This document shows, in pieces, positions 1-64,000 of a DNA stretch of 64,000 nt (its first letter is position 1; every line of letters starts with the position of its first letter). The notes beneath the pieces were generated by a model that was given only the letters and a program-made list of their open reading frames with translations, was not told the DNA's origin and ran no database searches. The position numbers and the translations under genes were made by a program. Source of the stretch: Planctomycetota bacterium. GTDB taxonomy: Bacteria; Planctomycetota; Planctomycetia; Pirellulales; Pirellulaceae. The DNA lies in contig JAPLNI010000057.1 of assembly GCA_026692865.1 (NCBI GenBank), forward strand, positions 351,773-415,772, given 5' to 3'.

Positions 1-2582
1 CCTGTGAACGAGCTCGTCCCAGTAGCAATGATCGATGCACTTGGATTATCCGTGATTGCTCCCGTACTCTGAACAAGTAGATTCCCAGTAGCGGAAATGT
101 TGACGAGCGCAGTGGAAGCATCCTCGAATACAGTGATATCTGTTCCACTGGCTGATACATCACCCAAAGTCACCGTACCCAAAGCGTTGATCGACACAAC
201 TCCCGACGTCGCAGTAAATCCAACGGCACCACCAATATTGAGAACGTCCGCTGCATTCTCCGACAGCGTAATCGATGTCCCTGTGAACGAACCCGTTCCA
301 GTAGCAATGATCGACGCATTCGGATTATCGGTAACTGATCCTGAGCTCTGAACAAGTAGATTCCCAGTAGCGGAAATGTTGACGAGCGCAGTGGAAGCAT
401 CTTCGAAGATGGTGATATCTGTTCCGCTGGCTGATACATCACCCAAAGTCACCGTACCCAAAGCGTTGATCGACACAACTCCCGACGTCGCAGTAAATCC
501 GACGGCACCGTCGATTGCGAGAATATCTGTCGTGTTATCGGATAGAGTGACCGACGCTCCGTGGAATGAACCCGTCCCAGTTGCGGTTATCGATCCGTTT
601 AACGTATCATTAATATCGCCATCACTTTGAATGAGCAAGTTTCCATTAGCGTTGACTTCCCCTAAGATACTCGAGCTATCTTCGCAGAGAGTTATACTCG
701 AGCCTCTTGCCGATATGTCGCCGAGTGTGACTGTGCCAGAATTGCTAATAGTTACCGAGCCCAAAGTGGCGATGAAATTTACTGATCCAGCAATGGTAAG
801 AGTATCGTTTGCAGTTTCCGAAAGACTGATCGACGACCCGTGGAATGTTCCGCTTCCAGACGCGACGATAGACGCGTTGATGTTGTCGCCAATCACACCA
901 GAGCTTTGTATGAATAGGTTACCCGTAGCATTGATGTTGCGTAGCGAGGTCGAGGCGTCTTCGTAAATGGTGATGTTCACGCCACTGGCGGAGATATCGG
1001 CTAAGGAAACCGTTCCGGTGTTGTCGATTAAAATTGAGCCAGAGGTTGCAATAAAGTTTGCTAAGCCACCAACAGATACGGTGTCGTTTACGGAATTGGC
1101 AAGACTGATTGAGGTTCCCGTGATCAGCGCGGTCCCACTAGCCACAAGAAACGCATCCGGGCTATCACCAATCATTCCCGAGCTATGCAGAACAAGATTA
1201 CCAGTTGCGTAAATGTTAACCAGAGTGATCGAAGCATCTTCGTAAATCGTGACGTTCGTTCCGCTGGCTGAAACATTAGCCAGTGATACTGTTCCAGCGG
1301 TATCTAACAACATCGCGCCTGAAGTTGCAACGAAATTTACTGGGCCTCCTATTGAAATAACATTATTCAACCCATCCGCAAGCAGAATAGTGCTCCCTTG
1401 AAAGAATCCGCTCGATGTTGCAATAATCGAAGTATCTGAGTTATCTGTGATCGCTCCTGAGCTTTCAATCAGAAGATTCCCAATTGCTGTAATACCTGTT
1501 AGTGAGGTTGAATCGTCTTCGTAAATCGAAATGTTAGCGCCTGTGGCGGTAATGTCTCCGAGTTGAACTAATCCATCTTGCTGTATCGTAATATCGCCAG
1601 TCGATGCGGTAATGCTTGTGGCTCCGAAAACAATTAGTTTATCGAAGGAGTCATCGGCCAGTGAAATCAGTTTCCCTGATAGAACCAGTTCACCACCTAT
1701 TGAGATGTCAGCTCCGCTAGTGTCCGTTATAGCTTCCGGCGTAAAGATTGAAGCGGACCCTGAGATAGACAAAGCCGCTAAGTCAATCTGATTAAACTCT
1801 TGTACTGTTAGTTCTGAGCCAATTGCGCTGAACGAAGCGCTGTCCCATTTCCCAAGATCGCCAAGCGATATTGGACCAGTCGAAAACAAGTTGGTTGCAC
1901 CATCAATTTGCCAACTGTTGGTGAGCTCGTCCGCCAACACTAGCTGAACACCGGAATTAAGAGTTAGATCACCATGAACTCGCACTACTGCGTTCGCTTG
2001 ATCAGAAATCGTTCCTGCCACGCCAACTCCAAGTGCAAAATTTCCATCGACAACGATTTCTTTATCGAGCTTTATGGAGTCGTTTGCGTAAACGATGACA
2101 TCATTCTTTGCGTGAAATGTCGCTTCCAGATATGCTTCTTGCACGTTCAGGATGGATACGGAATTGTTCGTCGACGAAATCGAGAGTGGAGCGGCTGAGA
2201 AGTTACCGCCCCAGTAGAAGAAACCTTGGTTATCTTTCGCGATGACGCTGATCGAGTCTATCTCGCTAATTAGTCCTCGTACCTCATTTGAATCGTGAAC
2301 GAAATCATTGTTTTCGTCAACAAAGAAATCAGTTCCAGTGCTAAGTAGATTTGCTGTGTGTTGAGTCGTACCGCTTATCTCGATACTCAGCTCGCCATTA
2401 ACGAAAAAGGCATCAACCGCGTAGACGCGACGTCGTTCAAGTTTGCGAAACTCGAGAAAGCCGTGGTTGTTTACGGTTTGCCCCGCCCGCCAAGGCTTTG
2501 GAACTCGAAACCAGGGGCGAGCTTTTGGTTGGATCCACCTATGAAGCTGACCAACCCAAGATAAAAGCTTTGACTTTTTCAT
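1..2582 (-). CDS. Giant repetitive beta-strand surface/secreted protein, N-terminal part (runs off left edge)
   Basis: The frame is open with no stop from an ATG at 2582 to the left edge (860 codons), so the C-terminus lies outside the window. Residues 1-60 are basic and tryptophan-rich and contain LERRRVYAVDA at about 48-58. This resembles the LExRRxLA (LEPR-XLL-like) motif near the N-terminus of many very large planctomycete exported proteins. From about residue 290 the protein consists of 93-residue units rich in G, S, T, I, V and N, each carrying variants of LxNIxATGNLLIQSSG, SLSxxxxDTLxIGG and GTVxLGDISASGxxITIYED. That pattern suggests a beta-helix or stacked beta-strand fold as in filamentous adhesins. 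A stop in frame just upstream (2610-2612) fixes the 5' limit. Function unknown; a surface or adhesion role is inference. Plus-strand open frames here are antisense shadows. Confidence 0.82.
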   Translation of the reverse strand, partial: MKKSKLLSWVGQLHRWIQPKARPWFRVPKPWRAGQTVNNHGFLEFRKLERRRVYAVDAFFVNGELSIEISGTTQHTANLLSTGTDFFVDENNDFVHDSNEVRGLISEIDSISVIAKDNQGFFYWGGNFSAAPLSISSTNNSVSILNVQEAYLEATFHAKNDVIVYANDSIKLDKEIVVDGNFALGVGVAGTISDQANAVVRVHGDLTLNSGVQLVLADELTNSWQIDGATNLFSTGPISLGDLGKWDSASFSAIGSELTVQEFNQIDLAALSISGSASIFTPEAITDTSGADISIGGELVLSGKLISLADDSFDKLIVFGATSITASTGDITIQQDGLVQLGDITATGANISIYEDDSTSLTGITAIGNLLIESSGAITDNSDTSIIATSSGFFQGSTILLADGLNNVISIGGPVNFVATSGAMLLDTAGTVSLANVSASGTNVTIYEDASITLVNIYATGNLVLHSSGMIGDSPDAFLVASGTALITGTSISLANSVNDTVSVGGLANFIATSGSILIDNTGTVSLADISASGVNITIYEDASTSLRNINATGNLFIQSSGVIGDNINASIVASGSGTFHGSSISLSETANDTLTIAGSVNFIATLGSVTISNSGTVTLGDISARGSSITLCEDSSSILGEVNANGNLLIQSDGDINDTLNGSITATGTGSFHGASVTLSDNTTDILAIDGAVGFTATSGVVSINALGTVTLGDVSASGTDITIFEDASTALVNISATGNLLVQSSGSVTDNPNASIIATGTGSFTGTSITLSENAADVLNIGGAVGFTATSGVVSINALGTVTLGDVSASGTDITVFEDASTALVNISATGNLLVQSTGAITDNPSASIIATGTSSFT
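71..1744 (-). repeat. Tandem 279-bp (93-aa) coding repeats
   Basis: The same sequence landmark recurs at 71, 350, 629, 908, 1187 and 1466, so the period is exactly 279 bp and always in frame. The two left-most units are almost identical over about 150 bp (71-221 versus 350-500). Units further right have diverged at the DNA level but keep the protein pattern. This indicates recent duplication or gene conversion at the downstream end of the visible array. The array continues past the left edge. Confidence 0.9.
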
Positions 2583-2875
2583 GCTGGGTTGTTCTTGCGC
2601 GGCTAAATTTCAAAAATCGACACCGATCTCTATTGTAATCTGTCTGAAACGGGACGAAACAGAATGTCCATCGAAAGTCGCTCAATCGGTCACTAATTTG
2701 GTCAAGGGCAAACCACCGTAAACACGAGTTCTGAGACCTTTCGCGCTCTTCCTGCCCAACCAACGCGGAGAGCAAACGGCGCGAGAAAGCGCGAAGTTAC
2801 ATGTAAAAGCTAACGTCGCAATCATTACGAGCCGAAAAACAGAGAAAGCTTCATGCATCGGAAGGATCAGCGGGT
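2583..2875. other. Intergenic region between divergent genes
   Basis: Upstream region shared by the giant repeat protein (minus) and the small secreted protein (plus). It presumably holds both promoters. I see no convincing -35/-10 pair, hairpin or conserved coding frame. A 78-codon minus-strand frame crosses it but lacks any recognisable feature and overlaps the start of the repeat protein in another frame. Confidence 0.4.
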
Positions 2876-3499
2876 ATGACTTCACGAAACGAAAGAACGC
2901 TAGCCATCGCGATTACGATCGCTTCATTTGCTGAGTTTTCAATAGCTCAAGAGCCCACTGAGCTGAAATTCGACGTGAATTCCGGCCGAGTAGTTTCGGA
3001 AAAATTTGAGTCCACGAAGCTTCCTAAAGTGCCTTCCGTTGCGAGCATGGTGAGCCCTCAAACCAACGTCGAAGGAATGTTTCAACGTTCTGCAACCGAT
3101 TCTGCGTTTGATTTGTCAGAAAAGCTAATTGACTATGGCACACGAACGACCATAGCGGGAGGTGATCATAACTCAATCTGGGCGGGCAGCACCTATACGT
3201 GGGCAGCACCGAATTTTTATTCGCAACCTCTTTACTTCGAGCAGGTAAATTTGGAGCGATATGACTCCCAGATTGCTCTCTGCTTACGACCAGCAGTTTC
3301 TTACGCTCAGTTCTTAGGGTCAATACCGGTCCTACCCTACAAAATTGGAGGCCAACCCATACACAGCCGAGCTTATGCTCTTGGCCACTGGAGACCGGGA
3401 ACTTCCACCCCTCACCAGATCCACTGGGGACCATGTACGAGTCGAGGCTTACTGTATCAAGGCGTGGCTGTTACCGGGGCCATGTTCTTCTTCCCCTAG
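2876..3499 (+). CDS. Small secreted protein of unknown function
   Basis: This is a 207-residue protein. Its N-terminus (TSRNERTLAIAITIASFAEF, then SIAQ|EP) reads as a Sec signal peptide cleaved near residue 25. The mature part has a variable N-terminal half, then a conserved-looking block: TYTWAAPNFYSQPLYFEQVNLERY at about 108-130, SVPVLPYK-type sequence near 150-157, and YALGHWRPG near 167-175. I recall this YFEQVNLERYG...LPYK...YRPG arrangement from hypothetical proteins of planctomycetes, but cannot name a domain. It is divergent from the giant repeat protein and convergent with the M50-HlyD gene. An envelope location is inferred from the signal peptide only. Confidence 0.7.
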   Translation: MTSRNERTLAIAITIASFAEFSIAQEPTELKFDVNSGRVVSEKFESTKLPKVPSVASMVSPQTNVEGMFQRSATDSAFDLSEKLIDYGTRTTIAGGDHNSIWAGSTYTWAAPNFYSQPLYFEQVNLERYDSQIALCLRPAVSYAQFLGSIPVLPYKIGGQPIHSRAYALGHWRPGTSTPHQIHWGPCTSRGLLYQGVAVTGAMFFFP

Positions 3500-3553
3500 A
3501 TGACCATAGCTATCAGCTAAAGACACTATCGCAATTCTTCAATGATTAGCGAT

Positions 3554-5767
3554 TTATCTAGCCAGCAAGAATCGTGAAAGGATTCGATCATAGAGTTGAC
3601 TGACAATGGAACGCGGTTTCGTTTCGATCTTGACGGAACCTAACCCAAACGCTTTAGCTTCGTCGTTCAAACGGTCCATCTCAATTGCAACATTGAAAGT
3701 TGTTTCCTCAGGAAGCGATTCTTCAGCCGACGGTTTGTACGAATTAAAAAGACTATCTCCAACCAGAGATTCCGGGGTTCGCAAAATCGATTCTGCAGAG
3801 ATCGACTTTACTGATCCCTCAAAGGTCTTACCAGGATGTCGATCTATTCGAATCCATGCTCGGTCACCAGGTGACACATTCTGTAAGGCCTCCTCCGTAA
3901 TCAAAGCGTTTACCAACCACTTATCGCCTTCACCAATCCACCCAAGTAGCTCACTTCGCTCAGCATGAGCGCGGTCCAATACTTTTGCTTGCAGATCGAT
4001 TCGCGGGAACTTTGATTTGGCTGTAAACTCGCGTTGGCGTAAAGGGTTGTACGGGTCAAGAAAAACTCCGGAACTATTAGTGATAATGCTCAAGCTATCG
4101 CGTTCTGATTTAAAGTCATGTAGTTTCTTCCGTAATCCGATCAGCCTTTGTTCTGTTTCTGCGATTTGCTGCGGCGAATCGGGGTCGTTTGTCAGTCGAT
4201 TCTCGAGCTGATTAATCCTGACGAGAGCGACCTGGATTTCACCTTCTGTTTTCAGTATTTCTCGATTCAAATCATACGATTCGAGTTGAAATACACATTC
4301 CCCGGGATACACTGCATGCCCATCTATGGCTGATTGAATGATTACTGCATCGCGTCTGGAAAAAAGTGGCAAGATATTGTTAGGCTCAACATAGCCTCGC
4401 GCGATAATAGACGTTGGAATCGGTAGGAACATAGCCGCACAAACCGCGCCTATAACCATTGAGGAGAAAACGCCGGATCTCTGCCAATTGACTCGACCTG
4501 TTTGAAGTAGGAGATGCATGTCTGCACGGAGCTTTCCAATGACAACAAACGATATTAACCCGAGTGTTCCGTAGAGAAGTGCGACTGCGACGCTTCGCAT
4601 TCCACTCTGCTCCAACCACTTGTAAGCGAGTAAGACAATTGCCGTAAGAAGAAGACAACGGTAAACGAACGAGAGGATATGGTAGGTTACAAGCCAACGA
4701 GAATTTCTGGATCGCGACTCCACTGAACGTGTTTTGAATGGCGGGGTAATTGTGAAGAGCGAAATCCAACTAGCGGTCCAAGTCTTCCGGCTTTCATCGC
4801 CGAGATTTGGAATACCAATCCAATCCGACAAAATGTAGTAACCGTCGTAACGTAGTAATGGATTTGCGTTGAGCAACAGTGTCATCAGACTACAGACGAT
4901 CATTACTTGGACAGCCATTCCTCTGAAGCCGATTGAATCACTTGATATCCAAACAAAGCATGCCAAAGTGGCAAGTATCAATTCAACATATATCCCTCCG
5001 GCGGCAATGATGATTCGCTGCCACCGATCTGGTAATTTCCATGAATCGGTAACATCACAGTAGAGCGAAGGCATACCAAATAAGAGAATGAAGCCGAATT
5101 CATCGCATTTCCCGCCAAATCGAACGCAAGCCATTCCATGTCCCAGCTCATGAAGTAATTTGATAGAAAATAATAAACCCAAAGTTATCCATAAGCGATC
5201 GCCATGTAGATTGCTATTGAATTTAGTCGCATCCTGAAGAAGGGAGCTCCAATTCAAGGTTGCAATTGCTAACGCGAATACTGCCAAAAAGGAAACAATG
5301 TAAAGAGTTGTTAGACGAAAAAGTATTTTCCCCAGTGGAGCCATTACTTGAAGCAACGCAGTTGGATTCAGAATGGGAAGCCGAAATGCGAGTATGGATC
5401 CTAGCAATTGCAAAGCATACCTCACCGAAACGCTTGAAGGTGATCCTGAACTTTCTCGATGATCTGTTGTCGATGAGGTTGTTGGGAGCAATAGAGAATT
5501 TTGATTCAGTCGCGTCACCAGCTGAACAACACTTTCGCGTGTCAGAACTCCGTTTGCGACGGCGAACCTTTCTCGCTCGAGTATTGATTCGATAGTCGCG
5601 TTTCCATTTAAGTTGGACGCGATCCGTCGTTCCATCTCGCTGACAAAGTAGAATTCCTGCTGAATTGGATCGTTGGCGACCCAATGTGGGTGATCACTGT
5701 GCGGATAGAATACCCATTGGAGGTCGGTTCTTAATCGAAACGGAATACTTGTAGCGACCACGGTCAT
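3554..5767 (-). CDS. PqqD-like / M50 zinc metalloprotease / HlyD fusion membrane protein
   Basis: 737 residues. Residues 1-90 resemble a PqqD-type winged helix (WVxNDPxxQEFYFVSEMERRIASNLNG). A multi-pass membrane region follows, with HELGH at 206-210 and NPLLRYDGYY at about 302-311: the zinc-binding and third motifs of the M50/site-2 protease family. From about residue 455 the chain changes to a HlyD-type periplasmic adaptor: a lipoyl-like half motif (ARGYVEPNN...GHAVYPGECVFQLES), a coiled coil at about 500-570 and a beta-barrel segment (VSPGDRAWIRIDRHPGKTFEG). The start ATG overlaps the stop of the upstream HlyD gene (ATGA), so the two are probably translationally coupled. The protein likely sits in the inner membrane and reaches into the periplasm. 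Whether the protease site is active is unknown; the zinc residues are present. Confidence 0.85.
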   Translation of the reverse strand: MTVVATSIPFRLRTDLQWVFYPHSDHPHWVANDPIQQEFYFVSEMERRIASNLNGNATIESILERERFAVANGVLTRESVVQLVTRLNQNSLLLPTTSSTTDHRESSGSPSSVSVRYALQLLGSILAFRLPILNPTALLQVMAPLGKILFRLTTLYIVSFLAVFALAIATLNWSSLLQDATKFNSNLHGDRLWITLGLLFSIKLLHELGHGMACVRFGGKCDEFGFILLFGMPSLYCDVTDSWKLPDRWQRIIIAAGGIYVELILATLACFVWISSDSIGFRGMAVQVMIVCSLMTLLLNANPLLRYDGYYILSDWIGIPNLGDESRKTWTASWISLFTITPPFKTRSVESRSRNSRWLVTYHILSFVYRCLLLTAIVLLAYKWLEQSGMRSVAVALLYGTLGLISFVVIGKLRADMHLLLQTGRVNWQRSGVFSSMVIGAVCAAMFLPIPTSIIARGYVEPNNILPLFSRRDAVIIQSAIDGHAVYPGECVFQLESYDLNREILKTEGEIQVALVRINQLENRLTNDPDSPQQIAETEQRLIGLRKKLHDFKSERDSLSIITNSSGVFLDPYNPLRQREFTAKSKFPRIDLQAKVLDRAHAERSELLGWIGEGDKWLVNALITEEALQNVSPGDRAWIRIDRHPGKTFEGSVKSISAESILRTPESLVGDSLFNSYKPSAEESLPEETTFNVAIEMDRLNDEAKAFGLGSVKIETKPRSIVSQLYDRILSRFLLAR

Positions 5768-6873
5768 TTATCACCGCCCACGGTTGCCTTCACTGATAGC
5801 CCAGGGCGATATCGACTTTCAGCGTTGTCAATCTCGATAAATACTCGGACTTGGCTATTCACTGGGTTTGCAACGGGGCTTACAAACTTAACCTTGCCAG
5901 TCACTTCGTATACCGTTGTGCCTATACTAATTGAAACATTTGCGTTATTCCCAGCTAGTACTTTGTTTGAGGTAGAAGCATCGATAAAGCCTTCTACTCG
6001 CAACGGATTCATGGTCATGAGTTCAACAACGGTAGAGTTTGGGTCTACCCATTCGCCAGCTTGTTTCTCGACAGAAATAACCATGGCTGACAATGGTGAA
6101 AATATCGTATGGCGGCTAACGGCCTGTTCGGCTTGGCGTAATTCTGCTTCGGCTTGTTCGCTAGCGAGGATTGTAAGCCGCTGTTCTAGTTGAGCGCGTT
6201 CGATTTCGAGTTTCGATTTATCGACCATTAATCGCATGCGATCGACTTCGTTCGCTGGGTAGGTGTCTGCTGCTCGAGAGTTCGCATCAAGCGTTCGTTG
6301 TAGTTCCTTGGCTGCAACTTCAGCTCCCTTGATGGCAAGCTTCAGATCGACATCACGCGTGGTTTTTAGCTTGGCGGTATCCAAGGCAAGTTGCGCTTGC
6401 ACAACAACCAAAGCAGCTTCATCATCACGCACTTTTGCAAGTGGATTTTTTAGATCAACGATATCTCCTTCCCGGACTAAAACCTCACCCAGCACGCCTG
6501 CGACTCCAGCTGCGATCGAAACGGTGTCCAGCGATTTCAAGATTGAATTTTTGACCTCGATTCGTGTGCCTCGCGTCTCATTTGACACGACGCTGTTTGG
6601 TGGATCATCACCACTCGCTACTATTGGGAAAGCTATTGCCCAACAGATAATTCCAATGATATCAAATGACCTCCGATATCTTGTTAGTGGTTTGGGGCGG
6701 GCTGATAAAATGGGTGCTTTACCTGAGGCGTTAACCTCGGGTGCTATCCGGTAAATTGTGGCAAAATCGAAACCCATGGCTAGCGCCATTGGCTCAGGTT
6801 TTATCAGCCCAGGTTTGGGGGAATAGCTTCTTTGTACTACGCTGATGTTGTTATTTTTTTTTCGTATGAACAT
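5764..6873 (-). CDS. HlyD-family periplasmic adaptor (membrane fusion) protein
   Basis: 369 residues from the chosen ATG at 6873, which has AGGAGA five bases upstream and lies just after the stop of the preceding gene. An in-frame ATG at 6930 would overlap that gene by 49 bp and has no such ribosome site. A signal peptide or membrane anchor lies late, at about 70-92 (IIGIICWAIAFPIVASGDD). It is followed by a lipoyl half motif (VAGVLGEVLVREGDIVDLKNPLA), a coiled coil at about 155-225, the second half motif (IFSPLSAMVISVEKQAGEWV) and a beta-barrel ending in YRPGLSVKATVGG. The unusual first 60 residues include the product of an inserted palindromic element (residues about 22-59). Middle gene of the three-gene operon; role inferred as linking an inner-membrane component to TolC. 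Confidence 0.86.
   Translation of the reverse strand: MFIRKKNNNISVVQRSYSPKPGLIKPEPMALAMGFDFATIYRIAPEVNASGKAPILSARPKPLTRYRRSFDIIGIICWAIAFPIVASGDDPPNSVVSNETRGTRIEVKNSILKSLDTVSIAAGVAGVLGEVLVREGDIVDLKNPLAKVRDDEAALVVVQAQLALDTAKLKTTRDVDLKLAIKGAEVAAKELQRTLDANSRAADTYPANEVDRMRLMVDKSKLEIERAQLEQRLTILASEQAEAELRQAEQAVSRHTIFSPLSAMVISVEKQAGEWVDPNSTVVELMTMNPLRVEGFIDASTSNKVLAGNNANVSISIGTTVYEVTGKVKFVSPVANPVNSQVRVFIEIDNAESRYRPGLSVKATVGGDK
6699..6810. repeat. Palindromic element inserted in frame in the HlyD leader
   Basis: Ends carry GGGCTGATAAAA (6699-6710) and TTTTATCAGCCC (6799-6810), with a second inverted pair ACCTGAG (6721-6727) / CTCAGGT (6793-6799). On the minus strand the element is open and gives residues about 22-59 of the HlyD protein, including FDFATIYRIAPEVNASG. 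A related core of equal length occurs at 44317-44382 in a non-coding region and translates as FDFAAVFQIAPEASALS. This resembles the behaviour of Rickettsia palindromic elements; mobility is inference. Confidence 0.75.
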
Positions 6874-6881
6874 AAAGTCTC

Positions 6882-8807
6882 CTAGAACCAAAAGCGTCGA
6901 TGGATTGCGTCGATCATCGCTCGAGTCCAAATAAACCAGCGTGGACTACTGCCGCAAGGAAAAGAGACAATTGCAGTGGTACCAATGCGAGGCTCAGGGA
7001 TGGCTTCATCGAGCTGGACGTAGAAGTCAAGATGCTGACTCCCTTGGTAGCTATAAAGAGATGAACCGGAGCTTTCTAATGTTCCAGTCCATGTCTCTCG
7101 CGGCGTGGAAGGTAGCGCGAAAGTCACCTTCATTGGATTGGATTTTTCAAATGCCTTTACCATCGCGTTGGATACATATCCAGATTCCCAATCGGCAACA
7201 GGAACTTCAATTCGCCATTGTTCGCGATCAAGACCAACATTGGCGATACGAAATAGTGCATCACCTAATTTAACCGGACGGCTTTCAAGCTGACTTTCAA
7301 GGTCCCAGGCGATTACCGTTCCCGAAATTGGACTTCGAAGTTCCAGTCGTTGTTGTTCCTTAAGGATTAATTCTCGTTGAGTTAACAAGCTTTCATGTTT
7401 CTTCTCAAGCTCCTTGATCTCTCCTGCGATTTGGCCACCGAGCAAGATAGATTTCTCGTCGTTTGATTGGAGCTGATTAATGGTAATATTAAAGCCAGAT
7501 TTCATTTCCTCAACAAGTTCTATTTCGGCGTCAATTCGATTGAGTTCGATCTGCAGTGCCGGAGAATTGATACGAGCAATGATTTGATCCTGCAGTACTT
7601 GCTCGCCATCCTTCACGAAAATGGAATCGACATAACCATCTGCGGGGGCGAATAGAAATCGTTGCGTTTTAGGTTGAAGCGTTCCTACTCCTCGAATGCT
7701 TAGTTCCGAATTCGATAGGAAGTAAGCGAGAGCGACCATACCGAAGCAAAACCAAATGACTTGCTTGACACGTCCATTCCAAGTCTGTGACCGATTAAAC
7801 AATTTGCGGACTCTTGCTGGCACACGAGCTGCGCGATGATTATGATTCCATGCATCGGTAAGGCGGGGTACAACATCAGCAATAATCGACGCGGCGCTAT
7901 AGTATCGGTCTGAGTTGGCCCACTCGACAATAAGCAACTCTTGATTCGCAGGGAGATTCAATTTGGAATCATTCTCATCCGCTTCATCGGATGAACTAGA
8001 AAGGGGGATCGCGATAGCGGAGGCCATCTCATGTTGCTTCGCAAGATTGGCAATCGCTTCATTTGGGTTTGGCGAAATCATGATGGATTTCGCTGCTGCA
8101 AGTAATTCTTGAACAACGGGCGAGCTCGTATTGACTAGCGCTGCGTTGCTTATCGCAAGTACTGAAACATTCTGTTGAACCCGAGTACCGCTTCCGTTGT
8201 TGCTCCTCACCAGGGAGACTCGATCCGCGTCCAGCAACGACCGAACCCCGTTGACGAATGTCCTGGATGCTGCTGTATGATTCTCGCAAGTGACGATTTC
8301 GTTTGAGATTGCTCGCAGTGGACCGCGCAAGCTTTCCCAGCGCTGCGTTGGTTCATTCAATTGAAACGAGTTCGCGATTTCGCAAAAGGCACTCAATACT
8401 TCGGCGACGCCAGCTTCTGCCGCTACGGGGATTGTTGCTGGTAATCGAATAATGATTCCGCCAGAGGTCCAGCCTATCGATCTTAAGCTGATACCAATCC
8501 ATGCACCACTGAGATCTCTCTGACTGATCTGAACGGGAAGCACCTGCGAGTGCTTACTGAGTTCGTTCGAAAGCCACCCACAACAATCAAGCGGGGATTC
8601 CTCGCCCTCGAATGCTAGGACATGCCACTTAGATTCTGACGATGCGTGAACGACCCACGAAATGGAACTTCCAACTACATGGTTTAGTCGACGAAGTAGC
8701 TCAGAATAGAATTTGGAAGGTTGAATATCGAGTTTGGAAAAGCGATCGAGCTCATTTAAAAGCTTATCCACTTGGGCAATCTCGCTAGGGCTACTTATGT
8801 TATCCAT
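6882..8807 (-). CDS. GAF-domain HlyD-type periplasmic adaptor
   Basis: 641 residues, first gene of the operon. Residues 1-340 have no signal peptide and look cytoplasmic. About 165-320 reads as a GAF-like sensor (AASRTFVNGVRSLLDADRVSLVRS ... ASAIAIPLSS ... ADVVPRLTDAW). One transmembrane segment lies at about 350-366 (QVIWFCFGMVALAYFLS). The rest is a HlyD adaptor: FAPADGYVDSIFVKDGEQVLQDQ, coiled coil at about 420-475, second lipoyl half LRSPISGTVIAWDLES, and a C-terminal beta-barrel. This topology puts a small-molecule or redox sensor in the cytoplasm and the adaptor in the periplasm in one chain. It ends 9 bp before the next gene and is divergent from the TolC gene with about 200 bp between them. 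Confidence 0.84.
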   Translation of the reverse strand: MDNISSPSEIAQVDKLLNELDRFSKLDIQPSKFYSELLRRLNHVVGSSISWVVHASSESKWHVLAFEGEESPLDCCGWLSNELSKHSQVLPVQISQRDLSGAWIGISLRSIGWTSGGIIIRLPATIPVAAEAGVAEVLSAFCEIANSFQLNEPTQRWESLRGPLRAISNEIVTCENHTAASRTFVNGVRSLLDADRVSLVRSNNGSGTRVQQNVSVLAISNAALVNTSSPVVQELLAAAKSIMISPNPNEAIANLAKQHEMASAIAIPLSSSSDEADENDSKLNLPANQELLIVEWANSDRYYSAASIIADVVPRLTDAWNHNHRAARVPARVRKLFNRSQTWNGRVKQVIWFCFGMVALAYFLSNSELSIRGVGTLQPKTQRFLFAPADGYVDSIFVKDGEQVLQDQIIARINSPALQIELNRIDAEIELVEEMKSGFNITINQLQSNDEKSILLGGQIAGEIKELEKKHESLLTQRELILKEQQRLELRSPISGTVIAWDLESQLESRPVKLGDALFRIANVGLDREQWRIEVPVADWESGYVSNAMVKAFEKSNPMKVTFALPSTPRETWTGTLESSGSSLYSYQGSQHLDFYVQLDEAIPEPRIGTTAIVSFPCGSSPRWFIWTRAMIDAIHRRFWF

Positions 8808-9005
8808 ATTACCAAGCTTGTTCTATCGTTACACATCGTTGAAACTCGGTCAAAGGTCATCAAAATGACTACGGCAATTCAATCGTTACGACAAGAATAA
8901 TCTGCACGACTGTAATGATCGATACCGAACTTAAACATTAGGAATTGTAAGCGTAACGCAATTTCGTTTTGTTGTGCATTCAAGATCATTCGCAGGGCCA
9001 AATCT
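8808..9005. promoter_or_regulatory. Divergent promoter region of the adaptor operon and the TolC-like gene
   Basis: The 198-bp region between the starts of the GAF-HlyD gene and the TolC-like gene must carry promoters in both directions. It is AT-rich relative to its surroundings. No sigma-70 or sigma-54 type motif convinces me. The shared region suggests the adaptors and outer-membrane channel are co-regulated. Confidence 0.4.
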
Positions 9006-10904
9006 ATGAATAAAGCGAGGGCGACCAGTTTTGTCCTCGTCGTGCTTTACGCATCAATTGCAGGATGCCATTCCTATTCAAAACGAATGCCTTTTTGTGC
9101 TGATTCGAAAACGCTGAACTGTCCGTGTGTTGAATCAACGATCCCATCTTCTGGAGCAACACAACTCTCATCGAGTGAGCCGCTGCTAAACTGCAACTAC
9201 ACGAACGCTAACCAGGTGGGCAGTTCGCCACTGGACATCGATCTCACGTCCTTAGCTCCCACCGACACCATCGAGCTTACGCTACAGCAGTCTATAGATA
9301 TTGCACTCCAAAACTCGAGGGTAATGAGAGATTTGGGTGGAACTGTTTTGAGATCGCCACAGGGTTCAATAACGCGGAACGACCCAGCATTGGCTTTTAC
9401 TGATCCCCGTTTTGGTGAAGAAGCAGCACTTTCTGAATTTGATGCAACCTTTGAAACTTCCGCGTTTTTTGAGAACAACGATCGCAGGCTTAACAATCGT
9501 TTTTTCGGTAATCAAGGATTCTTTCGTCAGGACCTTCATAATTACTCCGCTGCCATTCGCAAGCGATCTGCGGCCGGCGGATTAATGAGTGTGAGAAATC
9601 TTACGACGTATGACAGCAACAACCAGTTATCGAACGCAATCGGGGCGTCTTCATTTGATCAAATACTAGAATCCGAAGTTCGGCAACCTTTACTCCAAGG
9701 TGCGGGTACTCAGTTCAATCGAATCGCCGGCCCTGGAGCACGACCGGGTCAAATCAACGGAGTGTTAATCGGTCGCATACGAACTGATATCGCGTTGACC
9801 GACTTTGATCGAGGAGTTCGTGATCTCGTTGCGGATGTTGAGAATGCTTACTGGGATTTGCATTTTGCTTATCGTGACTTGGAAGCCAAAGTAGACGCAC
9901 GAGACATCGCGAGAATTACCGCGAAGAAGCTCGAGAACCAAACAGCCACTCAAGGGACAGGCGATGCCGCTCAGGCAATGGAGCAGTATTATCGATTCGA
10001 ATCCGAAGTCATCGATGCGATCAATGGACGGCCAGTCGACGGAACAAAAACTAATAACGGAAGCGCTGGCGGTAGTTTTCGTGGCACGGGAGGGCTTCGA
10101 GTCGCCGAAAGACGACTGCGGCTAATAATCGGACTCGACATCAACGATGGCAAGATTATTCGTCCAATGGATGATCCCACCCAAGCGCCGATTCTTGTTG
10201 ATTGGGAGTTTTCGGCAATGGAAGCACTCGAAAAGCGCGAGGAGATTCGGCGCCAACGATGGGTTTTGAAGCAGCGGGAACTCGAGTTGATCGCGAATCG
10301 CAACTTCTTGAAACCACAGCTAGATTTGATTGGTCGATATCGTTTTCGTGGATTCGGAAAAGACCTTCTGAACTACGATGACCAGTTAGACGCGGTTTCG
10401 AACCTACTCGATGGCGAGTATCAGGAATGGCAAGCGGGAGTCGAATACTCGTTACCTGTTGGATTTCGAAAAGCACACGCTGCAGTGAGAAATTCGCAGT
10501 TAGCAATACGACGTGACGCGGAGATCTTGAAAGAGCAAGAGCGAAACATCCTATACGGCCTCAGCAATTCTATTAACGAAATGAAGCGTGCTTTTGATTC
10601 GATGCAGCTTCAAGAGAAAAGACTCGTTGAGATTGTTCGGCAACTTGAAAGCCTACAGGCTCGGTCCGAATCAGGGCAAGACCCGGCGCTGGATGTGCTT
10701 CTTGATACACATCGTCGACTTCTGGACGCTCGCTTGAGATATCACCAAACGCGTATCGATTACCAGTTGGCACTACGAAACGTCCAATTTGAGAAAGGAA
10801 CATTGCTTCAGTACTGCAGCATAAACCTTACGGAGTCGACCTCTGATGCAGAAGCCTACGCAGATGCAAAGACTCGCGCGGACGGTCGTGGTAAAGCTTG
10901 GTAG
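9006..10904 (+). CDS. TolC-family outer-membrane efflux/secretion lipoprotein
   Basis: 632 residues. The N-terminus has a lipoprotein signal (LYASIAGC, Cys21). The TolC/OEP region begins near residue 90 (DTIELTLQQSIDIALQNSRVMRD) and contains the long alpha-helical hairpins of the family: VADVENAYWDLHFAYRDLEAK at about 280-300, REEIRRQRWVLKQRELELIANRNFLKPQLDLIGRY at about 412-446, then PVGFRKAHAAVRNSQLAIRRDAEILKEQERNI at about 482-515. It should form the outer-membrane channel working with the divergent HlyD-type adaptors. It is longer than E. coli TolC (493 residues); the extra length is mostly an N-terminal 85-residue linker and inserts. Convergent with the FHA regulator, 16 bp apart. Confidence 0.88.
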   Translation: MNKARATSFVLVVLYASIAGCHSYSKRMPFCADSKTLNCPCVESTIPSSGATQLSSSEPLLNCNYTNANQVGSSPLDIDLTSLAPTDTIELTLQQSIDIALQNSRVMRDLGGTVLRSPQGSITRNDPALAFTDPRFGEEAALSEFDATFETSAFFENNDRRLNNRFFGNQGFFRQDLHNYSAAIRKRSAAGGLMSVRNLTTYDSNNQLSNAIGASSFDQILESEVRQPLLQGAGTQFNRIAGPGARPGQINGVLIGRIRTDIALTDFDRGVRDLVADVENAYWDLHFAYRDLEAKVDARDIARITAKKLENQTATQGTGDAAQAMEQYYRFESEVIDAINGRPVDGTKTNNGSAGGSFRGTGGLRVAERRLRLIIGLDINDGKIIRPMDDPTQAPILVDWEFSAMEALEKREEIRRQRWVLKQRELELIANRNFLKPQLDLIGRYRFRGFGKDLLNYDDQLDAVSNLLDGEYQEWQAGVEYSLPVGFRKAHAAVRNSQLAIRRDAEILKEQERNILYGLSNSINEMKRAFDSMQLQEKRLVEIVRQLESLQARSESGQDPALDVLLDTHRRLLDARLRYHQTRIDYQLALRNVQFEKGTLLQYCSINLTESTSDAEAYADAKTRADGRGKAW

Positions 10905-10920
10905 ATTGCTGAATCGGATG

Positions 10921-12756
10921 CTAGTCGCCATCTTTTGAGATCTTGAAGGTCTCAAGTTTTCGATAGAGAGTCGCGCGAGAAATCCCTAACAAGTCCGCAG
11001 AATCGGGAATGCTACCGCGCGTTCGTTTCAAGGCTTCACGAATAAGTCGCTGTTCCCAATCATCGATCCGCAAAGTATCAAGCGTATCAAAGCTTGCATC
11101 GTGGAGCGCGAGGTCTGATGCGCGAACCTCATCGCCAACAGCCAAGACGGTCGCACTATCGATAACGTTTCTCATTTGACGCACGTTACCGGGCCAAGCG
11201 TATTCGAGTAGCCGCTTGCGTGCGGAGTCGCTTAGCTTTAGCTTCGGTCGGCCATGGGTACGCTTGAAGTGATCGAAGAAATGGTCCAAGAGAAGAGCGA
11301 TATCTCCTTCCCGCTCGCGAAGAGGTGGAGTCCATAACTCGAAGGTGCTCAAACGGTAATACAAGTCCTCTCGGAATCGCTTTTCCTTAACGAATTCTCG
11401 CAAATCGCGATTGGTTGCGGTGAGTACACGAACATCGACGCGCACTTCTTTCGTGGCGCCGACAGGCAGGAATGGGTGGCCTTCTAAGATTCGAAGCAAC
11501 TTAGCTTGTCCGCTTAAGTTCAGCTCACCAACTTCATCGAGAAACAGCGTGCCACCATCGGCTTGCTGAAAGAATCCATTGTGATCCTTATCGGCGCCTG
11601 TGAATGAACCTTTGATATGACCAAAGAGTTGGCTTTCCATCAATTCGGACGGGATCGCCGCACAATTAACGCTTAGCATTGGTCGATGAGAACGACTTCC
11701 CTCGCGGTGGATAGCTCGTGCGACAAGTTCTTTTCCAGAACCGCTTTCGCCACGAATCATCACCGTACCGTTCGCTCGGGCGATACGAACAATTCGTTCT
11801 TTCAGTTGCAATATAGGTTTGCTTTCACCGAGCAGCTCGTCAAAGTCTGCGTTGCGTTCGATCAAGCGATCATGAGCTGCCTGCAATGTTTGCTCTGAAC
11901 GCGATCGCGATAACGATGCACTTAGAATTGCTGCAGCGGAGATAGCAAAGTCGAAGTGATGAGCTTCGAAAGGCTCCACGTCGCGGTACAAGTGCAGCAC
12001 GCCAATGGTTGTTTTCTCTTGTAGTAGAGGTACACAAATGGCATCTGCGTATTGCTTTGAAACGCCTTCGCCGGCGATACGCTTTTTATTGTGTTGCCCC
12101 CAAATCGCAGTCATCTGCCGCGATACCATCTCGGTCAACTTTGAGCTCAATTTAAGCCGCGATTCACCACCGTCAGATGGAACTATGATTTGTGGTCGCA
12201 AGCTTCCGTCGTTATCTAAAACAAGAAAACCAGCAACAGTCGCATTGGTTCGACCTCTAATCACTTCGAGTGCGTTCTCCACGGTTTGGTTTTGATCGAC
12301 CATGGTGAGGCAGTTATATGCCAACTGGTACAGATCGAGCATCTCTTCAAGTCGCTTGCGGTCGCGTAAGGCACCGAATGCGGTTCGCAGCGCTGCGGTT
12401 TCTTCACCGAGCGTGTGCGCGAGATTTATCGTATCGATAGTCAAGTCGTCGCGGACTTTGCTGGACTCGTCAAAGAATTCGAGTTCCGTTCCCCCGATTT
12501 GCACCTTGCATCCGGTGACCAGAACTGCTTCGTCGACTTTGGCCGTGTTTACTAGCGAACCATTCCTTGATCCTGCGTCAGTCAAAACCCACTGCGAATC
12601 CCGCCACGAAACAGATGCGTGAACTCGCGACGTCAACGGATCGCTCAGTTGCACCTGGCAACCGAGTCCGCGTCCCATCTTGTTTTCGACCGACTTATTC
12701 AGGCTAAACCGATGATCTAGATCAGGCCCGCGAGTAACGAGAAAATACGCTGTCAT
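10921..12756 (-). CDS. FHA-GAF-AAA+ sigma-54-dependent transcriptional activator
   Basis: 611 residues from the ATG at 12756 (AAAGGTG upstream); an in-frame TTG 27 bp earlier is less likely. Order: FHA domain at about 5-95 (MGRGLGCQVQLSDPLTSRVHASV, GSRNGSLVN), GAF domain at about 135-285, AAA+ sigma-54 interaction domain at about 305-535 with Walker A GESGSGKE near 330-337 and GTLFLDEVGEL Walker B, then a Fis-type helix-turn-helix at the C-terminus (LLGISRATLYRKLETF). The sigma-54 contact loop reads GSFTGA instead of the usual GAFTGA. There is no receiver domain: control is expected through phosphothreonine binding by FHA and a ligand at GAF, from family knowledge. Convergent with tolC; probable regulator of the adjacent export genes, by position only. 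Confidence 0.9.
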   Translation of the reverse strand: MTAYFLVTRGPDLDHRFSLNKSVENKMGRGLGCQVQLSDPLTSRVHASVSWRDSQWVLTDAGSRNGSLVNTAKVDEAVLVTGCKVQIGGTELEFFDESSKVRDDLTIDTINLAHTLGEETAALRTAFGALRDRKRLEEMLDLYQLAYNCLTMVDQNQTVENALEVIRGRTNATVAGFLVLDNDGSLRPQIIVPSDGGESRLKLSSKLTEMVSRQMTAIWGQHNKKRIAGEGVSKQYADAICVPLLQEKTTIGVLHLYRDVEPFEAHHFDFAISAAAILSASLSRSRSEQTLQAAHDRLIERNADFDELLGESKPILQLKERIVRIARANGTVMIRGESGSGKELVARAIHREGSRSHRPMLSVNCAAIPSELMESQLFGHIKGSFTGADKDHNGFFQQADGGTLFLDEVGELNLSGQAKLLRILEGHPFLPVGATKEVRVDVRVLTATNRDLREFVKEKRFREDLYYRLSTFELWTPPLREREGDIALLLDHFFDHFKRTHGRPKLKLSDSARKRLLEYAWPGNVRQMRNVIDSATVLAVGDEVRASDLALHDASFDTLDTLRIDDWEQRLIREALKRTRGSIPDSADLLGISRATLYRKLETFKISKDGD

Positions 12757-13062
12757 AACACCTTTCGAACAAAACTTTGCCAAGCTAAATCTTAGGCAAA
12801 GGGAACAGATTAATCCATCGCATTCGGCTTGGTTCGACCGATTCGGGTTGCAATTTTTGTTTTTGAACCGTATTCCTCCAGTGCAAACGAAACTTTCTTG
12901 GCTCCGGGGCGTTTAACATGTGACCGACACCGGCAATAATAACTTGGCAAGGAGTTTGTAAATCTACTCGTATTCGCGGAGTCTAGTCCCCTGCCGTCCT
13001 CGCAAGATTCATCGCCGCTGTTCCCGGCTAAATTAGAAAACGCACCTAACATCGATCCGGAT
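12757..13062. promoter_or_regulatory. Divergent promoter region with a possible sigma-54-like element
   Basis: Lies between the sigma-54 activator (minus) and the ECF sigma gene (plus). At 12943-12958 the plus strand has TTGGCAAGGAGTTTGT: a GG followed ten bases later by GT, close to the -24/-12 GG-N10-GC pattern. The same AAGGAG could also serve as a ribosome site. No start codon in the sigma-factor frame follows it at a suitable distance. An 80-codon minus-strand frame here has no supporting feature. Confidence 0.3.
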
Positions 13063-13731
13063 GTGTTGCTAATGCTACGAATTAAGGATGATGATGCTGT
13101 AGCATTTGAGATTCTGGTCGCGCGGTACCAATCACGGATCGCTCGCCTGATGATGGGTTGGGTGCATTCGCAAGAGGTTGCGGAGGAGCTCGTCCAAGAG
13201 GTGTTCTTGCGAGTCTTTCGTTCGCGGAAGTCCTACGAACCAACTGCAAAATTTACCACCTGGATCTATCGCATCGCAAATAATGTTGCCAGTAACAATG
13301 TTCGCGATCGTTCAAAGCGTAAAGAATATCAAATCGGACTTCCATCCAATCCATCGATGACCGAAGTAGGGATCGAGCACATCGCGTTAGCCGCCAGTGG
13401 AGCTATGCCAACCCGTATTGTTGATCGGAGCGAAAGAGCCGAGGTGGTACAGCAAGCCGTAATGGCTCTGGGTGAACGACAACGAGTGGCTCTGATCCTG
13501 AGCCGCTTTGAGAATATGTCGTATCAAGAAATTGCCGATACGATGGGTCTTACAGTTAAAGCAGTGAAGTCGCTTTTAAGTCGCGCAAGGGTAAACTTAA
13601 AAACGCTTTTACAACCCTACATGGATGAAGGCTCCGGACTAGCACTCCAAATCGCAGCAGATTCTGCGGCGACTGATGAAGAAGGAATGGAAGAAGATGA
13701 TCAAGTGATCGCTAAAGGAGACTCCACATGA
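13063..13731 (+). CDS. ECF-type RNA polymerase sigma factor
   Basis: 222 residues from a GTG (alternatives TTG 13066, ATG 13072). Sigma region 2 lies at about 10-85 (DDDAVAFEILVARYQSRIARL, EELVQEVFLRVFRSRKSYEPTAKFTTWIYRIANN) and region 4 at about 135-195 (LGERQRVALILSRFENMSYQEIADTMGLTVKAVKSLLSRARVNL). The acidic C-terminal tail (about 200-222) is extra. Codons just upstream of the GTG still read NIDPDV, which fits the usual ECF N-terminus, so the true start may be earlier at a non-standard codon. It overlaps the next gene by 4 bp (ATGA), the usual sigma/anti-sigma coupling. Confidence 0.92.
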   Translation: MLLMLRIKDDDAVAFEILVARYQSRIARLMMGWVHSQEVAEELVQEVFLRVFRSRKSYEPTAKFTTWIYRIANNVASNNVRDRSKRKEYQIGLPSNPSMTEVGIEHIALAASGAMPTRIVDRSERAEVVQQAVMALGERQRVALILSRFENMSYQEIADTMGLTVKAVKSLLSRARVNLKTLLQPYMDEGSGLALQIAADSAATDEEGMEEDDQVIAKGDST

Positions 13732-15062
13732 CAAACCTATCCCTATCCGAAGCGGACGAGGAACTGCTGTCGGCATACCTAGATCAGGAGTTGACTCAAC
13801 CGGAGCGACTAGAGTTAGAGCGTCGTCTCGTCGTCGAATCTGGTTTGCGGCAACAACTTGCTGAACTTCGCAAGGCTTTCGAGATGCTTGGGGACCTACC
13901 CAACGCAACACTCAAGCCCGATTTCACGCAAACGACTATGGAAATGGTTGCGATCAACCTTGAGCAAGAAACCGCGAATACTTCCGAGCTTGCATCATCC
14001 AAATCAACAGCGAAGAAATCTCGATTCCAATGGTGGAGTGCGAAACCGGTCGCCGTTCGATGGCTTACCTTTGGATGCATTGCTGTTTTACTAGGAAGTT
14101 TTATCGGCTGGAGACTTCGAGTCTTCTCTCAGAAGATAGAGCTGCGGACGATGGCTGTAGCAGCTTACCTTCCTGCGTTGCAAGCATTCCCGGACATGAA
14201 ACTCCTGAAAGCTCTTACGGAGATTCCATATTGGGAAGATTTACTTAACGACAAAAGCGTAGTCGACAGAATGCTTCCCGATCCGCCGTATTTTGAACAG
14301 CTCACTAATGTTCGAAAGTGGGTTGCAGGGCTGAATGTTCAGCAGCAAAGCGTTCTTTGGAAACAAAATCAGGAATTGATGCGGACCAATAACTTTGCAT
14401 CTTTGAACGACTTAAAGTATTACCTTGCGATCCAAGAAGAGCCAGATCACGAAAAACTACTCAAGGCAGGTTCCGTATTCATTGCACTCTTGAATTCCAT
14501 GCCTTCGAATCATCGAGACGAAATTCTTTCTCTATCGCTAGAACGACAGATAATTCGTCTGCGGCAAGATGCGTACTATGCGATTGCGATCAACCATACC
14601 GATAGGCTAAGCAAAGAAGAGCAGGCGGCGATCGTGAGCTGGGGGCAAAACGAGTTCGAAGGCCGTCTTCGAGAAGCTATTCCGTTTATGAAGGATGCAC
14701 CGCTTGGGCGGTTGCTTTACTTCGCTCTGTATGTCCTCCCGCAACACTCCACGATGATCTTGCCGGACCATGATGTGCTCTGCGAAAGCCTGTGCCAGGG
14801 GCTCTCCGAAAAAACGAGCACGCTTTTTCGGGGCGTTGCATACGAATCTCAGATGCTTGTGATGATGGCGTGGTTGCTAAGATCAGGCGGATGGGACGAA
14901 GCGAAGCCTCCTTCGAACGACGAATTGATGGAGTTTTATCTCCAGCTTCCATCCGAAAGTCGTGAGGAGATTGATTTAGCGAATCCTACCCAGGCCATCG
15001 AGAAACTGAAAAACCAATACCGAATGGACCAGCGATTTTCAAAGACGCGAAAAAATCGATAA
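13728..15062 (+). CDS. Anti-sigma-factor-like membrane protein with large C-terminal domain
   Basis: 444 residues. Residues 1-75 look like an anti-sigma domain without zinc ligands (DEELLSAYLDQELTQPERLELERRLVVESGLRQQLAELRKAFEML). There is one transmembrane segment at about 109-128 (VRWLTFGCIAVLLGSFIGWRL). The remaining 315 residues, expected outside the cytoplasm, are helical and carry no domain I recognise (WVAGLNVQQQSVLWKQNQELM, LPSESREEIDLANPT). Translational overlap with the ECF sigma gene supports an anti-sigma role. The size of the outer domain suggests it is itself the signal-sensing part; its ligand is unknown. Confidence 0.75.
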   Translation: MTNLSLSEADEELLSAYLDQELTQPERLELERRLVVESGLRQQLAELRKAFEMLGDLPNATLKPDFTQTTMEMVAINLEQETANTSELASSKSTAKKSRFQWWSAKPVAVRWLTFGCIAVLLGSFIGWRLRVFSQKIELRTMAVAAYLPALQAFPDMKLLKALTEIPYWEDLLNDKSVVDRMLPDPPYFEQLTNVRKWVAGLNVQQQSVLWKQNQELMRTNNFASLNDLKYYLAIQEEPDHEKLLKAGSVFIALLNSMPSNHRDEILSLSLERQIIRLRQDAYYAIAINHTDRLSKEEQAAIVSWGQNEFEGRLREAIPFMKDAPLGRLLYFALYVLPQHSTMILPDHDVLCESLCQGLSEKTSTLFRGVAYESQMLVMMAWLLRSGGWDEAKPPSNDELMEFYLQLPSESREEIDLANPTQAIEKLKNQYRMDQRFSKTRKNR

Positions 15063-15369
15063 AACAAAAAACAATTGCTGTTCAAGCCTGAGGCAATAGC
15101 CGATTTTGTTCGACCGCTCCAGAAGTTAGGCAAACGTCTCCGGCTTAATTCATCAAACAATTGCATTTGATTTTCAAGCAATGCAAAGCGTGCAGGCTCG
15201 CCAGGAAACAGCCTTTTCCTCGATTTTCATCCTTAGGTTTATGTGGGCGGTTTCACCTTTTTCATGCGTCGAAACCAAGCGAATTCCACACTTCAGAGCC
15301 GTAGTCGACGTGCTTGGTATAACCGGGCTTGCAACGGCGGAGGTTTCTGACAGAATATAGCTATGAATT
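15063..15369. other. Intergenic region upstream of tRNA-Ser
   Basis: No coding signal seen. The last 45 bp hold the probable tRNA promoter listed separately. Confidence 0.4.
15329..15358 (+). promoter_or_regulatory. Possible promoter of tRNA-Ser
   Basis: TTGCAA at 15329-15334 and GAATAT at 15353-15358, spacing 18, placing the start of transcription 5-6 bases before the tRNA. The -10 match is partial. Confidence 0.3.
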
Positions 15370-15458
15370 GGAGAGGTGGCTGAGTGGTCGAAAGCACCGG
15401 ATTGCTAATTCGGCGTAGAATTTACTTTCTACCGCAGGTTCGAATCCTGTCCTCTCCG
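15370..15458 (+). tRNA. tRNA-Ser (anticodon GCU)
   Basis: The acceptor stem GGAGAGG / CCTCTCC pairs fully and the discriminator is G. The anticodon loop reads ATTGCTAAT with GCT as anticodon, so it decodes AGC/AGU serine codons. A long variable arm (CGTAGAA...TTCTACCG) and a T arm with GGTTCGAATCC are present, as expected for a class II tRNA. The CCA end is not encoded (GTTTG follows). Confidence 0.96.
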
Positions 15459-15512
15459 TTTGACCCAACCTGTCCTTTGTTCATGTTTTTACAAGCGGAT
15501 AGGTAATTCTTT

Positions 15513-16520
15513 ATGCGGTTAAAAGTTGGTCTTATTGGCCAAGGAACCGAATGGAATGCAAGATATCAACCTTCTCTTCGGTTGATGCAGGACCGGTTTG
15601 AAGTCCGAGCGGTATATAGCTCGGTGTCAGCCCTGGCTGATAACGTTGCTCGCGATTTCGGAGCCGAACGCTCCGATGGATTCCGGTCCATGATTGCCAG
15701 ACCAGACATCGACGCAGTGATGATTCTAGAATCTGATTGGTACGGACTAAAGCCGATGCTTGCCGCTTGCGAGTTTGGTAAAGCCGTGTTCTGTGGCGCG
15801 AGCGTCGATTTGATGCCCGAGGTTGCTTCTGAGCTGAAAACGCATGTTGACCAATCTGGCATCGCGTTCATGATGGAACTTCCAAGACGTTTTGCTCCTG
15901 CCACATTGCGACTCAAAGAATTAATGGCAACTCGGCTAGGAAAGCCACGTTTGCTCTTCTGTCATCGTCGACTTCCAAGCGAACCCGAAGCCCCGCGTTC
16001 GCAAAAACCGCTTCAGCAACGGAGCCAGCGTGAATTAGTGGAGCTGATTGACTGGTGCAGATACATTGTTGGTTCAGAACCGACGTGGGTACAAGCTATC
16101 CGGCATCCAACTCCGGGAGACGTTACTAAAAGCGACTACCAAGTCCTCAGCCTCGGTTTTGGTGATCCGGAGACAGACCATGATGCTATTCTTGCGCAGA
16201 TTTCTTGTGGCGCTTACATACCAGGAAAATGGGGAGAAGCGGTTGCGTTTCGCCCGCCTGCAGCCGTTCAAGTGAGTTGCGAAAAAGGACTCGCGTTTGT
16301 CGATCTACCTAGCACTCTGATTTGGTTCGACGATGCCGGAAGACATCAAGAAGTCCTCGATACCGAGCTTTCGGTAGGGCAACAACTTTTCAAGCAGTTC
16401 CACCGAACCGTCACTAGCTTTGTTCGCAAAACGGGCGACTTAGAAGATACCTATCGCGCGCTTCAAATTCTCAGCCGGGCCAACGATAGCATGGCTACCC
16501 CAACACGACAGTACCTCTAG
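15513..16520 (+). CDS. Gfo/Idh/MocA-family oxidoreductase-like protein
   Basis: 335 residues. Rossmann N-terminus KVGLIGQGTEWNARYQPSL, then the family pattern FEVRAVYSSVSALADNVARDFGAERSDGFRSMIARPDIDAVMILESDWYGLKPMLAACEFGKAVFCGASVD. The position of the family's EKP catalytic motif reads KAVFCGA, so the usual lysine is not in place and the glycine pattern of the nucleotide loop is altered (GQGTEW). It may bind nucleotide without the standard dehydrogenase activity. The gene is transcribed away from the tRNA and convergently with the U32 gene. Substrate unknown. Confidence 0.8.
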   Translation: MRLKVGLIGQGTEWNARYQPSLRLMQDRFEVRAVYSSVSALADNVARDFGAERSDGFRSMIARPDIDAVMILESDWYGLKPMLAACEFGKAVFCGASVDLMPEVASELKTHVDQSGIAFMMELPRRFAPATLRLKELMATRLGKPRLLFCHRRLPSEPEAPRSQKPLQQRSQRELVELIDWCRYIVGSEPTWVQAIRHPTPGDVTKSDYQVLSLGFGDPETDHDAILAQISCGAYIPGKWGEAVAFRPPAAVQVSCEKGLAFVDLPSTLIWFDDAGRHQEVLDTELSVGQQLFKQFHRTVTSFVRKTGDLEDTYRALQILSRANDSMATPTRQYL

Positions 16521-16597
16521 CTAACAAGCCAAGTCGCGAAAAGACTTGTATCGCGTTTCCGACGATCGATACTTTGTCGAATCAGTGCTTGTCTCGA

Positions 16598-19168
16598 TTA
16601 TGCGATTGCAAGCGGATTGCGGGAATGCTCGAGGGTTCCGCGTGTTACTCCAAGTCGATTCTCTGCGCGGAGCGCTCGCCAAACTTCTGCACCAGACGTC
16701 TCACCCGCAAGCAAACGCTGATAGAGTGACACCATTCGCTTGATTTCATCAGCAGGTGCATCGTTCAATAGCTCAATTCTAAAATGTTGAATTCCACGCG
16801 CCATCAAGTCTTCGACTGCTTCAGCACCGCTTTGCGCGACTCCATTGTAAAGTGTGTTTCGACATCCAATATCCGCGTGCAAAACATGCTTGACCCCGAT
16901 GCGATCTTCCATCTCAACCGAATGGCGATCACAAGGTCGACCGCAATTGCTTTTGTTCGTTCCAGGCGACAGCACAGTACAAAAGACGCAGTGCTCCATA
17001 TGAAACATCGGCATATGTTGATGAATCACTATTTCCATCTCGCCGCTAGGCATGCTGTCAACCAGTTCAATCAACTGATCCCGATTCAGATCATAGGAAG
17101 CCGTGATCCTTTGAGCACCTTGGTCAATCAACCAAGCTGCCGTAAGAGGGTTCGTTACGTTTAACGAAAAATCAGCGACACATGGAATCTTCAGTGCGCG
17201 AGCGAAACGAAGGGCCGCTAAGTTCCTAACCAGCCAACCATTGGCCTCGTGTTTTGCAAGTGCTTTGAAGAGTCCGATCTCACCGGGCTTCTGGATTCGA
17301 AGTGTTGCAAGATAGATGTCAACACGCTTTGATTTCGCAAGAGTTACTGCATCGCGATACTGACGAATGTCGTGAAAGTCCGCGTAGACTCGACCGACGC
17401 CTGCTGCGATCACATGTTCCAATTGCGCAAGCGAACGGACTAATACAACGAGATTTGCAGATCTCTTTTGACTGCCGAGGGAGCCAGAAGCGTCTTGCAT
17501 CGATGTGTTTTGAGCAATTATTTGAATTTCCATGGTGCTTTGCGCTATCATCCGCGCGGCGACCCCAGGCTCTGCAAGTGACCGTACGATTGGTTTAAGT
17601 GATTCGCTCTGCAGTCGGTTCACCATGTCTAAGCGTAGTTTCCCAAGAACGCTAAATGGGACCATCGGCTTGCCTTCAATCGTTGCATCAAGATTACGAA
17701 GCGTGTACGCCGACTCACCAAGGCGACCAAGTTGTTGATGCAACGACTCGGGGGTAACAGCGTGTTTGTTCGCTTCGGCCAAAGGCGCATCTGTTTCTAG
17801 CGTGAATGCAATCTTATCGCACTGCACCTGTATTTTTAATGGCTTGCCAACGGTTGCGAACGCTTGAATATCGATGTTACGGCGGTGGTTTGGCGTTTCA
17901 TTCGAATATGTCGCTCGAAGCTGTTTACTCAGTCGTGGGTCGTCTGTTTGCCAAATTTGTTGCCCAGGGTAGCAGTCAGCGTCTCGAAGGAGTCCTCGCT
18001 GAAAAAACCAATCAACTCGTCCGGCAATCGCCTCATCCACAGGGCGATTATGGGCGAACACCTCGTAAATGCGACCACCAACTTCTTTGCCAGCGGCCCG
18101 GTCGCCCTCCAGTACAACTCCGTCACCTTTCATCATCGGATGCATCAGATCGACAGTAAGGCGTTCGCCACGCAAGGCGACTACTGTTCCGACCATCACG
18201 CCCCGTTTAGCGCTGCTTAGACCGGGCACCAGTCGCTTATGGTTACAGCCCTCAAGCCATCCCGGTGTAAAGCCACGCGAGAAACTCATCTCCATCTGCC
18301 GTTGCTCTTCAGCGGTAATCTCTTGGTGCTGTCCTGCCATCGCGTCATCGATTGCATGTCGGTAGCTACGTACAATGTTGGCCACATATTCGGGCGTTTT
18401 GAGTCGCCCTTCGATCTTCATTGAGCAAACCCCCGCCTCAATCAGTTGAGGTATGTGATTGATCCCGGCGAGATCTTGCGGCGAAAGAAGATACTGGTTG
18501 GCGCCAAGCTCTTGTTTGACGTTATCGGAATAGAGTGTGTAGTTCAAACGACATGCTTGGGCACACTGCCCACGATTAGCAGACCGACCTCCAAGCGATT
18601 CGCTTGTCAAACACTGGCCGCTGTAAGCCACGCAGAGCGCGCCATGTACAAAGCATTCCACCGGCATCGCGGTCGCTGACGTGATCTTCGTGATTTCTGC
18701 GATCGATAGCTCGCGAGCTAACACAACTCGTTCAATTCCGAGTGATTCAATTGCGGCGATCGTTTCCGCTGAAACCATCGTCATCTGAGTGCTTGCGTGA
18801 ATAGAAAGCTCTGGGCACGTTTCGCGGATCAAACGTACTGCTCCGATGTCTTGCACGAGAACGGCGTCTACGCCAGCGGCAGCTATCGCACGTATCGTCT
18901 CCTCAAACGCGACAAGCTCGTCGGTGAAGATTAGCGTATTGAGAGTCACATAGCCGAGAACACCACGAGCATGAAGAGTCTCCATCAAACGAGGGAGTTC
19001 TTCAGCTGCAAAATTTGCGGCACGAGCACGAGCGTTGAATCCGGATTGCAATCCGAAGTAAACGGCATCTGCGCCGTTCTCGATAGCGGCTCGAATACAC
19101 TCCCAATTTCCCGCCGGGGCTAGCAGCTCGGGCGCCAGCCGTCGATCAGGCAAAGATTTCTCAGTCAT
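16598..19168 (-). CDS. U32-family 'peptidase' (RlhA/TrhP-type RNA hydroxylation protein)
   Basis: 856 residues. The N-terminal U32 domain begins LAPAGNWECIRAAIENGADAVYFGLQ and includes NTLIF, VQDIGAVRLIRETCPELSIHASTQMT and the family signature FVHGALCVAYSGQC...RGQCAQACR (about 165-205), whose cysteines are a hallmark of the family. A middle DUF3656-like region follows. The C-terminal part carries more conserved cysteines (HMEHCVFCTVLSPG, NCGRPCDRH, about 755-785). Known members RlhA and TrhP/TrhO-type proteins carry out hydroxylation of rRNA or tRNA in bacteria; this is longer than E. coli RlhA (653 residues). The old peptidase label is not supported by the chemistry of the characterised members. 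The exact RNA target cannot be told from sequence alone. Confidence 0.85.
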   Translation of the reverse strand: MTEKSLPDRRLAPELLAPAGNWECIRAAIENGADAVYFGLQSGFNARARAANFAAEELPRLMETLHARGVLGYVTLNTLIFTDELVAFEETIRAIAAAGVDAVLVQDIGAVRLIRETCPELSIHASTQMTMVSAETIAAIESLGIERVVLARELSIAEITKITSATAMPVECFVHGALCVAYSGQCLTSESLGGRSANRGQCAQACRLNYTLYSDNVKQELGANQYLLSPQDLAGINHIPQLIEAGVCSMKIEGRLKTPEYVANIVRSYRHAIDDAMAGQHQEITAEEQRQMEMSFSRGFTPGWLEGCNHKRLVPGLSSAKRGVMVGTVVALRGERLTVDLMHPMMKGDGVVLEGDRAAGKEVGGRIYEVFAHNRPVDEAIAGRVDWFFQRGLLRDADCYPGQQIWQTDDPRLSKQLRATYSNETPNHRRNIDIQAFATVGKPLKIQVQCDKIAFTLETDAPLAEANKHAVTPESLHQQLGRLGESAYTLRNLDATIEGKPMVPFSVLGKLRLDMVNRLQSESLKPIVRSLAEPGVAARMIAQSTMEIQIIAQNTSMQDASGSLGSQKRSANLVVLVRSLAQLEHVIAAGVGRVYADFHDIRQYRDAVTLAKSKRVDIYLATLRIQKPGEIGLFKALAKHEANGWLVRNLAALRFARALKIPCVADFSLNVTNPLTAAWLIDQGAQRITASYDLNRDQLIELVDSMPSGEMEIVIHQHMPMFHMEHCVFCTVLSPGTNKSNCGRPCDRHSVEMEDRIGVKHVLHADIGCRNTLYNGVAQSGAEAVEDLMARGIQHFRIELLNDAPADEIKRMVSLYQRLLAGETSGAEVWRALRAENRLGVTRGTLEHSRNPLAIA

Positions 19169-19417
19169 CTTTCCATTCCATACTTGTTCAGAAACTCTTA
19201 GTCATAACTTCGATGAGTATACTCTCAAAGCCCCAGATTTCCTAAGCGCAAAAGCAGGCCCCTTATCGCGCTAAAACGTTCGTTGCACTTGAATGAAGGC
19301 GTCTTACAAAGCGGCTTTGCTTGTTTCGTTTGGCTTATTGCATTTGGCAGGCTGATTTGATTAAGGATTCAGGCTCGCGGATGAGAAGGTGCGAGGCCTT
19401 TATATCGACTCAATTCA

Positions 19418-20302
19418 TCAATTCTCGGTTGGACTTGTGCCACTCCAAACAAAGGCGATTACAGCAACACTCATTGCGATTGCGATCGCTCCGGAGATCG
19501 CAAGTCTTGGCGATTTCTTAAGTCGTTTTTCTAAAATCAAATCCGTTGTTGCGATCAACGCTGGCATGAAAAACAGGACAACGAATATCCACCATGGTTT
19601 GACTTCCGTCGCATTGAATCGCACATTGGCGACGAGACATGCGGAGAGTAAGCACATCGGTGGGATGATTGCTTTTGCCCAGTTCGAATTGCCGCTGATG
19701 GACACAGCGATTGCGAAGACTCCTGTCATGATCATTGCTGCAACGCACCATTCTCCCAAGCTTCCGATTTGTGAAAACATGACACCCGCAATGGCTCCCA
19801 AGTTGGCTACCAATATCCACATCGCCCAACGCTTTCCCGAGTCTGATCTTTCGTTATAGAACATCATTGCAATCGCATGAAAATTACATGCAGATGCCAA
19901 TAGCGAAGCGAGTAACCACATCGCGTTTTCGGGGATTAGGTCTTCCCAAATTGGAGCGAAAGGAAGCGAAGCGAAAATGGTCAAGCTGAATGAAATCGCA
20001 TAGAGCAATAGTCGGGTTGAATCCGGGAGCTTGCGACCAATCGATTCAAGCAAGGCGCTCCACAAAAAAACGAGACCAAGGGGCCAAAGGATTCGTTGCC
20101 ACACTTGATTTGGAAAGAAGATTCCGAGTCCAGAAAAATCTGGGGCTTGAGTGATGCTCCACTGGCTTCCAGCAAGTCCAATCCAACAGAGGAGAGCTAT
20201 GGCCAGATTGGAGAGAACGGCAGGTACTCGTCCGCTGTGTAGGACCATTCCGAAGAAGCCAGCCGCGATTGCAGCCAGCATAGGGATAATGAACTGAATC
20301 AC
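19418..20302 (-). CDS. Polytopic membrane protein of unknown function
   Basis: 294 residues, almost entirely hydrophobic, with about eight or nine predicted membrane segments (first FIIPMLAAIAAGFFGMVLH at 4-22; others near 31-48, 72-88, 100-118, 130-145, 158-175, 183-200, 212-228 and 240-255, the last at 275-290). No motif I recognise. It lies 10 bp downstream of the yceI stop on the same strand, so the two are probably co-transcribed. A transport or energy-related role would be a guess. Confidence 0.7.
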   Translation of the reverse strand: MIQFIIPMLAAIAAGFFGMVLHSGRVPAVLSNLAIALLCWIGLAGSQWSITQAPDFSGLGIFFPNQVWQRILWPLGLVFLWSALLESIGRKLPDSTRLLLYAISFSLTIFASLPFAPIWEDLIPENAMWLLASLLASACNFHAIAMMFYNERSDSGKRWAMWILVANLGAIAGVMFSQIGSLGEWCVAAMIMTGVFAIAVSISGNSNWAKAIIPPMCLLSACLVANVRFNATEVKPWWIFVVLFFMPALIATTDLILEKRLKKSPRLAISGAIAIAMSVAVIAFVWSGTSPTEN

Positions 20303-20312
20303 TTACAAATGA

Positions 20313-20861
20313 TTATTTCTTGAGAATCAAATGAGCATCCAAATCGACTTCATTCTTGATCTTACCAACGCCGTACTTCATTCCCCATTGGGTCCGATCG
20401 ATTTTGAACTTGGCATGAAGATGTAGCTCTGCATCCTTGGATTCGGCTGTCACAGGCACAGTCGTTTCAACTGTTTTGCCGAGCATCGTGAGCTTACCTA
20501 CGATTTCACCTTTGTTGTCATCCTTCATCACAACCTTAGTGGATTCAAAAGTGATGGTTGGGAATTCTCGTACGTTAAAAAAGTCAGCATTTGAAAGGTG
20601 GGCAGTTAGCTTAGGGTCGTCCGACCAAAGGCTTTTTGTGTCGATTGCTAGCTTAAGCGAGCTCGCCGATGGCGTCTCGTGATCTACGAGAGCTGTCCCT
20701 TCGACTTTTTTGAAACCACCGACGTGATTGCCGTCATCTTTCTTGCCAACAAAGTCGACTTTCGATGCTGCCGAGTCCACCTTGAGCGTTTCTGCTGCAT
20801 TGATTTGAGGTACGAAAGCCAACAGCAAACCGCACATGTATAAACTGATCCTACGATTCAT
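20313..20861 (-). CDS. YceI-family periplasmic lipid-binding protein
   Basis: 182 residues. Signal peptide ISLYMCGLLLAFVPQINAAE cleaved near residue 23. The mature part follows the YceI pattern: VDSAASKVDFVGKK, GGFKKVEGTALVD, LKLAIDTKSLWSDDPKLTAHLSNADFFNVREFPTITFESTKV, LTMLGKTVETTVPV, KFKIDRTQWGMKYG, VDLDAHLIL. YceI proteins form a periplasmic beta-barrel that binds isoprenoid-type lipids. GAGGAG lies nine bases before the ATG. Probable first gene of a pair with the downstream membrane protein. Confidence 0.92.
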   Translation of the reverse strand: MNRRISLYMCGLLLAFVPQINAAETLKVDSAASKVDFVGKKDDGNHVGGFKKVEGTALVDHETPSASSLKLAIDTKSLWSDDPKLTAHLSNADFFNVREFPTITFESTKVVMKDDNKGEIVGKLTMLGKTVETTVPVTAESKDAELHLHAKFKIDRTQWGMKYGVGKIKNEVDLDAHLILKK

Positions 20862-21209
20862 AAATCTAAACTCCTCTGAATACCGCTAAACAAGCACGTC
20901 GTGACGTACTGAGTAAACATCCATAAAAAACCAGCACTGGACCAACCCATAGCCAGATCTGACCGTGAGAATTGTACCAGTTATACGAGGGCGGAGGTTC
21001 GCCGAAGATGAATAATTGATGTGAGTTAGATGACGATTGTAGTGTTCATTTAATCGTTAGAAACGGAATACTCGTAGGATCGGACGGTATAGCCTGAACC
21101 TGGACGGGCTTAGCTACCGAAAACTAAACATATATTATCGAGCGAGTCACGAGATAGATGGCAAATTTGATGGGCTGCCTAACCACAATCACTGTTTGAA
21201 GACAACAAA
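20862..21209. other. Divergent intergenic region yceI / fliD
   Basis: 348 bp separating two divergent starts. I looked for a flagellar sigma-28 promoter (TAAA-N15-GCCGATAA) and did not find a credible one, and no convincing sigma-70 pair. No coding frame stands out. Confidence 0.4.
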
Positions 21210-23927
21210 ATGGGTCGATTACAATCCAACATTGGTCTGATTACTGGTACGAATATCACAAGTACGGTCGATCAGCTTGTCAAGATATCAGCCCAACCGA
21301 GGGATCGTCTGCAAGGGCGAATTGCTGGATTACAGTCCCAGCAGGTCATTTTGAACGAACTCACTGCAACGGTTATAGGCGTTCAATTGCAGTCGGACCG
21401 AATCGGGAGCGAAACCCTTTTCAAAACGACAACCGCGTCGTCATCCAAGCCGGATGTTCTAAGCGTTAATGCCTCGGGAAGTCCAGCACCGGGAACATAC
21501 TCGGTAAGAACTATTCAGATATCCCAGACCGCAACGGCTTCGTCCAATGCGTTCGTGCAAGCGAGCGATACTGTTCAAGCGGGAGATTTTGTCGTTAGAA
21601 CGGGTGGTTTCGTAGATGGGGCAAGTGCTCTTGAGGACCTACGTGGTGGACTGGGCGTGTCGCGAGGGAAGATTCGCATCACCGATCGAAGCGGCTCTGC
21701 TCGTGAGGTCGATCTTAGTGGCGCGATAACAATCGATGATGTTGTGAAGCAGATCAACACAACTTCGGGGCTACGCGTCACAGCCAAGACCGATGGCGAT
21801 CGAATTGTCCTCAGCGATACGACCGCACTGAACGCTTCCAATCTCATCGTAGAGGAAGTAGGCTCGGGACGTACTGCGGCTGATCTCGGACTGGGTAGTA
21901 TCAATGTTGGATCGGCGACTGCTAACGGTGAGGACTTGGTTTTCCTGTCGTCCAGCACACGCCTGAACACTCTTCGCGATGGACGAGGCATCACGTTCGG
22001 TGCAGGGAGCGACTTGACGCTAACTCTAAAGAATGGTTCCACTGTCAACGTCGACTTTAACACGACACGTGAACCAAGCACACTCGGTCAAATGGTCAGT
22101 GCTGTTAACGCGGTGGATTCAACTCGTCTTGAGGCTCGGATTTCGAGCGATGGAAACGGGATTGAGTTCATTGACAAGACTACTGGCAGTGGAACACTTG
22201 CAGCTTCGGGACGCGTTTCCGATCAGTTAGGAATTACCGGGACCGACGGCGGTTCTGGGACTTTGAAGAGTGTTCGCATTCAAAGTTCGCTTTCGGGACC
22301 ACTGCTTAGCTCGCTCAATGGAGGCAAGGGGATTGGACAACCTGGAAGCATCTCGATTACCAATCGCATTGGTGGACCAGCGACTCAAGTAAACCTTTCG
22401 GGTGCAACAAGTCTTCGAGATGTCATCGATCGAATCAATGGGGCTAACGCGGGCGTAACAGCATCGCTAAACCGCGCAAGAACCGGGATTCTTATTCAGG
22501 ATACCACCGGCGCAACAACCAGTAACTTGATCATCGCCGACGGAGACGCGAACAACACTGCTACTGGTTTGAAGATCGCAACCAACGCTGCCAGCAATTC
22601 TGTCGACAGCGGTACGTTAGGACTACAGTTTGTCGGTGAACAAACGGCTCTCGCAAGTTTGAATCAAGGTCGAGGAATTCGGCTCGGGGCTTTTACGATA
22701 ACAAATTCAGCGGGAGTTCAATCGAACGTAAACCTTTCGTCGGCTAGCGCGAAAACTGTTGGAGATGCCATTAGCGCAATCAACGCAGCTACAGGTAGCG
22801 GAGTTACATCGCGATTAAATGACGATGGTGATGGCATTGTGTTGATAGATAACGCAGGCGGAGCAGGAACGCTAACTGTTACGGACGCAGGCACCGGGAA
22901 CGCAGCGTTGGATTTAGGAATCCGGAAATCTGCTTCAACAGTAACTACTATTGGCGGACCTAAGCAACAAATCAAAGGAAGCCAGAATTTTAAGCTGACC
23001 CTAACCGGCAGCGAAACTCTCACGCAGTTCGTCGAAAAAGTTAACGGTGCAAATGGCCCGCTGACTGCTTCGCTGCTTACGACCGGCAGCTCGACGGTAA
23101 GAGTTCTTTTTTCATCCCGTAGCAACGGCGAGATCGGCCGGTTTCAAGCCGATGGTGACGCGGTTGGTGTAAGCGTGACTTCAACCGCTTCTGCGCGAGA
23201 TGCTGTAATCACTGTTGGTGGAAGTGCAGAAGGAGCCGGTAATCTTCTTAAGTCATCGAGCGACACATTTACCAATGCATTCAATGGACTGACACTACGG
23301 GCAACCGGTGTAAGCCCAGACCCAGTACAGATAACCGTATCAAACGATAACAACTCTTTGGAGCGAAATGTCCAGTTGTTCGTAGACCAGATCAACAAAG
23401 TCTATGACAAGATCAAAAAAGAAAGCTCTTTCAATGCTGAAACAGGGGCAACGGGAGTACTCTTTGGCTCCGGTGAAGTGTTACGTGTTCAACAAGGCTT
23501 AACAAGCTTACTAAACGGTCGAACCTTCGGAATAGGCAGCACGCAAACACTTGAGCAGCTCGGTGTCAGCCCTGACCAAGAAGGCAAGCTCCAATTTGAT
23601 AAGTCAAAATTTAACGCGAGATTAGCAAAAGATCCTGATGGAGTAAAAGCGTTTTTGTCTGATAAGAAGAAAGGCTTTGGGGTTCGAGCAAAAGCAACTC
23701 TGGATAGACTCGTTGGAATCCGATCAGGAACGCTCGTCGTAAAAACGCAGACGATTCAGGTTCAAATAGACGCAAGTCAGAAGCGCGTTGAAACGATGAA
23801 TCTCAGGCTAGACAACGAAAGGAATCGCTTGTTAAAGCAGTTTTACGGTATGGAAGAAGCGATCGGCAAAATCCAGAACAATCAATCTGCCGTTAACGGC
23901 ATCAAATACATAGGTGCACAAACTTAA
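21210..23927 (+). CDS. fliD: Flagellar filament-capping protein FliD (hook-associated protein 2), extended
   Basis: 905 residues, about twice E. coli FliD (468). FliD N-domain at about 5-115 (NIGLITGTNITSTVDQLVKISAQPRDRLQGRIAGLQSQQVILNEL). The middle carries at least three flagellin-hook-IN type repeats, each with a gly-rich lead, a T/S-I-x-N/D strand, VNLSxAxSxxDVIDxIN and a closing IxxDTTG (about 145-205, 370-430, 485-550). FliD C-domain at about 670-905 ends in a long coiled coil (QTIQVQIDASQKRVETMNLRLDNERNRLLKQF...). The protein would cap the filament tip and be exported by the flagellar type III system. No other flagellar gene is next to it. Confidence 0.9.
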   Translation: MGRLQSNIGLITGTNITSTVDQLVKISAQPRDRLQGRIAGLQSQQVILNELTATVIGVQLQSDRIGSETLFKTTTASSSKPDVLSVNASGSPAPGTYSVRTIQISQTATASSNAFVQASDTVQAGDFVVRTGGFVDGASALEDLRGGLGVSRGKIRITDRSGSAREVDLSGAITIDDVVKQINTTSGLRVTAKTDGDRIVLSDTTALNASNLIVEEVGSGRTAADLGLGSINVGSATANGEDLVFLSSSTRLNTLRDGRGITFGAGSDLTLTLKNGSTVNVDFNTTREPSTLGQMVSAVNAVDSTRLEARISSDGNGIEFIDKTTGSGTLAASGRVSDQLGITGTDGGSGTLKSVRIQSSLSGPLLSSLNGGKGIGQPGSISITNRIGGPATQVNLSGATSLRDVIDRINGANAGVTASLNRARTGILIQDTTGATTSNLIIADGDANNTATGLKIATNAASNSVDSGTLGLQFVGEQTALASLNQGRGIRLGAFTITNSAGVQSNVNLSSASAKTVGDAISAINAATGSGVTSRLNDDGDGIVLIDNAGGAGTLTVTDAGTGNAALDLGIRKSASTVTTIGGPKQQIKGSQNFKLTLTGSETLTQFVEKVNGANGPLTASLLTTGSSTVRVLFSSRSNGEIGRFQADGDAVGVSVTSTASARDAVITVGGSAEGAGNLLKSSSDTFTNAFNGLTLRATGVSPDPVQITVSNDNNSLERNVQLFVDQINKVYDKIKKESSFNAETGATGVLFGSGEVLRVQQGLTSLLNGRTFGIGSTQTLEQLGVSPDQEGKLQFDKSKFNARLAKDPDGVKAFLSDKKKGFGVRAKATLDRLVGIRSGTLVVKTQTIQVQIDASQKRVETMNLRLDNERNRLLKQFYGMEEAIGKIQNNQSAVNGIKYIGAQT

Positions 23928-23956
23928 AGTTAAAGTTCAAGGCTGGCTGGGCTCGG

Positions 23957-24018
23957 GTGGCATAGGCTTCTAGCCTGTGATTTGACCTACTTCAACGCAG
24001 GTTGGAAGCCTATGCCAC
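23957..24018. repeat. 62-bp palindromic element, probable terminator
   Basis: Arms of 21 bases: GTGGCATAGGCTTCTAGCCTG at its left end and the complement of GTGGCATAGGCTTCCAACCTG at its right end, with two mismatches. Sits between the convergent fliD and ferrochelatase genes, where it can act as a hairpin terminator in both directions. I associate this motif with intergenic repeats common in planctomycete genomes; only one copy is in this window. Confidence 0.75.
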
Positions 24019-24065
24019 TTTGATAAATTGAGATTCGACACTTGCCTCACCAATTTTGTCAGACG

Positions 24066-25148
24066 CTAGTTTGCTGCAACGGGTCGTCTAGTAGGTTGCG
24101 GATAAAGGCAACAGTCCATCGGACAGACATCATGATTGGGGCCGAAATTTCCAATCGCCGGGCGTTCGGCTCCTGGAGTCATTCTTTCGACGATCAGCTC
24201 GCGAATCATCGAAATAAACGTCTCGTGCACCCCAATCGTCGGAACGCGATAAAATGCAATCGATTTTTCCTTGCATAAATCCGCAGCTTCCGAGTCCAAA
24301 TCGTACATGACTTCCATGTGGTCCGATACGAATCCAATGGGCTGCAGAACGACGGATTGGATGGATTGCTCATTATGGAGTGTTTCAATCCGATCACAAA
24401 CGTCAGGTTCTAGCCAAGGTTGCTGTGGGGGACCGGATCTGCTTTGAAAAACCAACTCCCATCGCTCGTGATTGGCTGCTTCAGCAACTAACCGCGACGC
24501 CTCACGAAGTTGTATTTCATACTTCGAGTTCTCAGCCATACTCATAGGAATACTATGAGCACAAAACAGCACGGGAGTAGAATCCCGAAGTTCTGCAGGG
24601 ATCTTTGCGAGAGTTTCTTTGAGTAGTTCGGCTTGAGGATAAATAAATCCAGGATGGTTGTAGGCCATTCGCACCTTATCGACGACCGGTGCCGTCTCAC
24701 CTACTTTTTCACGAGCAACAGCGATGTTCTCTCGGTATTGTCGGCAGCCGCTGTAACAACTGAACATCGAGGTAAAAAACGCGAGCGATCGCTTCTTTCC
24801 ATCGTTGGCCATTTGTCGCAAGGTGTCTTCCAACATCGGATTCCAGTTCCGATTCCCCCAGTAAATCGGCAGATCGATCGAATGCTTGGCAAGTTCTTTT
24901 TCGAGTACTTCGATGAGGATTCGGCAATGCCCATTGATGGGGCTAATTCCGTCGAAGTGCTGATAATGTTCCGCTACTTCCAGCATCCGCTCGCGGGGCA
25001 CATTCTTCCCGCGAAGCACGTTCTCGAGAAACGGCATGACATCATCAGGACCTTCGGGGCCACCGAAAGAGACTAAAAGGATCGAATCGTAAGGGATTCC
25101 TTCAGCAACAGTTGGTGGATTGTTAACTTCTTCGGTCGTACTAGGCAT
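24066..25148 (-). CDS. hemH: Ferrochelatase (possibly coproporphyrin type) with C-terminal cysteine cluster
   Basis: 360 residues, usual family length. Opens with SILLVSFGGPEGPDDVMPFLENVLRGKNVPRERMLEVAEHYQHFDGISPINGHC and contains GCRQYREN at about 140-147, HPGFI at about 170, the active-site CAHSIPMSMAE at about 196-206 and VLQPIGFVSDHMEV at about 270-283. It inserts iron into the porphyrin ring in heme synthesis. The opening and GCRQYRE block resemble the actinobacterial enzymes. The C-terminus CPMDCC, together with the internal Cys, could bind an iron-sulfur cluster as reported for Mycobacterium and Caulobacter ferrochelatases, though the spacing differs. Convergent with fliD. Confidence 0.93.
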   Translation of the reverse strand: MPSTTEEVNNPPTVAEGIPYDSILLVSFGGPEGPDDVMPFLENVLRGKNVPRERMLEVAEHYQHFDGISPINGHCRILIEVLEKELAKHSIDLPIYWGNRNWNPMLEDTLRQMANDGKKRSLAFFTSMFSCYSGCRQYRENIAVAREKVGETAPVVDKVRMAYNHPGFIYPQAELLKETLAKIPAELRDSTPVLFCAHSIPMSMAENSKYEIQLREASRLVAEAANHERWELVFQSRSGPPQQPWLEPDVCDRIETLHNEQSIQSVVLQPIGFVSDHMEVMYDLDSEAADLCKEKSIAFYRVPTIGVHETFISMIRELIVERMTPGAERPAIGNFGPNHDVCPMDCCLYPQPTRRPVAAN

Positions 25149-25482
25149 TTGTTTTTCAATGATTCAGGGAGGTTGAAGCTTTTAAAAGAGCTGGAGACGT
25201 AAAGCTGGAGTCGTAATGGGGCGTTCGGTGGTCACAACCGTTTACCCGAAGACTGTATTAAAACAGGCGGCAGACTTTTGTGTAGTGCTCAGGATCGTGA
25301 GATTTCCACAAAACGTTATACCAGCTTGTGGAGGACGAGGCTCGCGTTGTTGGGCGGCAACGGATGCTCTATACTTTTAGAGTTAAAAAGGCGTTCAAAT
25401 CATGACATCGAGCCGAGTGTCATGAAAAAGACTGTCACAAGTTTAAAAAAATCCTTCCCGCCCTAAACGAGTACGTTCAATC
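25149..25482. other. Divergent intergenic region hemH / oxidoreductase
   Basis: 334 bp. Must hold two promoters; none is clear. A 62-codon plus-strand frame (25278-25466) has no ribosome site or domain and was not accepted. Confidence 0.35.
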
Positions 25483-26859
25483 ATGGATCGTCGTCATTTT
25501 TTCGATCAAACCTTCCGAGCCAGTGCCGTAGCCAGTGTGGCCGCGACAAGCGTCCTGAGTACCTATGAAGAGACACTTGCAATTTTAGCTCAAGGCCCCG
25601 TAAAACGCGTTGGGCTTATTGGATGTGGTTGGTACGGCAAATGCGACCTATTTCGGCTGATCCAAGTTGCTCCAATTGAAGTTGTTTCGTTGTGTGATGT
25701 CGATTCGGAGATGCTGGAGGATGCAGCCAACAAAGTCGCCGAGCGACAAGCTTCTAAGAAGAAGCCTCAAACATTTAGCGACTATCGCAAAATGCTATCC
25801 GAAAAGAATCTCGATATCGTGCTGATTGCAACCCCAGATCATTGGCACGCTCTTCCGATGATCGAAGCCGTTCGCGCGGGCGCGGATGTCTACGTTCAAA
25901 AGCCGATCAGTGTCGATGTCGTAGAAGGCCAAGCGATGTTGGCTGCAGCAAGGAAGTACAATCGCGTAGTTCAAGTTGGAACGCAACGACGCAGCACGCC
26001 TCATTTGATCGATGCGAAAAAAGAAATTGTCGATGCGGGTAAGCTTGGAAAAGTGGCTTACGCAGAAGTCTATTGTTACTACCACATGAGAACCCGAGAG
26101 AATCCGCCTGATTCAGCACCACCTGCGACCTTAGATTATGAAGCTTGGACTGGTCCTGCTCCTATGCGGCCTTATAACAAATTGGTACACCCGAGAAAGT
26201 GGCGGTCTTTTACTGAATACGGAAACGGTATTGTTGGTGATATGTGCATTCACATGCTCGACATGGTCCGTTGGATGCTTGATTTAGGCTGGCCAACAAA
26301 TGTCAGTAGTACTGGCGGAATCCTCATGGATCCCAATTCGAAAGCCAATATCCCAGACACCCAAACGGCAACATTTGATTTCCCTGGCGTGAACGTGGTT
26401 TGGCAACATCGCACGTGGGGTGAAGCACCCGACCCGAAATACCCTTGGGGCGCGACCCTTTACGGCGACAAAGGAACACTCAAACTGAGCGTGAATAGCT
26501 TTGACTTTCAACCCCTTCCCAAAGGCGAAGCAATTCATCGAGACTGTAAATTGGAATTGGAAGAGTACCCTGAAGATAAGACCGAGAAAGATCTCGAAAA
26601 GCACGTCGCCCCAGCCATCCGCGTTCACATGCTCGACTTCCTAAAGGCGATCGCGGACCGAAGCCGTCCCGTAGCTGATATTGAACAAGGTTATATCTCA
26701 ACAACTGCATGCATCCTTGCGAATCTTTCACTCCAGTTAGGAAGATCTCTCGAATGGGACTCGGTCACGCAGAGTGTGCTCAATGATCCTGAGGCGAATG
26801 CACTGTTGCGTCGACCTTATCGAGCACCTTGGCAACATCCAGAAGTTGCAGATGTTTAA
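25483..26859 (+). CDS. Exported Gfo/Idh/MocA-family oxidoreductase (Tat leader)
   Basis: 458 residues. MDRRHFFDQTFRASAVASVAA is a twin-arginine-type leader, so export in folded form with bound NAD(P) is likely. The Rossmann motif VGLIGCGWYGKCDLFRL is at about 42-58. The EKP position reads YVQKPISVD (about 138-146), the variant common in planctomycete exported members. The C-terminal domain has GDMCIHMLDMVRWML and an acidic region. Probable role in sugar or inositol oxidation in the periplasm or fold of the envelope; the substrate is unknown. Same strand as the downstream lipoprotein gene, 131 bp apart. Confidence 0.88.
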   Translation: MDRRHFFDQTFRASAVASVAATSVLSTYEETLAILAQGPVKRVGLIGCGWYGKCDLFRLIQVAPIEVVSLCDVDSEMLEDAANKVAERQASKKKPQTFSDYRKMLSEKNLDIVLIATPDHWHALPMIEAVRAGADVYVQKPISVDVVEGQAMLAAARKYNRVVQVGTQRRSTPHLIDAKKEIVDAGKLGKVAYAEVYCYYHMRTRENPPDSAPPATLDYEAWTGPAPMRPYNKLVHPRKWRSFTEYGNGIVGDMCIHMLDMVRWMLDLGWPTNVSSTGGILMDPNSKANIPDTQTATFDFPGVNVVWQHRTWGEAPDPKYPWGATLYGDKGTLKLSVNSFDFQPLPKGEAIHRDCKLELEEYPEDKTEKDLEKHVAPAIRVHMLDFLKAIADRSRPVADIEQGYISTTACILANLSLQLGRSLEWDSVTQSVLNDPEANALLRRPYRAPWQHPEVADV

Positions 26860-26990
26860 GTTCCTAGCTGCATTTCAAGTAGTCTGCTCGCGCAAGCATG
26901 TCGCAATCCAGGGACTCAACCGTTGGTTATACTTCCCAGATGTCCAAGCAGGTGAGTTGTTTACCTTCCATCGTTTCAAAAAGTGGCAAT

Positions 26991-28037
26991 ATGCTCAACG
27001 TTTCTAAAATATTCTCGCCGTGCATTCTTGTTTTCGCATTGAGTGCGATTTCTATTCCTGGTTGCAGCGATCCGAAACAAGTCGCTTTAGAAGATTCTGC
27101 TGCTGAGAATTCATCGTCCTCACGTCGTGACAAAGTGGTTTTGCTTCTCAATTGGTATCCGGAGGCAGAGCATGGCGGTTTTTATGCAGCAAAAGTACAT
27201 GGATTGTACGAAGCCCAAAACCTGGATGTTGAGATTCGCGCTGGTGGAAAAACGACCGTTGTTCCTCAAGAGTTAACGCTTGGTCGAATCCAGTTTGGCG
27301 TGGCAAATGCAGATGATGTCGTGCTCGCCCGAGAACAGTCCGCACCGTTGGTCGCTCTGATGGCACCACTTCAAATCGGACCACGTTGCATCATGGTGCG
27401 CGAAGACTCAGGAATCTCTTCGTTTGAAGAACTTGAAAACATTACGCTTCAGATTGATCCAAGCCGACCTTATGTCCCATTCATGAAGAGCAAAGGGCTG
27501 CTTAGTAAGGACGTAAAGACTGTCCCCTACTTCGGTTCTGTCGCTCAGCTGATTGCAGATAAACGAACTGCCCAGCAAGCATACAGTTTCAGCGAGCCCT
27601 TGATGGCCGAGCAAGCAGGAATCAAAGTGAAAACGTTGATGATGTCAGACATCGGGTACAACCCATATGCCAGTTTGCTGATAGCGAATGATGACTATAT
27701 TGCGAAGAATGAAGACATCACCAAAAGAATGGTTGCAGCTTCGGTCCAGGGTTGGCAAAAGTACCTGGAGTCCCCAGAGGAAACAAACAAGTTCATTTTG
27801 TCCCAAAACCAACAAGGCATGACGGCAGAAGCGTTGTCATACGGCGTTGCCAATTTGAAGCCGCTTTGCCTCCCCGAAGGATTTGATTCAGCGAATCTAG
27901 GGGCGATGAGCGACGAGCGATGGACTACGCTTGTTGATCAACTTAAATCCTTGAAGATGATATCGGAAAAAGTAAAAGCTGAGGATTGCTACAACGTCAA
28001 GTTTCTAGATCCTGCATCAGTCAAAACAACCAAGTAA
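26991..28037 (+). CDS. THI5/SsuA-like substrate-binding lipoprotein
   Basis: 348 residues from the ATG at 26991, chosen because it puts a lipoprotein signal (IFSPCILVFALSAISIPGC) at the N-terminus; an in-frame ATG at 26898 would bury it. The mature part matches the NMT1/THI5 periplasmic-binding fold: KVVLLLNWYPEAEHGGFYAAKVHGLYEAQNLDVEI, GRIQFGVANADDVVLAREQ, DSGISSFEEL, FSEPLMAEQAG. Relatives bind thiamine precursors, aliphatic sulfonates or riboflavin-like compounds for ABC import. No permease or ATPase gene is next to it, so its transporter must be elsewhere. Convergent with the methyltransferase. Confidence 0.85.
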   Translation: MLNVSKIFSPCILVFALSAISIPGCSDPKQVALEDSAAENSSSSRRDKVVLLLNWYPEAEHGGFYAAKVHGLYEAQNLDVEIRAGGKTTVVPQELTLGRIQFGVANADDVVLAREQSAPLVALMAPLQIGPRCIMVREDSGISSFEELENITLQIDPSRPYVPFMKSKGLLSKDVKTVPYFGSVAQLIADKRTAQQAYSFSEPLMAEQAGIKVKTLMMSDIGYNPYASLLIANDDYIAKNEDITKRMVAASVQGWQKYLESPEETNKFILSQNQQGMTAEALSYGVANLKPLCLPEGFDSANLGAMSDERWTTLVDQLKSLKMISEKVKAEDCYNVKFLDPASVKTTK

Positions 28038-28039
28038 AT

Positions 28040-28058
28040 CCACGAGCAATCGTCGTGG
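28040..28058. terminator. Hairpin between convergent genes
   Basis: CCACGA-GCAATCG-TCGTGG: perfect 6-bp arms, no T-run. Lies directly after the binding-protein stop and before the methyltransferase stop, so it may end both transcripts. Confidence 0.5.
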
Positions 28059-28087
28059 CTTGATTGATGTCCCATAACATTTGGAAG

Positions 28088-29149
28088 TCAAGATTTTTCT
28101 ACGACCATCAATCCAATATTCGAAGGGCCGCTATCAAGCGGTCCCCACTTGGCGGCTCCGAAACCAGCACCTGTGAGCAGTTTCTGAGTTTCGGCAGTCG
28201 TTCTAAGCGACCCTGGGCAGCCTTCAAGTCGCATTGTTAGCCTTTCAATCGCAAGCTGTGATTGGTCGAAGTCAGATTCATCAAATTGTTCGATGATAAT
28301 CAAACGCCCGCCTGGTTTTAATGTGTCGTAGCAACGACCCAAGAGGACTACCGCCGATGGGTCTGCTTCTAGCTTAAGGCTATTCACTAGTAAGCAATCA
28401 TCGTAATGATTAAGAGGTAAATCGACCTGGCGATAGTCATCTGCTTGAGGCGTCCACCGTTCTTCGACTTCTATACTTCGAACGGTCTTTTGCGCGATTT
28501 CGAGAAGGATCGGAGTATCGATCGAAACGATTTTTAAAGCTCTACTTTGGTATGCAAAGGCTGCTGAAAAGATAGATGCTCCCCCGCCAAGTTCGACCAA
28601 GTGAGTCGGTTGGTCAATCGATTCATTTACAAGATCGCCATATGCAGCATCTGCATACAGCACTGCGGAAGCTTGTTTGGCCGCAGCCGACCAAATCCAT
28701 TGGCGTAGAGATTCGCGATATCGATAACTTTCAGCAAGCTTAGATGTGAGCGGCGACTCAATGAACTTAGAATTCGTTACAGACGAAGCTTGCGATGGAT
28801 TTTCGGCATTGTCTTCTGTGCTTTGAATTCGGCTCCAGTAATCGACCAGCGGTAGCGGCTCCGAGTTTTCGGACTGGTAGATCAAACGTGTCATCGAAGA
28901 CACTGCAAAATCGTCGCCATACTGCTCGATCCAACCTGTGTGCTTCAAGCTAGCCAAAAGCAAGGCGAGGGTTTCGGATGAAACCCCCATGCTATCCGTG
29001 AGCTCGTCGATGGTACGAGGACCAGGCACTAGAAATGGAATCAATCCAATATCCCAGGCGAATTGGATAGCCTTTGTGGTGCGATTGAGATTGAAGGAAG
29101 CGAAGTACTGAAGGGCCAAATTTGGTCGGCCGTCCGCAGATTGACTCAA
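28088..29149 (-). CDS. SAM-dependent methyltransferase (O-methyltransferase type with winged-helix N-domain)
   Basis: 353 residues from a TTG; an in-frame stop lies four codons upstream and no ATG exists in the N-terminal part, so TTG is the only usual start there. N-terminal dimerisation/winged-helix domain at about 15-95 (TKAIQFAWDIGLIPFLVPGPRTIDELTDSMGVSSETLALLLASLKHTGWIEQ). SAM-binding motif I at about 178-190 (HLVELGGGASIFSAAF), then a late Rossmann part with LKPGGRLIIIEQFDE at about 272-286. The layout is that of small-molecule O-methyltransferases. The substrate is unknown and no biosynthetic cluster surrounds it. Confidence 0.82.
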   Translation of the reverse strand: MSQSADGRPNLALQYFASFNLNRTTKAIQFAWDIGLIPFLVPGPRTIDELTDSMGVSSETLALLLASLKHTGWIEQYGDDFAVSSMTRLIYQSENSEPLPLVDYWSRIQSTEDNAENPSQASSVTNSKFIESPLTSKLAESYRYRESLRQWIWSAAAKQASAVLYADAAYGDLVNESIDQPTHLVELGGGASIFSAAFAYQSRALKIVSIDTPILLEIAQKTVRSIEVEERWTPQADDYRQVDLPLNHYDDCLLVNSLKLEADPSAVVLLGRCYDTLKPGGRLIIIEQFDESDFDQSQLAIERLTMRLEGCPGSLRTTAETQKLLTGAGFGAAKWGPLDSGPSNIGLMVVEKS

Positions 29150-29182
29150 TTGAATTACCTAGTGCTCGTTCAAGACAAATGA

Positions 29183-29220
29183 GAGAGACTTATCCAAAGT
29201 TGCTAACTTTGGAGTCTCTC
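29183..29220. terminator. Strong hairpin downstream of the proline/alanine-rich protein gene
   Basis: GAGAGACT / AGTCTCTC and CCAAAGTT / AACTTTGG arms stack into a 16-bp stem with a 3-base bulge and 3-base loop. It lies about 110 bp past the stop of the minus-strand gene starting at 30940 and 33 bp before the start of the methyltransferase. It may act as terminator of the first gene or as a leader structure of the second. Confidence 0.6.
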
Positions 29221-29329
29221 GACTGACAACTCACCCATGCCGTCTATCCGTGGTGTCGGCACATTCACCCCACTACATCTAGTAATGCATCAATGCACTA
29301 GAAATGTTGTGAGGAATCTGAAGACTTTC

Positions 29330-30940
29330 CTATTCTTTGAAACCATTACCTTCAGGAATAACTGGAGCGGCGGCGTTCGGGTTCACCGGTGCCGGTCCGT
29401 TTCCTGGCTCTCCAAACACTCCAGTAGGGTCTGGGATCTCAGGCGGCGGAGCCAGGTTGATGGACGCTTCTACCGGCTTGTCGCTTACACCCTGGAAGCG
29501 TTCAGCACTAGCGATAAGAGTATCGAATGCGACGGTGGTTTTGCTACCAAGGGCGACTTTATCCTTGATTTCGCCGTCGTTTAAAGCCGCTTGCATTATT
29601 TCGATCGCCTTTAAAACATCGGCTAAAGTCGTCTTGTCAGGGCCATCGACAATGACTGCGGCTAGTCCGGATGCAGGAGCAGTGACGACAGGACCGTAAG
29701 GGATTCCGTCCAAGCCAACTCGAACGGTTTCCAGGAGTTGGTGCATCTCTCGACGCTTGAGCTTTACGTCGGCTGGCTGGGTAGCGTAGGGATTTACTGG
29801 TTTGGGCTTTTCTTTCGGTTTGCCTCCACCGTATGGATCGCCTTCGCCTTCACCACCTGCGTAACCCTGTTCCACCGTGGACATGTCTTGTGATTCACCA
29901 GAGTATCCTCCACCCATGGAAGCCACTTGCCGCAATACAGATTCCTGCCAAGTTTTCGCAGACTTCACAAGGTACTTCAATGTGTTTGTTGTTGCGACTT
30001 GGGCGACTTCAGGTTTGCCTTCCTTGGTTTGGTAAGCACCGATGAAGCGTAATGCTTTTTCGAGTAATAGCGGGTCTGTCGTTTTGTCAGCGACTCGATC
30101 GACTGCGTAAGCGTAAACTTCTTCTTGACGCTTGTGCTTGATCAACGTCAACAGATCCAGAGATCGACCACGGAGCCAAGCGTGAGCTCGATCGCTACGT
30201 TGAATCGGTTGTTTTTCAGAGAGGGTTTTGATTAACTCATTTGCAACGGTTTGCTTCTGAGCTTCGTTCCAATTGGTTTGACCCAATCGAAGGTGTCTTT
30301 CAAGTCCTTCCAAAGCGGCGGCTCTTATGCCGTCATTTTTTCCGCCAACGGCCGCCTTAAGCAGTTTTCCAGCCGCGGCTGCCATCGGCTTTGGCAAGCC
30401 ACCTCCTGAGGGTTGCTTGGTGTCGTTGAGGCGACCAATGATAGAAATTGCATTGATGCCGGCAGCCGGATGAAAGTTGTTGACGGCGATCGTATCCATG
30501 GTTCTTAAAAGCCACTCGTTAAACGACTTCATAATCGCTGGTGACTTCTCGGCAAGATTCAAGTCTTCTATGATTTCTTTTCTCGACTCATTGCCAAGCT
30601 CAGGGGCGTCAAGGGAGGTCAACCGAGGAATCACATAGGACATGTAGTATTCGGACACATCACGTTCATTGAAGGCCGAAACACCTCGGAGCACTTCGTC
30701 TTTGATACGCTTTTTCTCCCGCACTACCTTGTCGGATTTAAAGTCTGGAGGAATAGTTATCGACTGAAATCGGGCGGGTGCTGCCGCAGGTGGAGCAACA
30801 GCGGCAGCAGGTGGAGCCGCAGCCGGTTTCGCTTCTTGTGTCGACGCGACATTCGATGTCGCTGCAAACGCCAAGGAGCAACTCAACAAAACAGCTCGAT
30901 TTCGAGCATCGGAAGACCAACGGAAGTGGTGTTTTGTCAT
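29330..30940 (-). CDS. Secreted helical protein of unknown function (Ala/Pro-rich N-terminus)
   Basis: 536 residues from the ATG at 30940; a TTG 42 bp upstream is in frame but less likely. Signal peptide NRAVLLSCSLAFAATSNVASTQ, then an Ala/Pro spacer (about 35-60). The body is helical and repeat-like (IKDEVLRGVSAFNERDVSEYY, AGKLLKAAVGGKNDGIRAAALEGLERHLRLG, ADKTTDPLLLEKALRFIGAYQTKEGKPEVAQVA), consistent with HEAT-like repeats. A Gly-rich low-complexity stretch lies at about 355-390 and a Pro-rich tail ends the protein. No catalytic motif seen. Planctomycete genomes carry similar secreted proteins; a scaffold role is a guess. Confidence 0.72.
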   Translation of the reverse strand: MTKHHFRWSSDARNRAVLLSCSLAFAATSNVASTQEAKPAAAPPAAAVAPPAAAPARFQSITIPPDFKSDKVVREKKRIKDEVLRGVSAFNERDVSEYYMSYVIPRLTSLDAPELGNESRKEIIEDLNLAEKSPAIMKSFNEWLLRTMDTIAVNNFHPAAGINAISIIGRLNDTKQPSGGGLPKPMAAAAGKLLKAAVGGKNDGIRAAALEGLERHLRLGQTNWNEAQKQTVANELIKTLSEKQPIQRSDRAHAWLRGRSLDLLTLIKHKRQEEVYAYAVDRVADKTTDPLLLEKALRFIGAYQTKEGKPEVAQVATTNTLKYLVKSAKTWQESVLRQVASMGGGYSGESQDMSTVEQGYAGGEGEGDPYGGGKPKEKPKPVNPYATQPADVKLKRREMHQLLETVRVGLDGIPYGPVVTAPASGLAAVIVDGPDKTTLADVLKAIEIMQAALNDGEIKDKVALGSKTTVAFDTLIASAERFQGVSDKPVEASINLAPPPEIPDPTGVFGEPGNGPAPVNPNAAAPVIPEGNGFKE

Positions 30941-31311
30941 GATTCGAAGTGTTCTGTTGGAAGGCAGATTAGTAAGAGACAAAAAGAATGGGGAGACAAG
31001 TCGTACAGGGGAGTCTACGGAGGTGCATCGTGACTTATTGCAAAGAAAACCATGAATGTTGCTCCAGATTTCTCGGGAACAACCATAAGCATCGAACCTA
31101 AGTATAGTTTACGGCGTTGAAACAGTTACTGTCAATGTTTTTGAATCCTTTTGTTCTTGTTCATTTGAGAACGGTGGTTTTGGGCTAATTGTAAGTAAAT
31201 CTGACGAGTACAATCCGACCTCACTGCCTTCACGATTTTTTGCTTTTCAAATGGTTCGTTTTGGATGCTTACCGTTAGACAAACCCACATTCGAGAGCTT
31301 AGACCCATCCG
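30941..31311. other. Divergent intergenic region upstream of hisF
   Basis: 371 bp, AT-rich with T-runs. No clear promoter pair, hairpin or coding frame was found. Confidence 0.35.
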
Positions 31312-32079
31312 ATGCTTGCCAAACGCGTTATTCCTTGTCTAGACGTTCACGCCGGTCGCGTTGTGAAGGGGACTAATTTTGTCAATCTTCGCGATGCGGG
31401 AGATCCGGTAGCAGTTGCTGCGAAGTACGAGTCCGAGGGAGCAGACGAACTTGTTTTCCTTGATATTACTGCAAGTCACGAAGATCGCGGGATCATTCTT
31501 GATGTGGTTCGACGGACTGCTGAGCAAGTTTTTATGCCGCTGACAGTCGGCGGCGGGATTCGCACCTTGGAAGACATTCGAGCTCTTCTACAAGCGGGTT
31601 GCGATAAAGTTTCTATTAATTCTTCTGCAGTTAAGGATCCCAGCCTGGTTCAAAAAGCGGCCGATCGATTCGGAGCCCAATGCATTGTCGTGAATATTGA
31701 CCCCAAGCGTGTCCAAAAAGAAGGTCGTGAGATTTGGGAAGTCTTTATCAATGGCGGGCGTACTCCCACTGGTTTGGAGGCGGTTTCCTGGGCAAAAGAG
31801 GTCGAGCGGATGGGGGCTGGCGAGATCGTCTTGACCTGCATGGATCGCGATGGAACTAAAGATGGCTACGATTTGGAAGTGACTCGAGCTGTCGCGGACG
31901 CGGTCCAAATTCCGGTTGTCGCCAGCGGTGGGGCTGGGAATCCAGAGCATTTGGCTGACGCGATTTTGATCGGCCGGGCTGAGGCGGCGCTTGCAGCGAG
32001 CATCTTTCATTTCGGTCAGTTCACAATCCGCGAGACCAAACTAGCCATGGCGGCTCGCGGCGTTCCGGTTCGACTTTAA
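31312..32079 (+). CDS. hisF: Imidazole glycerol phosphate synthase, cyclase subunit HisF
   Basis: 255 residues, usual length. (beta/alpha)8 barrel with both catalytic aspartates in their motifs: [13 protein letters not shown] at 8-20 and [14 protein letters not shown] at about 175-188. Phosphate-binding signatures [12 protein letters not shown] at about 78-89 and [12 protein letters not shown] at about 200-211. With HisH it converts PRFAR and ammonia into IGP and AICAR in histidine biosynthesis. hisH and other his genes are not adjacent, so the pathway is scattered. First gene of a plus-strand run, but the 150-bp gap to pilT argues against a tight operon. Confidence 0.97.
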
Positions 32080-32230
32080 CGGCACCAAGCGATTCTGATG
32101 GAAGAATCTCGGTAAGCGGCCTCACGAAATTGAAACTTCCCGGTAAGATTTTTAGCTAGAATGTAGAGGTGGGTGCGTTTCTCTAGTCGTTTTCATTTGC
32201 TGCTCTGTTACCTCCGAATTGATACAAATT

Positions 32231-33415
32231 ATGGCGATTGCCGAATCTGTTAAAAAAGTACACGCGACCCCGTCGAACTCGGAGGACTTGGCAAGCCAGC
32301 TCCTCAAAGCCAAGCAGGAGCTCGAAGTAGACAAGATTTTTCGCGCTTCGGTAAAAATCGAGGCAAGCGACTTGCATATGAAAGTCGGCAGTCCTCCGAT
32401 CGTGCGAGTCAAAGGCGATTTGCGTCCGCTGAATCGACCACCGATCGAGCTTGAGGAGATGGTTCGGCTGCTCATCCCGATGCTTGACGATCGGAATAGA
32501 CGGATCTTCGAGGAGGAAGGGGGCGCGGACTTTTCTTACACGGTCGCGGTCGATGGCGAGAATTGGCGATTTCGGGTCAACATGCTCAAGCAGCTAGGCC
32601 GCCCTGGTCTAGTTGCCCGTCGAATCAATAACTTTATCCCCAACTTCGAAGGCCTCTACCTTCCACCGATGATGGAAGAGTTTTGCAAGTATGACCAAGG
32701 GATGGTGCTGCTGGCGGGTGTTACGGGATCGGGAAAAAGTACAACCATCGCTTCCATGTTGAATTGGATCAACCGAGTTTATCGCAAACACATCCTGACG
32801 TTGGAAGATCCGATCGAATTTGTTTACAAGGAAGATAAGTGCCTAATCAATCAACGCGAAGTGGGCGTCGATGTGAAGGACTTTGAAATCGCCATGAAGC
32901 ACGCTGTGCGGGAAGACCCGGACATCATTCTCGTTGGTGAAATGCGTGATCAAGAAACCTTTATGACTGCGATTCACGCGGCTGAAACTGGCCACTTGGT
33001 TTTCGGAACCATTCACGCTTCAAGTGCGCAATCTTGCATCGGTCGTATCTTGGACTTGTTTCCCGAGGAGCTTCATACAGCCATTCGAAACGCGATGGCT
33101 TTTAATATGAAGGGGATCATCGCTCAGAAACTATTGAAGTCGATTAAACCCGGTGTGTCTCGAGTGCCGACTTGCGAGATCATGACTTTCACTCCGATGA
33201 TCAAGAAACTTATCCTCGATGGCAAAGACGAAAAACTTTCCGATGCGATTCGAATCGGAGCCGCTGAAGGAATGCAAGATTTTACAATGAGTCTTAAGCA
33301 GCTTATCGACGACGGGCTGATCGACCGGCCAACTGCGTTTGAAGTCGCCCCGAATCCAGACGCTCTCAAGATGGCACTCAAAGGTATTAACGTTTCGGCC
33401 CCGGGTATCATCTAG
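32231..33415 (+). CDS. pilT: Type IV pilus retraction ATPase PilT
   Basis: 394 residues from the ATG at 32231 (a TTG 12 bp upstream is in frame). N-terminal PilT domain with ASDLHMKVGSPPIVRVKGDL, then Walker A GVTGSGKST at about 166-174, Asp box HILTLEDPIEFVY, Walker B REDPDIILVGEMRDQETF and His box GTIHASSAQS. It powers retraction of type IV pili (twitching) at the inner membrane. The C-terminal AIRNLVSQ-like motif of classical PilT reads AIRNAMAFN here. The next gene, 78 bp downstream, encodes a degenerate relative. Confidence 0.93.
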   Translation: MAIAESVKKVHATPSNSEDLASQLLKAKQELEVDKIFRASVKIEASDLHMKVGSPPIVRVKGDLRPLNRPPIELEEMVRLLIPMLDDRNRRIFEEEGGADFSYTVAVDGENWRFRVNMLKQLGRPGLVARRINNFIPNFEGLYLPPMMEEFCKYDQGMVLLAGVTGSGKSTTIASMLNWINRVYRKHILTLEDPIEFVYKEDKCLINQREVGVDVKDFEIAMKHAVREDPDIILVGEMRDQETFMTAIHAAETGHLVFGTIHASSAQSCIGRILDLFPEELHTAIRNAMAFNMKGIIAQKLLKSIKPGVSRVPTCEIMTFTPMIKKLILDGKDEKLSDAIRIGAAEGMQDFTMSLKQLIDDGLIDRPTAFEVAPNPDALKMALKGINVSAPGII

Positions 33416-33493
33416 TCTTTGTATCTGGCCTCTGTATCATCAAACTTTTCGAATCTATTCTTATCTTTTTAGTGTTTGGCACCTGACAACTTT

Positions 33494-34849
33494 ATGGGAA
33501 TTTTACGACGTAGTAAGCCTAAAGCAGAAACCTCCAACGAACCCGTCCTACCGCCATTGGAATTGAAGCCAACTGCTTTCGATAAGTCTGCTGTCCAGGC
33601 TGAATTGATCGGTGCGCGGCAATTGCCTGGATATCCTTTGGCGATCACCATGCTGGCTCAGGCGCTGAGTGCTGGCGGTGATCGGATCTTGATGGATTTT
33701 ACGGCTCAAGGGGTTAATGTTCGTAATCGAGTCGACGGAGTCTGGGAAGCGCTACCGGCGATGGATCGTGCTTCGGGAGATGCCACACTATTTATCGTAA
33801 AGAAATTGTGGGGAATGAATCCTGCCGATCGACGTTCAAGCCAACTTGGCAAATGTAACGTCGCTTTCCAAGGCAATGATTGGATTCTCGAGTGCGCTAG
33901 CCAAGGTGTTCAAACCGGCGAACGGGTGTTGATAAGCGTTCTACCGAAAAAGCCGATTCACAAAACGCTTGGTGACCTTGGCATGCGTGACAAGATGCAA
34001 GAGCAGCTTAAGGGATTGCTCGGCGCACATGGTGGGTTGGTCGTGATAAGTGCTCCCGCCGGTCACGGGCTTCCAACGACTTGGCGGGTTGCGATTGAAT
34101 CAGCAGACAAGTACACGCGCGACTGGGTATCGGTCGAGGACAAGAAAGATGCTGATCCAGAGATGATCAACGTGACTCAAAACTTCTTCGACTCCAAAGA
34201 AGGTGAGACACCGGATATCGCGCTTGCAAAATTGATACTCAAGCAACCTGATGTTTATGTCATGCCTAATTTTTTTAGCGAGCATGTCGTCGATAGTGTG
34301 CTTTCGCTGGTGAAGGCTGAAAGCAAACACGCTGTCACGCGAATCCAAGCGAACGATCCCATTGATGCCATCATCTCGTTAATGACCTCCTATCGCGGGC
34401 AAGCGAAAGAGTTGTTGATGACAATCAACGGCGTTCTTAGCCAACGACTTGTTCGTCGGCTTTGTACTGAGTGCCGACAAGCTTATCAGCCTTCGCCACA
34501 GTTACTGCAAAAACTAGGCGTACCAGCAGGCCGCATTACGCAACTCTATCAGCCCTTCACGCCTCCACCACCAGAGCAACGTGTAGATGCAAAGGGAAAT
34601 CCGATCGAAATTCCAATCTGTAAGAAATGTAAAGGTCGTGGGTACTCAGGCAGGGTCGGAATATTTGAACTGCTGACCATGTCCAACGAGTTACGTTCCG
34701 TAATCGCGAAGAACGCGAAAGATCCAAGCGTGATTCGCCAGCATGCAAAAAAGCTAGGGCACCTTTCTTTCCAGGATGAAGGGATTCTAGCTGTTGCTAC
34801 CGGGCTTACTTCCTTGCAAGAATTACAACGCATCGCACAAGGTAAATAA
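33494..34849 (+). CDS. Degenerate PilB/GspE-type secretion ATPase (pseudo-enzyme)
   Basis: 451 residues from the ATG at 33494. The whole chain follows GspE/PilB: an N2-like domain (LTLAQALSAGGDRILMDFTAQGVNVRNRVDGVWE), a core, NGVLSQRLVRRLCTEC, the zinc-type cysteines C324/C327 and C376/C379 (CKKCKGRGYSGRVGIFELL) and a C-terminal LTSLQELQRI. But the Walker A position reads APAGHGLPTT (about 187-196) with no Lys or Ser/Thr, Walker B reads PDVYVMPNFF (about 252-261) without the acidic pair, and the His box is RIQAND. ATP hydrolysis is therefore not expected. It probably acts as a structural or regulatory partner of the intact PilT encoded just before it. The gene is intact, with no frameshift. 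Confidence 0.83.
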   Translation: MGILRRSKPKAETSNEPVLPPLELKPTAFDKSAVQAELIGARQLPGYPLAITMLAQALSAGGDRILMDFTAQGVNVRNRVDGVWEALPAMDRASGDATLFIVKKLWGMNPADRRSSQLGKCNVAFQGNDWILECASQGVQTGERVLISVLPKKPIHKTLGDLGMRDKMQEQLKGLLGAHGGLVVISAPAGHGLPTTWRVAIESADKYTRDWVSVEDKKDADPEMINVTQNFFDSKEGETPDIALAKLILKQPDVYVMPNFFSEHVVDSVLSLVKAESKHAVTRIQANDPIDAIISLMTSYRGQAKELLMTINGVLSQRLVRRLCTECRQAYQPSPQLLQKLGVPAGRITQLYQPFTPPPPEQRVDAKGNPIEIPICKKCKGRGYSGRVGIFELLTMSNELRSVIAKNAKDPSVIRQHAKKLGHLSFQDEGILAVATGLTSLQELQRIAQGK

Positions 34850-34858
34850 CTGAGAATT

Positions 34859-36253
34859 ATGCTAGACAACAAAATTGCTGACGAAGTAAAGAAGTTTGGG
34901 CAGTCACATCTTTTACAGCACTGGGAGTCGCTAACTCCCAAGCAGCAATCCGCCTTGGCGAATCAACTGAGCTCGATCGATTTCAAATTGATCAAGCGAT
35001 TGTTCGAAGGCGATGAGGCTCAACCAGATTGGGCCGCGTTGGCTGCGTCTGCTGGTCCACCAGATGCCATCGAATTAGGTGACGCGTCTCCACGAATCAA
35101 AAAGGAAGATGCGATCGAAGCAGGTCGAAAAGCACTCGCTAATGGTCGCATCGCGATGATCTTGGTTGCAGGCGGTCAAGGGACTCGGCTGGGCTTCAGT
35201 CATCCGAAAGGGATGTTCCCAATCGGTCCGTTATCGAACCGAACGCTTTTTGAGATGCATATCGACCGGCTGCGAGCCGTTATGAAGCGATACCACGTAT
35301 CAATACCAATGTATGTTATGACAAGCCCCGCTACGGACGCTGATACAAGGCTGTTTTTAAGCGATCACGATGGATTTGGATTGGCTTCAGACCAACTAAG
35401 AATATTCTGCCAAGGCTCGATGCCAGCGATTGATACGAAGACCGGACAGATTCTGTTGTCGGACAAAGGCGAGATTGCTTTGAGCCCGGATGGTCACGGC
35501 GGTCTGCTCGCTGCGATGGCAAAAAACGGTTGTTTAGAAGACGCAGGCGATGCAGGGATCGATCACTTTTTCTACGCACAAGTCGACAATCCAATGGTCG
35601 AGATTTGCGACCCGCTATTGATAGGCTATCACTTGCTTGCCGAGTCCGAAATGACAACGCAAGTGGTGCGAAAGACCTTTCCGCTGGAACGCGTCGGTAA
35701 TGTTGTCAGCATCGATGGGAAAACACAGATCATCGAGTACAGCGACTTACCGAAGGATGTTGCTGAGAAAACCAACAAGGATGGCTCCTTGCTTTTGTGG
35801 GCTGGTAATATCGCGGTTCATTTGTTCAAGCGGCAGTTCTTGGAGTCCGTTCAGCACTCGGCAGAAGGACTACCATTTCATCATGCTAAGAAAGCCGTAC
35901 CCTTCATTGGAACTGATGGAGTAATCGTCAAACCAAGCGAAGCTAATGCGATTAAATTCGAACGGTTCGTGTTCGATCTTCTACCGATGGCAAAGACTGC
36001 TTTGGTTGTTGAAAGTGATCCCGCCGAAGTATTTGCTCCTTTGAAAAATGCCGACGGTGCAGCTACCGATACGCCAATAACAGTGAAAAAAGCCATCTCC
36101 GATCTACATCGTAATTGGCTTGAGAAGGCGGGAGCGTCTGTCGCAGAGACAGCTCGAGTTGAAATCCATCCAAACTGGGCCTTGGATGCCGAGGGTGTTC
36201 GAGAACGTGTGGATGGAAGCTTCCACATTTCAACCGACACTTATCTCCAGTAA
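34859..36253 (+). CDS. UDP-sugar pyrophosphorylase (UDPGP / UAP1-like uridylyltransferase)
   Basis: 464 residues. Nucleotide-binding motif ILVAGGQGTRLGFSHPKGMFPIG at about 100-122, followed by SPATDADTRLFL, FCQGSMPAIDTKTGQILL, PDGHGGLLAAM and FFYAQVDNPMVEICDP; these are the blocks of eukaryote-like UDP-N-acetylhexosamine / UDP-glucose pyrophosphorylases. It makes UDP-sugars from sugar-1-phosphate and UTP. The sugar cannot be decided by eye, but overall block order favours the UAP1 (UDP-GlcNAc/GalNAc) group. It starts 9 bp after the PilB-like gene and 5 bp before the HAD phosphatase gene, so the three are probably one transcript. Confidence 0.88.
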   Translation: MLDNKIADEVKKFGQSHLLQHWESLTPKQQSALANQLSSIDFKLIKRLFEGDEAQPDWAALAASAGPPDAIELGDASPRIKKEDAIEAGRKALANGRIAMILVAGGQGTRLGFSHPKGMFPIGPLSNRTLFEMHIDRLRAVMKRYHVSIPMYVMTSPATDADTRLFLSDHDGFGLASDQLRIFCQGSMPAIDTKTGQILLSDKGEIALSPDGHGGLLAAMAKNGCLEDAGDAGIDHFFYAQVDNPMVEICDPLLIGYHLLAESEMTTQVVRKTFPLERVGNVVSIDGKTQIIEYSDLPKDVAEKTNKDGSLLLWAGNIAVHLFKRQFLESVQHSAEGLPFHHAKKAVPFIGTDGVIVKPSEANAIKFERFVFDLLPMAKTALVVESDPAEVFAPLKNADGAATDTPITVKKAISDLHRNWLEKAGASVAETARVEIHPNWALDAEGVRERVDGSFHISTDTYLQ

Positions 36254-36258
36254 TCTTT

Positions 36259-36867
36259 ATGAAACAACCCGACTGGCAGGACTTTCAAGCAATCATTTTT
36301 GATTGTGATGGCACGCTTACCGATTCGATGCCGGTTCATTTCGTCGCATGGAGCCGAACCATGCGACGTTATGGAATCGATTTTCCAGTCGATCGCTTTT
36401 ACTCGCTTGGCGGCGTACCAAGCGACAAAATTATTCGCATGCTTGCTGACGAGCAGAATGTAGACATCGATTCTGTCGTAGCGGCTACTGAAAAAGAAGA
36501 GGCCTTCCTGGAATTGATTCATCTACTGGTTCCCATTGATCCCGTGATGGAAGTTGTCGTTAGTGCACGTGGTAACATGCCGATTGCAGTAGCGAGCGGT
36601 GGTTTTCGCGAGATCATTCTCCGGCAGCTTATGCAGCTTGGTTGCGAGGATTGGTTTGATGCAATTGTGACTGCCGAAGATACGCCACGCCACAAACCAC
36701 ATCCCGATGTTTTCTTGGAAGCAGCCAGACGCCTAGGAGTCGATCCCACGCGATGCCTTGTGTACGAAGATGCCGATCTGGGTATCCAGGCCGCGACTGC
36801 CGCCGGTATGGCTTCGGTCGATGTGAGAGCATTTCACACGCCAAGAATTTTGGCGATAGACGGTTAA
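36259..36867 (+). CDS. HAD-superfamily phosphatase/phosphomutase (beta-phosphoglucomutase-like)
   Basis: 202 residues. Motif I DCDGTLTDS at 15-23 with the nucleophile Asp15 and Asp17, motif II AVASGG at about 113-118, motif III lysine in RHKPHPDVF at about 142-150, motif IV VYEDADLGIQAA at about 170-181. Cap domain of the IA subfamily. Relatives act as sugar phosphatases (YqaB/fructose-1-phosphatase) or beta-phosphoglucomutase. The pyrophosphorylase gene five bases upstream suggests a joint role in sugar-phosphate handling; this is inference. Confidence 0.87.
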   Translation: MKQPDWQDFQAIIFDCDGTLTDSMPVHFVAWSRTMRRYGIDFPVDRFYSLGGVPSDKIIRMLADEQNVDIDSVVAATEKEEAFLELIHLLVPIDPVMEVVVSARGNMPIAVASGGFREIILRQLMQLGCEDWFDAIVTAEDTPRHKPHPDVFLEAARRLGVDPTRCLVYEDADLGIQAATAAGMASVDVRAFHTPRILAIDG

Positions 36868-36913
36868 ATCGAAAGAGTCGAACCCGACGGAAGGATGAAT
36901 TGCTGAGCGCTGT

Positions 36914-37201
36914 TTATTGATACCGTTCGGCAGGATGGCCACGAAAGGCGTCTCGCATGTCGGGTCGATCACGGTGGCTTGCAATGACAGTTCCGCGATA
37001 GTGGTGGCGTCGTTGTATGTTGCCGTAGACATGCAGAGGGCGATAGTCGCGTTCAAGAATTGGCACAGCATCATTCTCCGCTTTATCGGCGCCTCGCATA
37101 ATGACTTGGCTGTCCCACCGTGGCTCTTCATAAACGCGTGGGGCATTAAAGTTTGGTTCGGCAAAAGCGTTGCTAGATAGCCCAACGATACTGATGAACA
37201 T
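36914..37201 (-). CDS. Possible small secreted protein
   Basis: 95 residues. MFISIVGLSSNAFA|EPN resembles the end of a signal peptide with an AxA cleavage site. Upstream in frame, without a usual start codon, the sequence continues VYLLSGFVCSKFFV, which would complete a normal signal peptide. Either an unusual start (ATT/ATA) is used or the 5' end is damaged. The mature part is polar and rich in R, H, Y and P, with no recognised domain. Could be spurious. Confidence 0.4.
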   Translation of the reverse strand: MFISIVGLSSNAFAEPNFNAPRVYEEPRWDSQVIMRGADKAENDAVPILERDYRPLHVYGNIQRRHHYRGTVIASHRDRPDMRDAFRGHPAERYQ

Positions 37202-37332
37202 GACGAAAAATTTAGAACATACGAATCCGGAGAGTAGATAGACGCTGTTCTGAGTAAACGAAATATTTATGTGTCATGGTTTGTTGAGCGTGACTTCCAA
37301 TTAGTAAGTGAATGATTTTTGCTGAGAGTCTG

Positions 37333-39780
37333 TTATTCGAAAACTTCGGTCGATTTCGATACTTTATCGGCAAGTGCAAAAGGTCGAGTTCCGATTTGCT
37401 GAAGGAATGCTCTCTGGACGGTAAGGTTGACATTGATGAGATCGTCGAGCATTGGAATGAGTGATTCCCATTCTCCAATTGTCTTTCGATCGGAATCTTT
37501 CGCAAGCTCGGAAGCTATCATCGCGATTTGGAAAAGTTCATTCTTTTCAGCTGAATGCTGAAGTTTTTCGAGGCGGTACTTCAATGACGCTGGGTCACGG
37601 CTAGCAAAGCTATGGATGGTTCGTTCCATGAAGTAACCCATCTCCAGGGCGCTCTTAGGATTAGTTTCGTCGAACACCATTCGGCTATCAATTCTCCAAC
37701 CGGATTTCTGTCGCACAAATAGGTCGACTAAGTCTGGATCAAATTGGCCGCCTGCACATCGACGAAGTTCCGCAAAGGCTTCTTCCATCGGTCGCCCCTT
37801 GCGATAGACGCGGTCAGAAACCATCGCATCAAATGCGTCGGTGATCGCAACAATTCTCGCCACCAGCGGGATGTCTTTGCCGGAAGGCCACGATGGCTCT
37901 TGATTGGCACCGTCGTAGCGACAATGGTGAAACTTGACTACGTTTCCGATATCCTTCGAACTGAATACGGCCTCGATGATTGCTAGACCGACTGGTCCGT
38001 GAGCTTCCATCAAGACCCATTCTTCTTCTGTCAATCGACCTGGTTTGAGCAGAACAGCGTCTGGCACGCCGATCTTTCCAACGTCGTGTAGTAAAGCCCC
38101 AATCTCGAGCGAATAGAGTTCCGTTCCCGTCATGAGTCCTTGACCAAGTGCGACGCTTAACTCTGCCACGCGATGTGAATGGGCTGCTGTATCTGGATGT
38201 CTGAATGTGAGTGCTGCATGCAAGGCTACGACCGCATGATACGAGATTGGGTGGTCATCGATTGCAGCGTTGCTTTGAAGAGCAAGCGACCGATTCTTGC
38301 TCTCTTCTTCAAGAGCATCGATCTCAGGCGACCAAAGTTTCGATTGATTTCTGCCACCATGTTTCGATGCATAAAGCGCCTTGTCTGCTCGTTCGAGTAG
38401 CTCTTTGTAAGACGCCGCTCCACCGGTGCTGCTGGAAACGCCAATACTCGTGGTAACCGAGTAGGGTTTCACGAGCTGTACTTGTATTTCGGAGCGGATT
38501 CTTTCAGCCATTGCCATGGCTGTTTGGGTATCGGTTTCCCGCATTAGCACGCAAAACTCCTCACCCCCGTATCGACCTACAATCCCATCGGTTCCCACCG
38601 TTGCGTGAAGTATTTTCACGACGTCTTTCAAGACAGCATCGCCTGCGGCGTGCCCATGTCGGTCGTTAAGCTTCTTAAAATGGTCGATGTCCATCATCAT
38701 AGTGATCATGCCAGCGGGCTGCGCGTCGATCTCGTTCCACATGGTTTCCATGTGTTCATAAAGCATTCGACGATTTAGCGCACCGGTCAGTGCATCGCGA
38801 GAGGCAAGTTCCTGAAGTCGCTCATTCTGAAGCCGAATTTTTTCTTTACTCGTCTCCAATTCACCCATCGCGGAGACAAGCGACTTTCTTTGCTCTTCGA
38901 GTGCAGTAACGTCTTCGAAAGAAATCAACGCGCCGGCTAACTTCTCATCGCCATTCCAAACTGGTGTAGCATTGACGACAAAGCAGCGTTCATGCTCTTT
39001 GTCGATTGATAAAAATATTTTACTGCCTTCGGTTTTTTGCTTATCGTTAAGAACTACGTTCCAAGGAGCATCTCGCGAATCAGGGAGTCGCCAAGGTAAT
39101 TCGTCGAGTTTGCTACCAACAATTTTATCGGTCGGAAGAGCCACTGCCGTAAGGAAAGACTGATTTGCAAGCATGATCTTTCCGTGCGAGTCCAAAACGA
39201 CAACACCGCCGGCGATCGTATCAAGAGTGTTTCGAACTCGACGCGGAACGGCGTTGGTAGGTTCAAGCACCGATAAGGAGCGATTAAGGAATAGCATGAA
39301 AGAGATTGAGTTGAGTGCCAGAGCAATCATTGTGTAGCCCACGAAACGGACTAATCCCACTTCGTACCACGCGGGAGGAGTGAACAGGACGTCGATTTTC
39401 GCCCAATCTTGTTCTCCTCGTTTGATCGGTATCCGCATCTGGTCCCGAGTCGATGCGTCACCCTGTTGTGAGTCCCAGTGCTCCGCGAAATGAGCTGATT
39501 GGTAAATCAACAAGTCGTCGAACCTTGAGATTCGAATCCCTTGAAGCTCGGGCTTTTGCTGGAGGAATTTTTCGCAAAGACGGACTGCCGTTCGATTTGA
39601 TCTAGCATCCAAGTTGCCGGAAACCGACGTTGCGATCTGCTCTACCAAATTGACTCGGACGCGTACCAGACCACTGTCATCGATCGAAATCAGCCCAAAT
39701 ATGGCAGCAAGCATCATCGGGGCAGCGCTTAAGGCGACTAGCACGAGTGCAAGTTTGTAGGTGATTTTCAAGCGAGGCAT
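37333..39780 (-). CDS. Membrane-bound GGDEF diguanylate cyclase with PAS and degenerate HD-GYP domain
   Basis: 815 residues from ATG 39780 (a TTG four codons earlier is in frame). Two membrane segments at about 10-30 and 145-170 bracket an outer sensor domain. A PAS domain follows (about 195-310), a short coiled coil, then GGDEF at about 330-490 with MDIDHFKKLNDRHGHAAGD and active-site GGEEF. The C-terminal HD domain (about 525-690) keeps HSHRVAEL, HDVGKIGVPDAVLLKPGRLTEEEW and HH, but the GYP loop reads HHCRYDGANQEPSWPSG. The last 100 residues are helical and Hpt-like. Role: cyclic-di-GMP synthesis in response to an outside or PAS signal; phosphodiesterase activity of the HD part is doubtful. 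Confidence 0.88.
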   Translation of the reverse strand: MPRLKITYKLALVLVALSAAPMMLAAIFGLISIDDSGLVRVRVNLVEQIATSVSGNLDARSNRTAVRLCEKFLQQKPELQGIRISRFDDLLIYQSAHFAEHWDSQQGDASTRDQMRIPIKRGEQDWAKIDVLFTPPAWYEVGLVRFVGYTMIALALNSISFMLFLNRSLSVLEPTNAVPRRVRNTLDTIAGGVVVLDSHGKIMLANQSFLTAVALPTDKIVGSKLDELPWRLPDSRDAPWNVVLNDKQKTEGSKIFLSIDKEHERCFVVNATPVWNGDEKLAGALISFEDVTALEEQRKSLVSAMGELETSKEKIRLQNERLQELASRDALTGALNRRMLYEHMETMWNEIDAQPAGMITMMMDIDHFKKLNDRHGHAAGDAVLKDVVKILHATVGTDGIVGRYGGEEFCVLMRETDTQTAMAMAERIRSEIQVQLVKPYSVTTSIGVSSSTGGAASYKELLERADKALYASKHGGRNQSKLWSPEIDALEEESKNRSLALQSNAAIDDHPISYHAVVALHAALTFRHPDTAAHSHRVAELSVALGQGLMTGTELYSLEIGALLHDVGKIGVPDAVLLKPGRLTEEEWVLMEAHGPVGLAIIEAVFSSKDIGNVVKFHHCRYDGANQEPSWPSGKDIPLVARIVAITDAFDAMVSDRVYRKGRPMEEAFAELRRCAGGQFDPDLVDLFVRQKSGWRIDSRMVFDETNPKSALEMGYFMERTIHSFASRDPASLKYRLEKLQHSAEKNELFQIAMIASELAKDSDRKTIGEWESLIPMLDDLINVNLTVQRAFLQQIGTRPFALADKVSKSTEVFE

Positions 39781-40168
39781 TGAAGTTCTCAAGTCGACAA
39801 ATGTTGCGACCTATTGGGTCGAACGCCGCACAGCTGGCGTTTTCACTCAAATATCCGACCGTTGAAGGAAAAATGCCGGGAAAAAAGCCGGAAGGAAAAG
39901 AGCTGCGGAGAAATGTTGCTCATGCTCAGGCGTTCGAAATGCGACTGTGCAGATAACTTTAAAAAACAGGCAGTCGTTACTTTAAGTTTTTCCGCTTTTG
40001 ACGATGGAATCAATTGTTCCAAAAATATGATTGCGAGGCGGATATTCGAAAATTTCTTTTATCTGGCTTGCCTTTGGAAATTGACGCGTCCTTGACCCAT
40101 CCTGCGAATGCCTGATAATGCCTCGAATTGTTTGTATTAGGCTCTTATAACCGGACAAAAATCGTTCA
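39781..40168. other. Divergent intergenic region GGDEF / sucC
   Basis: 388 bp with purine-rich and AT-rich stretches. Apart from the sucC promoter candidate nothing stands out; a 93-codon plus-strand frame at 39814-40095 has no supporting feature. Confidence 0.35.
40092..40119 (+). promoter_or_regulatory. Probable sucC promoter
   Basis: TTGACC at 40092-40097 and GATAAT at 40114-40119, spacing 16. The start of transcription would fall near 40126, about 43 bases before the sucC ATG. Confidence 0.4.
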
Positions 40169-41353
40169 ATGAAAATTCACGAATACCAGGCGAAGGAACT
40201 ATTTCGAAAAGCTCAAGTACCCGTTTTAGAGGGTTATGTAGCGAGAACTCCAGAAGAAGCCGCGGCAGCTTATGTCAAGCTCGGTGGACCCATCGCGGTC
40301 GTTAAAGCACAAGTCCATGCAGGCGGTCGAGGCAAAGGAACAGTCGTCCAAGTTCCTACGCAACGCGGTGTCCAATTGGTCAAATCGGCAGAAGAAGCAG
40401 CTAAGGTTGCAAAGAACTTAATCGGAAACGACTTGGTAACCATTCAAACTGGCGAACAAGGCAGTCGCGTCAATCAAGTGTTTGTAGAAGCCGGTTGTAA
40501 AATCGCTCGCGAACTCTACGCCGCTGTCGTTTTGGATCGAGCCGAAAAGATGCCACTTCTGATGGTCAGCAGCGAAGGTGGTGTGGAAATCGAAACGGTT
40601 GCTCACGAAACGCCAGAAAAAATACTTCGGGAACATTTCGACCCAGCTCATGGTCTTCAGAGCTTCCAAGTCCGAAAGCTTTGTAAGAAGCTCGGTATCG
40701 AAGGCCCCGCAGCAAAAAACGCGGATGGCTTCTTCAAAAAGCTATGCAAGATTTTTGTGGATCTCGACTGTGCGATGGCGGAGATCAATCCACTGGTGAT
40801 CACCGAGGCTGGCGAGATGGTTGCACTGGATGCGAAAGTCACCTTTGACGATAACGCAATGTTCCGACACCCAGACCTCAAGGCGCTACGCGACTTGGCA
40901 GAAGAAGAACCAGCCGAAGTGCGAGCGTCGAATACAGGTCTTAGCTATGTCAAGCTGGATGGAAACATCGCTTGCTTGGTCAACGGTGCTGGACTAGCGA
41001 TGGCAACCATGGACATCATTAAGTATCACGGCGGCGCGCCAGCCAACTTCTTAGACGTTGGTGGTGGTGCCAACACGCAGCAAGTCACTGAAGCCTTCCG
41101 AATCATTCTCTCGGATCCAAACGTCAAGGCGATCTTGGTAAATATCTTCGGTGGTATCGCTCGATGCACGACTATCGCAACGGCTTTGATCGAAGCTTCG
41201 AAAGAAGTTGGCTTCACGGTCCCGCTAGTTGTACGACTAGAAGGCACCGAAGTCGAAGAAGGTAAGCGAATGCTTAAAGAAAGCGGCTTGGCTGTTATTG
41301 CGGCGGACAATCTCACGGACGCGGCTATGAAGGTCGTTGCTTCCGTTAAGTAG
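40169..41353 (+). CDS. sucC: Succinyl-CoA synthetase (ADP/GDP-forming), beta subunit
   Basis: 394 residues, usual length. ATP-grasp domain from [19 protein letters not shown], with [14 protein letters not shown] at about 47-60 and the metal-binding EINPLVIT at about 205-212. CoA-ligase part has [30 protein letters not shown] (about 272-301) and [10 protein letters not shown] at about 326-335. It makes the nucleotide-binding half of the TCA enzyme that converts succinyl-CoA to succinate with NTP formation. sucD follows after a 177-bp gap without another gene. Confidence 0.98.
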
Positions 41354-41530
41354 TCTTCATCTCCAAATATTTCGCTTGTTTTTGACAACCAGGGCAAAGA
41401 CAAGCTGACCCTCAAAACAAATAGAGTTAAAAGCCTCCGGCGTTTAATCAACTTATACAAATCCATTTAATGTTCACCGGCCGCATCAATCACGCGGCCT
41501 TCGACAACACGAAACGAAATCTATCATTCC

Positions 41531-42409
41531 ATGAGCATTCTCGTAAACAAAGAAACTCGGGTGATCTGCCAAGGGATCACAGGCAAAGCTGGAGCTTTTC
41601 ATACCAAGGGCTGTAAAGAGTATGGAACTCAAATGGTCGGTGGCGTTACACCGGGCAAGAAAGGGGAAACGGTCGAAGGTCTACCTGTATTCGACACCGT
41701 TCAAGAGGCTGTTGAACAAACGGGTGCAAATGCATCGATGATCTTCGTCCCACCTGCTTTTACAGCGGACGCTATTCTCGAAGCAGTAGATGCTGGAATC
41801 AAAGTCATCTGTGCGATCACGGAAGGAGTCCCCGTTCTAGACATGGTCCATGTTTACGATGTTGTTCGCAAAAGCAACTCGTATCTCATCGGACCAAACT
41901 GCCCCGGAATTATTACGCCGGGCGAATGTAAGATCGGCATCATGCCCGGATACATTCATAAGCCCGGTGCAGTGGGAATCATGAGTCGCTCCGGTACGCT
42001 GACTTATGAAGCTGTTTGGCAAACTTCGCAGTTAGGACTTGGCCAGTCAACATGCGTTGGTATAGGTGGTGACCCAATCATCGGAACTTCGCAAATCGAC
42101 TTGCTCGAGCTTTACGAGAAGGACGATGCAACCGAAGTCATTTTGATGATCGGTGAGATCGGTGGCGATGCTGAAGAGAAGGCAGCCGAATACGTGGCTA
42201 AATACGTGACGAAACCTGTAGCTGCCTTTATCGCCGGTGCGACAGCACCTCCCGGTAAACGCATGGGACACGCAGGAGCTATCATTAGCGGTGGAAAAGG
42301 GACTGCAGCAGAGAAAGTCGCAGCCTTGGAAGCAGCGGGTATCGTAGTCGCTCCGTCGCCAGCCGATATGGCCAAGGCCGTCGCTGAAGCAATGAAACGC
42401 CGCAAGTAA
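41531..42409 (+). CDS. sucD: Succinyl-CoA synthetase, alpha subunit
   Basis: 292 residues. Contains the CoA-binding opening [64 protein letters not shown] at about 125-143, and the phosphohistidine loop [14 protein letters not shown] at about 247-260 with the active His248. Partner of the SucC subunit encoded upstream. The relatively wide sucC-sucD gap may carry its own leader, but no promoter is clear. Confidence 0.98.
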
Positions 42410-42451
42410 TCAGGTTAGGCTGCTCGCAGTTACACCGCGACTAACAATGCT

Positions 42452-42474
42452 GAAGTTGGTCAAGTACCAACTTC
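42452..42474. terminator. Bidirectional hairpin between sucD and a convergent membrane-protein gene
   Basis: GAAGTTGGT-CAAGT-ACCAACTTC: 9-bp perfect arms. It overlaps the stop codon of the minus-strand gene (TGA at 42460-42462) and lies 43 bp past the sucD stop. Confidence 0.65.
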
Positions 42475-44091
42475 TACTTTGCTGAAAAGTGCAAAGTAGT
42501 TGTCCTCATAAATGCAGGACCAATTCCCGGCAGTCGGGGCAGTTTTGTTTCGCAACGGCTCATACACTGCTGCATCTCTTGGCACGATTACAAAGTCGTG
42601 ATGATATGCAGCCAATGTTTCTTGCCAACCAGTGGCGGCCTCGTAGAAACTACGATGTTGCTCCATGACTTGCGGCTGATAGGCAACTTCGTAGCGACCA
42701 TCCAAGCTGACTTTTACTGCTGGATACAATCGCCAAGAAACATAAGCTCCGCAATGGAACGGCGTCATCACGTTCCCTTGGGCTTGACGAGATTCTAAGT
42801 AATCAACCGCTCCTTTTGGAAAGCCCAACGACGATGGTGAGACATTGTCAGGAACGGTCGCACGATAAAATGGTTGATAGAGTGCAAAGCCAATCGAAAC
42901 AGCTATTGCGAAGCCTGAGAATCGCAGCCAATTTTGACGTGTGTCTCGAACGAAACGGACAAGCGATCGACCAAATGGGGTCGGCGTGATCCATGCTGGA
43001 ACCATCGCGAGCCAGACTACCGCATAGATTGAACCATGTCGAATGTGCTTCAATGCCATGTACGCGGCCAACAAGCAAAAGAGCCACCCTCGCAATCGAT
43101 CCCAACGACGTTCTTTTGCTGCGTATACAATCAACAACACCGAGCATCCGAAAGTCAACAGCGTTGTCATCGGATCATAAGTGAACCAGATCGGTTGCCA
43201 TTCCAAGATCAACGGACGTGGCATCGCAATCGCCTTAATCAGATAAGAAACATACTGCCAACCCCAAGGATTCAAATACAGGCAGAAGATGGCAATCGGC
43301 GCGAGAGCGAACAAATGCCAAAGCTCTTCATATGCTTTTCGATACAGATGCTTCGAAAGCAACACGCGTTGAAAACATTTCAACAATCCTTGGTTGGGCT
43401 TGGAAGCGGAGTCCTCTTGGTGAAGCTCTTTCTTGACGATGCTCAAAAGCCTTTCAAGAAAATGAAAGCCCATTAATCCCAGTCCGACCACGAAACCTGC
43501 GTGCATATTCAACCAAACAATATACAGCGGAATCCAAAACAAGATCCATTTGCGTTGCCCTCGCCAATCGGACTGAAGCATTAGTAAAGTGAGTGCAATT
43601 GCAACCAACGTGAATAGCTGTGCGCGGAGCGTAGCGAATCCAACCCACAGAACGGGAAAGACGATAGGAGCCAGTAAAAAGAAGACAATTGGATGAGCCC
43701 CATTACATCGTGCTACTCGATAAAGAGTTACACCTAAAATGGCGACAAGGATCAACTTCAGTAAGATAACTCCGTCTAAGCCAAATGGACTCATCGCGGA
43801 TACCCAATACAAAGCGACCCCTGTGGCCCACTCATGATGCACAGCAGGCGAAACAGTCGGCGTGTAAGCAAAGAGATCGTCAGTCGGGAATTTACCAGTC
43901 AAAAACCATTCTCGAGCCAACGCCATTTCGTGAAATGCATCGTGCGTAACGTCGTGCATTCGCGCTATGTACGCCAGGAACATCGCTGCCGTAGCGATCG
44001 CAAGGACTGCATAGAGCAACACGTCGCGGCGACGATTGATTAGCAGATTCGATGCTGTCCAAGTCTTCGATAAGTTTAAAAATGGAATCAT
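42460..44091 (-). CDS. Polytopic membrane protein (glycosyltransferase-like, GT-C type)
   Basis: 543 residues from the ATG at 44091, which has GAGAGAAG upstream. An in-frame ATG 150 bp earlier would extend into an intergenic repeat element and is rejected. About ten to twelve membrane segments, the first at about 25-45 (DVLLYAVLAIATAAMFLAYIA). The first outer loop holds DVTHDAFHEMALAREWFLTGKFP with acidic/His residues, as in GT-C dolichol-phosphate-sugar-type transferases. The C-terminal soluble part (about 420-543) has TPFHCGAYVSWRLYPAVKVSLDGRYEVAY and HHDFVIVPRDAAVY. I infer a lipid-linked sugar transferase but cannot name the family with confidence. Confidence 0.72.
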   Translation of the reverse strand: MIPFLNLSKTWTASNLLINRRRDVLLYAVLAIATAAMFLAYIARMHDVTHDAFHEMALAREWFLTGKFPTDDLFAYTPTVSPAVHHEWATGVALYWVSAMSPFGLDGVILLKLILVAILGVTLYRVARCNGAHPIVFFLLAPIVFPVLWVGFATLRAQLFTLVAIALTLLMLQSDWRGQRKWILFWIPLYIVWLNMHAGFVVGLGLMGFHFLERLLSIVKKELHQEDSASKPNQGLLKCFQRVLLSKHLYRKAYEELWHLFALAPIAIFCLYLNPWGWQYVSYLIKAIAMPRPLILEWQPIWFTYDPMTTLLTFGCSVLLIVYAAKERRWDRLRGWLFCLLAAYMALKHIRHGSIYAVVWLAMVPAWITPTPFGRSLVRFVRDTRQNWLRFSGFAIAVSIGFALYQPFYRATVPDNVSPSSLGFPKGAVDYLESRQAQGNVMTPFHCGAYVSWRLYPAVKVSLDGRYEVAYQPQVMEQHRSFYEAATGWQETLAAYHHDFVIVPRDAAVYEPLRNKTAPTAGNWSCIYEDNYFALFSKVEVGT

Positions 44092-44209
44092 CACTTCTCT
44101 CTGAAAACTAGAAGACGCCCCGCGATCGCGTCCGACCCGACACAAATTTCGCTTTCCCTGAATCGTAGGTGTTACTGCTTTGTCCAAGTAAAAAATGGGG
44201 GTTTTGACT

Positions 44210-44292
44210 CGTAGCAGAAGTCGTAAGACATCTGAAAACATCAGCTTTTGACATTGTTTTCATCAAAATTTGAATTCTTGCGAATTCAGCTA
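44210..44292 (-). repeat. 83-bp palindromic element, copy 1 (full length, inverted)
   Basis: Reads as the reverse complement of the copies at 51142-51224 and 53682-53764 and has exactly the same length. One end carries CGTAGCAGA-GTCGTAA-GACATCTG, the other TAGCTGAATTCGCAAGA. Confidence 0.75.
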
Positions 44293-44306
44293 CCCCAATT
44301 TTCAAG

Positions 44307-44415
44307 TTGGACAATGCACTAGCCTCGGGTGCTATCTGGAATACCGCAGCAAAGTCAAATCGAATGACAATTGCCGTCGGCAAAAATTCCCGAGGCGTGT
44401 GGATACTTAGTCCAA
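44307..44415. repeat. Palindromic element related to the one inside the HlyD gene
   Basis: Inverted pairs TTGGAC (44307-44312) / GTCCAA (44410-44415) and GCCTCGGG (44322-44329) / CCCGAGGC (44389-44396). The core 44317-44382 aligns without gaps to 6729-6794 (about two thirds identical). Its minus-strand peptide FDFAAVFQIAPEASAL matches FDFATIYRIAPEVNAS from the HlyD leader. Confidence 0.7.
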
Positions 44416-44699
44416 GAACTCTTACCGACGCTTATCTGCAAGGCCGCGCAAATGATTCCGGCTTATCGACAAAGACTGGCAAGTGCTAGCGTTGGCAGGG
44501 TTTTTAACGATTATTCCGAAGATTTACTCAAGATTGACCTGGAGGATGATTTCGTTCACTTCATAGACTTCGAATCGAAAGATCAGACAACCAAGTCGAG
44601 GCTAGGTCGGGTCGACTCGCACATGGCATGGATGCTACTGGCGATCGAACTTAAATGTAACCGAGCTGTCTCGTCGTCCTTCCTGGAGCAAACTACGGC

Positions 44700-45989
44700 A
44701 TGGATGCCAAATCAAGTCCTCGGAATCTCGTCTATATCGCTATTTTGAATTTGGTATTATCTGCGAGTGTTGAAAATGCTTTCGGGCAATCGTGGCCCGG
44801 AAGCACTGGCCCTATTGCTTCGGTTGTTGGAATGTCTCGTCAACCGTCTGCAATTAGAACGCAAAATTTTATCATCATCTGCTCGGATCCATCCTTTGCT
44901 GTGAAGGTTGCTCAAGCCGCCGAAAAGCAACGCAATGATCTCGCGATCTATTGGATAGGACGTCCATTGCCAGCTTGGCCTCAGCCATGTCCGATCACGG
45001 TGTCGGCTGCTCCCAACTTAGGAGCTGGTGGTAGCACAACCTTTGTGCCCGGTAATCGAACTATTCGAGATTGGCGTATGAATGTCACGGGTTCTCAGGA
45101 GCGGATACTCGACAGCGTTTTACCACACGAGATAACGCATACGGTCCTTGCAACTCATTTCGCTCCTCTCAATAAGACTGTCCCGCGTTGGGCAGATGAA
45201 GGAGCGTGTACGACTGTCGAACACGGAAGCGAGCGGTCGAAGCACGACCAGTTCCTTATCCGCTTCTTGTCCTCTGGCCGCGGTATCCCTTTCGCAACCA
45301 TGTTTACCCTAAAAGACTATCCCTCTGACATCATGCCGCTTTACGCACAAGGATACAGCGTGACAAGTTTCCTGATTGCACAAGGCGGTCCCCAACACTT
45401 CGTAAAGTTTTTGGAAGCCGGATTAAGTACAGAAGACTGGGTTGCTGCTACAGAAGCTCATTACGGTTACCCAATGATTGGTAAGCTTCAAACGGCTTGG
45501 AACAAATGGGTCTACGATGGAGGCGGCGATGTTGCTCAGCATACTGCGGATGCTCTCCTGGTTTCGCGTCGATCTGCAACCGCGACTGTTGCAGCAGTAA
45601 AGAGTCCTTCCGAACCTCGTTTGATTGGAACTCAACTGCCAACAACGATCGAGCCGATCCGCGTGGCGCCTGTAGCCGCAACAAGCCGCCCAACAGAATC
45701 GATGCAAGTATCAATACAGAAGTCCACCAATGCTAAGGTGACGAAGTCGCCAGCAGGCGATAGTTGGTACCGAGATCAACTAGATCAAACGAGCCAAGAG
45801 CAAGGAGCAGCCGCCGCTAACAGTCTTGCTTCGCCTGGATCGATTCCAGCTGACCCGCCATCAATGGAAAGCTCATTAAGTGCATCGATTGGTTCTGGGG
45901 GTGCCGAGCAGGCCTTGAAGTTTGATTACGATTACCCTGTCGGCCATCCACAGCCAATTCAGTCTGTCGGGCAATCGTTGTATCGGTAA
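44700..45989 (+). CDS. Secreted protein with HEXXH zinc-peptidase-like motif
   Basis: 429 residues. Signal peptide LVYIAILNLVLSASVENAFGQ cleaved near residue 30. HEITH at 143-147 is followed 20 residues later by RWADEGACTTVEH with Glu167, the HEXXH...E arrangement of gluzincin (clan MA) peptidases. The region between resembles the peptidase MA-like family (FIIICSDPSFAVKVAQAAEKQRNDLAIYW ahead, YAQGYSVTSFLIAQGG...FLEAGL after). From about 275 the tail is a Ser/Thr/Ala/Pro-rich linker without fold. Probably an exported metallopeptidase; activity is inferred from motif only. No obvious partner gene adjoins it. Confidence 0.78.
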   Translation: MDAKSSPRNLVYIAILNLVLSASVENAFGQSWPGSTGPIASVVGMSRQPSAIRTQNFIIICSDPSFAVKVAQAAEKQRNDLAIYWIGRPLPAWPQPCPITVSAAPNLGAGGSTTFVPGNRTIRDWRMNVTGSQERILDSVLPHEITHTVLATHFAPLNKTVPRWADEGACTTVEHGSERSKHDQFLIRFLSSGRGIPFATMFTLKDYPSDIMPLYAQGYSVTSFLIAQGGPQHFVKFLEAGLSTEDWVAATEAHYGYPMIGKLQTAWNKWVYDGGGDVAQHTADALLVSRRSATATVAAVKSPSEPRLIGTQLPTTIEPIRVAPVAATSRPTESMQVSIQKSTNAKVTKSPAGDSWYRDQLDQTSQEQGAAAANSLASPGSIPADPPSMESSLSASIGSGGAEQALKFDYDYPVGHPQPIQSVGQSLYR

Positions 45990-46049
45990 TGGGCTGACCC
46001 GACAAAACGCCGTGATGATTAAAACACGGGGTCCGAAGACAATCGCTGA

Positions 46050-47138
46050 CTACAGAATCAGCATGCAATCGCCATACGAATAAAACCGGTATCGCTCGGC
46101 AATTGCTTCTCGATAAGCTTTCATAACAAGCTGATGCCCCGCCAAGGCAGATACTAGAACGATCAAGCTGCTTTTGGGAAGATGGAAGTTCGTAAGTAAT
46201 CCATCGACAGCTTGAAATCGGTGACCTGGCTTGATGAAAATGTCTGTCTCGCCAGACCATTCATCGATGACAAGGTCTGGGGATTGTGTGTTCGCACGTG
46301 CTGCAGCAGTTTCCAGGACACGAACCGAAGTCGTTCCAACTGCTATGATTCTTCCTCGCTCGGCTCGTGTGAGCTGCAAACGTTTTGCGACCGACCCCGT
46401 AATCTCACCATACTCACTGTGCATTCGGTGTTCATCTAATCGATCAACTTGAATCGGACGAAATGTGCCAATTCCTACGTGCAACGTTACGGCGACAAGG
46501 GCCATCCCTGCCGAACGCGTACGCTGAATCAATTCGGGAGTGAAATGCAAGCCTGCAGTTGGTGCTGCGACGGACCCTGCAACTCTTGCATACACGGTTT
46601 GGTATCGCTTTTTATCGTCGTCCACCATTTGACCGTCTCGGATGTACGGTGGAAGCGGAACGCGACCGCAGCGATCCAAAAGCGTGAACCAAGGCTCAGG
46701 CGATTCAGGCCTCATGAGCATTCGTCCCTGTTCGCCATGTCCTAGGAAAACAAGCCGCCCCTGGTCGCGACCTTCGAGGTCATTGATTGTGATTGTCTCG
46801 CCTACTTCCATCGATCCGCGCGTCTTACAAAGCATTTCCGCAACGCAAGACTCGTCCTGGCGCAGGAATAACCCTTCCCAACGACCGCCGGTGAGTGTCC
46901 GCCGACCGATAAGGCGAGCTGGAATAACCTTGGAGTCATTCACAACCAGCGTGTCACCCGACTTCAAGTAGTCAGGTAGATCGCGAACGTGGGCATGCTC
47001 GATAGTTTGTGTATCTCGGTGGATAACCATCATTCGAGAGTCAACGCGCTGCGCCAGTGGTTCTTGTGCGATTAACTCGCGAGGCAATTCAAAGTCGAAT
47101 TGATCGAGCTCACTGGCCGCTGGAGTGCTGGATGACAT
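46050..47138 (-). CDS. queA: S-adenosylmethionine:tRNA ribosyltransferase-isomerase QueA
   Basis: 362 residues. Family blocks in order: FDFELPRELIAQEPLAQRVDSRMMVIHR, DTLVVNDSKVIPARLIGRR, RCGRVPLPPYIRDG, RYQTVYARVAGSVAAPTAGLHFTPELI, VTLHVGIGTFRPI, HRMHSEYGEI, IAVGTTSVRVLETAA, ETDIFIKPGHRFQAVDGLLTNFHLPKSSLIVLVSALAG. It adds the epoxycyclopentanediol ring from SAM to preQ1-tRNA in queuosine synthesis. No other queuosine gene is adjacent. Convergent with the upstream metalloprotease-like gene. Confidence 0.97.
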   Translation of the reverse strand: MSSSTPAASELDQFDFELPRELIAQEPLAQRVDSRMMVIHRDTQTIEHAHVRDLPDYLKSGDTLVVNDSKVIPARLIGRRTLTGGRWEGLFLRQDESCVAEMLCKTRGSMEVGETITINDLEGRDQGRLVFLGHGEQGRMLMRPESPEPWFTLLDRCGRVPLPPYIRDGQMVDDDKKRYQTVYARVAGSVAAPTAGLHFTPELIQRTRSAGMALVAVTLHVGIGTFRPIQVDRLDEHRMHSEYGEITGSVAKRLQLTRAERGRIIAVGTTSVRVLETAAARANTQSPDLVIDEWSGETDIFIKPGHRFQAVDGLLTNFHLPKSSLIVLVSALAGHQLVMKAYREAIAERYRFYSYGDCMLIL

Positions 47139-47438
47139 AAAGGCAAAGCCGAATCTAGTGGTTAATTAGGGAGGGCAAACGATAGCTGAGACGACACCCC
47201 AAAATTATACCCCAGTGTCCATCTATGTCGACTCGAACGATTTTTAACAATAAAAGGCTCTTCAACACAACGCTGCTACAGTTGTTGGTCTATATTATGC
47301 GTAAGTAAACTTTGTTTTTCGAAGACTTTGATTCATCGGGTAATGCAATCGTTGGATGCTTTGCCAGTGGCCTTTTGCACTCGTATTAGCGACGCGACTA
47401 ACTCGTTGAATGCTGTTCTTGTGAAGTTTTGAGATTCA
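47139..47438. other. Divergent intergenic region queA / glycosyltransferase
   Basis: 300 bp, AT-rich in the middle. TATATT near 47292 could be a -10 for the glycosyltransferase gene, without a good -35. Nothing else seen. Confidence 0.3.
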
Positions 47439-48584
47439 ATGCGAATTGATTTGCTGACAACCGAATTGCATGTGGGAGGAGCTGAAAAGTGCTTTGCCAA
47501 CCTTGCACGGTTTCTCAAGCAACGTGGGCACTCGGTACGAGTTATCAGCTTGATGCCACGTCCCATCCCTGGCCTGGATTCGCTCGCTAGGTCTATTGAA
47601 GATCATTCAATACCGGTTGAGTATTTGGGAGTCGAATCCAAATGGCAGATTTGGCAACTCACTAAATCCTTAAAAGCACTCGTTGACGATTCACCTCCGG
47701 ATATTGCCCAATCGTTCCTATTTCACTCGAACGTACTTGCGTCGATGGTTTATCCGCAACACAACATTCCAATCGTTGGTGGCGAGCGTGTTGCAGATCC
47801 AAGGCGATTTCGAGCTTGGGTCACAAAGGCTGCAGTAAAACGAATGGCGAGATTGGTATGTGTTAGCCAGTCTGTCGCTCTTCATTGTGAGCATCGAGAG
47901 GGAATTACTCGTGACAAGCTGATCGTAATTCCGAATGGGATCGATGTTCGCAGTACGATGCCAGCAAGCGAGATCTCGACCTTCGCACAGCGGCAACTTG
48001 CTCTTCCGCGTTCTACTCCGTGCCTTCTGTTCGTAGGTAGAATCGACTACCAAAAAGGGATCGATGGTCTTGTGTCCCACGCGGACGATTTGCTTAACAA
48101 ACTGCCTCAATTTCAAATAATCATAATAGGTGAAGGTCCGCTTCGAAGCGTTCTCCAAACCCAGGCCAGCCAATTACGAAACGAAGCTAGAATCCATTTC
48201 GTTGGCCAGCAGTCCAATGTGCTGGAGTGGATGCGATCAAGTAAGCTCTTGCTACTGCCAAGTCGATATGAAGGAATGCCAAACGTGGTTTTGGAAGCGA
48301 TGGCCGTTGGACTTCCAGTCGCCACGACAAGGGCCGAAGGAATTGTGGAAACACTAGGCCCGGCCGCAGAAGATCAATGTGTCTTGATCGACGCGTGGGA
48401 AGAGTGGATCGAGATGGTCGTACGTCTTGCGACCGATCGAGAATTGGCTTCGCGCATCGGCATTGCAAATCGCAAACGTTGCGAAGAATACTTCGACCTC
48501 GACAACCAACTCTTGCTTTACGAAAAGACCTACCAAGAAGTACTTGATGAACGCGCAAAATCTCGTTTATCAGAACAGAAATAG
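47439..48584 (+). CDS. Glycosyltransferase family 4 protein
   Basis: 381 residues. GT-B fold with N-terminal acceptor site motif LLTTELHVGGAEKCFANLARFLKQRGHSV at about 4-32 and donor-binding C-terminal half: LLFVGRIDYQKGIDGLVSHADDL, FQIIIIGEGPLRSVL, VGQQSNVLEWMRSSKLLLLPSRYEGMPNVVLEAMAVGLPVATTRAEGIVE (E-x7-E motif SRYEGMPNVVLE at about 275-286). It transfers a sugar from a nucleotide donor, probably to an envelope polysaccharide or lipid. It stands alone, without a polysaccharide cluster around it. Confidence 0.92.
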   Translation: MRIDLLTTELHVGGAEKCFANLARFLKQRGHSVRVISLMPRPIPGLDSLARSIEDHSIPVEYLGVESKWQIWQLTKSLKALVDDSPPDIAQSFLFHSNVLASMVYPQHNIPIVGGERVADPRRFRAWVTKAAVKRMARLVCVSQSVALHCEHREGITRDKLIVIPNGIDVRSTMPASEISTFAQRQLALPRSTPCLLFVGRIDYQKGIDGLVSHADDLLNKLPQFQIIIIGEGPLRSVLQTQASQLRNEARIHFVGQQSNVLEWMRSSKLLLLPSRYEGMPNVVLEAMAVGLPVATTRAEGIVETLGPAAEDQCVLIDAWEEWIEMVVRLATDRELASRIGIANRKRCEEYFDLDNQLLLYEKTYQEVLDERAKSRLSEQK

Positions 48585-48667
48585 AGCTTCGATCCTGAAG
48601 GTTTTTTGCAAAAGCAATGCCACGCAGCAGCGAAGGGACTTCGTCAATGCTGCACAATAAATCCTAA

Positions 48668-48693
48668 GCAGGACAGGCATCAATGCGTCCTGC
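48668..48693. terminator. Hairpin between convergent genes
   Basis: GCAGGAC (48668-48674) pairs with GTCCTGC (48687-48693), and the inner GCAT/ATGC pairs too, leaving a 2-base loop and a 2-base bulge. It lies between the glycosyltransferase and the propeller protein stops. Confidence 0.6.
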
Positions 48694-48714
48694 CTAACCG
48701 GAACAAAAGCCCTG

Positions 48715-49800
48715 TTATGCAGGGGTGTGCTTGAACTTTCGTGGTCGACCATTTGGAAGCCACTCGATCACGTAAAGATCCCCGGCAGAATCGAGCGTGA
48801 GAGCGTGCGGAGTCGCAAACACTTCAGGATGAAGGTCGATTTCTTCCTTCTTGATACCTTTTCCGTCGCCCAAATGAGCTACTACCTTATCGTCACGATC
48901 CAGGACGGTTACTCGTGCACTCAGTTCGGGGATAAACAAATAGCCATCGTGTTCATAAAAGCAACAGGGTGCTCGTAAGTCACTGATGGTTCTACGATAC
49001 TCGAGATCGAGCGAATAGATTTCAATTCGACCGTTTGAACGATCAGCGATATAAACCTCCGGCTCTTTCGCTTGAGTTCGAATCCAAACGCCGTGGCAAG
49101 TTTTAAACTGCCCATGTTCTTTGCCTGGGCCGCCTATCGTTTTGATGTGCGTAAAGTTCTTATCAAACCGAGAAACTCTTTGGCTGCCATAACCATCGAC
49201 GATGTAGATATCGCCGTTAGGTGCGACGGCTACATCGGTAGGATTGGTGAAATCGAAAGGCTGCGAGTTACTAGTAGCGGCTACGTTCTTTCCGAGTTCG
49301 TAAAGAACCTTACCATGCATATCGGTTTTATAAACTCTCGCCCCCTCGCCTTTCTCTTTATTTACATTCTCGGTGAAGTACAAGAATTCATCGTTGCCTT
49401 CTTTACTTACATAAAGACCATGCGCTGTTGCTTTGACTTGGCCAGTTGTGAAATTAACTTTCTCTGCAAAATCGTTACTCCAAGTTTCCAGCAGCTCGCC
49501 GGAGCGACTAAAGATCGCGATGCACGGGCTTTCCGAGCGTGACGTGACAAAGATCCGATCTTTGGAATCAACAGCAACCGCACAACCAAAACCGTAACTC
49601 ATGCCAGCAGGCAATCGGCCCCAATTTTCATCGAGCGTGTAAGTCCAATGCCCGGAGCCGATCGTAACCGGTTTAACTTTCGATTCGGCCATTGCCGAGC
49701 TTGAAACGGTCATCGACGCGCTCGCGATGGCTGCCCCTGAATACTTTAAAAAGTTACGACGCGATTCACGGTGAGGGAAGAGGGTTTTCGAATTGGTCAT
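48715..49800 (-). CDS. Exported NHL-repeat beta-propeller protein (Tat leader)
   Basis: 361 residues from the ATG at 49800; a longer frame reaches 49845. The leader HRESRRNFLKYSGAAIASASMTVSSSAMA is a twin-arginine signal. The rest is a six-bladed NHL/SMP-30-like propeller with recurring VAVDSKDRIFVTSR, DVAVAPNGDIYIVDGYGSQRVSRFDKNF, GQFKTCHGVWI, EVYIADRSNGRIEIYSL, ALTLDSAGDLYVIEWLPNGRPRKF. Similar proteins are frequent in planctomycetes and are often annotated as peptidylamidoglycolate lyase-like, but no catalytic zinc pattern convinces me here. Exported folded, possibly with a bound ligand. Confidence 0.85.
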   Translation of the reverse strand: MTNSKTLFPHRESRRNFLKYSGAAIASASMTVSSSAMAESKVKPVTIGSGHWTYTLDENWGRLPAGMSYGFGCAVAVDSKDRIFVTSRSESPCIAIFSRSGELLETWSNDFAEKVNFTTGQVKATAHGLYVSKEGNDEFLYFTENVNKEKGEGARVYKTDMHGKVLYELGKNVAATSNSQPFDFTNPTDVAVAPNGDIYIVDGYGSQRVSRFDKNFTHIKTIGGPGKEHGQFKTCHGVWIRTQAKEPEVYIADRSNGRIEIYSLDLEYRRTISDLRAPCCFYEHDGYLFIPELSARVTVLDRDDKVVAHLGDGKGIKKEEIDLHPEVFATPHALTLDSAGDLYVIEWLPNGRPRKFKHTPA

Positions 49801-49974
49801 TGGCTGGTCCTTGAGTGGAGAAAGTGAGGAAGGCAGGCTGATCATTTACGATTATACCAGTCTACAGTTTATCAAATTGCAACCCGCTCCAACGCATTCG
49901 GCGAATGGAAGATGCGTTTTCATCAGCGTAGCATGACTTATTAGATCTAGAAAATCCGAACCAGGCGAAAGAAC

Positions 49975-51075
49975 TTAAGCTGGTAGCATTGAAATGCAAT
50001 CAGAAGCAAGTTGGCGAGGATGTGGCGTGATTGCTCTTGCCGGTAAAGTTGTCAGGACAACACACACACGGTCTCGTACCGGATCTGCCCAAGCGATCGT
50101 TCCAGTGGATCCCGTGTGACCAAAAGTTTGCGGCGAGCAATTCTTACAGCTTGCTGACATTTCAGAGTCGAAACCGAGTCCTCGCGATTCCAAATTCGGT
50201 GGGTTGTGATTCTGAGTCATCAGCCGAGCAACTTCAGGCTTGAAGATCGAGTGAAACGGCTTCATGAATTCATCGAGAAAACGCGCTACATCAGGAGCGG
50301 ACGCTTGAACACCACCCCAAGGAGCTCCGAGCTCTCTCCAATAATTGCTGTTCCAATCCCAAAGCTTTGAATCGGGATCGCCACCGCCAGACTCGATTGC
50401 GGCATACTCGACTTGGCATGGCATCGTTTGTCCAGTTTGAAACTTCCCGACACCCAGAGCGCTATGGTTCATCCCAAGCGGCTTAAGAATGGACTGATCT
50501 ACGAATTGCTTGATTTCAGTACCGGAGAGATGCTGAGCAATCTCTGCGGCAAGCATAATACCCATGCTTGAGTATTCGTAACTCGTGCCAGGTTCAAACC
50601 CTAAGGGAAGGCGAAACGTGCCTTCGACGAAATCTTTTAATGGCGCATGAGATTGTCGCAAACGAGCGTTCTCAGGTAGTTGATCGGGAAGCCCTGATGT
50701 GTGCGTTAGCAAATGCTTGATCGTAACTCGTTCTCGTCCATTGCCATCGAACTGCGGAAGGAATTTTTTGACAGGATCGTTTAACCCGAACAAACTCTTT
50801 TCATAAAGAGTCATCAATGCAGCGATAACGATCGGCTTCGAGATTGACCCCAATAGAAATGCGGAATCGACTGACTTTGCATCACCAAAAGGACGCGTAA
50901 AAATTGTCTTGCCATCACGAACATAAAGAACCGCTCCTCGAACTTGTCCGGACGCCGATGCACGATCAAGAATCCTTGCAGCCTCCTCAAACTTGTTCTC
51001 CTGCGACGACGCGAATAGCGGCCCAGTAATGATAGCACCTAAACCATAACCAAGAAATGTTCTTCGATTGCTCAT
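49975..51075 (-). CDS. Serine hydrolase, beta-lactamase/class C esterase family
   Basis: 366 residues from the ATG at 51075. Tat-type leader MSNRRTFLGYGLGAIITGPL. Catalytic SxxK motif in LLGSISKPIVIAAL (Ser about 80), YSS in EYSSMGIMLAAEIAQHLSG as the YxN/YxS motif at about 175, and HTGSTG near 333 as the KTG-equivalent box. HLLTHTSGLPD is the family block at about 116-126. Family members are DD-peptidases, esterases and class C beta-lactamases. Resistance activity cannot be inferred. TATAAT lies eight bases before the chosen ATG, so the transcript may be leaderless. Confidence 0.88.
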   Translation of the reverse strand: MSNRRTFLGYGLGAIITGPLFASSQENKFEEAARILDRASASGQVRGAVLYVRDGKTIFTRPFGDAKSVDSAFLLGSISKPIVIAALMTLYEKSLFGLNDPVKKFLPQFDGNGRERVTIKHLLTHTSGLPDQLPENARLRQSHAPLKDFVEGTFRLPLGFEPGTSYEYSSMGIMLAAEIAQHLSGTEIKQFVDQSILKPLGMNHSALGVGKFQTGQTMPCQVEYAAIESGGGDPDSKLWDWNSNYWRELGAPWGGVQASAPDVARFLDEFMKPFHSIFKPEVARLMTQNHNPPNLESRGLGFDSEMSASCKNCSPQTFGHTGSTGTIAWADPVRDRVCVVLTTLPARAITPHPRQLASDCISMLPA

Positions 51076-51082
51076 AGATCCC

Positions 51083-51088
51083 ATTATA
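51083..51088 (-). promoter_or_regulatory. -10 box of the serine hydrolase gene
   Basis: Perfect TATAAT on the minus strand, with the ATG at 51075 seven bases past its end; this places the transcript start at or next to the start codon. No good -35 box was found. Confidence 0.35.
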
Positions 51089-51141
51089 CCATCTCTCTTG
51101 GGTTGGCTGCCTCAGCGACAAAGTACATTCCCATTTCGGGG

Positions 51142-51224
51142 TAGCTAAACTCGTAAGATTTCAGACTTCTGAGGAAACTGAAGCAAGGGATACTGTCTTC
51201 AGATGTCTTACGACATCTGCTACG
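51142..51224 (+). repeat. 83-bp palindromic element, copy 2 (full length)
   Basis: Begins TAGCTAAACTCGTAAGA and ends with CAGATGTC-TTAC-GACATCTG followed by CTACG. The last part forms a perfect 8-bp hairpin. Lies between the divergent serine hydrolase and AraC-type genes. Confidence 0.8.
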
Positions 51225-51242
51225 AACAAGGATTGCGTCGCC

Positions 51243-51272
51243 TTGCAGAAACATTGTAATGTTTTGTATAAT
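51243..51272 (+). promoter_or_regulatory. Promoter of the PAS-AraC regulator, possibly leaderless
   Basis: TTGCAG at 51243-51248 and TATAAT at 51267-51272, spacing 18. The ATG at 51279 is seven bases past the -10 box, where transcription should begin. The 51255-51280 segment resembles 52279-52302 upstream of the next gene. Confidence 0.5.
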
Positions 51273-51278
51273 TCACGC

Positions 51279-52067
51279 ATGAACGAATTTTCGAACGAAA
51301 CCATGATTTGGCGCAATAGCGTTTTCGAAACGTTAGCGAACCCGCTCGCCCTTTTGGATTTGTTCGACTTTCTTCCTCAAGTCTACATGTATGTGAAGGC
51401 AGCCGACGGGCGTTATCTTCGTGTGAATCATGTATTCTGTCGTGTCGTTGGAGTCGAATCGGAAGCCGAGGTCATCGGGCAAACTGATTTTGATTTTTTT
51501 CCACCAGCAGTAGCGAGCCAGTACGTTGAAGAAGATCGCCGAGTCATCAAAGCAGCCAAGCCTTTAAAAGATCAGGTTTGGTTGGTTCCTGATAGTAACG
51601 GCGTTCCTCAGATTTATACATGCAACAAAATCCCGCTTTTTGACAAATCGCGAAAAGTCATTGCCATCGCTGGGGTTAAACGTCCGTACGAACACCCCGA
51701 ATCGGCGTCGGTTGGGCATGGAAGATTGCTGAATGTCGTTCGATATGTGACCGCAAACTATGGAGAACAAATTTCGATCGCAGACTTGGCCGCGCAAGCT
51801 CATCTTTCGTTAAGTCAGCTTCGCCGCGAGTTCTCGCGACTCTTCGGTATTACACCAAACAAATACATTCGAGAAGTTCGTGTTGGGGTTGCGCGGCATC
51901 TCTTGGAATCGACCCAGGTACCGATCTCTCAGATAGCGGCCAACGCAGGCTTTTATGACCAAAGCCACTTTTCAAAGGAATTCAAGTTATCAACGGGGCT
52001 GACACCGAGACTGTACCGTGCAACATTTAGCCCATTCTCAGATAAACAACCACCCAACGACGAGTAA
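51279..52067 (+). CDS. PAS-domain AraC/XylS-family transcriptional regulator
   Basis: 262 residues from the ATG at 51279 (an earlier in-frame codon at 51243 lies on the promoter). Residues about 25-140 form a PAS domain (FLPQVYMYVKAADGRYLRVNHVFCRVVGVESEAEVIGQTDFDFFPPAVASQYVEEDRRVI) with the closing strand YTCNKIPLFDKSRKVIAIAGVKRPYE. The C-terminal double helix-turn-helix (about 150-255) has ISIADLAAQAHLSLSQLRREFSRLFGITPNKYIREVRV and VPISQIAANAGFYDQSHFSKEFK. PAS as the sensing part of an AraC protein is typical of planctomycetes. The next gene, the LamG-like secreted protein, is the likely target because both upstream regions share a motif. Confidence 0.92.
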   Translation: MNEFSNETMIWRNSVFETLANPLALLDLFDFLPQVYMYVKAADGRYLRVNHVFCRVVGVESEAEVIGQTDFDFFPPAVASQYVEEDRRVIKAAKPLKDQVWLVPDSNGVPQIYTCNKIPLFDKSRKVIAIAGVKRPYEHPESASVGHGRLLNVVRYVTANYGEQISIADLAAQAHLSLSQLRREFSRLFGITPNKYIREVRVGVARHLLESTQVPISQIAANAGFYDQSHFSKEFKLSTGLTPRLYRATFSPFSDKQPPNDE

Positions 52068-52091
52068 CGCTGGGGCGATGACACTCGGAGA

Positions 52092-52228
52092 TAAATCAGC
52101 CCGAGGCGCTAGCAAGCGGGGCACAATAGTCTGGATTTTGAGCCGCCGACGTTAGCCGCATCGTTGGACGTTGCAGTGCAAGTGGGAAGGTTGTCGTTTG
52201 AACACGGCTAACGCAAGAGGCTCAAAAT
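52092..52228. repeat. Palindromic element upstream of the LamG-like gene
   Basis: Inverted arms at 52135-52158 and 52205-52228 (20 of 24 positions pair; outer ATTTTGAGCC and inner CGTTAGCCG). It is preceded by AAATCAGCCCGAGGCGCTAG at 52093-52112, which shares TCAGCCC and CCCGAGGC with the elements at 6699 and 44307. Non-coding. Confidence 0.65.
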
Positions 52229-52278
52229 GCCACTCGTTTGAACGATAGCTGAAGACATTGCCGCTTCAAACATCGATT

Positions 52279-52302
52279 TTGCAATGTTGTATAATGTGCG
52301 CA
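52279..52302 (+). promoter_or_regulatory. Motif shared with the AraC promoter; possible operator and promoter
   Basis: GCAATGTTGTATAATGTGCG here against GTAATGTTTTGTATAATTCACG at the AraC gene; both end in CGCAT. A third weaker version (TTGGTACAATTCGCGCAC) follows at 52307. TATAAT at 52290-52295 could be the -10 box of the downstream gene. The spacing suggests a site read by the neighbouring regulator. Confidence 0.4.
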
Positions 52303-52397
52303 TCTGTTGGTACAATTCGCGCACGCCGAATGAGCTGTCTACAGACAACAATACAAACGTTTTTGAATACATCCGCTCCAACTGCAAAGTTATTTCA

Positions 52398-53654
52398 ATG
52401 GTGATAGCCCGAATTGTTCTCCTACTTGCTTTAACTGAAACTGTTTCATGGGCGTCAGAACCGGTAAACGAGAAAGTCGACGCCGTGATGGGGACTTCCG
52501 GTTGCGTTGCGTTCTGGGACTTTGTAAAGCGTGAGCCCGATGGGGCGCGTCGATTCGTCGCTCACGTTCCACAAGGGGCAAGTAATAGCTACGCGTTGGA
52601 TGCAGCTAATTACATCAAAGAATACTGGGGAGAGGGGCGCGATGCCAGTTACGCTGATTTTCCGCTTCTCGGACGAGGGCCATTTGGTCAAGCTATCCAG
52701 ATCCAGAAAGAAGAAGACGCTACCTTTCGACCATTCCTGTTTGTTCCGCGACAACGTTTACATGACTCGCCGCTGGACATCAAAGGGCAAGACAAATCGG
52801 TCACGGTTGTGGTCTGGGCTATTCGCGAGAGCGGCAATCACGCGCTTGCGGGAATCTGGCATGAAGGTACGGATTTGAAGCAGAAGGAAACTTCAAGAAT
52901 TCAAAAGATTGAACGTGGACAAAGACAATACGCTCTCTTCGCAGGACTAAATAAAGAAGGAAGTGCTTGTGGCCATGTGTCGGAGAACGGTGCAAACTCC
53001 TTCTTGAATCGATACGCACTTCATAAGTGCAACTCAGCAGCGGCATCCCCTAAGATACCAGCAGACTCGCCTGCGGATGTGATTGACAAATCCTGGCAAT
53101 GCTTTGCTATGACCTTTGATCATCAAAAGGATGAATTGACGGGTTGGTTGGACGGTCAATCGGGCGACCGATGGTTAGACAATCCCAAGAGCGACAACTT
53201 GATATCGTTTGCTTGCAACGCGTGGCTTCAGGGCCATTTGTATCAACAACCAGGCATTCAAGATCGCGAAGATTCCAACTTTCCAAAAGACCAATTTTAC
53301 AATCCGCCGGAAGACAATCCAATCTCGGTACAGATGCTCAGCGAGTCTGATGTCGAGCGAGTTGAACTGCGAGAATATCGTTATACAAAAGTAAAGACGA
53401 CTCAGCAGAAGGGGGCAGACGGTAAGTGGGCTGTATTGGATCGCGACCTTGTCTCGCTGCGACTGAACCCTTGGTGGTATCCGCATGACATCTATACACC
53501 ATCGGACAATCAATCAGGTGGCCCGTTTACGATCGGACGCGTTATCCATAGCTCGAGAAGTGTCGGCTTTACCGGCTGGATCGGTGGCGTGGCGGTTTTT
53601 GACCGAGCGTTGAATGCTAAAGAACTTGCATCCCTCGCAGATCTTCAACAGTAG
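52398..53654 (+). CDS. Secreted LamG/concanavalin-like domain protein
   Basis: 418 residues from the ATG at 52398, picked because a signal peptide follows at once (VIARIVLLLALTETVSWASE). A longer frame to 52284 would run through the promoter motif. The mature part reads as a LamG-like jelly-roll: CVAFWDFVKREPDGARRF, FGQAIQIQ, SVTVVVWAIRESGNHALAGIWHEG, QCFAMTFDHQKDELTGWLDG, FTIGRVIHSSRSVGFTGWIGGVAVFDRALNAKELASLA. Such domains bind carbohydrate or protein ligands. It probably belongs to a carbohydrate-response module with the PAS-AraC regulator; that is inference from position and the shared upstream motif. Confidence 0.8.
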   Translation: MVIARIVLLLALTETVSWASEPVNEKVDAVMGTSGCVAFWDFVKREPDGARRFVAHVPQGASNSYALDAANYIKEYWGEGRDASYADFPLLGRGPFGQAIQIQKEEDATFRPFLFVPRQRLHDSPLDIKGQDKSVTVVVWAIRESGNHALAGIWHEGTDLKQKETSRIQKIERGQRQYALFAGLNKEGSACGHVSENGANSFLNRYALHKCNSAAASPKIPADSPADVIDKSWQCFAMTFDHQKDELTGWLDGQSGDRWLDNPKSDNLISFACNAWLQGHLYQQPGIQDREDSNFPKDQFYNPPEDNPISVQMLSESDVERVELREYRYTKVKTTQQKGADGKWAVLDRDLVSLRLNPWWYPHDIYTPSDNQSGGPFTIGRVIHSSRSVGFTGWIGGVAVFDRALNAKELASLADLQQ

Positions 53655-53681
53655 TGCTTTACCCAATATATAAAATTTCGA

Positions 53682-53764
53682 TAGCTGAACTCGTAAGAAT
53701 TTAGTAGTCGCGTAAGATACTGTTGAAACCTGCATTCTTCAGACGTCATACGACATCTGCTACG
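53682..53764 (+). repeat. 83-bp palindromic element, copy 3 (full length)
   Basis: Same length, ends and orientation as copy 2. Begins TAGCTGAACTCGTAAGA and ends with CAGACGTCATACGACATCTG then CTACG. Located just downstream of the LamG-like gene. Confidence 0.8.
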
Positions 53765-53965
53765 CCTACCGATTCGTGCTTCCCTTCTTGTGAATACTGC
53801 CTGGCGCTCTCGTAACCATTCGATTCTGCCTCGAAAATCGCACTTATTCTTCATAACCAAGAATCAGCATTGCTTATTTCGTGTCCTGGCGAAATGGCAG
53901 AAACTATCTATAACGTTGGTTTTACGAGCTGACAACACCATACAGCCGACGAGCACGAAAGCAAA

Positions 53966-55069
53966 ATGACAACAAGCTATCAGGACCAATTGAATCAATC
54001 TCCAATGGATCGAACATCATCGACAGACGATGAGCGTATCCAGGGCGTCGTCCCTCTTCCTCCACCGGAGCATTTGATTCGCTTTTTTCCGATCGAAGGA
54101 ACTCCTGCCGAGCAATTGATCGCGGAAACTCGTACATCGGTCAAAGATATTTTGCATGGTCGTTCGGACCGTTTGCTGGTGATTGTAGGCCCTTGCTCAA
54201 TTCATGATCCCATTGCCGCTATCGAGTACGCGGAGCGGCTTGCAGTTGAACGATGCCGATTAAAATCCGAGATCGAAATCGTAATGCGAGTCTATTTTGA
54301 GAAGCCGCGTACGACGGTTGGCTGGAAGGGGCTGATCAACGATCCGTACCTCAACGAAAGCTTTCGGATCAACGAAGGACTTCGGATGGCCCGAGACTTA
54401 CTGGTTCGAATTAACCAATTAGGCGTCGCTGCCGGTTCCGAGTTTCTCGACACAATTTCCCCGCAGTACATTGCGGATCTGATCAGTTGGGGTGCGATCG
54501 GAGCCAGGACAACAGAATCCCAAGTCCATCGCGAACTCGCATCGGGTCTATCCGCACCGATTGGCTTCAAGAATGGGACCGACGGGAATGTTCGCATTGC
54601 AATCGATGCGATCCTTGCGTCGCAACGAAGGCATCATTTCTTGTCTGTTCACAAAAATGGACAAGTTGCAATTGTCGAGACGCGAGGCAACAATGATTGC
54701 CATCTAATCTTACGCGGTGGCAAGGACCCAAATTTTGACGAAGCGAGCGTCGATGCTGCGTCCAAGGCTCTTGCAGCAGCCAACACCCCGCAACGATTAA
54801 TGATCGACATCTCGCACGCGAACAGTCGCAAGGATTACCAAAAGCAAGTCGAGGTTGGTAAGCAAGTCGCCACTCAGATCGCTAGTGGTGATGATCGTAT
54901 TTTCGGTGTAATGATCGAATCGCATTTGAAAGGCGGTCGTCAAGATCTTGTTCCCGGAAAGCCTCTTGTCTACGGTCAAAGCATCACCGATGGTTGTCTT
55001 GGCTGGGACGAAACCGTAACACTACTCGATCAACTGGCTGCGTCCGTTGTGAAGCGACGCTCCAAGTAA
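53966..55069 (+). CDS. 3-deoxy-7-phosphoheptulonate synthase (class I DAHP synthase)
   Basis: 367 residues, close to E. coli AroF/G/H. Blocks in order: LVIVGPCSIHDPIAAIEYAERL at about 71-92, MRVYFEKPRTTVGWKGLINDP at about 110-130, GVAAGSEFLDTISPQYIADLISWGAIGARTTESQVHRELASGLSAPIGFKNGTDG (substrate and metal site), MIDISHANSRKDYQKQ (metal His) and MIESHLKGGRQD. It condenses PEP and erythrose-4-phosphate at the entry of the shikimate pathway. Which amino acid feeds back cannot be told by eye. Stands alone, without other aro genes nearby. Confidence 0.96.
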   Translation: MTTSYQDQLNQSPMDRTSSTDDERIQGVVPLPPPEHLIRFFPIEGTPAEQLIAETRTSVKDILHGRSDRLLVIVGPCSIHDPIAAIEYAERLAVERCRLKSEIEIVMRVYFEKPRTTVGWKGLINDPYLNESFRINEGLRMARDLLVRINQLGVAAGSEFLDTISPQYIADLISWGAIGARTTESQVHRELASGLSAPIGFKNGTDGNVRIAIDAILASQRRHHFLSVHKNGQVAIVETRGNNDCHLILRGGKDPNFDEASVDAASKALAAANTPQRLMIDISHANSRKDYQKQVEVGKQVATQIASGDDRIFGVMIESHLKGGRQDLVPGKPLVYGQSITDGCLGWDETVTLLDQLAASVVKRRSK

Positions 55070-55112
55070 CTTGCTAAACGGGTGGCATGGATGCTACATG
55101 TATTTTCAGACG

Positions 55113-55298
55113 CTACGCGAATAACTCATGCACGACCTCTCCGTAAAAGTCCGTCAAGCGATAATCTCGACCGACGTGACGGAAGGTCAATCGCTCATGG
55201 TTTAGTCCTAGTTGATAAAGCAGCGTTGCATGAAGATTGTGCATGTGAACTTTATTCTCAACTGCATAGTGCCCGAATTCGTCAGTGACTCCATGAGC
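55113..55298 (-). pseudogene. Remnant: C-terminal tail of a DUF1501-family protein
   Basis: Minus-strand reading gives 61 residues ending at a [23 protein letters not shown], then [20 protein letters not shown] and [21 protein letters not shown]. This is the usual C-terminal block of planctomycete DUF1501 proteins and parallels the end of the intact DUF1501 gene in this window ([18 protein letters not shown]...VTELFS). Upstream it meets an in-frame TAG (55299-55301) and no further DUF1501 sequence follows, so the rest of the gene is lost. The neighbouring propeller-phosphoesterase gene begins its 3' end only 121 bp away. Confidence 0.8.
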
Positions 55299-55418
55299 CT
55301 AACCAGTTTTAAAGCCACCCTCCCTAAGCCCCGACAAGACGAGCCTAGTGGTTACTTTCCTTGTCTCGTTGCGGAGCGATTTATGGCACCGTCGTCTGAT
55401 TTTCTCACGCGTTTAAGT

Positions 55419-58007
55419 TTACCTCGTTGCAGTTCTAAAAGCTAACGCCCTTCGTACCGCGGGGGGTATTGGTGCGTCGACTCCCATGACGGATCTCCAT
55501 AAAATTTCGTTTAGCTCAAAATCGTCGATTCGATCATACTCCGTAAAATCCATATTGAGCGATCGGTCTGCACCATAGGCGGTGGCTGAGTTCTTCGCGT
55601 AAAGATCTATCTGAGGCTCCACGCGACTGTAAGGCGAGAGGTTTGGCGTATTCGTAAAACTATCGTACATCGGTCTAGCAGCAGCATCGTATTGAGATAA
55701 TGGCTGCAAGCCCAGGATCAACTCCATCGTCCTGATCATGCTGACCGTACTGTATTGTGTGCTATCAACATAACCACGTTTGGTATATGGACTAATGACC
55801 AAGCTTACCGTGCGATGGGCGTCAACGTGGTCCGGCCCATTTTGTGCATCATCTTCAATAACGAAGATCGCTGTTTGGTTCCAAAGTGGACCACTACTGA
55901 CCGCTTCAACTAACTTCCCCAAGGCCTGATCGTTACTGCCAACACAAGCCTCGGGGGTGAATGAGCCCGGTCGCGTACCATCGGTGTGATCTTCGCCGAG
56001 GCTCATGATGATGAACTGAGGCATATTCTTATTCTGGGCGAATTGCCGATACTCCGCCAACATAATCTCGACCAAGTCCATATCGCGTTCACGAACACCT
56101 GGTTTACCGATACCATAATCGGGGCACATGTGACCAATCAAACCGGGTACGCGGCCTTCCATTTTTTGGTTTCCCTCTTCATCCGATACTCGCCCTCCGT
56201 ATTCTTTATAGCTGCGATAAGAAACCCCCGCCCTTAAGCACGCATCCCAGATATAGCCTGATGGGGAGTTGGCTAAATCACCTTCATCGTCATCGTCGAC
56301 GCCCACGCGACGAGAATATGTAAGGTGCCAGTCGCGTGCTACGTAGTCCGTGTTGTAGGCCATCGTGCTCCAAGGATGTCCATCGCGACTGACTTGACCA
56401 TTACAGTAAAGATTATCCAGCAGAACGAATTCTTCGGCCAATTTGTGATGATTCGGCGTGATGCGGCGAGGGAACATGCATAGAGATGGATCTCCATTCC
56501 CTTTAGGATTGGGTCCGCTCGCCAAATCGCCAAATACTTGATCGTAAGTCCGATTCTCTTTGATCACGTAAATAACATACTTGATTGGACTTTCATCGCC
56601 GACTTTTTTCGGAATCGCAGTGTCTACATCGGTCAAAGTTCCCGACAACAAGCGGTCCGAATAGGGGCAGTTTTGGTAAACTTGCTGTGTGTATTTTTTG
56701 AGTTGATCTTCGTTTGGAAGTTCGACGATAGATACAGCACCACTCATCGTCGTGCCGATGTAAGGATAAGGCAACACCCTCGCAGAGCTAATTGCAGAAT
56801 CAGCAGGTTTTTCATCGGCGGGTTGATCCTTAGTAATCGGATTGGCTCGCGATTGATTACCCTTGCCAACACCTACCAAAAGGCTCTTGCTGTCTGGAGT
56901 AACCGCGACGCTTGTTGGATACCATCCCGTGGGAACAAAGCCTTCAACAACGCTTCTATTCGCGGATTCGATATTAATTACAGCAATGCAGTTGTTATCA
57001 GCGTTGGCAACATAAAGCTTCAAACCATCAGGCGATAAAGCAAGCGCATCTGGCGTGCTACCCTCAGGTGATTGAGGAAACAGACTGGTGTAGATAGTTT
57101 CTGTTACAACGCCCTTAACCGCATCTATAACCCAAACGCCATTACTAGAAGCGCATGTTACAAAGACGCGATTATCTTTTGGGTGAACCGCTATTTGGTT
57201 GGGGTGCTCCCCAACGCGAATGGTATCGACTATTCGCAAAGCCTCTGCATCAATAACTCGCACAATGCTATCCGCCCAGTCACTGACATATAGCAACCTT
57301 TGATCGCGACTTAGTTTTATATCGTAAGGGCGTCCCCCCAAAACTACACTACGTTCGATGCCATCGTTCAATGAAGTGCTTACGAGTTTGCCTGCGTTGA
57401 TCAGCAATGAATACAAGCAATTACGACCTTCATCGAGGCAGATTCCACTGCGAAAAGCGTTGTCAGCTTTCATCTTTTCGCGTAACGCCTTCTGCTCCTC
57501 ACGCGTTAGTCTTTTTGTGTCAACTTCGTCCGGGCTGATGCGAGTTAGCGATTGCTCATTTAGATCGAACAAGTGCAAATCGCCCGCGCCGCCACCGGAC
57601 CACCATATCTTCTTTTCGTCTTTGGAAACCTGCAGCCCGAACCAACTTTGAGTGACGGATTGTTTGCTAAGTAATTTGCCGTCAGCAAGATCGAACAACC
57701 CAAGATAGTGCTCGTTAAATCCATCACAACTAGCCAATGCTCGCCGGCCATCAGATAGGGGAATAAGATTAAGTACAAGATCATTGGTCACAATGTGGCG
57801 ACCGGCAGGTGTCAAGTGCCAACCGTTGGGCAACAAGAACCCAGTCTGCGTCGGACCAGCGAAAGCGGTCGATGGCTTTTGCACCGAATTGGGAGAAATG
57901 GTTGACATTTCCTGACCGCATGCGATGGAAGTCATCGCACCGACAAAAAGAGCTACGACTCTCATTTGCGAACCTATCCGTTTCCTTAACACGATTGAGA
58001 CGTCCAT
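55419..58007 (-). CDS. Exported YVTN beta-propeller / phosphoesterase fusion
   Basis: 862 residues. Signal peptide around MRVVALFVGAMTSIACGQ (an internal ATG at residue 15 is an alternative start). Residues about 50-400 form a YncE/YVTN-type propeller (GGRPYDIKLSRDQRLLYVSDWADSIVRVIDAEALRIVDTIRVGEHPNQIAVHPKDNRVFVTCA). From about 470 a phosphoesterase domain of the phospholipase C/PF04185 group follows: YVIYVIKENRTYDQVFGDL, FVLLDNLYCNGQVSRDGHPWSTMAYNTDY, SLGEDHTDGTRPGSF, FVIEDDAQNGPDHVDAHRTVSLVISPYTKRG with metal-binding Asp/His residues. It probably cleaves phosphate esters outside the cytoplasm. The substrate is unknown. Confidence 0.9.
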   Translation of the reverse strand: MDVSIVLRKRIGSQMRVVALFVGAMTSIACGQEMSTISPNSVQKPSTAFAGPTQTGFLLPNGWHLTPAGRHIVTNDLVLNLIPLSDGRRALASCDGFNEHYLGLFDLADGKLLSKQSVTQSWFGLQVSKDEKKIWWSGGGAGDLHLFDLNEQSLTRISPDEVDTKRLTREEQKALREKMKADNAFRSGICLDEGRNCLYSLLINAGKLVSTSLNDGIERSVVLGGRPYDIKLSRDQRLLYVSDWADSIVRVIDAEALRIVDTIRVGEHPNQIAVHPKDNRVFVTCASSNGVWVIDAVKGVVTETIYTSLFPQSPEGSTPDALALSPDGLKLYVANADNNCIAVINIESANRSVVEGFVPTGWYPTSVAVTPDSKSLLVGVGKGNQSRANPITKDQPADEKPADSAISSARVLPYPYIGTTMSGAVSIVELPNEDQLKKYTQQVYQNCPYSDRLLSGTLTDVDTAIPKKVGDESPIKYVIYVIKENRTYDQVFGDLASGPNPKGNGDPSLCMFPRRITPNHHKLAEEFVLLDNLYCNGQVSRDGHPWSTMAYNTDYVARDWHLTYSRRVGVDDDDEGDLANSPSGYIWDACLRAGVSYRSYKEYGGRVSDEEGNQKMEGRVPGLIGHMCPDYGIGKPGVRERDMDLVEIMLAEYRQFAQNKNMPQFIIMSLGEDHTDGTRPGSFTPEACVGSNDQALGKLVEAVSSGPLWNQTAIFVIEDDAQNGPDHVDAHRTVSLVISPYTKRGYVDSTQYSTVSMIRTMELILGLQPLSQYDAAARPMYDSFTNTPNLSPYSRVEPQIDLYAKNSATAYGADRSLNMDFTEYDRIDDFELNEILWRSVMGVDAPIPPAVRRALAFRTATR

Positions 58008-58307
58008 CTACCGCTATCCTTAACTTGCAAACTACGCTTATGTTGAAACTCTATTACTCCAGATTAGACCGTTAAAAGAAGTTTGCCTGACGACGAAATC
58101 GTAAGTATTTGATGAATTTTTGATCGTGCGTTAAGCGACATTAAACGCACCTACCAGAAAGAAATTGTCTATATTACATTATTAAGAGCATTATGTAGGG
58201 CAGAAGTAGTTCGCTTATCGCCGCGTAGGTCTTTGATTGCAGTTTTACAATCTTGGTCTGGTGTGTAGTTTTTTTAACCTTGCCAACACCTCACCAACCA
58301 AATCGCT
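58008..58307. other. Divergent intergenic region
   Basis: 300 bp, AT-rich (around 58160-58190 especially). No clear promoter pair or repeat recognised. Confidence 0.3.
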
Positions 58308-59153
58308 ATGAAATCTACAATATGTCTGATTATCTGCTGCCTCACATCTACGTTATTAGCTCAGTCACCCTATCCGCCGACATTCAAGGATGCTCGTGTC
58401 GAGACTTACCGAACGATCGACTCTACGGATCTTAAACTATGGATCTTCGTGGAATCAGCGACTAAAGCTCCGAAGCCCGCAATTATATTTTTCTTTGGTG
58501 GTGGTTGGAGTTCTGGATCACCAGCACAGTTCGAGGATCAGGCGCGACACTTTGCAAAGCGTGGCATGATCGCAATCACCGCTGACTACCGCGTGAAGTC
58601 GCGGCACGGTGTCAAAGCGGTTGAATGCGTCAAGGATGCCAAAGCTGCCGTTGCGTGGGTGAGAGAGAATGCACAACGATTCGGCATTGATCCGAATAAG
58701 ATTGCCGTAGCCGGAGGCTCCGCTGGTGGTCATATTGCAGCCTGCACCGGTACGATCACGGGCCTCGGCAACGATGAACGGCCCAATGCAATGATTCTGT
58801 TCAATCCCGCTTGTACTCTTGCTCCGATTGCTGGCTGGGAAGTTAAAAGCGTCAAGCCCCGGCCGGAACTCAGCGTCGAACGAATGGGCGTGGATCCCGA
58901 AGTGATCTCACCGTCACATCACGTCGGACCGCACACGCCTCCAACCCTCATTCTTCATGGCAAGTCGGACACTACAGTTCCCTATGCAACCGCTACTGCT
59001 TTTGAGAGCGAAATGAAAAAGGCAAATCGCACATGCAAGCTAGTCGGCTATGACGGAGCGGGCCACGGCTTCTTCAACCGCAAAGAGCATTATTCTACGA
59101 CCCTCGCCGAAGCCGACAATTTCCTCGTCGACCTCGGCTGGATTAAAAAGTGA
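58308..59153 (+). CDS. Exported alpha/beta hydrolase (HSL/acetylesterase-like)
   Basis: 281 residues. Signal peptide KSTICLIICCLTSTLLAQ. Oxyanion-hole motif FFFGGGWSSGS at about 63-73 (HGGG variant), nucleophile elbow AGGSAGGHIAA at about 144-154 (Ser147), catalytic Asp in LHGKSDTTVPY at about 222-232 and His in YDGAGHGFFN at about 250-259. Relatives deacetylate sugars or hydrolyse small esters; many planctomycete copies are polysaccharide-related. Transcribed divergently from the propeller-phosphoesterase. Confidence 0.9.
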   Translation: MKSTICLIICCLTSTLLAQSPYPPTFKDARVETYRTIDSTDLKLWIFVESATKAPKPAIIFFFGGGWSSGSPAQFEDQARHFAKRGMIAITADYRVKSRHGVKAVECVKDAKAAVAWVRENAQRFGIDPNKIAVAGGSAGGHIAACTGTITGLGNDERPNAMILFNPACTLAPIAGWEVKSVKPRPELSVERMGVDPEVISPSHHVGPHTPPTLILHGKSDTTVPYATATAFESEMKKANRTCKLVGYDGAGHGFFNRKEHYSTTLAEADNFLVDLGWIKK

Positions 59154-59389
59154 AACTCGCACACCGGATGAAAAACTTTTCTTGTGGATCAATGTTCCAA
59201 CCACGAAACAAGCAGTTGAGTAAACACAAGAAGTGCATCGAGCAAACCAACCGGACTAGGCTTTGCTTCAAAATAGTATGCGCGTGTTTTTGAGATGAGA
59301 TACATTTGCTAGTCTCGGAGATAATCTGTTGATATACCAGAGTGAATATGCGTAAACACCCACTAACATCAAGTAAAGGTACCCTTACC

Positions 59390-60730
59390 TCATGGCGACA
59401 ACAGATCGATAGTTGCCGACGACATGCTTATGATTCCTGTTTCAAGCGAACCTTCCAGATCGGGATAGAATGCGGGCGAATGGAGACTTGGGGGTGTTTC
59501 GTTCAGTTTGCGAAACCGATCAAGCCGTTCGGGAGCAATCACACCAAGGCGATACATCAAAATTGGAACACCGGCTAAACCGTACTGGCTGAAGTCTTCT
59601 CCGCCCATGACTTGCTCACCAGGAAGCACACGGCTGTCACCCAAAGATTGTTTAAATACCTTGGTCAATCGATCTGCAAGTGCTTGGTTATTCTCCAGGG
59701 CAGGTGTCCCTTCAGAGATTTTGATCGTAGGTTCCGGAGCACTATATGCAGACGCGATTCCAAAGGCGCGGCGTTTGATTGACGCCAATATTTTCTGTCG
59801 GACCTCTGGCGTGTAACTACGTACCGTAATCTGCAAAGTGCATCTGTCACCAATAATGTTGTGCTTCGTTCCACCGTGAATTGAACCTACGGTCACAACA
59901 GCAGGCTCGGTCGGCTTAATCTCGCGACTTACGATTGTTTGAATACTCATCACCAATTCCGCAGCCTGTACGATGGGGTCGATCGTACTTTCAGGTGACG
60001 CCCCGTGTCCGCCGCGTCCCTGGACTTCGATGTCAACGCTGTCTACATTGGCCAGAATGTAGCCTCCACGAACAGCGATCGACCCTGCGGGCGTTGATGA
60101 TTCAACATGCAGAGCAAGTGCATAATCTGGCTTCGGAAATCGGGTGAAGAGGCCATCTCGCAGCATGGCTAGCGCGCCACTCCCTCTCTCTTCTGCAGGC
60201 TGACCAATCAAGAGCAATGTCCCTTTCCAAAGTTTTTTGTTGTCAGACAAAAACTGAGCCGAACCTGTGACAACGGTCATATGAAGATCATGTCCACAAG
60301 CATGCATCACCCCGGTTGGAGTTCCGTCCTCGGTTCGCGTCTCAACGGTCGATGCGTAAGGTAGCCCCGTCTTTTCGGTCACTGGTAACGCGTCCAAGTC
60401 CGTACGGAGCATAACCGTCGGACCGTCACCGTTCTTCAATACTCCTACAATCCCATGCCCACCCACATGTTCGTTTACCTCGAAGCCAGCCTTTTGCCAA
60501 AGCCGGGCAACATACTCAGCCGTTTGCTTCTCCGCGAACGAAACCTCAGGGTGCCTGTGCAAGTGCTGGTAGTTCTCGACCAACGGTCCCGAGTGCTTCT
60601 CAAACCAAGACTCAATCCGTTTTACCTGGTCGGAGCTTGGTGGCGTTGCGATCGCGAACCCGTAATTAATCAAGAACGACAAGGAACAACAAGCTATCGA
60701 AACAAGATTAGGCGTTCGTAAAAGATACAT
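59390..60730 (-). CDS. Exported M20 amidohydrolase (hippurate/IAA-amino acid hydrolase type)
   Basis: 446 residues from the ATG at 60730; the frame opens 63 bp earlier but this ATG gives a signal peptide (LLRTPNLVSIACCSLSFLINYGFA). Metal-site blocks: YQHLHRHPEVSFAEKQTAEYV, MLRTDLDALPVTEKTGLPYAS, MHACGHDLHMTVVTG with Cys and His ligands, IGQPAEERGSGALAML and, near the end, VMGGEDFSQYG. The dimerisation domain lies in between (RGGHGASPESTIDPIVQAAELVMSIQTIVSRE). It removes N-acyl or aminoacyl groups. The exported location is unusual compared with cytoplasmic relatives. Confidence 0.92.
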   Translation of the reverse strand: MYLLRTPNLVSIACCSLSFLINYGFAIATPPSSDQVKRIESWFEKHSGPLVENYQHLHRHPEVSFAEKQTAEYVARLWQKAGFEVNEHVGGHGIVGVLKNGDGPTVMLRTDLDALPVTEKTGLPYASTVETRTEDGTPTGVMHACGHDLHMTVVTGSAQFLSDNKKLWKGTLLLIGQPAEERGSGALAMLRDGLFTRFPKPDYALALHVESSTPAGSIAVRGGYILANVDSVDIEVQGRGGHGASPESTIDPIVQAAELVMSIQTIVSREIKPTEPAVVTVGSIHGGTKHNIIGDRCTLQITVRSYTPEVRQKILASIKRRAFGIASAYSAPEPTIKISEGTPALENNQALADRLTKVFKQSLGDSRVLPGEQVMGGEDFSQYGLAGVPILMYRLGVIAPERLDRFRKLNETPPSLHSPAFYPDLEGSLETGIISMSSATIDLLSP

Positions 60731-60824
60731 TTTCAAAGCGTCTCTAGATAAAAGCTCGGTTGGTTGTAAGTGCTTCTCGCCAAGTGATAGCAACCCACAC
60801 TGGCATCCGCTAACATCATGCGAA

Positions 60825-60851
60825 TTGAATCATAACATTTGTAAGTATAAT
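60825..60851 (+). promoter_or_regulatory. Possible promoter of the coiled-coil secreted protein gene
   Basis: TTGAAT at 60825-60830 and TATAAT at 60846-60851, spacing 15 (short). The leader would be about 150 bases. Confidence 0.35.
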
Positions 60852-61005
60852 GAATTGTTTATTCTCAATTGTTTTAAAGGCGAGAACTTCCGCGCATTCT
60901 TGAGTTAGGCATCGCGGGGTGATACAGTAAGCATTCAGCACACGGTGGATTCTTTTGGATCGTCGCTAGAAATGTGCTTGTTGAGCTTATCTCGGAGTCT
61001 TTGTC

Positions 61006-62379
61006 GTGCCAGACATTTCTAAGTTGCGTGCGTCTTTGGGTGTGTTCTTGTTTTGTGCAAGTTTGAACGCTCAAGACAGTAATCCGGTGCCGCCTGTAGA
61101 ACCACCCGTCTCGGTCGACAAATCTGAAACGAAGCAAGTAACTGTAGTAGCAACGAGTCAAACCGCCGATGGAGCTACCAGTGCTGACAAAGCCTGGGTA
61201 AATCGGACATGCCGTATCTTGGAAATTGGGAACGAAGTTCGCACAACGAACGAAGAACGGACGAAAGCCTACAAGGAATTAGAGTTACTGAAGCCAAGAG
61301 ATAACGACGACGCTCGTCTAAGCTTCGCTTTTCTTCTAGTTGCTATGCTCGAGAAACAGTATCCTCAAGCCCAAGCCCGCGCAATGGAGATGCTTAAAAG
61401 CGACTCGTACTTTGTCCCGGCGCGAGTTGCAAATGCGAGAATGCTTCTCATTGCGGATAAGAAGCTATCCGCGATCGCTGAGCTTGAATCGTTAGCCAAA
61501 GGACTCGGGTCGCCCTCTACAATTGTCTCGCAAGATCAACTGATTGCAGCCGCTTCATTTTTAGGTCTTGCTGTCGGATACCTCGAAGGCCCTGCTAAGG
61601 AATCGGTAAAGTCGACAAGTCTCAAAGCGTTGATTGCCGTTGCAGAGAAGATCCCAAGTTCGCTTCTAGAAGTGTTTTCGCAATCGCGTGCTTTGGTTGG
61701 CGAGGAGTATCAAGTACTCATGGAGAAAGGTGAAGAAGCCCTGAACGAGCTTCGCACGACATCGGCACAGAAGGCAGACGAAATGCGAGCCCAGTTAGAA
61801 GCGTCGAAAGAGCAAACAATGAAAGAGGTCGAAGCGACGAAACAACGACTGGAGTCAAATTTCACCCAATCACAATCGGCGTGGAATTCTGCATGGTCTC
61901 AAAGCCAAGCAATTTCGCGCAGCGTCAATTCGCTCCAGACGCAGCAATCACAATTCATCACAAGCCTGTCGTTACTTAGGCCGCCGCGAATCGACGAGAA
62001 CGGCAACGTCGATCGTAACGACGAACTTCGTTATCTCGGTGAAAAACGCAGGATAGATAATGCTATTTTCAATCTCGACACTCAAATCAATCAGCTCTCA
62101 CTCCAATACGATCAAGTTCAAAGGATGGGAATTGCTGCGGAGAATCGAATGAATTTGCTTCGGCAACAAGGGCAACTATTGGGATTGAATTTAAGCTCGC
62201 AGAATGAATCGTTCGCAAAAATGGATCGGATGATTCGTGGTAAAGAAGAAGCCGCAAAGAAAGCCGAGGCGAAAACCTCTGCTGGAAAACTTCGCAAAGC
62301 TCGCTCCTTCAGCACTTACGACGACTTCAATTTCTACAAAGAGCAGTCGATGCTCCTGGAAACGCTACCCAAGTCGTAA
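61006..62379 (+). CDS. Secreted coiled-coil protein of unknown function
   Basis: 457 residues from a GTG with GGAG five bases upstream. Signal peptide LRASLGVFLFCASLNAQ. Residues about 60-200 are helical and TPR-like (ARLSFAFLLVAMLEKQYPQAQARAMEMLKSDSYFVPARVANARMLLIADKKLSAIAELE). Residues about 240-410 form long coiled coils (EEALNELRTTSAQKADEMRAQLEASKEQTMKEVEATKQRLESNFTQSQ, LDTQINQLSLQYDQVQRMG). The basic tail ends FNFYKEQSMLLETLPKS. No enzyme motif. A structural or scaffold role in the envelope is possible. Convergent with the DUF1501 gene. Confidence 0.75.
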   Translation: MPDISKLRASLGVFLFCASLNAQDSNPVPPVEPPVSVDKSETKQVTVVATSQTADGATSADKAWVNRTCRILEIGNEVRTTNEERTKAYKELELLKPRDNDDARLSFAFLLVAMLEKQYPQAQARAMEMLKSDSYFVPARVANARMLLIADKKLSAIAELESLAKGLGSPSTIVSQDQLIAAASFLGLAVGYLEGPAKESVKSTSLKALIAVAEKIPSSLLEVFSQSRALVGEEYQVLMEKGEEALNELRTTSAQKADEMRAQLEASKEQTMKEVEATKQRLESNFTQSQSAWNSAWSQSQAISRSVNSLQTQQSQFITSLSLLRPPRIDENGNVDRNDELRYLGEKRRIDNAIFNLDTQINQLSLQYDQVQRMGIAAENRMNLLRQQGQLLGLNLSSQNESFAKMDRMIRGKEEAAKKAEAKTSAGKLRKARSFSTYDDFNFYKEQSMLLETLPKS

Positions 62380-62408
62380 GTTAACTAGTGGAACAAGGGC
62401 TTTACGCT

Positions 62409-62439
62409 CGTAGCAGATGTCGTAAGCCATCTGAAAAAT
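62409..62439 (-). repeat. 83-bp palindromic element, partial copy 4
   Basis: CGTAGCAGATGTCGTAAG followed by CCATCTGAAAAA matches one end of the element in inverted orientation. The rest of the 83-bp unit is not recognisable further on. Lies between two convergent genes. Confidence 0.65.
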
Positions 62440-62521
62440 ACAAAGTTAGGTTGTGTCACCGGCATTGTAATTTTGCGACCAAAATTGCGGTTGTTGACCC
62501 GGCTCTTTATCCATCCAGAGT

Positions 62522-63988
62522 CTACGAGAATAATTCCGTTACCGCTTGAGCCTTCACCAACTCTCTCGGTTGATTCAAGTGGTTGTAAACTATCGTCTCG
62601 GGGTCGATGCCAAAGGCGTGGTAGATCGACGCTAACAACTGACCAGGATGGACCGGGTTGTCAGTGGGAGCGCTAGCTGTCTTGTCACTCTTACCATGAA
62701 CGTAACCGCGTTTGATTCCGGCCCCAGCCACCACTGCGGTATAACAGTACGGCCAGTGATCACGACCATCTGCTGAATTTCCGTTGCCGCTAGTGCTAAC
62801 ACCCCGTTGCGGCGAACGACCGAACTCGCCGACTGCAACAACCAAGGTGTCTTCAAGCAGTCCGCGTTGATCCATGTCTTCGATAAGAGTCGACAGCCCA
62901 GCATCCAACATGGGAGCGGACTGTGTTTTCATTCGTTGAGTCAAACCGACGTGATGATCCCAGGAGTGGTTGTCACTGTTTGCAACCTTGGGCCATATCA
63001 CTTCGACAACGCGTGTGCCAGCTTCGATTAATCGGCGCGCCAAAAGACAGCTTTGACCGAAAGTATTTCGACCGTATGCGTCCTTCAGAACATCCGGTTC
63101 GCTTGAAAGGTCGAACGCTTCACGTGCACGGCCTGAAGTGATGAGCGACAAGGCTTGGGAGAAGTAAGTATCAAGCTGTTGATCCTTTACGGCCTCATTA
63201 ATCGTTGGCATCTGTTTGTTGATGAGATCGCGTAATGCGGCTCGCCTTTCAAGACGAACAGCAAATACTTCCGGTCGAAGCTGAAGGTCACGGATCTGAA
63301 TACGATCCATCTTTTGCAGATCCATGTCGTCTCCTTCAGGATAAAGCGTGTACGGATCGTATGCTTTACCTAGAAAACCTGCTGATCCACCCTTACCAAC
63401 GACATTGGATTCTTGCAAAGGTCGTGGAAGCATCACAAACGGTAACATGGGGGCATCAGCCGGACGAAGTCGGATAATGTTCGAGCCGAGATTCGGGAAA
63501 TCTTTCGGCGTCGGCGGTTCAAGTTGCCCGGAAGGACTCACTTTATCAGTCGTGTACCCAGTCATCATTTGATAGATTGCAGCCGTATGATTAAATAATC
63601 CATTCGGCGTATAACTCATTGATCGAATCATTGTGAATCGATCATTGACCTTGCTAAGCTTCGGGAGATTCTCGGTGAATTGAATACCAGGAATCTTCGT
63701 CGAGATAGGTTCAAAGGCTGACTTAACATTCTCAGGAACGTTTTCCTTTGGGTCCCACAGATCGATATGGCTTGGCCCTCCTTGCAAGTAGACAAGAACC
63801 AAACGCTTTGCTTTATTCCAGCCGGGACCTCCACCAGTCGTGGAAGCTTGTGCCGCCTGAAGTTGCAACAAGTTCCCTAGGCTCAATCCAGCGATCCCCG
63901 TTCCGCCTACGCGTAGAACATCTCTTCGAGAAACTTGAACACCCGCGTCGCAATTGTCTTTGCCCGGTGCACCAATTATTCGCCACAT
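62522..63988 (-). CDS. DUF1501-domain exported protein (sulfatase-like fold)
   Basis: 488 residues, complete. The ATG has GAGGTG a few bases upstream. The twin-arginine leader [24 protein letters not shown] is at about 19-42. Family blocks: [51 protein letters not shown] at about 62-113, [83 protein letters not shown] and [24 protein letters not shown]1501 proteins are greatly expanded in planctomycetes and share the alkaline phosphatase/sulfatase fold; in many genomes they pair with PSCyt/PSD-domain cytochromes. That partner would lie past the right edge. Confidence 0.93.
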
Positions 63989-64000
63989 CGCTTCACCTCT

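Follow-up and report, generated by a model that had tools for sequence, protein, structure and literature searches.

A palindromic, probably transposable element lies in frame in unrelated protein-coding genes of a planctomycete genome

Introduction

How does a palindrome come to lie inside a protein-coding gene and leave that gene open for translation? The question is raised by a HlyD-family gene in the stretch of planctomycete DNA analysed here (64,000 nucleotides, henceforth the window). A sequence-only reading of this stretch had noticed a palindromic element in the gene's coding sequence, regarded it as selfish DNA that is tolerated in protein, and compared it to palindromes of Rickettsia; Rickettsia and Wolbachia are the best-known carriers of palindromes in coding sequence. 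It proposed two checks, namely to align HlyD orthologues with and without the insert and to search the genome for further copies inside and outside genes.

Results

The window copy and its gene

The sequence-only reading had described 12-bp terminal inverted repeats and an inner inverted pair, and both are present (Table 1), the inner pair being 9 nt long and 89% complementary (6718-6726 with 6747-6755). The family's common inner arms show more clearly in an alignment of copies than in the window copy alone, which falls 6 bp short of the 120-bp consensus of that alignment. The estimate of about 38 added residues holds for the element itself (114 bp, or 38 codons) but misses a 9-bp direct repeat that had gone unreported; with it, the net insert in HlyD is 123 bp, or 41 codons. 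On the minus strand the HlyD reading frame runs across the element without a stop and the insert precedes a hydrophobic segment of the protein.

Table 1. Features of the window that bear on the element (positions in the window)
Feature	Position	Strand	Remarks
Palindromic element, 114 bp, in frame in HlyD gene	6698..6811	-	covariance model 117.8 bits, E 2.9e-29 in window
Terminal inverted repeat, one arm	6699..6710	+	12 nt, 100% complementary to 6799-6810
Terminal inverted repeat, other arm	6799..6810	+	pairs with 6699-6710
9-bp target-site duplication GGTTTGGGG, first copy	6689..6697	+	9/9; on the minus strand CCCCAAACC
9-bp target-site duplication GGTTTGGGG, second copy	6812..6820	+	9/9 against first copy
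HlyD-family gene, 369 aa from ATG 6873, with 41-residue insert	5764..6873	-	HlyD_D23, HlyD_3
Decayed partial copy of the element family	44315..44382	-	outside long ORFs; covariance-model E 0.037

The relative proposed at 44317-44382 is real, with a local score of 47 against the consensus where the best of 20 shuffled 32-kb sequences reaches 30, but it is a decayed partial copy; against the window copy itself its local score is only 30. A weak model match at 52127-52250 (E 0.08) looks like another class of palindrome, with CGTTAGCC...GGCTAACG.

Empty sites in orthologues

In the same-genus genome G001 the element is absent from HlyD: the orthologue has 328 aa against 369, a difference of exactly 41 residues (123 bp), and it shares the end of the upstream gene and a matching start ATG. 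The insert is therefore not common to all orthologues, the one examined being without it, as the first of the proposed checks had anticipated. Where exactly the insert joins the protein is uncertain because the aligner places a 45-residue gap at the insert and a 4-residue gap in the orthologue. Across aligned codons dN is 0.125 and dS 1.21, so the gene is under constraint.

One might object that the HlyD element merely lengthens an untranslated leader, or that translation starts inside it. The element has in-frame ATG codons (MALAMG), and the short stretch upstream of it scores 2.8 for coding, which places HlyD among the 11 of 43 in-gene copies (see below) whose upstream side is short or weakly coding. 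However, the start is likely to be ATG 6873, which lies directly after the upstream gene, follows AGGAG (by eye) and matches the orthologue's start in position; the residues ahead of the insert align with the beginning of the orthologue (MFIRKK/MFVPNE, RSYSPK/RSYGPK), and insertions internal to genes, such as those in TilS and AcrB, would be left unexplained. We therefore regard this objection as unlikely to hold.

Two further genes tell a similar story. The G001 orthologue of a carboxyltransferase (L083, target duplication 9/9) is without exactly 43 residues at the element. TilS (L080) finds a match in 24 of 25 genomes including its own, which has one match. In 16 of the 23 other matching genomes the alignment comes in two pieces, ending at query residue 82-96 and resuming at 145-156, while for the remaining seven the second piece alone is reported; in G001 the two pieces are adjacent (351 versus 405 aa). 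An AlphaFold model of TilS (mean pLDDT 76.5, pTM 0.71, 11 sequences) gives residues 98-152 a pLDDT below 50; they link a strand to a helix in a core that is for the most part modelled with confidence. With one TilS match in the genome, a core enzyme apparently works with a foreign loop of 40-50 residues.

A family of at least 150 matches

The second proposed check, a genome-wide search, likewise turned out as envisaged: the genome does hold further copies. BLASTN with the element gave at least 42 matches (40 of 178 first-look candidates scored). A covariance model built from 24 copies (23 of the first 30 loci plus the window copy) gave at least 150, a lower bound because 150 of 2127 first-look candidates were scored. 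We analysed 123 of these 150: 26 were set aside for an E above 3.7e-10, and one (C21:7433) because it duplicates a match on the opposite strand. A pattern for the left arm, allowing up to 3 mismatches, has 121 matches in the genome, its reversed control none. On plasmids, the element had no match.

The consensus is 120 bp long with ends TGGGCTGATGAAA and TTTTCATCACCCCA, its terminal inverted repeats being TGGGCTGATGAAA / TTTCATCACCCCA. Inside lie the arms CTGAGCCGATGGCGCTAGCCACGGGT and ACCCGAGGCTAGCGCCTACGGCTCAG, which form imperfect inverted pairs around a loop that varies among groups of copies. The terminal-repeat pattern has 23 exact matches; those around C19 and C26 belong to larger sequences whose ends are similar, in which we noticed no transposase. 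These (C19:29711-29959 and C26:41786-42244) start with GGGCTRTTAAAAATT and end with TTTTCATCAGGCCA, and are perhaps another element. Three longer relatives of about 100 bp from arm to arm (L116 at C38:23885, L094 at C27:152695 and L127 at C50:104439) carry ...GACGCGCGGCGATTGA...GGGGGGAACCCGGAGCTAGCG..., the form that flanks a Y1 transposase gene described below.

Insertion duplicates nine base pairs

The 9-mers on either side of a copy match at six or more of nine positions in 31 of 123 copies (12 of the 43 in genes and 19 of the 80 others), where 2.6 are expected (mean of 1000 random re-pairings of flanks; maximum 9). Mean flank identity is 0.44 at a spacing of 9 versus 0.21-0.28 at spacings 6-8 and 10-13, and the signal is similar when other element boundaries are used. 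Flanks match poorly in the rest of the family, at three or fewer positions in 57 of 123 copies and at none in 9 of 123: many copies are old or without simple structure.

These 9-bp target duplications identify the copies as MITE-type insertions, and the family has the further hallmarks of MITEs, being short, dispersed, without a transposase gene and bounded by terminal inverted repeats. We consider it very probable that the family is a non-autonomous transposable palindrome (MITE) that makes a 9-bp duplication and of which in-frame insertions survive, contributing a tolerated peptide that drifts. An intact insertion adds 120 + 9 = 129 bp, that is 3 x 43 bp or 43 codons, so that the frame of the host gene is not shifted.

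Copies inside genes read in one register

A copy was counted as in-gene if its read-through ORF extends 30 nt or more beyond it in both directions and reaches a summed codon score of 20 or higher; by this rule 43 of 123 copies lie in 41 ORFs, all of them, by eye, in one register (EPMALATG...PEASAYGSG). The motif EPM, EPS or EPI occurs in 41 of the 43, with EPMALATG exact in 27, and the remaining two (L065, L143) share the register by eye. Orientation is plus in 42 of 43; in the exception (L116, C38:22874) the near-palindrome is read as its mirror image. Flank scores exceed 3 on both sides in 32 of the 43, the others being those with a short or weak upstream side. The consensus is free of stops in one register of six, where it encodes a peptide of about 40 residues.

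Judged by Pfam scans of 38 of the 41 host ORFs (6 of the 38 without a family), the host proteins are unrelated to one another. The element lies within a Pfam domain in AcrB, a DUF1549/DUF1553 protein, an AMP-binding enzyme, an amidohydrolase and an inositol monophosphatase; it splits a domain into two stretches in TilS and, by position, in the carboxyltransferase; and it sits between domains in HrpB, an M24 aminopeptidase and a SpoU methylase. Reading frames such as these suggest that the peptide would be made as part of the host proteins, which seem to keep working.

In one 459-aa ORF (L123, C45:9423-9800) three copies follow head to tail at 129-bp steps, all in frame, the element having turned into a tandem-repeat segment of a protein. 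A second triple tandem array (L090, C26:202860-203235; steps of 125 and 135 bp) is outside an accepted ORF. Elsewhere a copy (L110, C31:82729) adjoins what by eye seems to be the C-terminal end of a LeuA-like gene, where it is read in a shifted frame.

Might the element be removed by RNA splicing or ribosome bypass, so that normal proteins result? The strand of 131 nt at the window copy is predicted to fold into a strong hairpin, beating 200 of 200 shuffles (z -3.97), and one insert sits in single-copy tilS. Yet the copies in genes contain no stop and preserve the frame of the host, neither of which removal would need, and no Rfam family reaches its gathering score in 5700-7700. Such removal strikes us as barely credible. 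As a separate matter, we discarded the idea that an RNA structure accounts for the palindrome: across 24 copies, compensatory changes are absent from all 15 predicted pairs, which means that it is not maintained as an RNA.

Tolerance, decay and register

Five in-gene insertions are common to the genome and to MAG H1_MAG_00040, which is probably the same species as G001. Within the element, dN (0.237) equals dS (0.239) across these five, while the rest of the host genes is constrained (dN 0.073, dS 0.739). The peptide is therefore tolerated rather than selected, in line with the proposal of a palindrome that stays open in one frame and is tolerated in protein. If instead the peptide had been co-opted as a useful protein segment and kept by selection, insertions shared by two genomes and a left-arm peptide that is exact in so many in-gene copies are what one might see; equal rates of synonymous and nonsynonymous change are not, nor is an element protein that diverges more than its host in proteins unrelated to one another. 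Co-option is, in our view, very unlikely.

The element's overall divergence in the five shared insertions is nonetheless below that of synonymous sites in the flanks, and it is uneven. Identity is 0.65 and 0.68 at the outer ends, 0.80 in the loop, 0.84 and 0.83 in the flanks, 0.88 in the right arm and 0.97 in the left arm, the last value being ascertained because the MAG loci were found by an exact left arm. That arms diverge less than outer ends is not predicted by simple neutral decay. Gene conversion or a DNA-binding role are options for the conserved arms.

Two properties that might be taken for adaptation to coding DNA do not show it. A stop-free frame is unremarkable because 83% of 2000 dinucleotide shuffles of the consensus also have at least one, and a length divisible by three has a chance of 1 in 3.

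Among copies whose arm-to-arm spacing deviates (39 of 123 not measurable), the deviation is a multiple of three in 10 of 10 in-gene copies and 4 of 11 others, a comparison that is partly circular because in-gene copies were picked by read-through. A count over consensus positions 8-112 gives multiples of three for 30 of the 43 copies in genes and for 30 of the 80 elsewhere. The 13 copies in genes that depart from it count against a perfect multiple-of-three rule; we suspect misplaced alignment ends.

When the element was excised in silico, 14 of the 80 other copies had coding-like flanks on both sides (11 plus, 3 minus), in a test that recognised only 31 of the 43 in-gene copies. By eye, several of the 14 resemble the ends of genes, extensions at the C-terminus or frameshifts that arose later, and L152 seems to be another in-frame insertion that falls under the acceptance threshold. 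Some are ambiguous, and we saw no clear wrong-register break by eye. A rough calculation of tolerance (one register in six; 80 other copies; coding fraction of the window 0.88; random insertion and equal survival assumed) gives about 98 expected in-gene copies versus the 43 seen.

Mobiliser and the Y1 transposase link

Neither in this genome nor in G001 did PF01609 (DDE_Tnp_1), PF13808 or PF00872 yield a mobilising transposase with matching ends. PF01609 has 6 matches in the former and 2 in the latter, and beside none of them do the ends occur as a pair in the right orientation (up to 3 mismatches, flanks of about 1.5 kb); PF13808 and PF00872 have no match in either.

Y1_Tnp matches number 5 in this genome and 2 in G001. 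One gene (L260, C24:48207), whose product is above the cut-off of Pfam Y1_Tnp and below that of NCBIfam transpos_IS200, has exact left arms on either side, 2 of the 3 being paired with a right arm of form GGAGCTAGCGCTCACGGCTCA. For a second (L261) the arms lie to one side at a distance of about 1 kb, and L256-L259 and L262 have no arms in their flanks at up to 6 mismatches. Of the genome's own five, then, one is arm-flanked, one has distant one-sided arms and three have none. As for the GTAG or CGTC tag at the foot of REP palindromes, the right arm read backwards has, by eye, GTAG before GCGCTAGC, and the left arm has GATG. The 16.7 kb around the arm-flanked Y1 gene (C24:42000-58657) contain seven left arms, all of them on the same strand.

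Inner arms that flank a Y1 (IS200-like) gene suggest a REP-like origin of the arms. They also invite an account in which the copies are REP/BIME moved by the Y1 (RAYT-like) transposase, with no DDE transposase involved, given that the arms form imperfect inverted pairs. What this account does not provide for are the 9-bp target duplications and the outer inverted ends, and it sits poorly with the three Y1_Tnp genes of this genome whose flanks are without arms; we judge it improbable. IS200-type transposition is not, to our knowledge, known to duplicate its target, and for this reason we take the 120-bp unit to be DDE-mobilised. A selfish element of two layers, in which DDE-type ends came to enclose the REP-like arms of a Y1 system, is conceivable, if on balance doubtful; its 3 x 43-bp unit would have been selected for life in protein genes (no frame shift, one stop-free register, a disordered peptide), and its arms would be constant as DNA even where they are coding.

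Distribution

At a model E of 1e-6 or below, the element is found in 6 of 60 genomes including its own, with at least 60 copies in the latter, 57 in G001, 10 in G027, 4 in G025 and 1 each in G014 and G029. Thirty stretches of named genome contigs carry the 25-base left arm without mismatch: 26 of MAG H1_MAG_00040, 3 of Neorhodopirellula pilleata Pla100 and 1 of an uncultured Planctomycetaceae MAG. Ten of 31 arm matches fall within ORFs that run on for more than 100 nt in either direction, all ten in H1_MAG_00040. All named records with arm matches are Planctomycetaceae or Neorhodopirellula, none Rickettsiales.

Discussion

The pattern that emerges can be accounted for by the MITE reading as follows. 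A DDE-type transposase acting in trans probably moved the element, as the 9-bp duplication suggests, and each insertion would duplicate 9 bp of target, an intact one adding 43 codons. Insertions in other registers would break the gene and were presumably lost. Those in the open register would survive where the protein accepts a loop, a step suggested by the surviving set and illustrated by the modelled TilS loop. Thereafter the peptide would drift without constraint at the protein level while the host gene stays constrained, as the five shared insertions indicate. The HlyD insertion itself, close to the N-terminus of the protein, would have occurred in this lineage after the split from the same-genus relative, to go by the empty site and the perfect duplication. 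The inner arms, which resemble the repeats flanking the Y1 gene, may be REP-derived.

Of the original idea, a selfish palindrome of the rickettsial kind, both proposed checks came out as predicted; what has to be revised is its nature, which is MITE-type with 9-bp duplications, and the weight of its open frame, which is unremarkable. Since duplications, register and empty sites are all readable, the insertion, tolerance and decay of mobile DNA in genes become measurable. A search of mainly open-access literature found no coding palindrome of planctomycetes, which agrees with the earlier claim that such an element had not been described for them.

How does the element compare with known systems? 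In-frame fusions are described, in the portion of the review PMC2229807 available, also for ERIC, YPAL, RU-3 and archaeal repeats, small repeats that like ours have an open frame fused to host ORFs; the present case differs in that a single genome has 43 copies inside genes, many of them lying in conserved domains. An excerpt of PMC3733652 reports REPs from Planctomycetes, and also REPs that lie within genes. With REP/BIME-RAYT systems our element shares inverted pairs of short palindromes and exact arms around one Y1_Tnp gene; it differs in its outer terminal repeats, 120-bp unit and 9-bp duplication.

The closest likeness is to the palindromic elements of Rickettsia and Wolbachia. Rickettsia palindromic elements (RPEs) are located in frame in genes, according to the excerpts of PMC10969869 and PMC3767692, and the available portion of PMC2229807 gives them 105-146 bp, 19 reading frames with an in-frame copy, and a '?' for target duplication. 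As far as these partial sources go, the rickettsial elements and ours are alike in size (roughly 105-146 bp) and in occurring both between genes and in frame in unrelated conserved genes, and the comparison drawn by the sequence-only reading is borne out by a palindrome of about 100-150 bp with 43 of 123 copies so placed. The two differ, by description, in host (a planctomycete here, Rickettsiales there), in the 9-bp duplication found here where PMC2229807 has its '?', and in the empty sites found here within a genus, whereas the excerpt of PMC3767692 has the insert at the same loci in all rickettsial orthologues aligned. On the descriptions compared, the planctomycete element thus appears to work like an RPE and to be set apart by its host.
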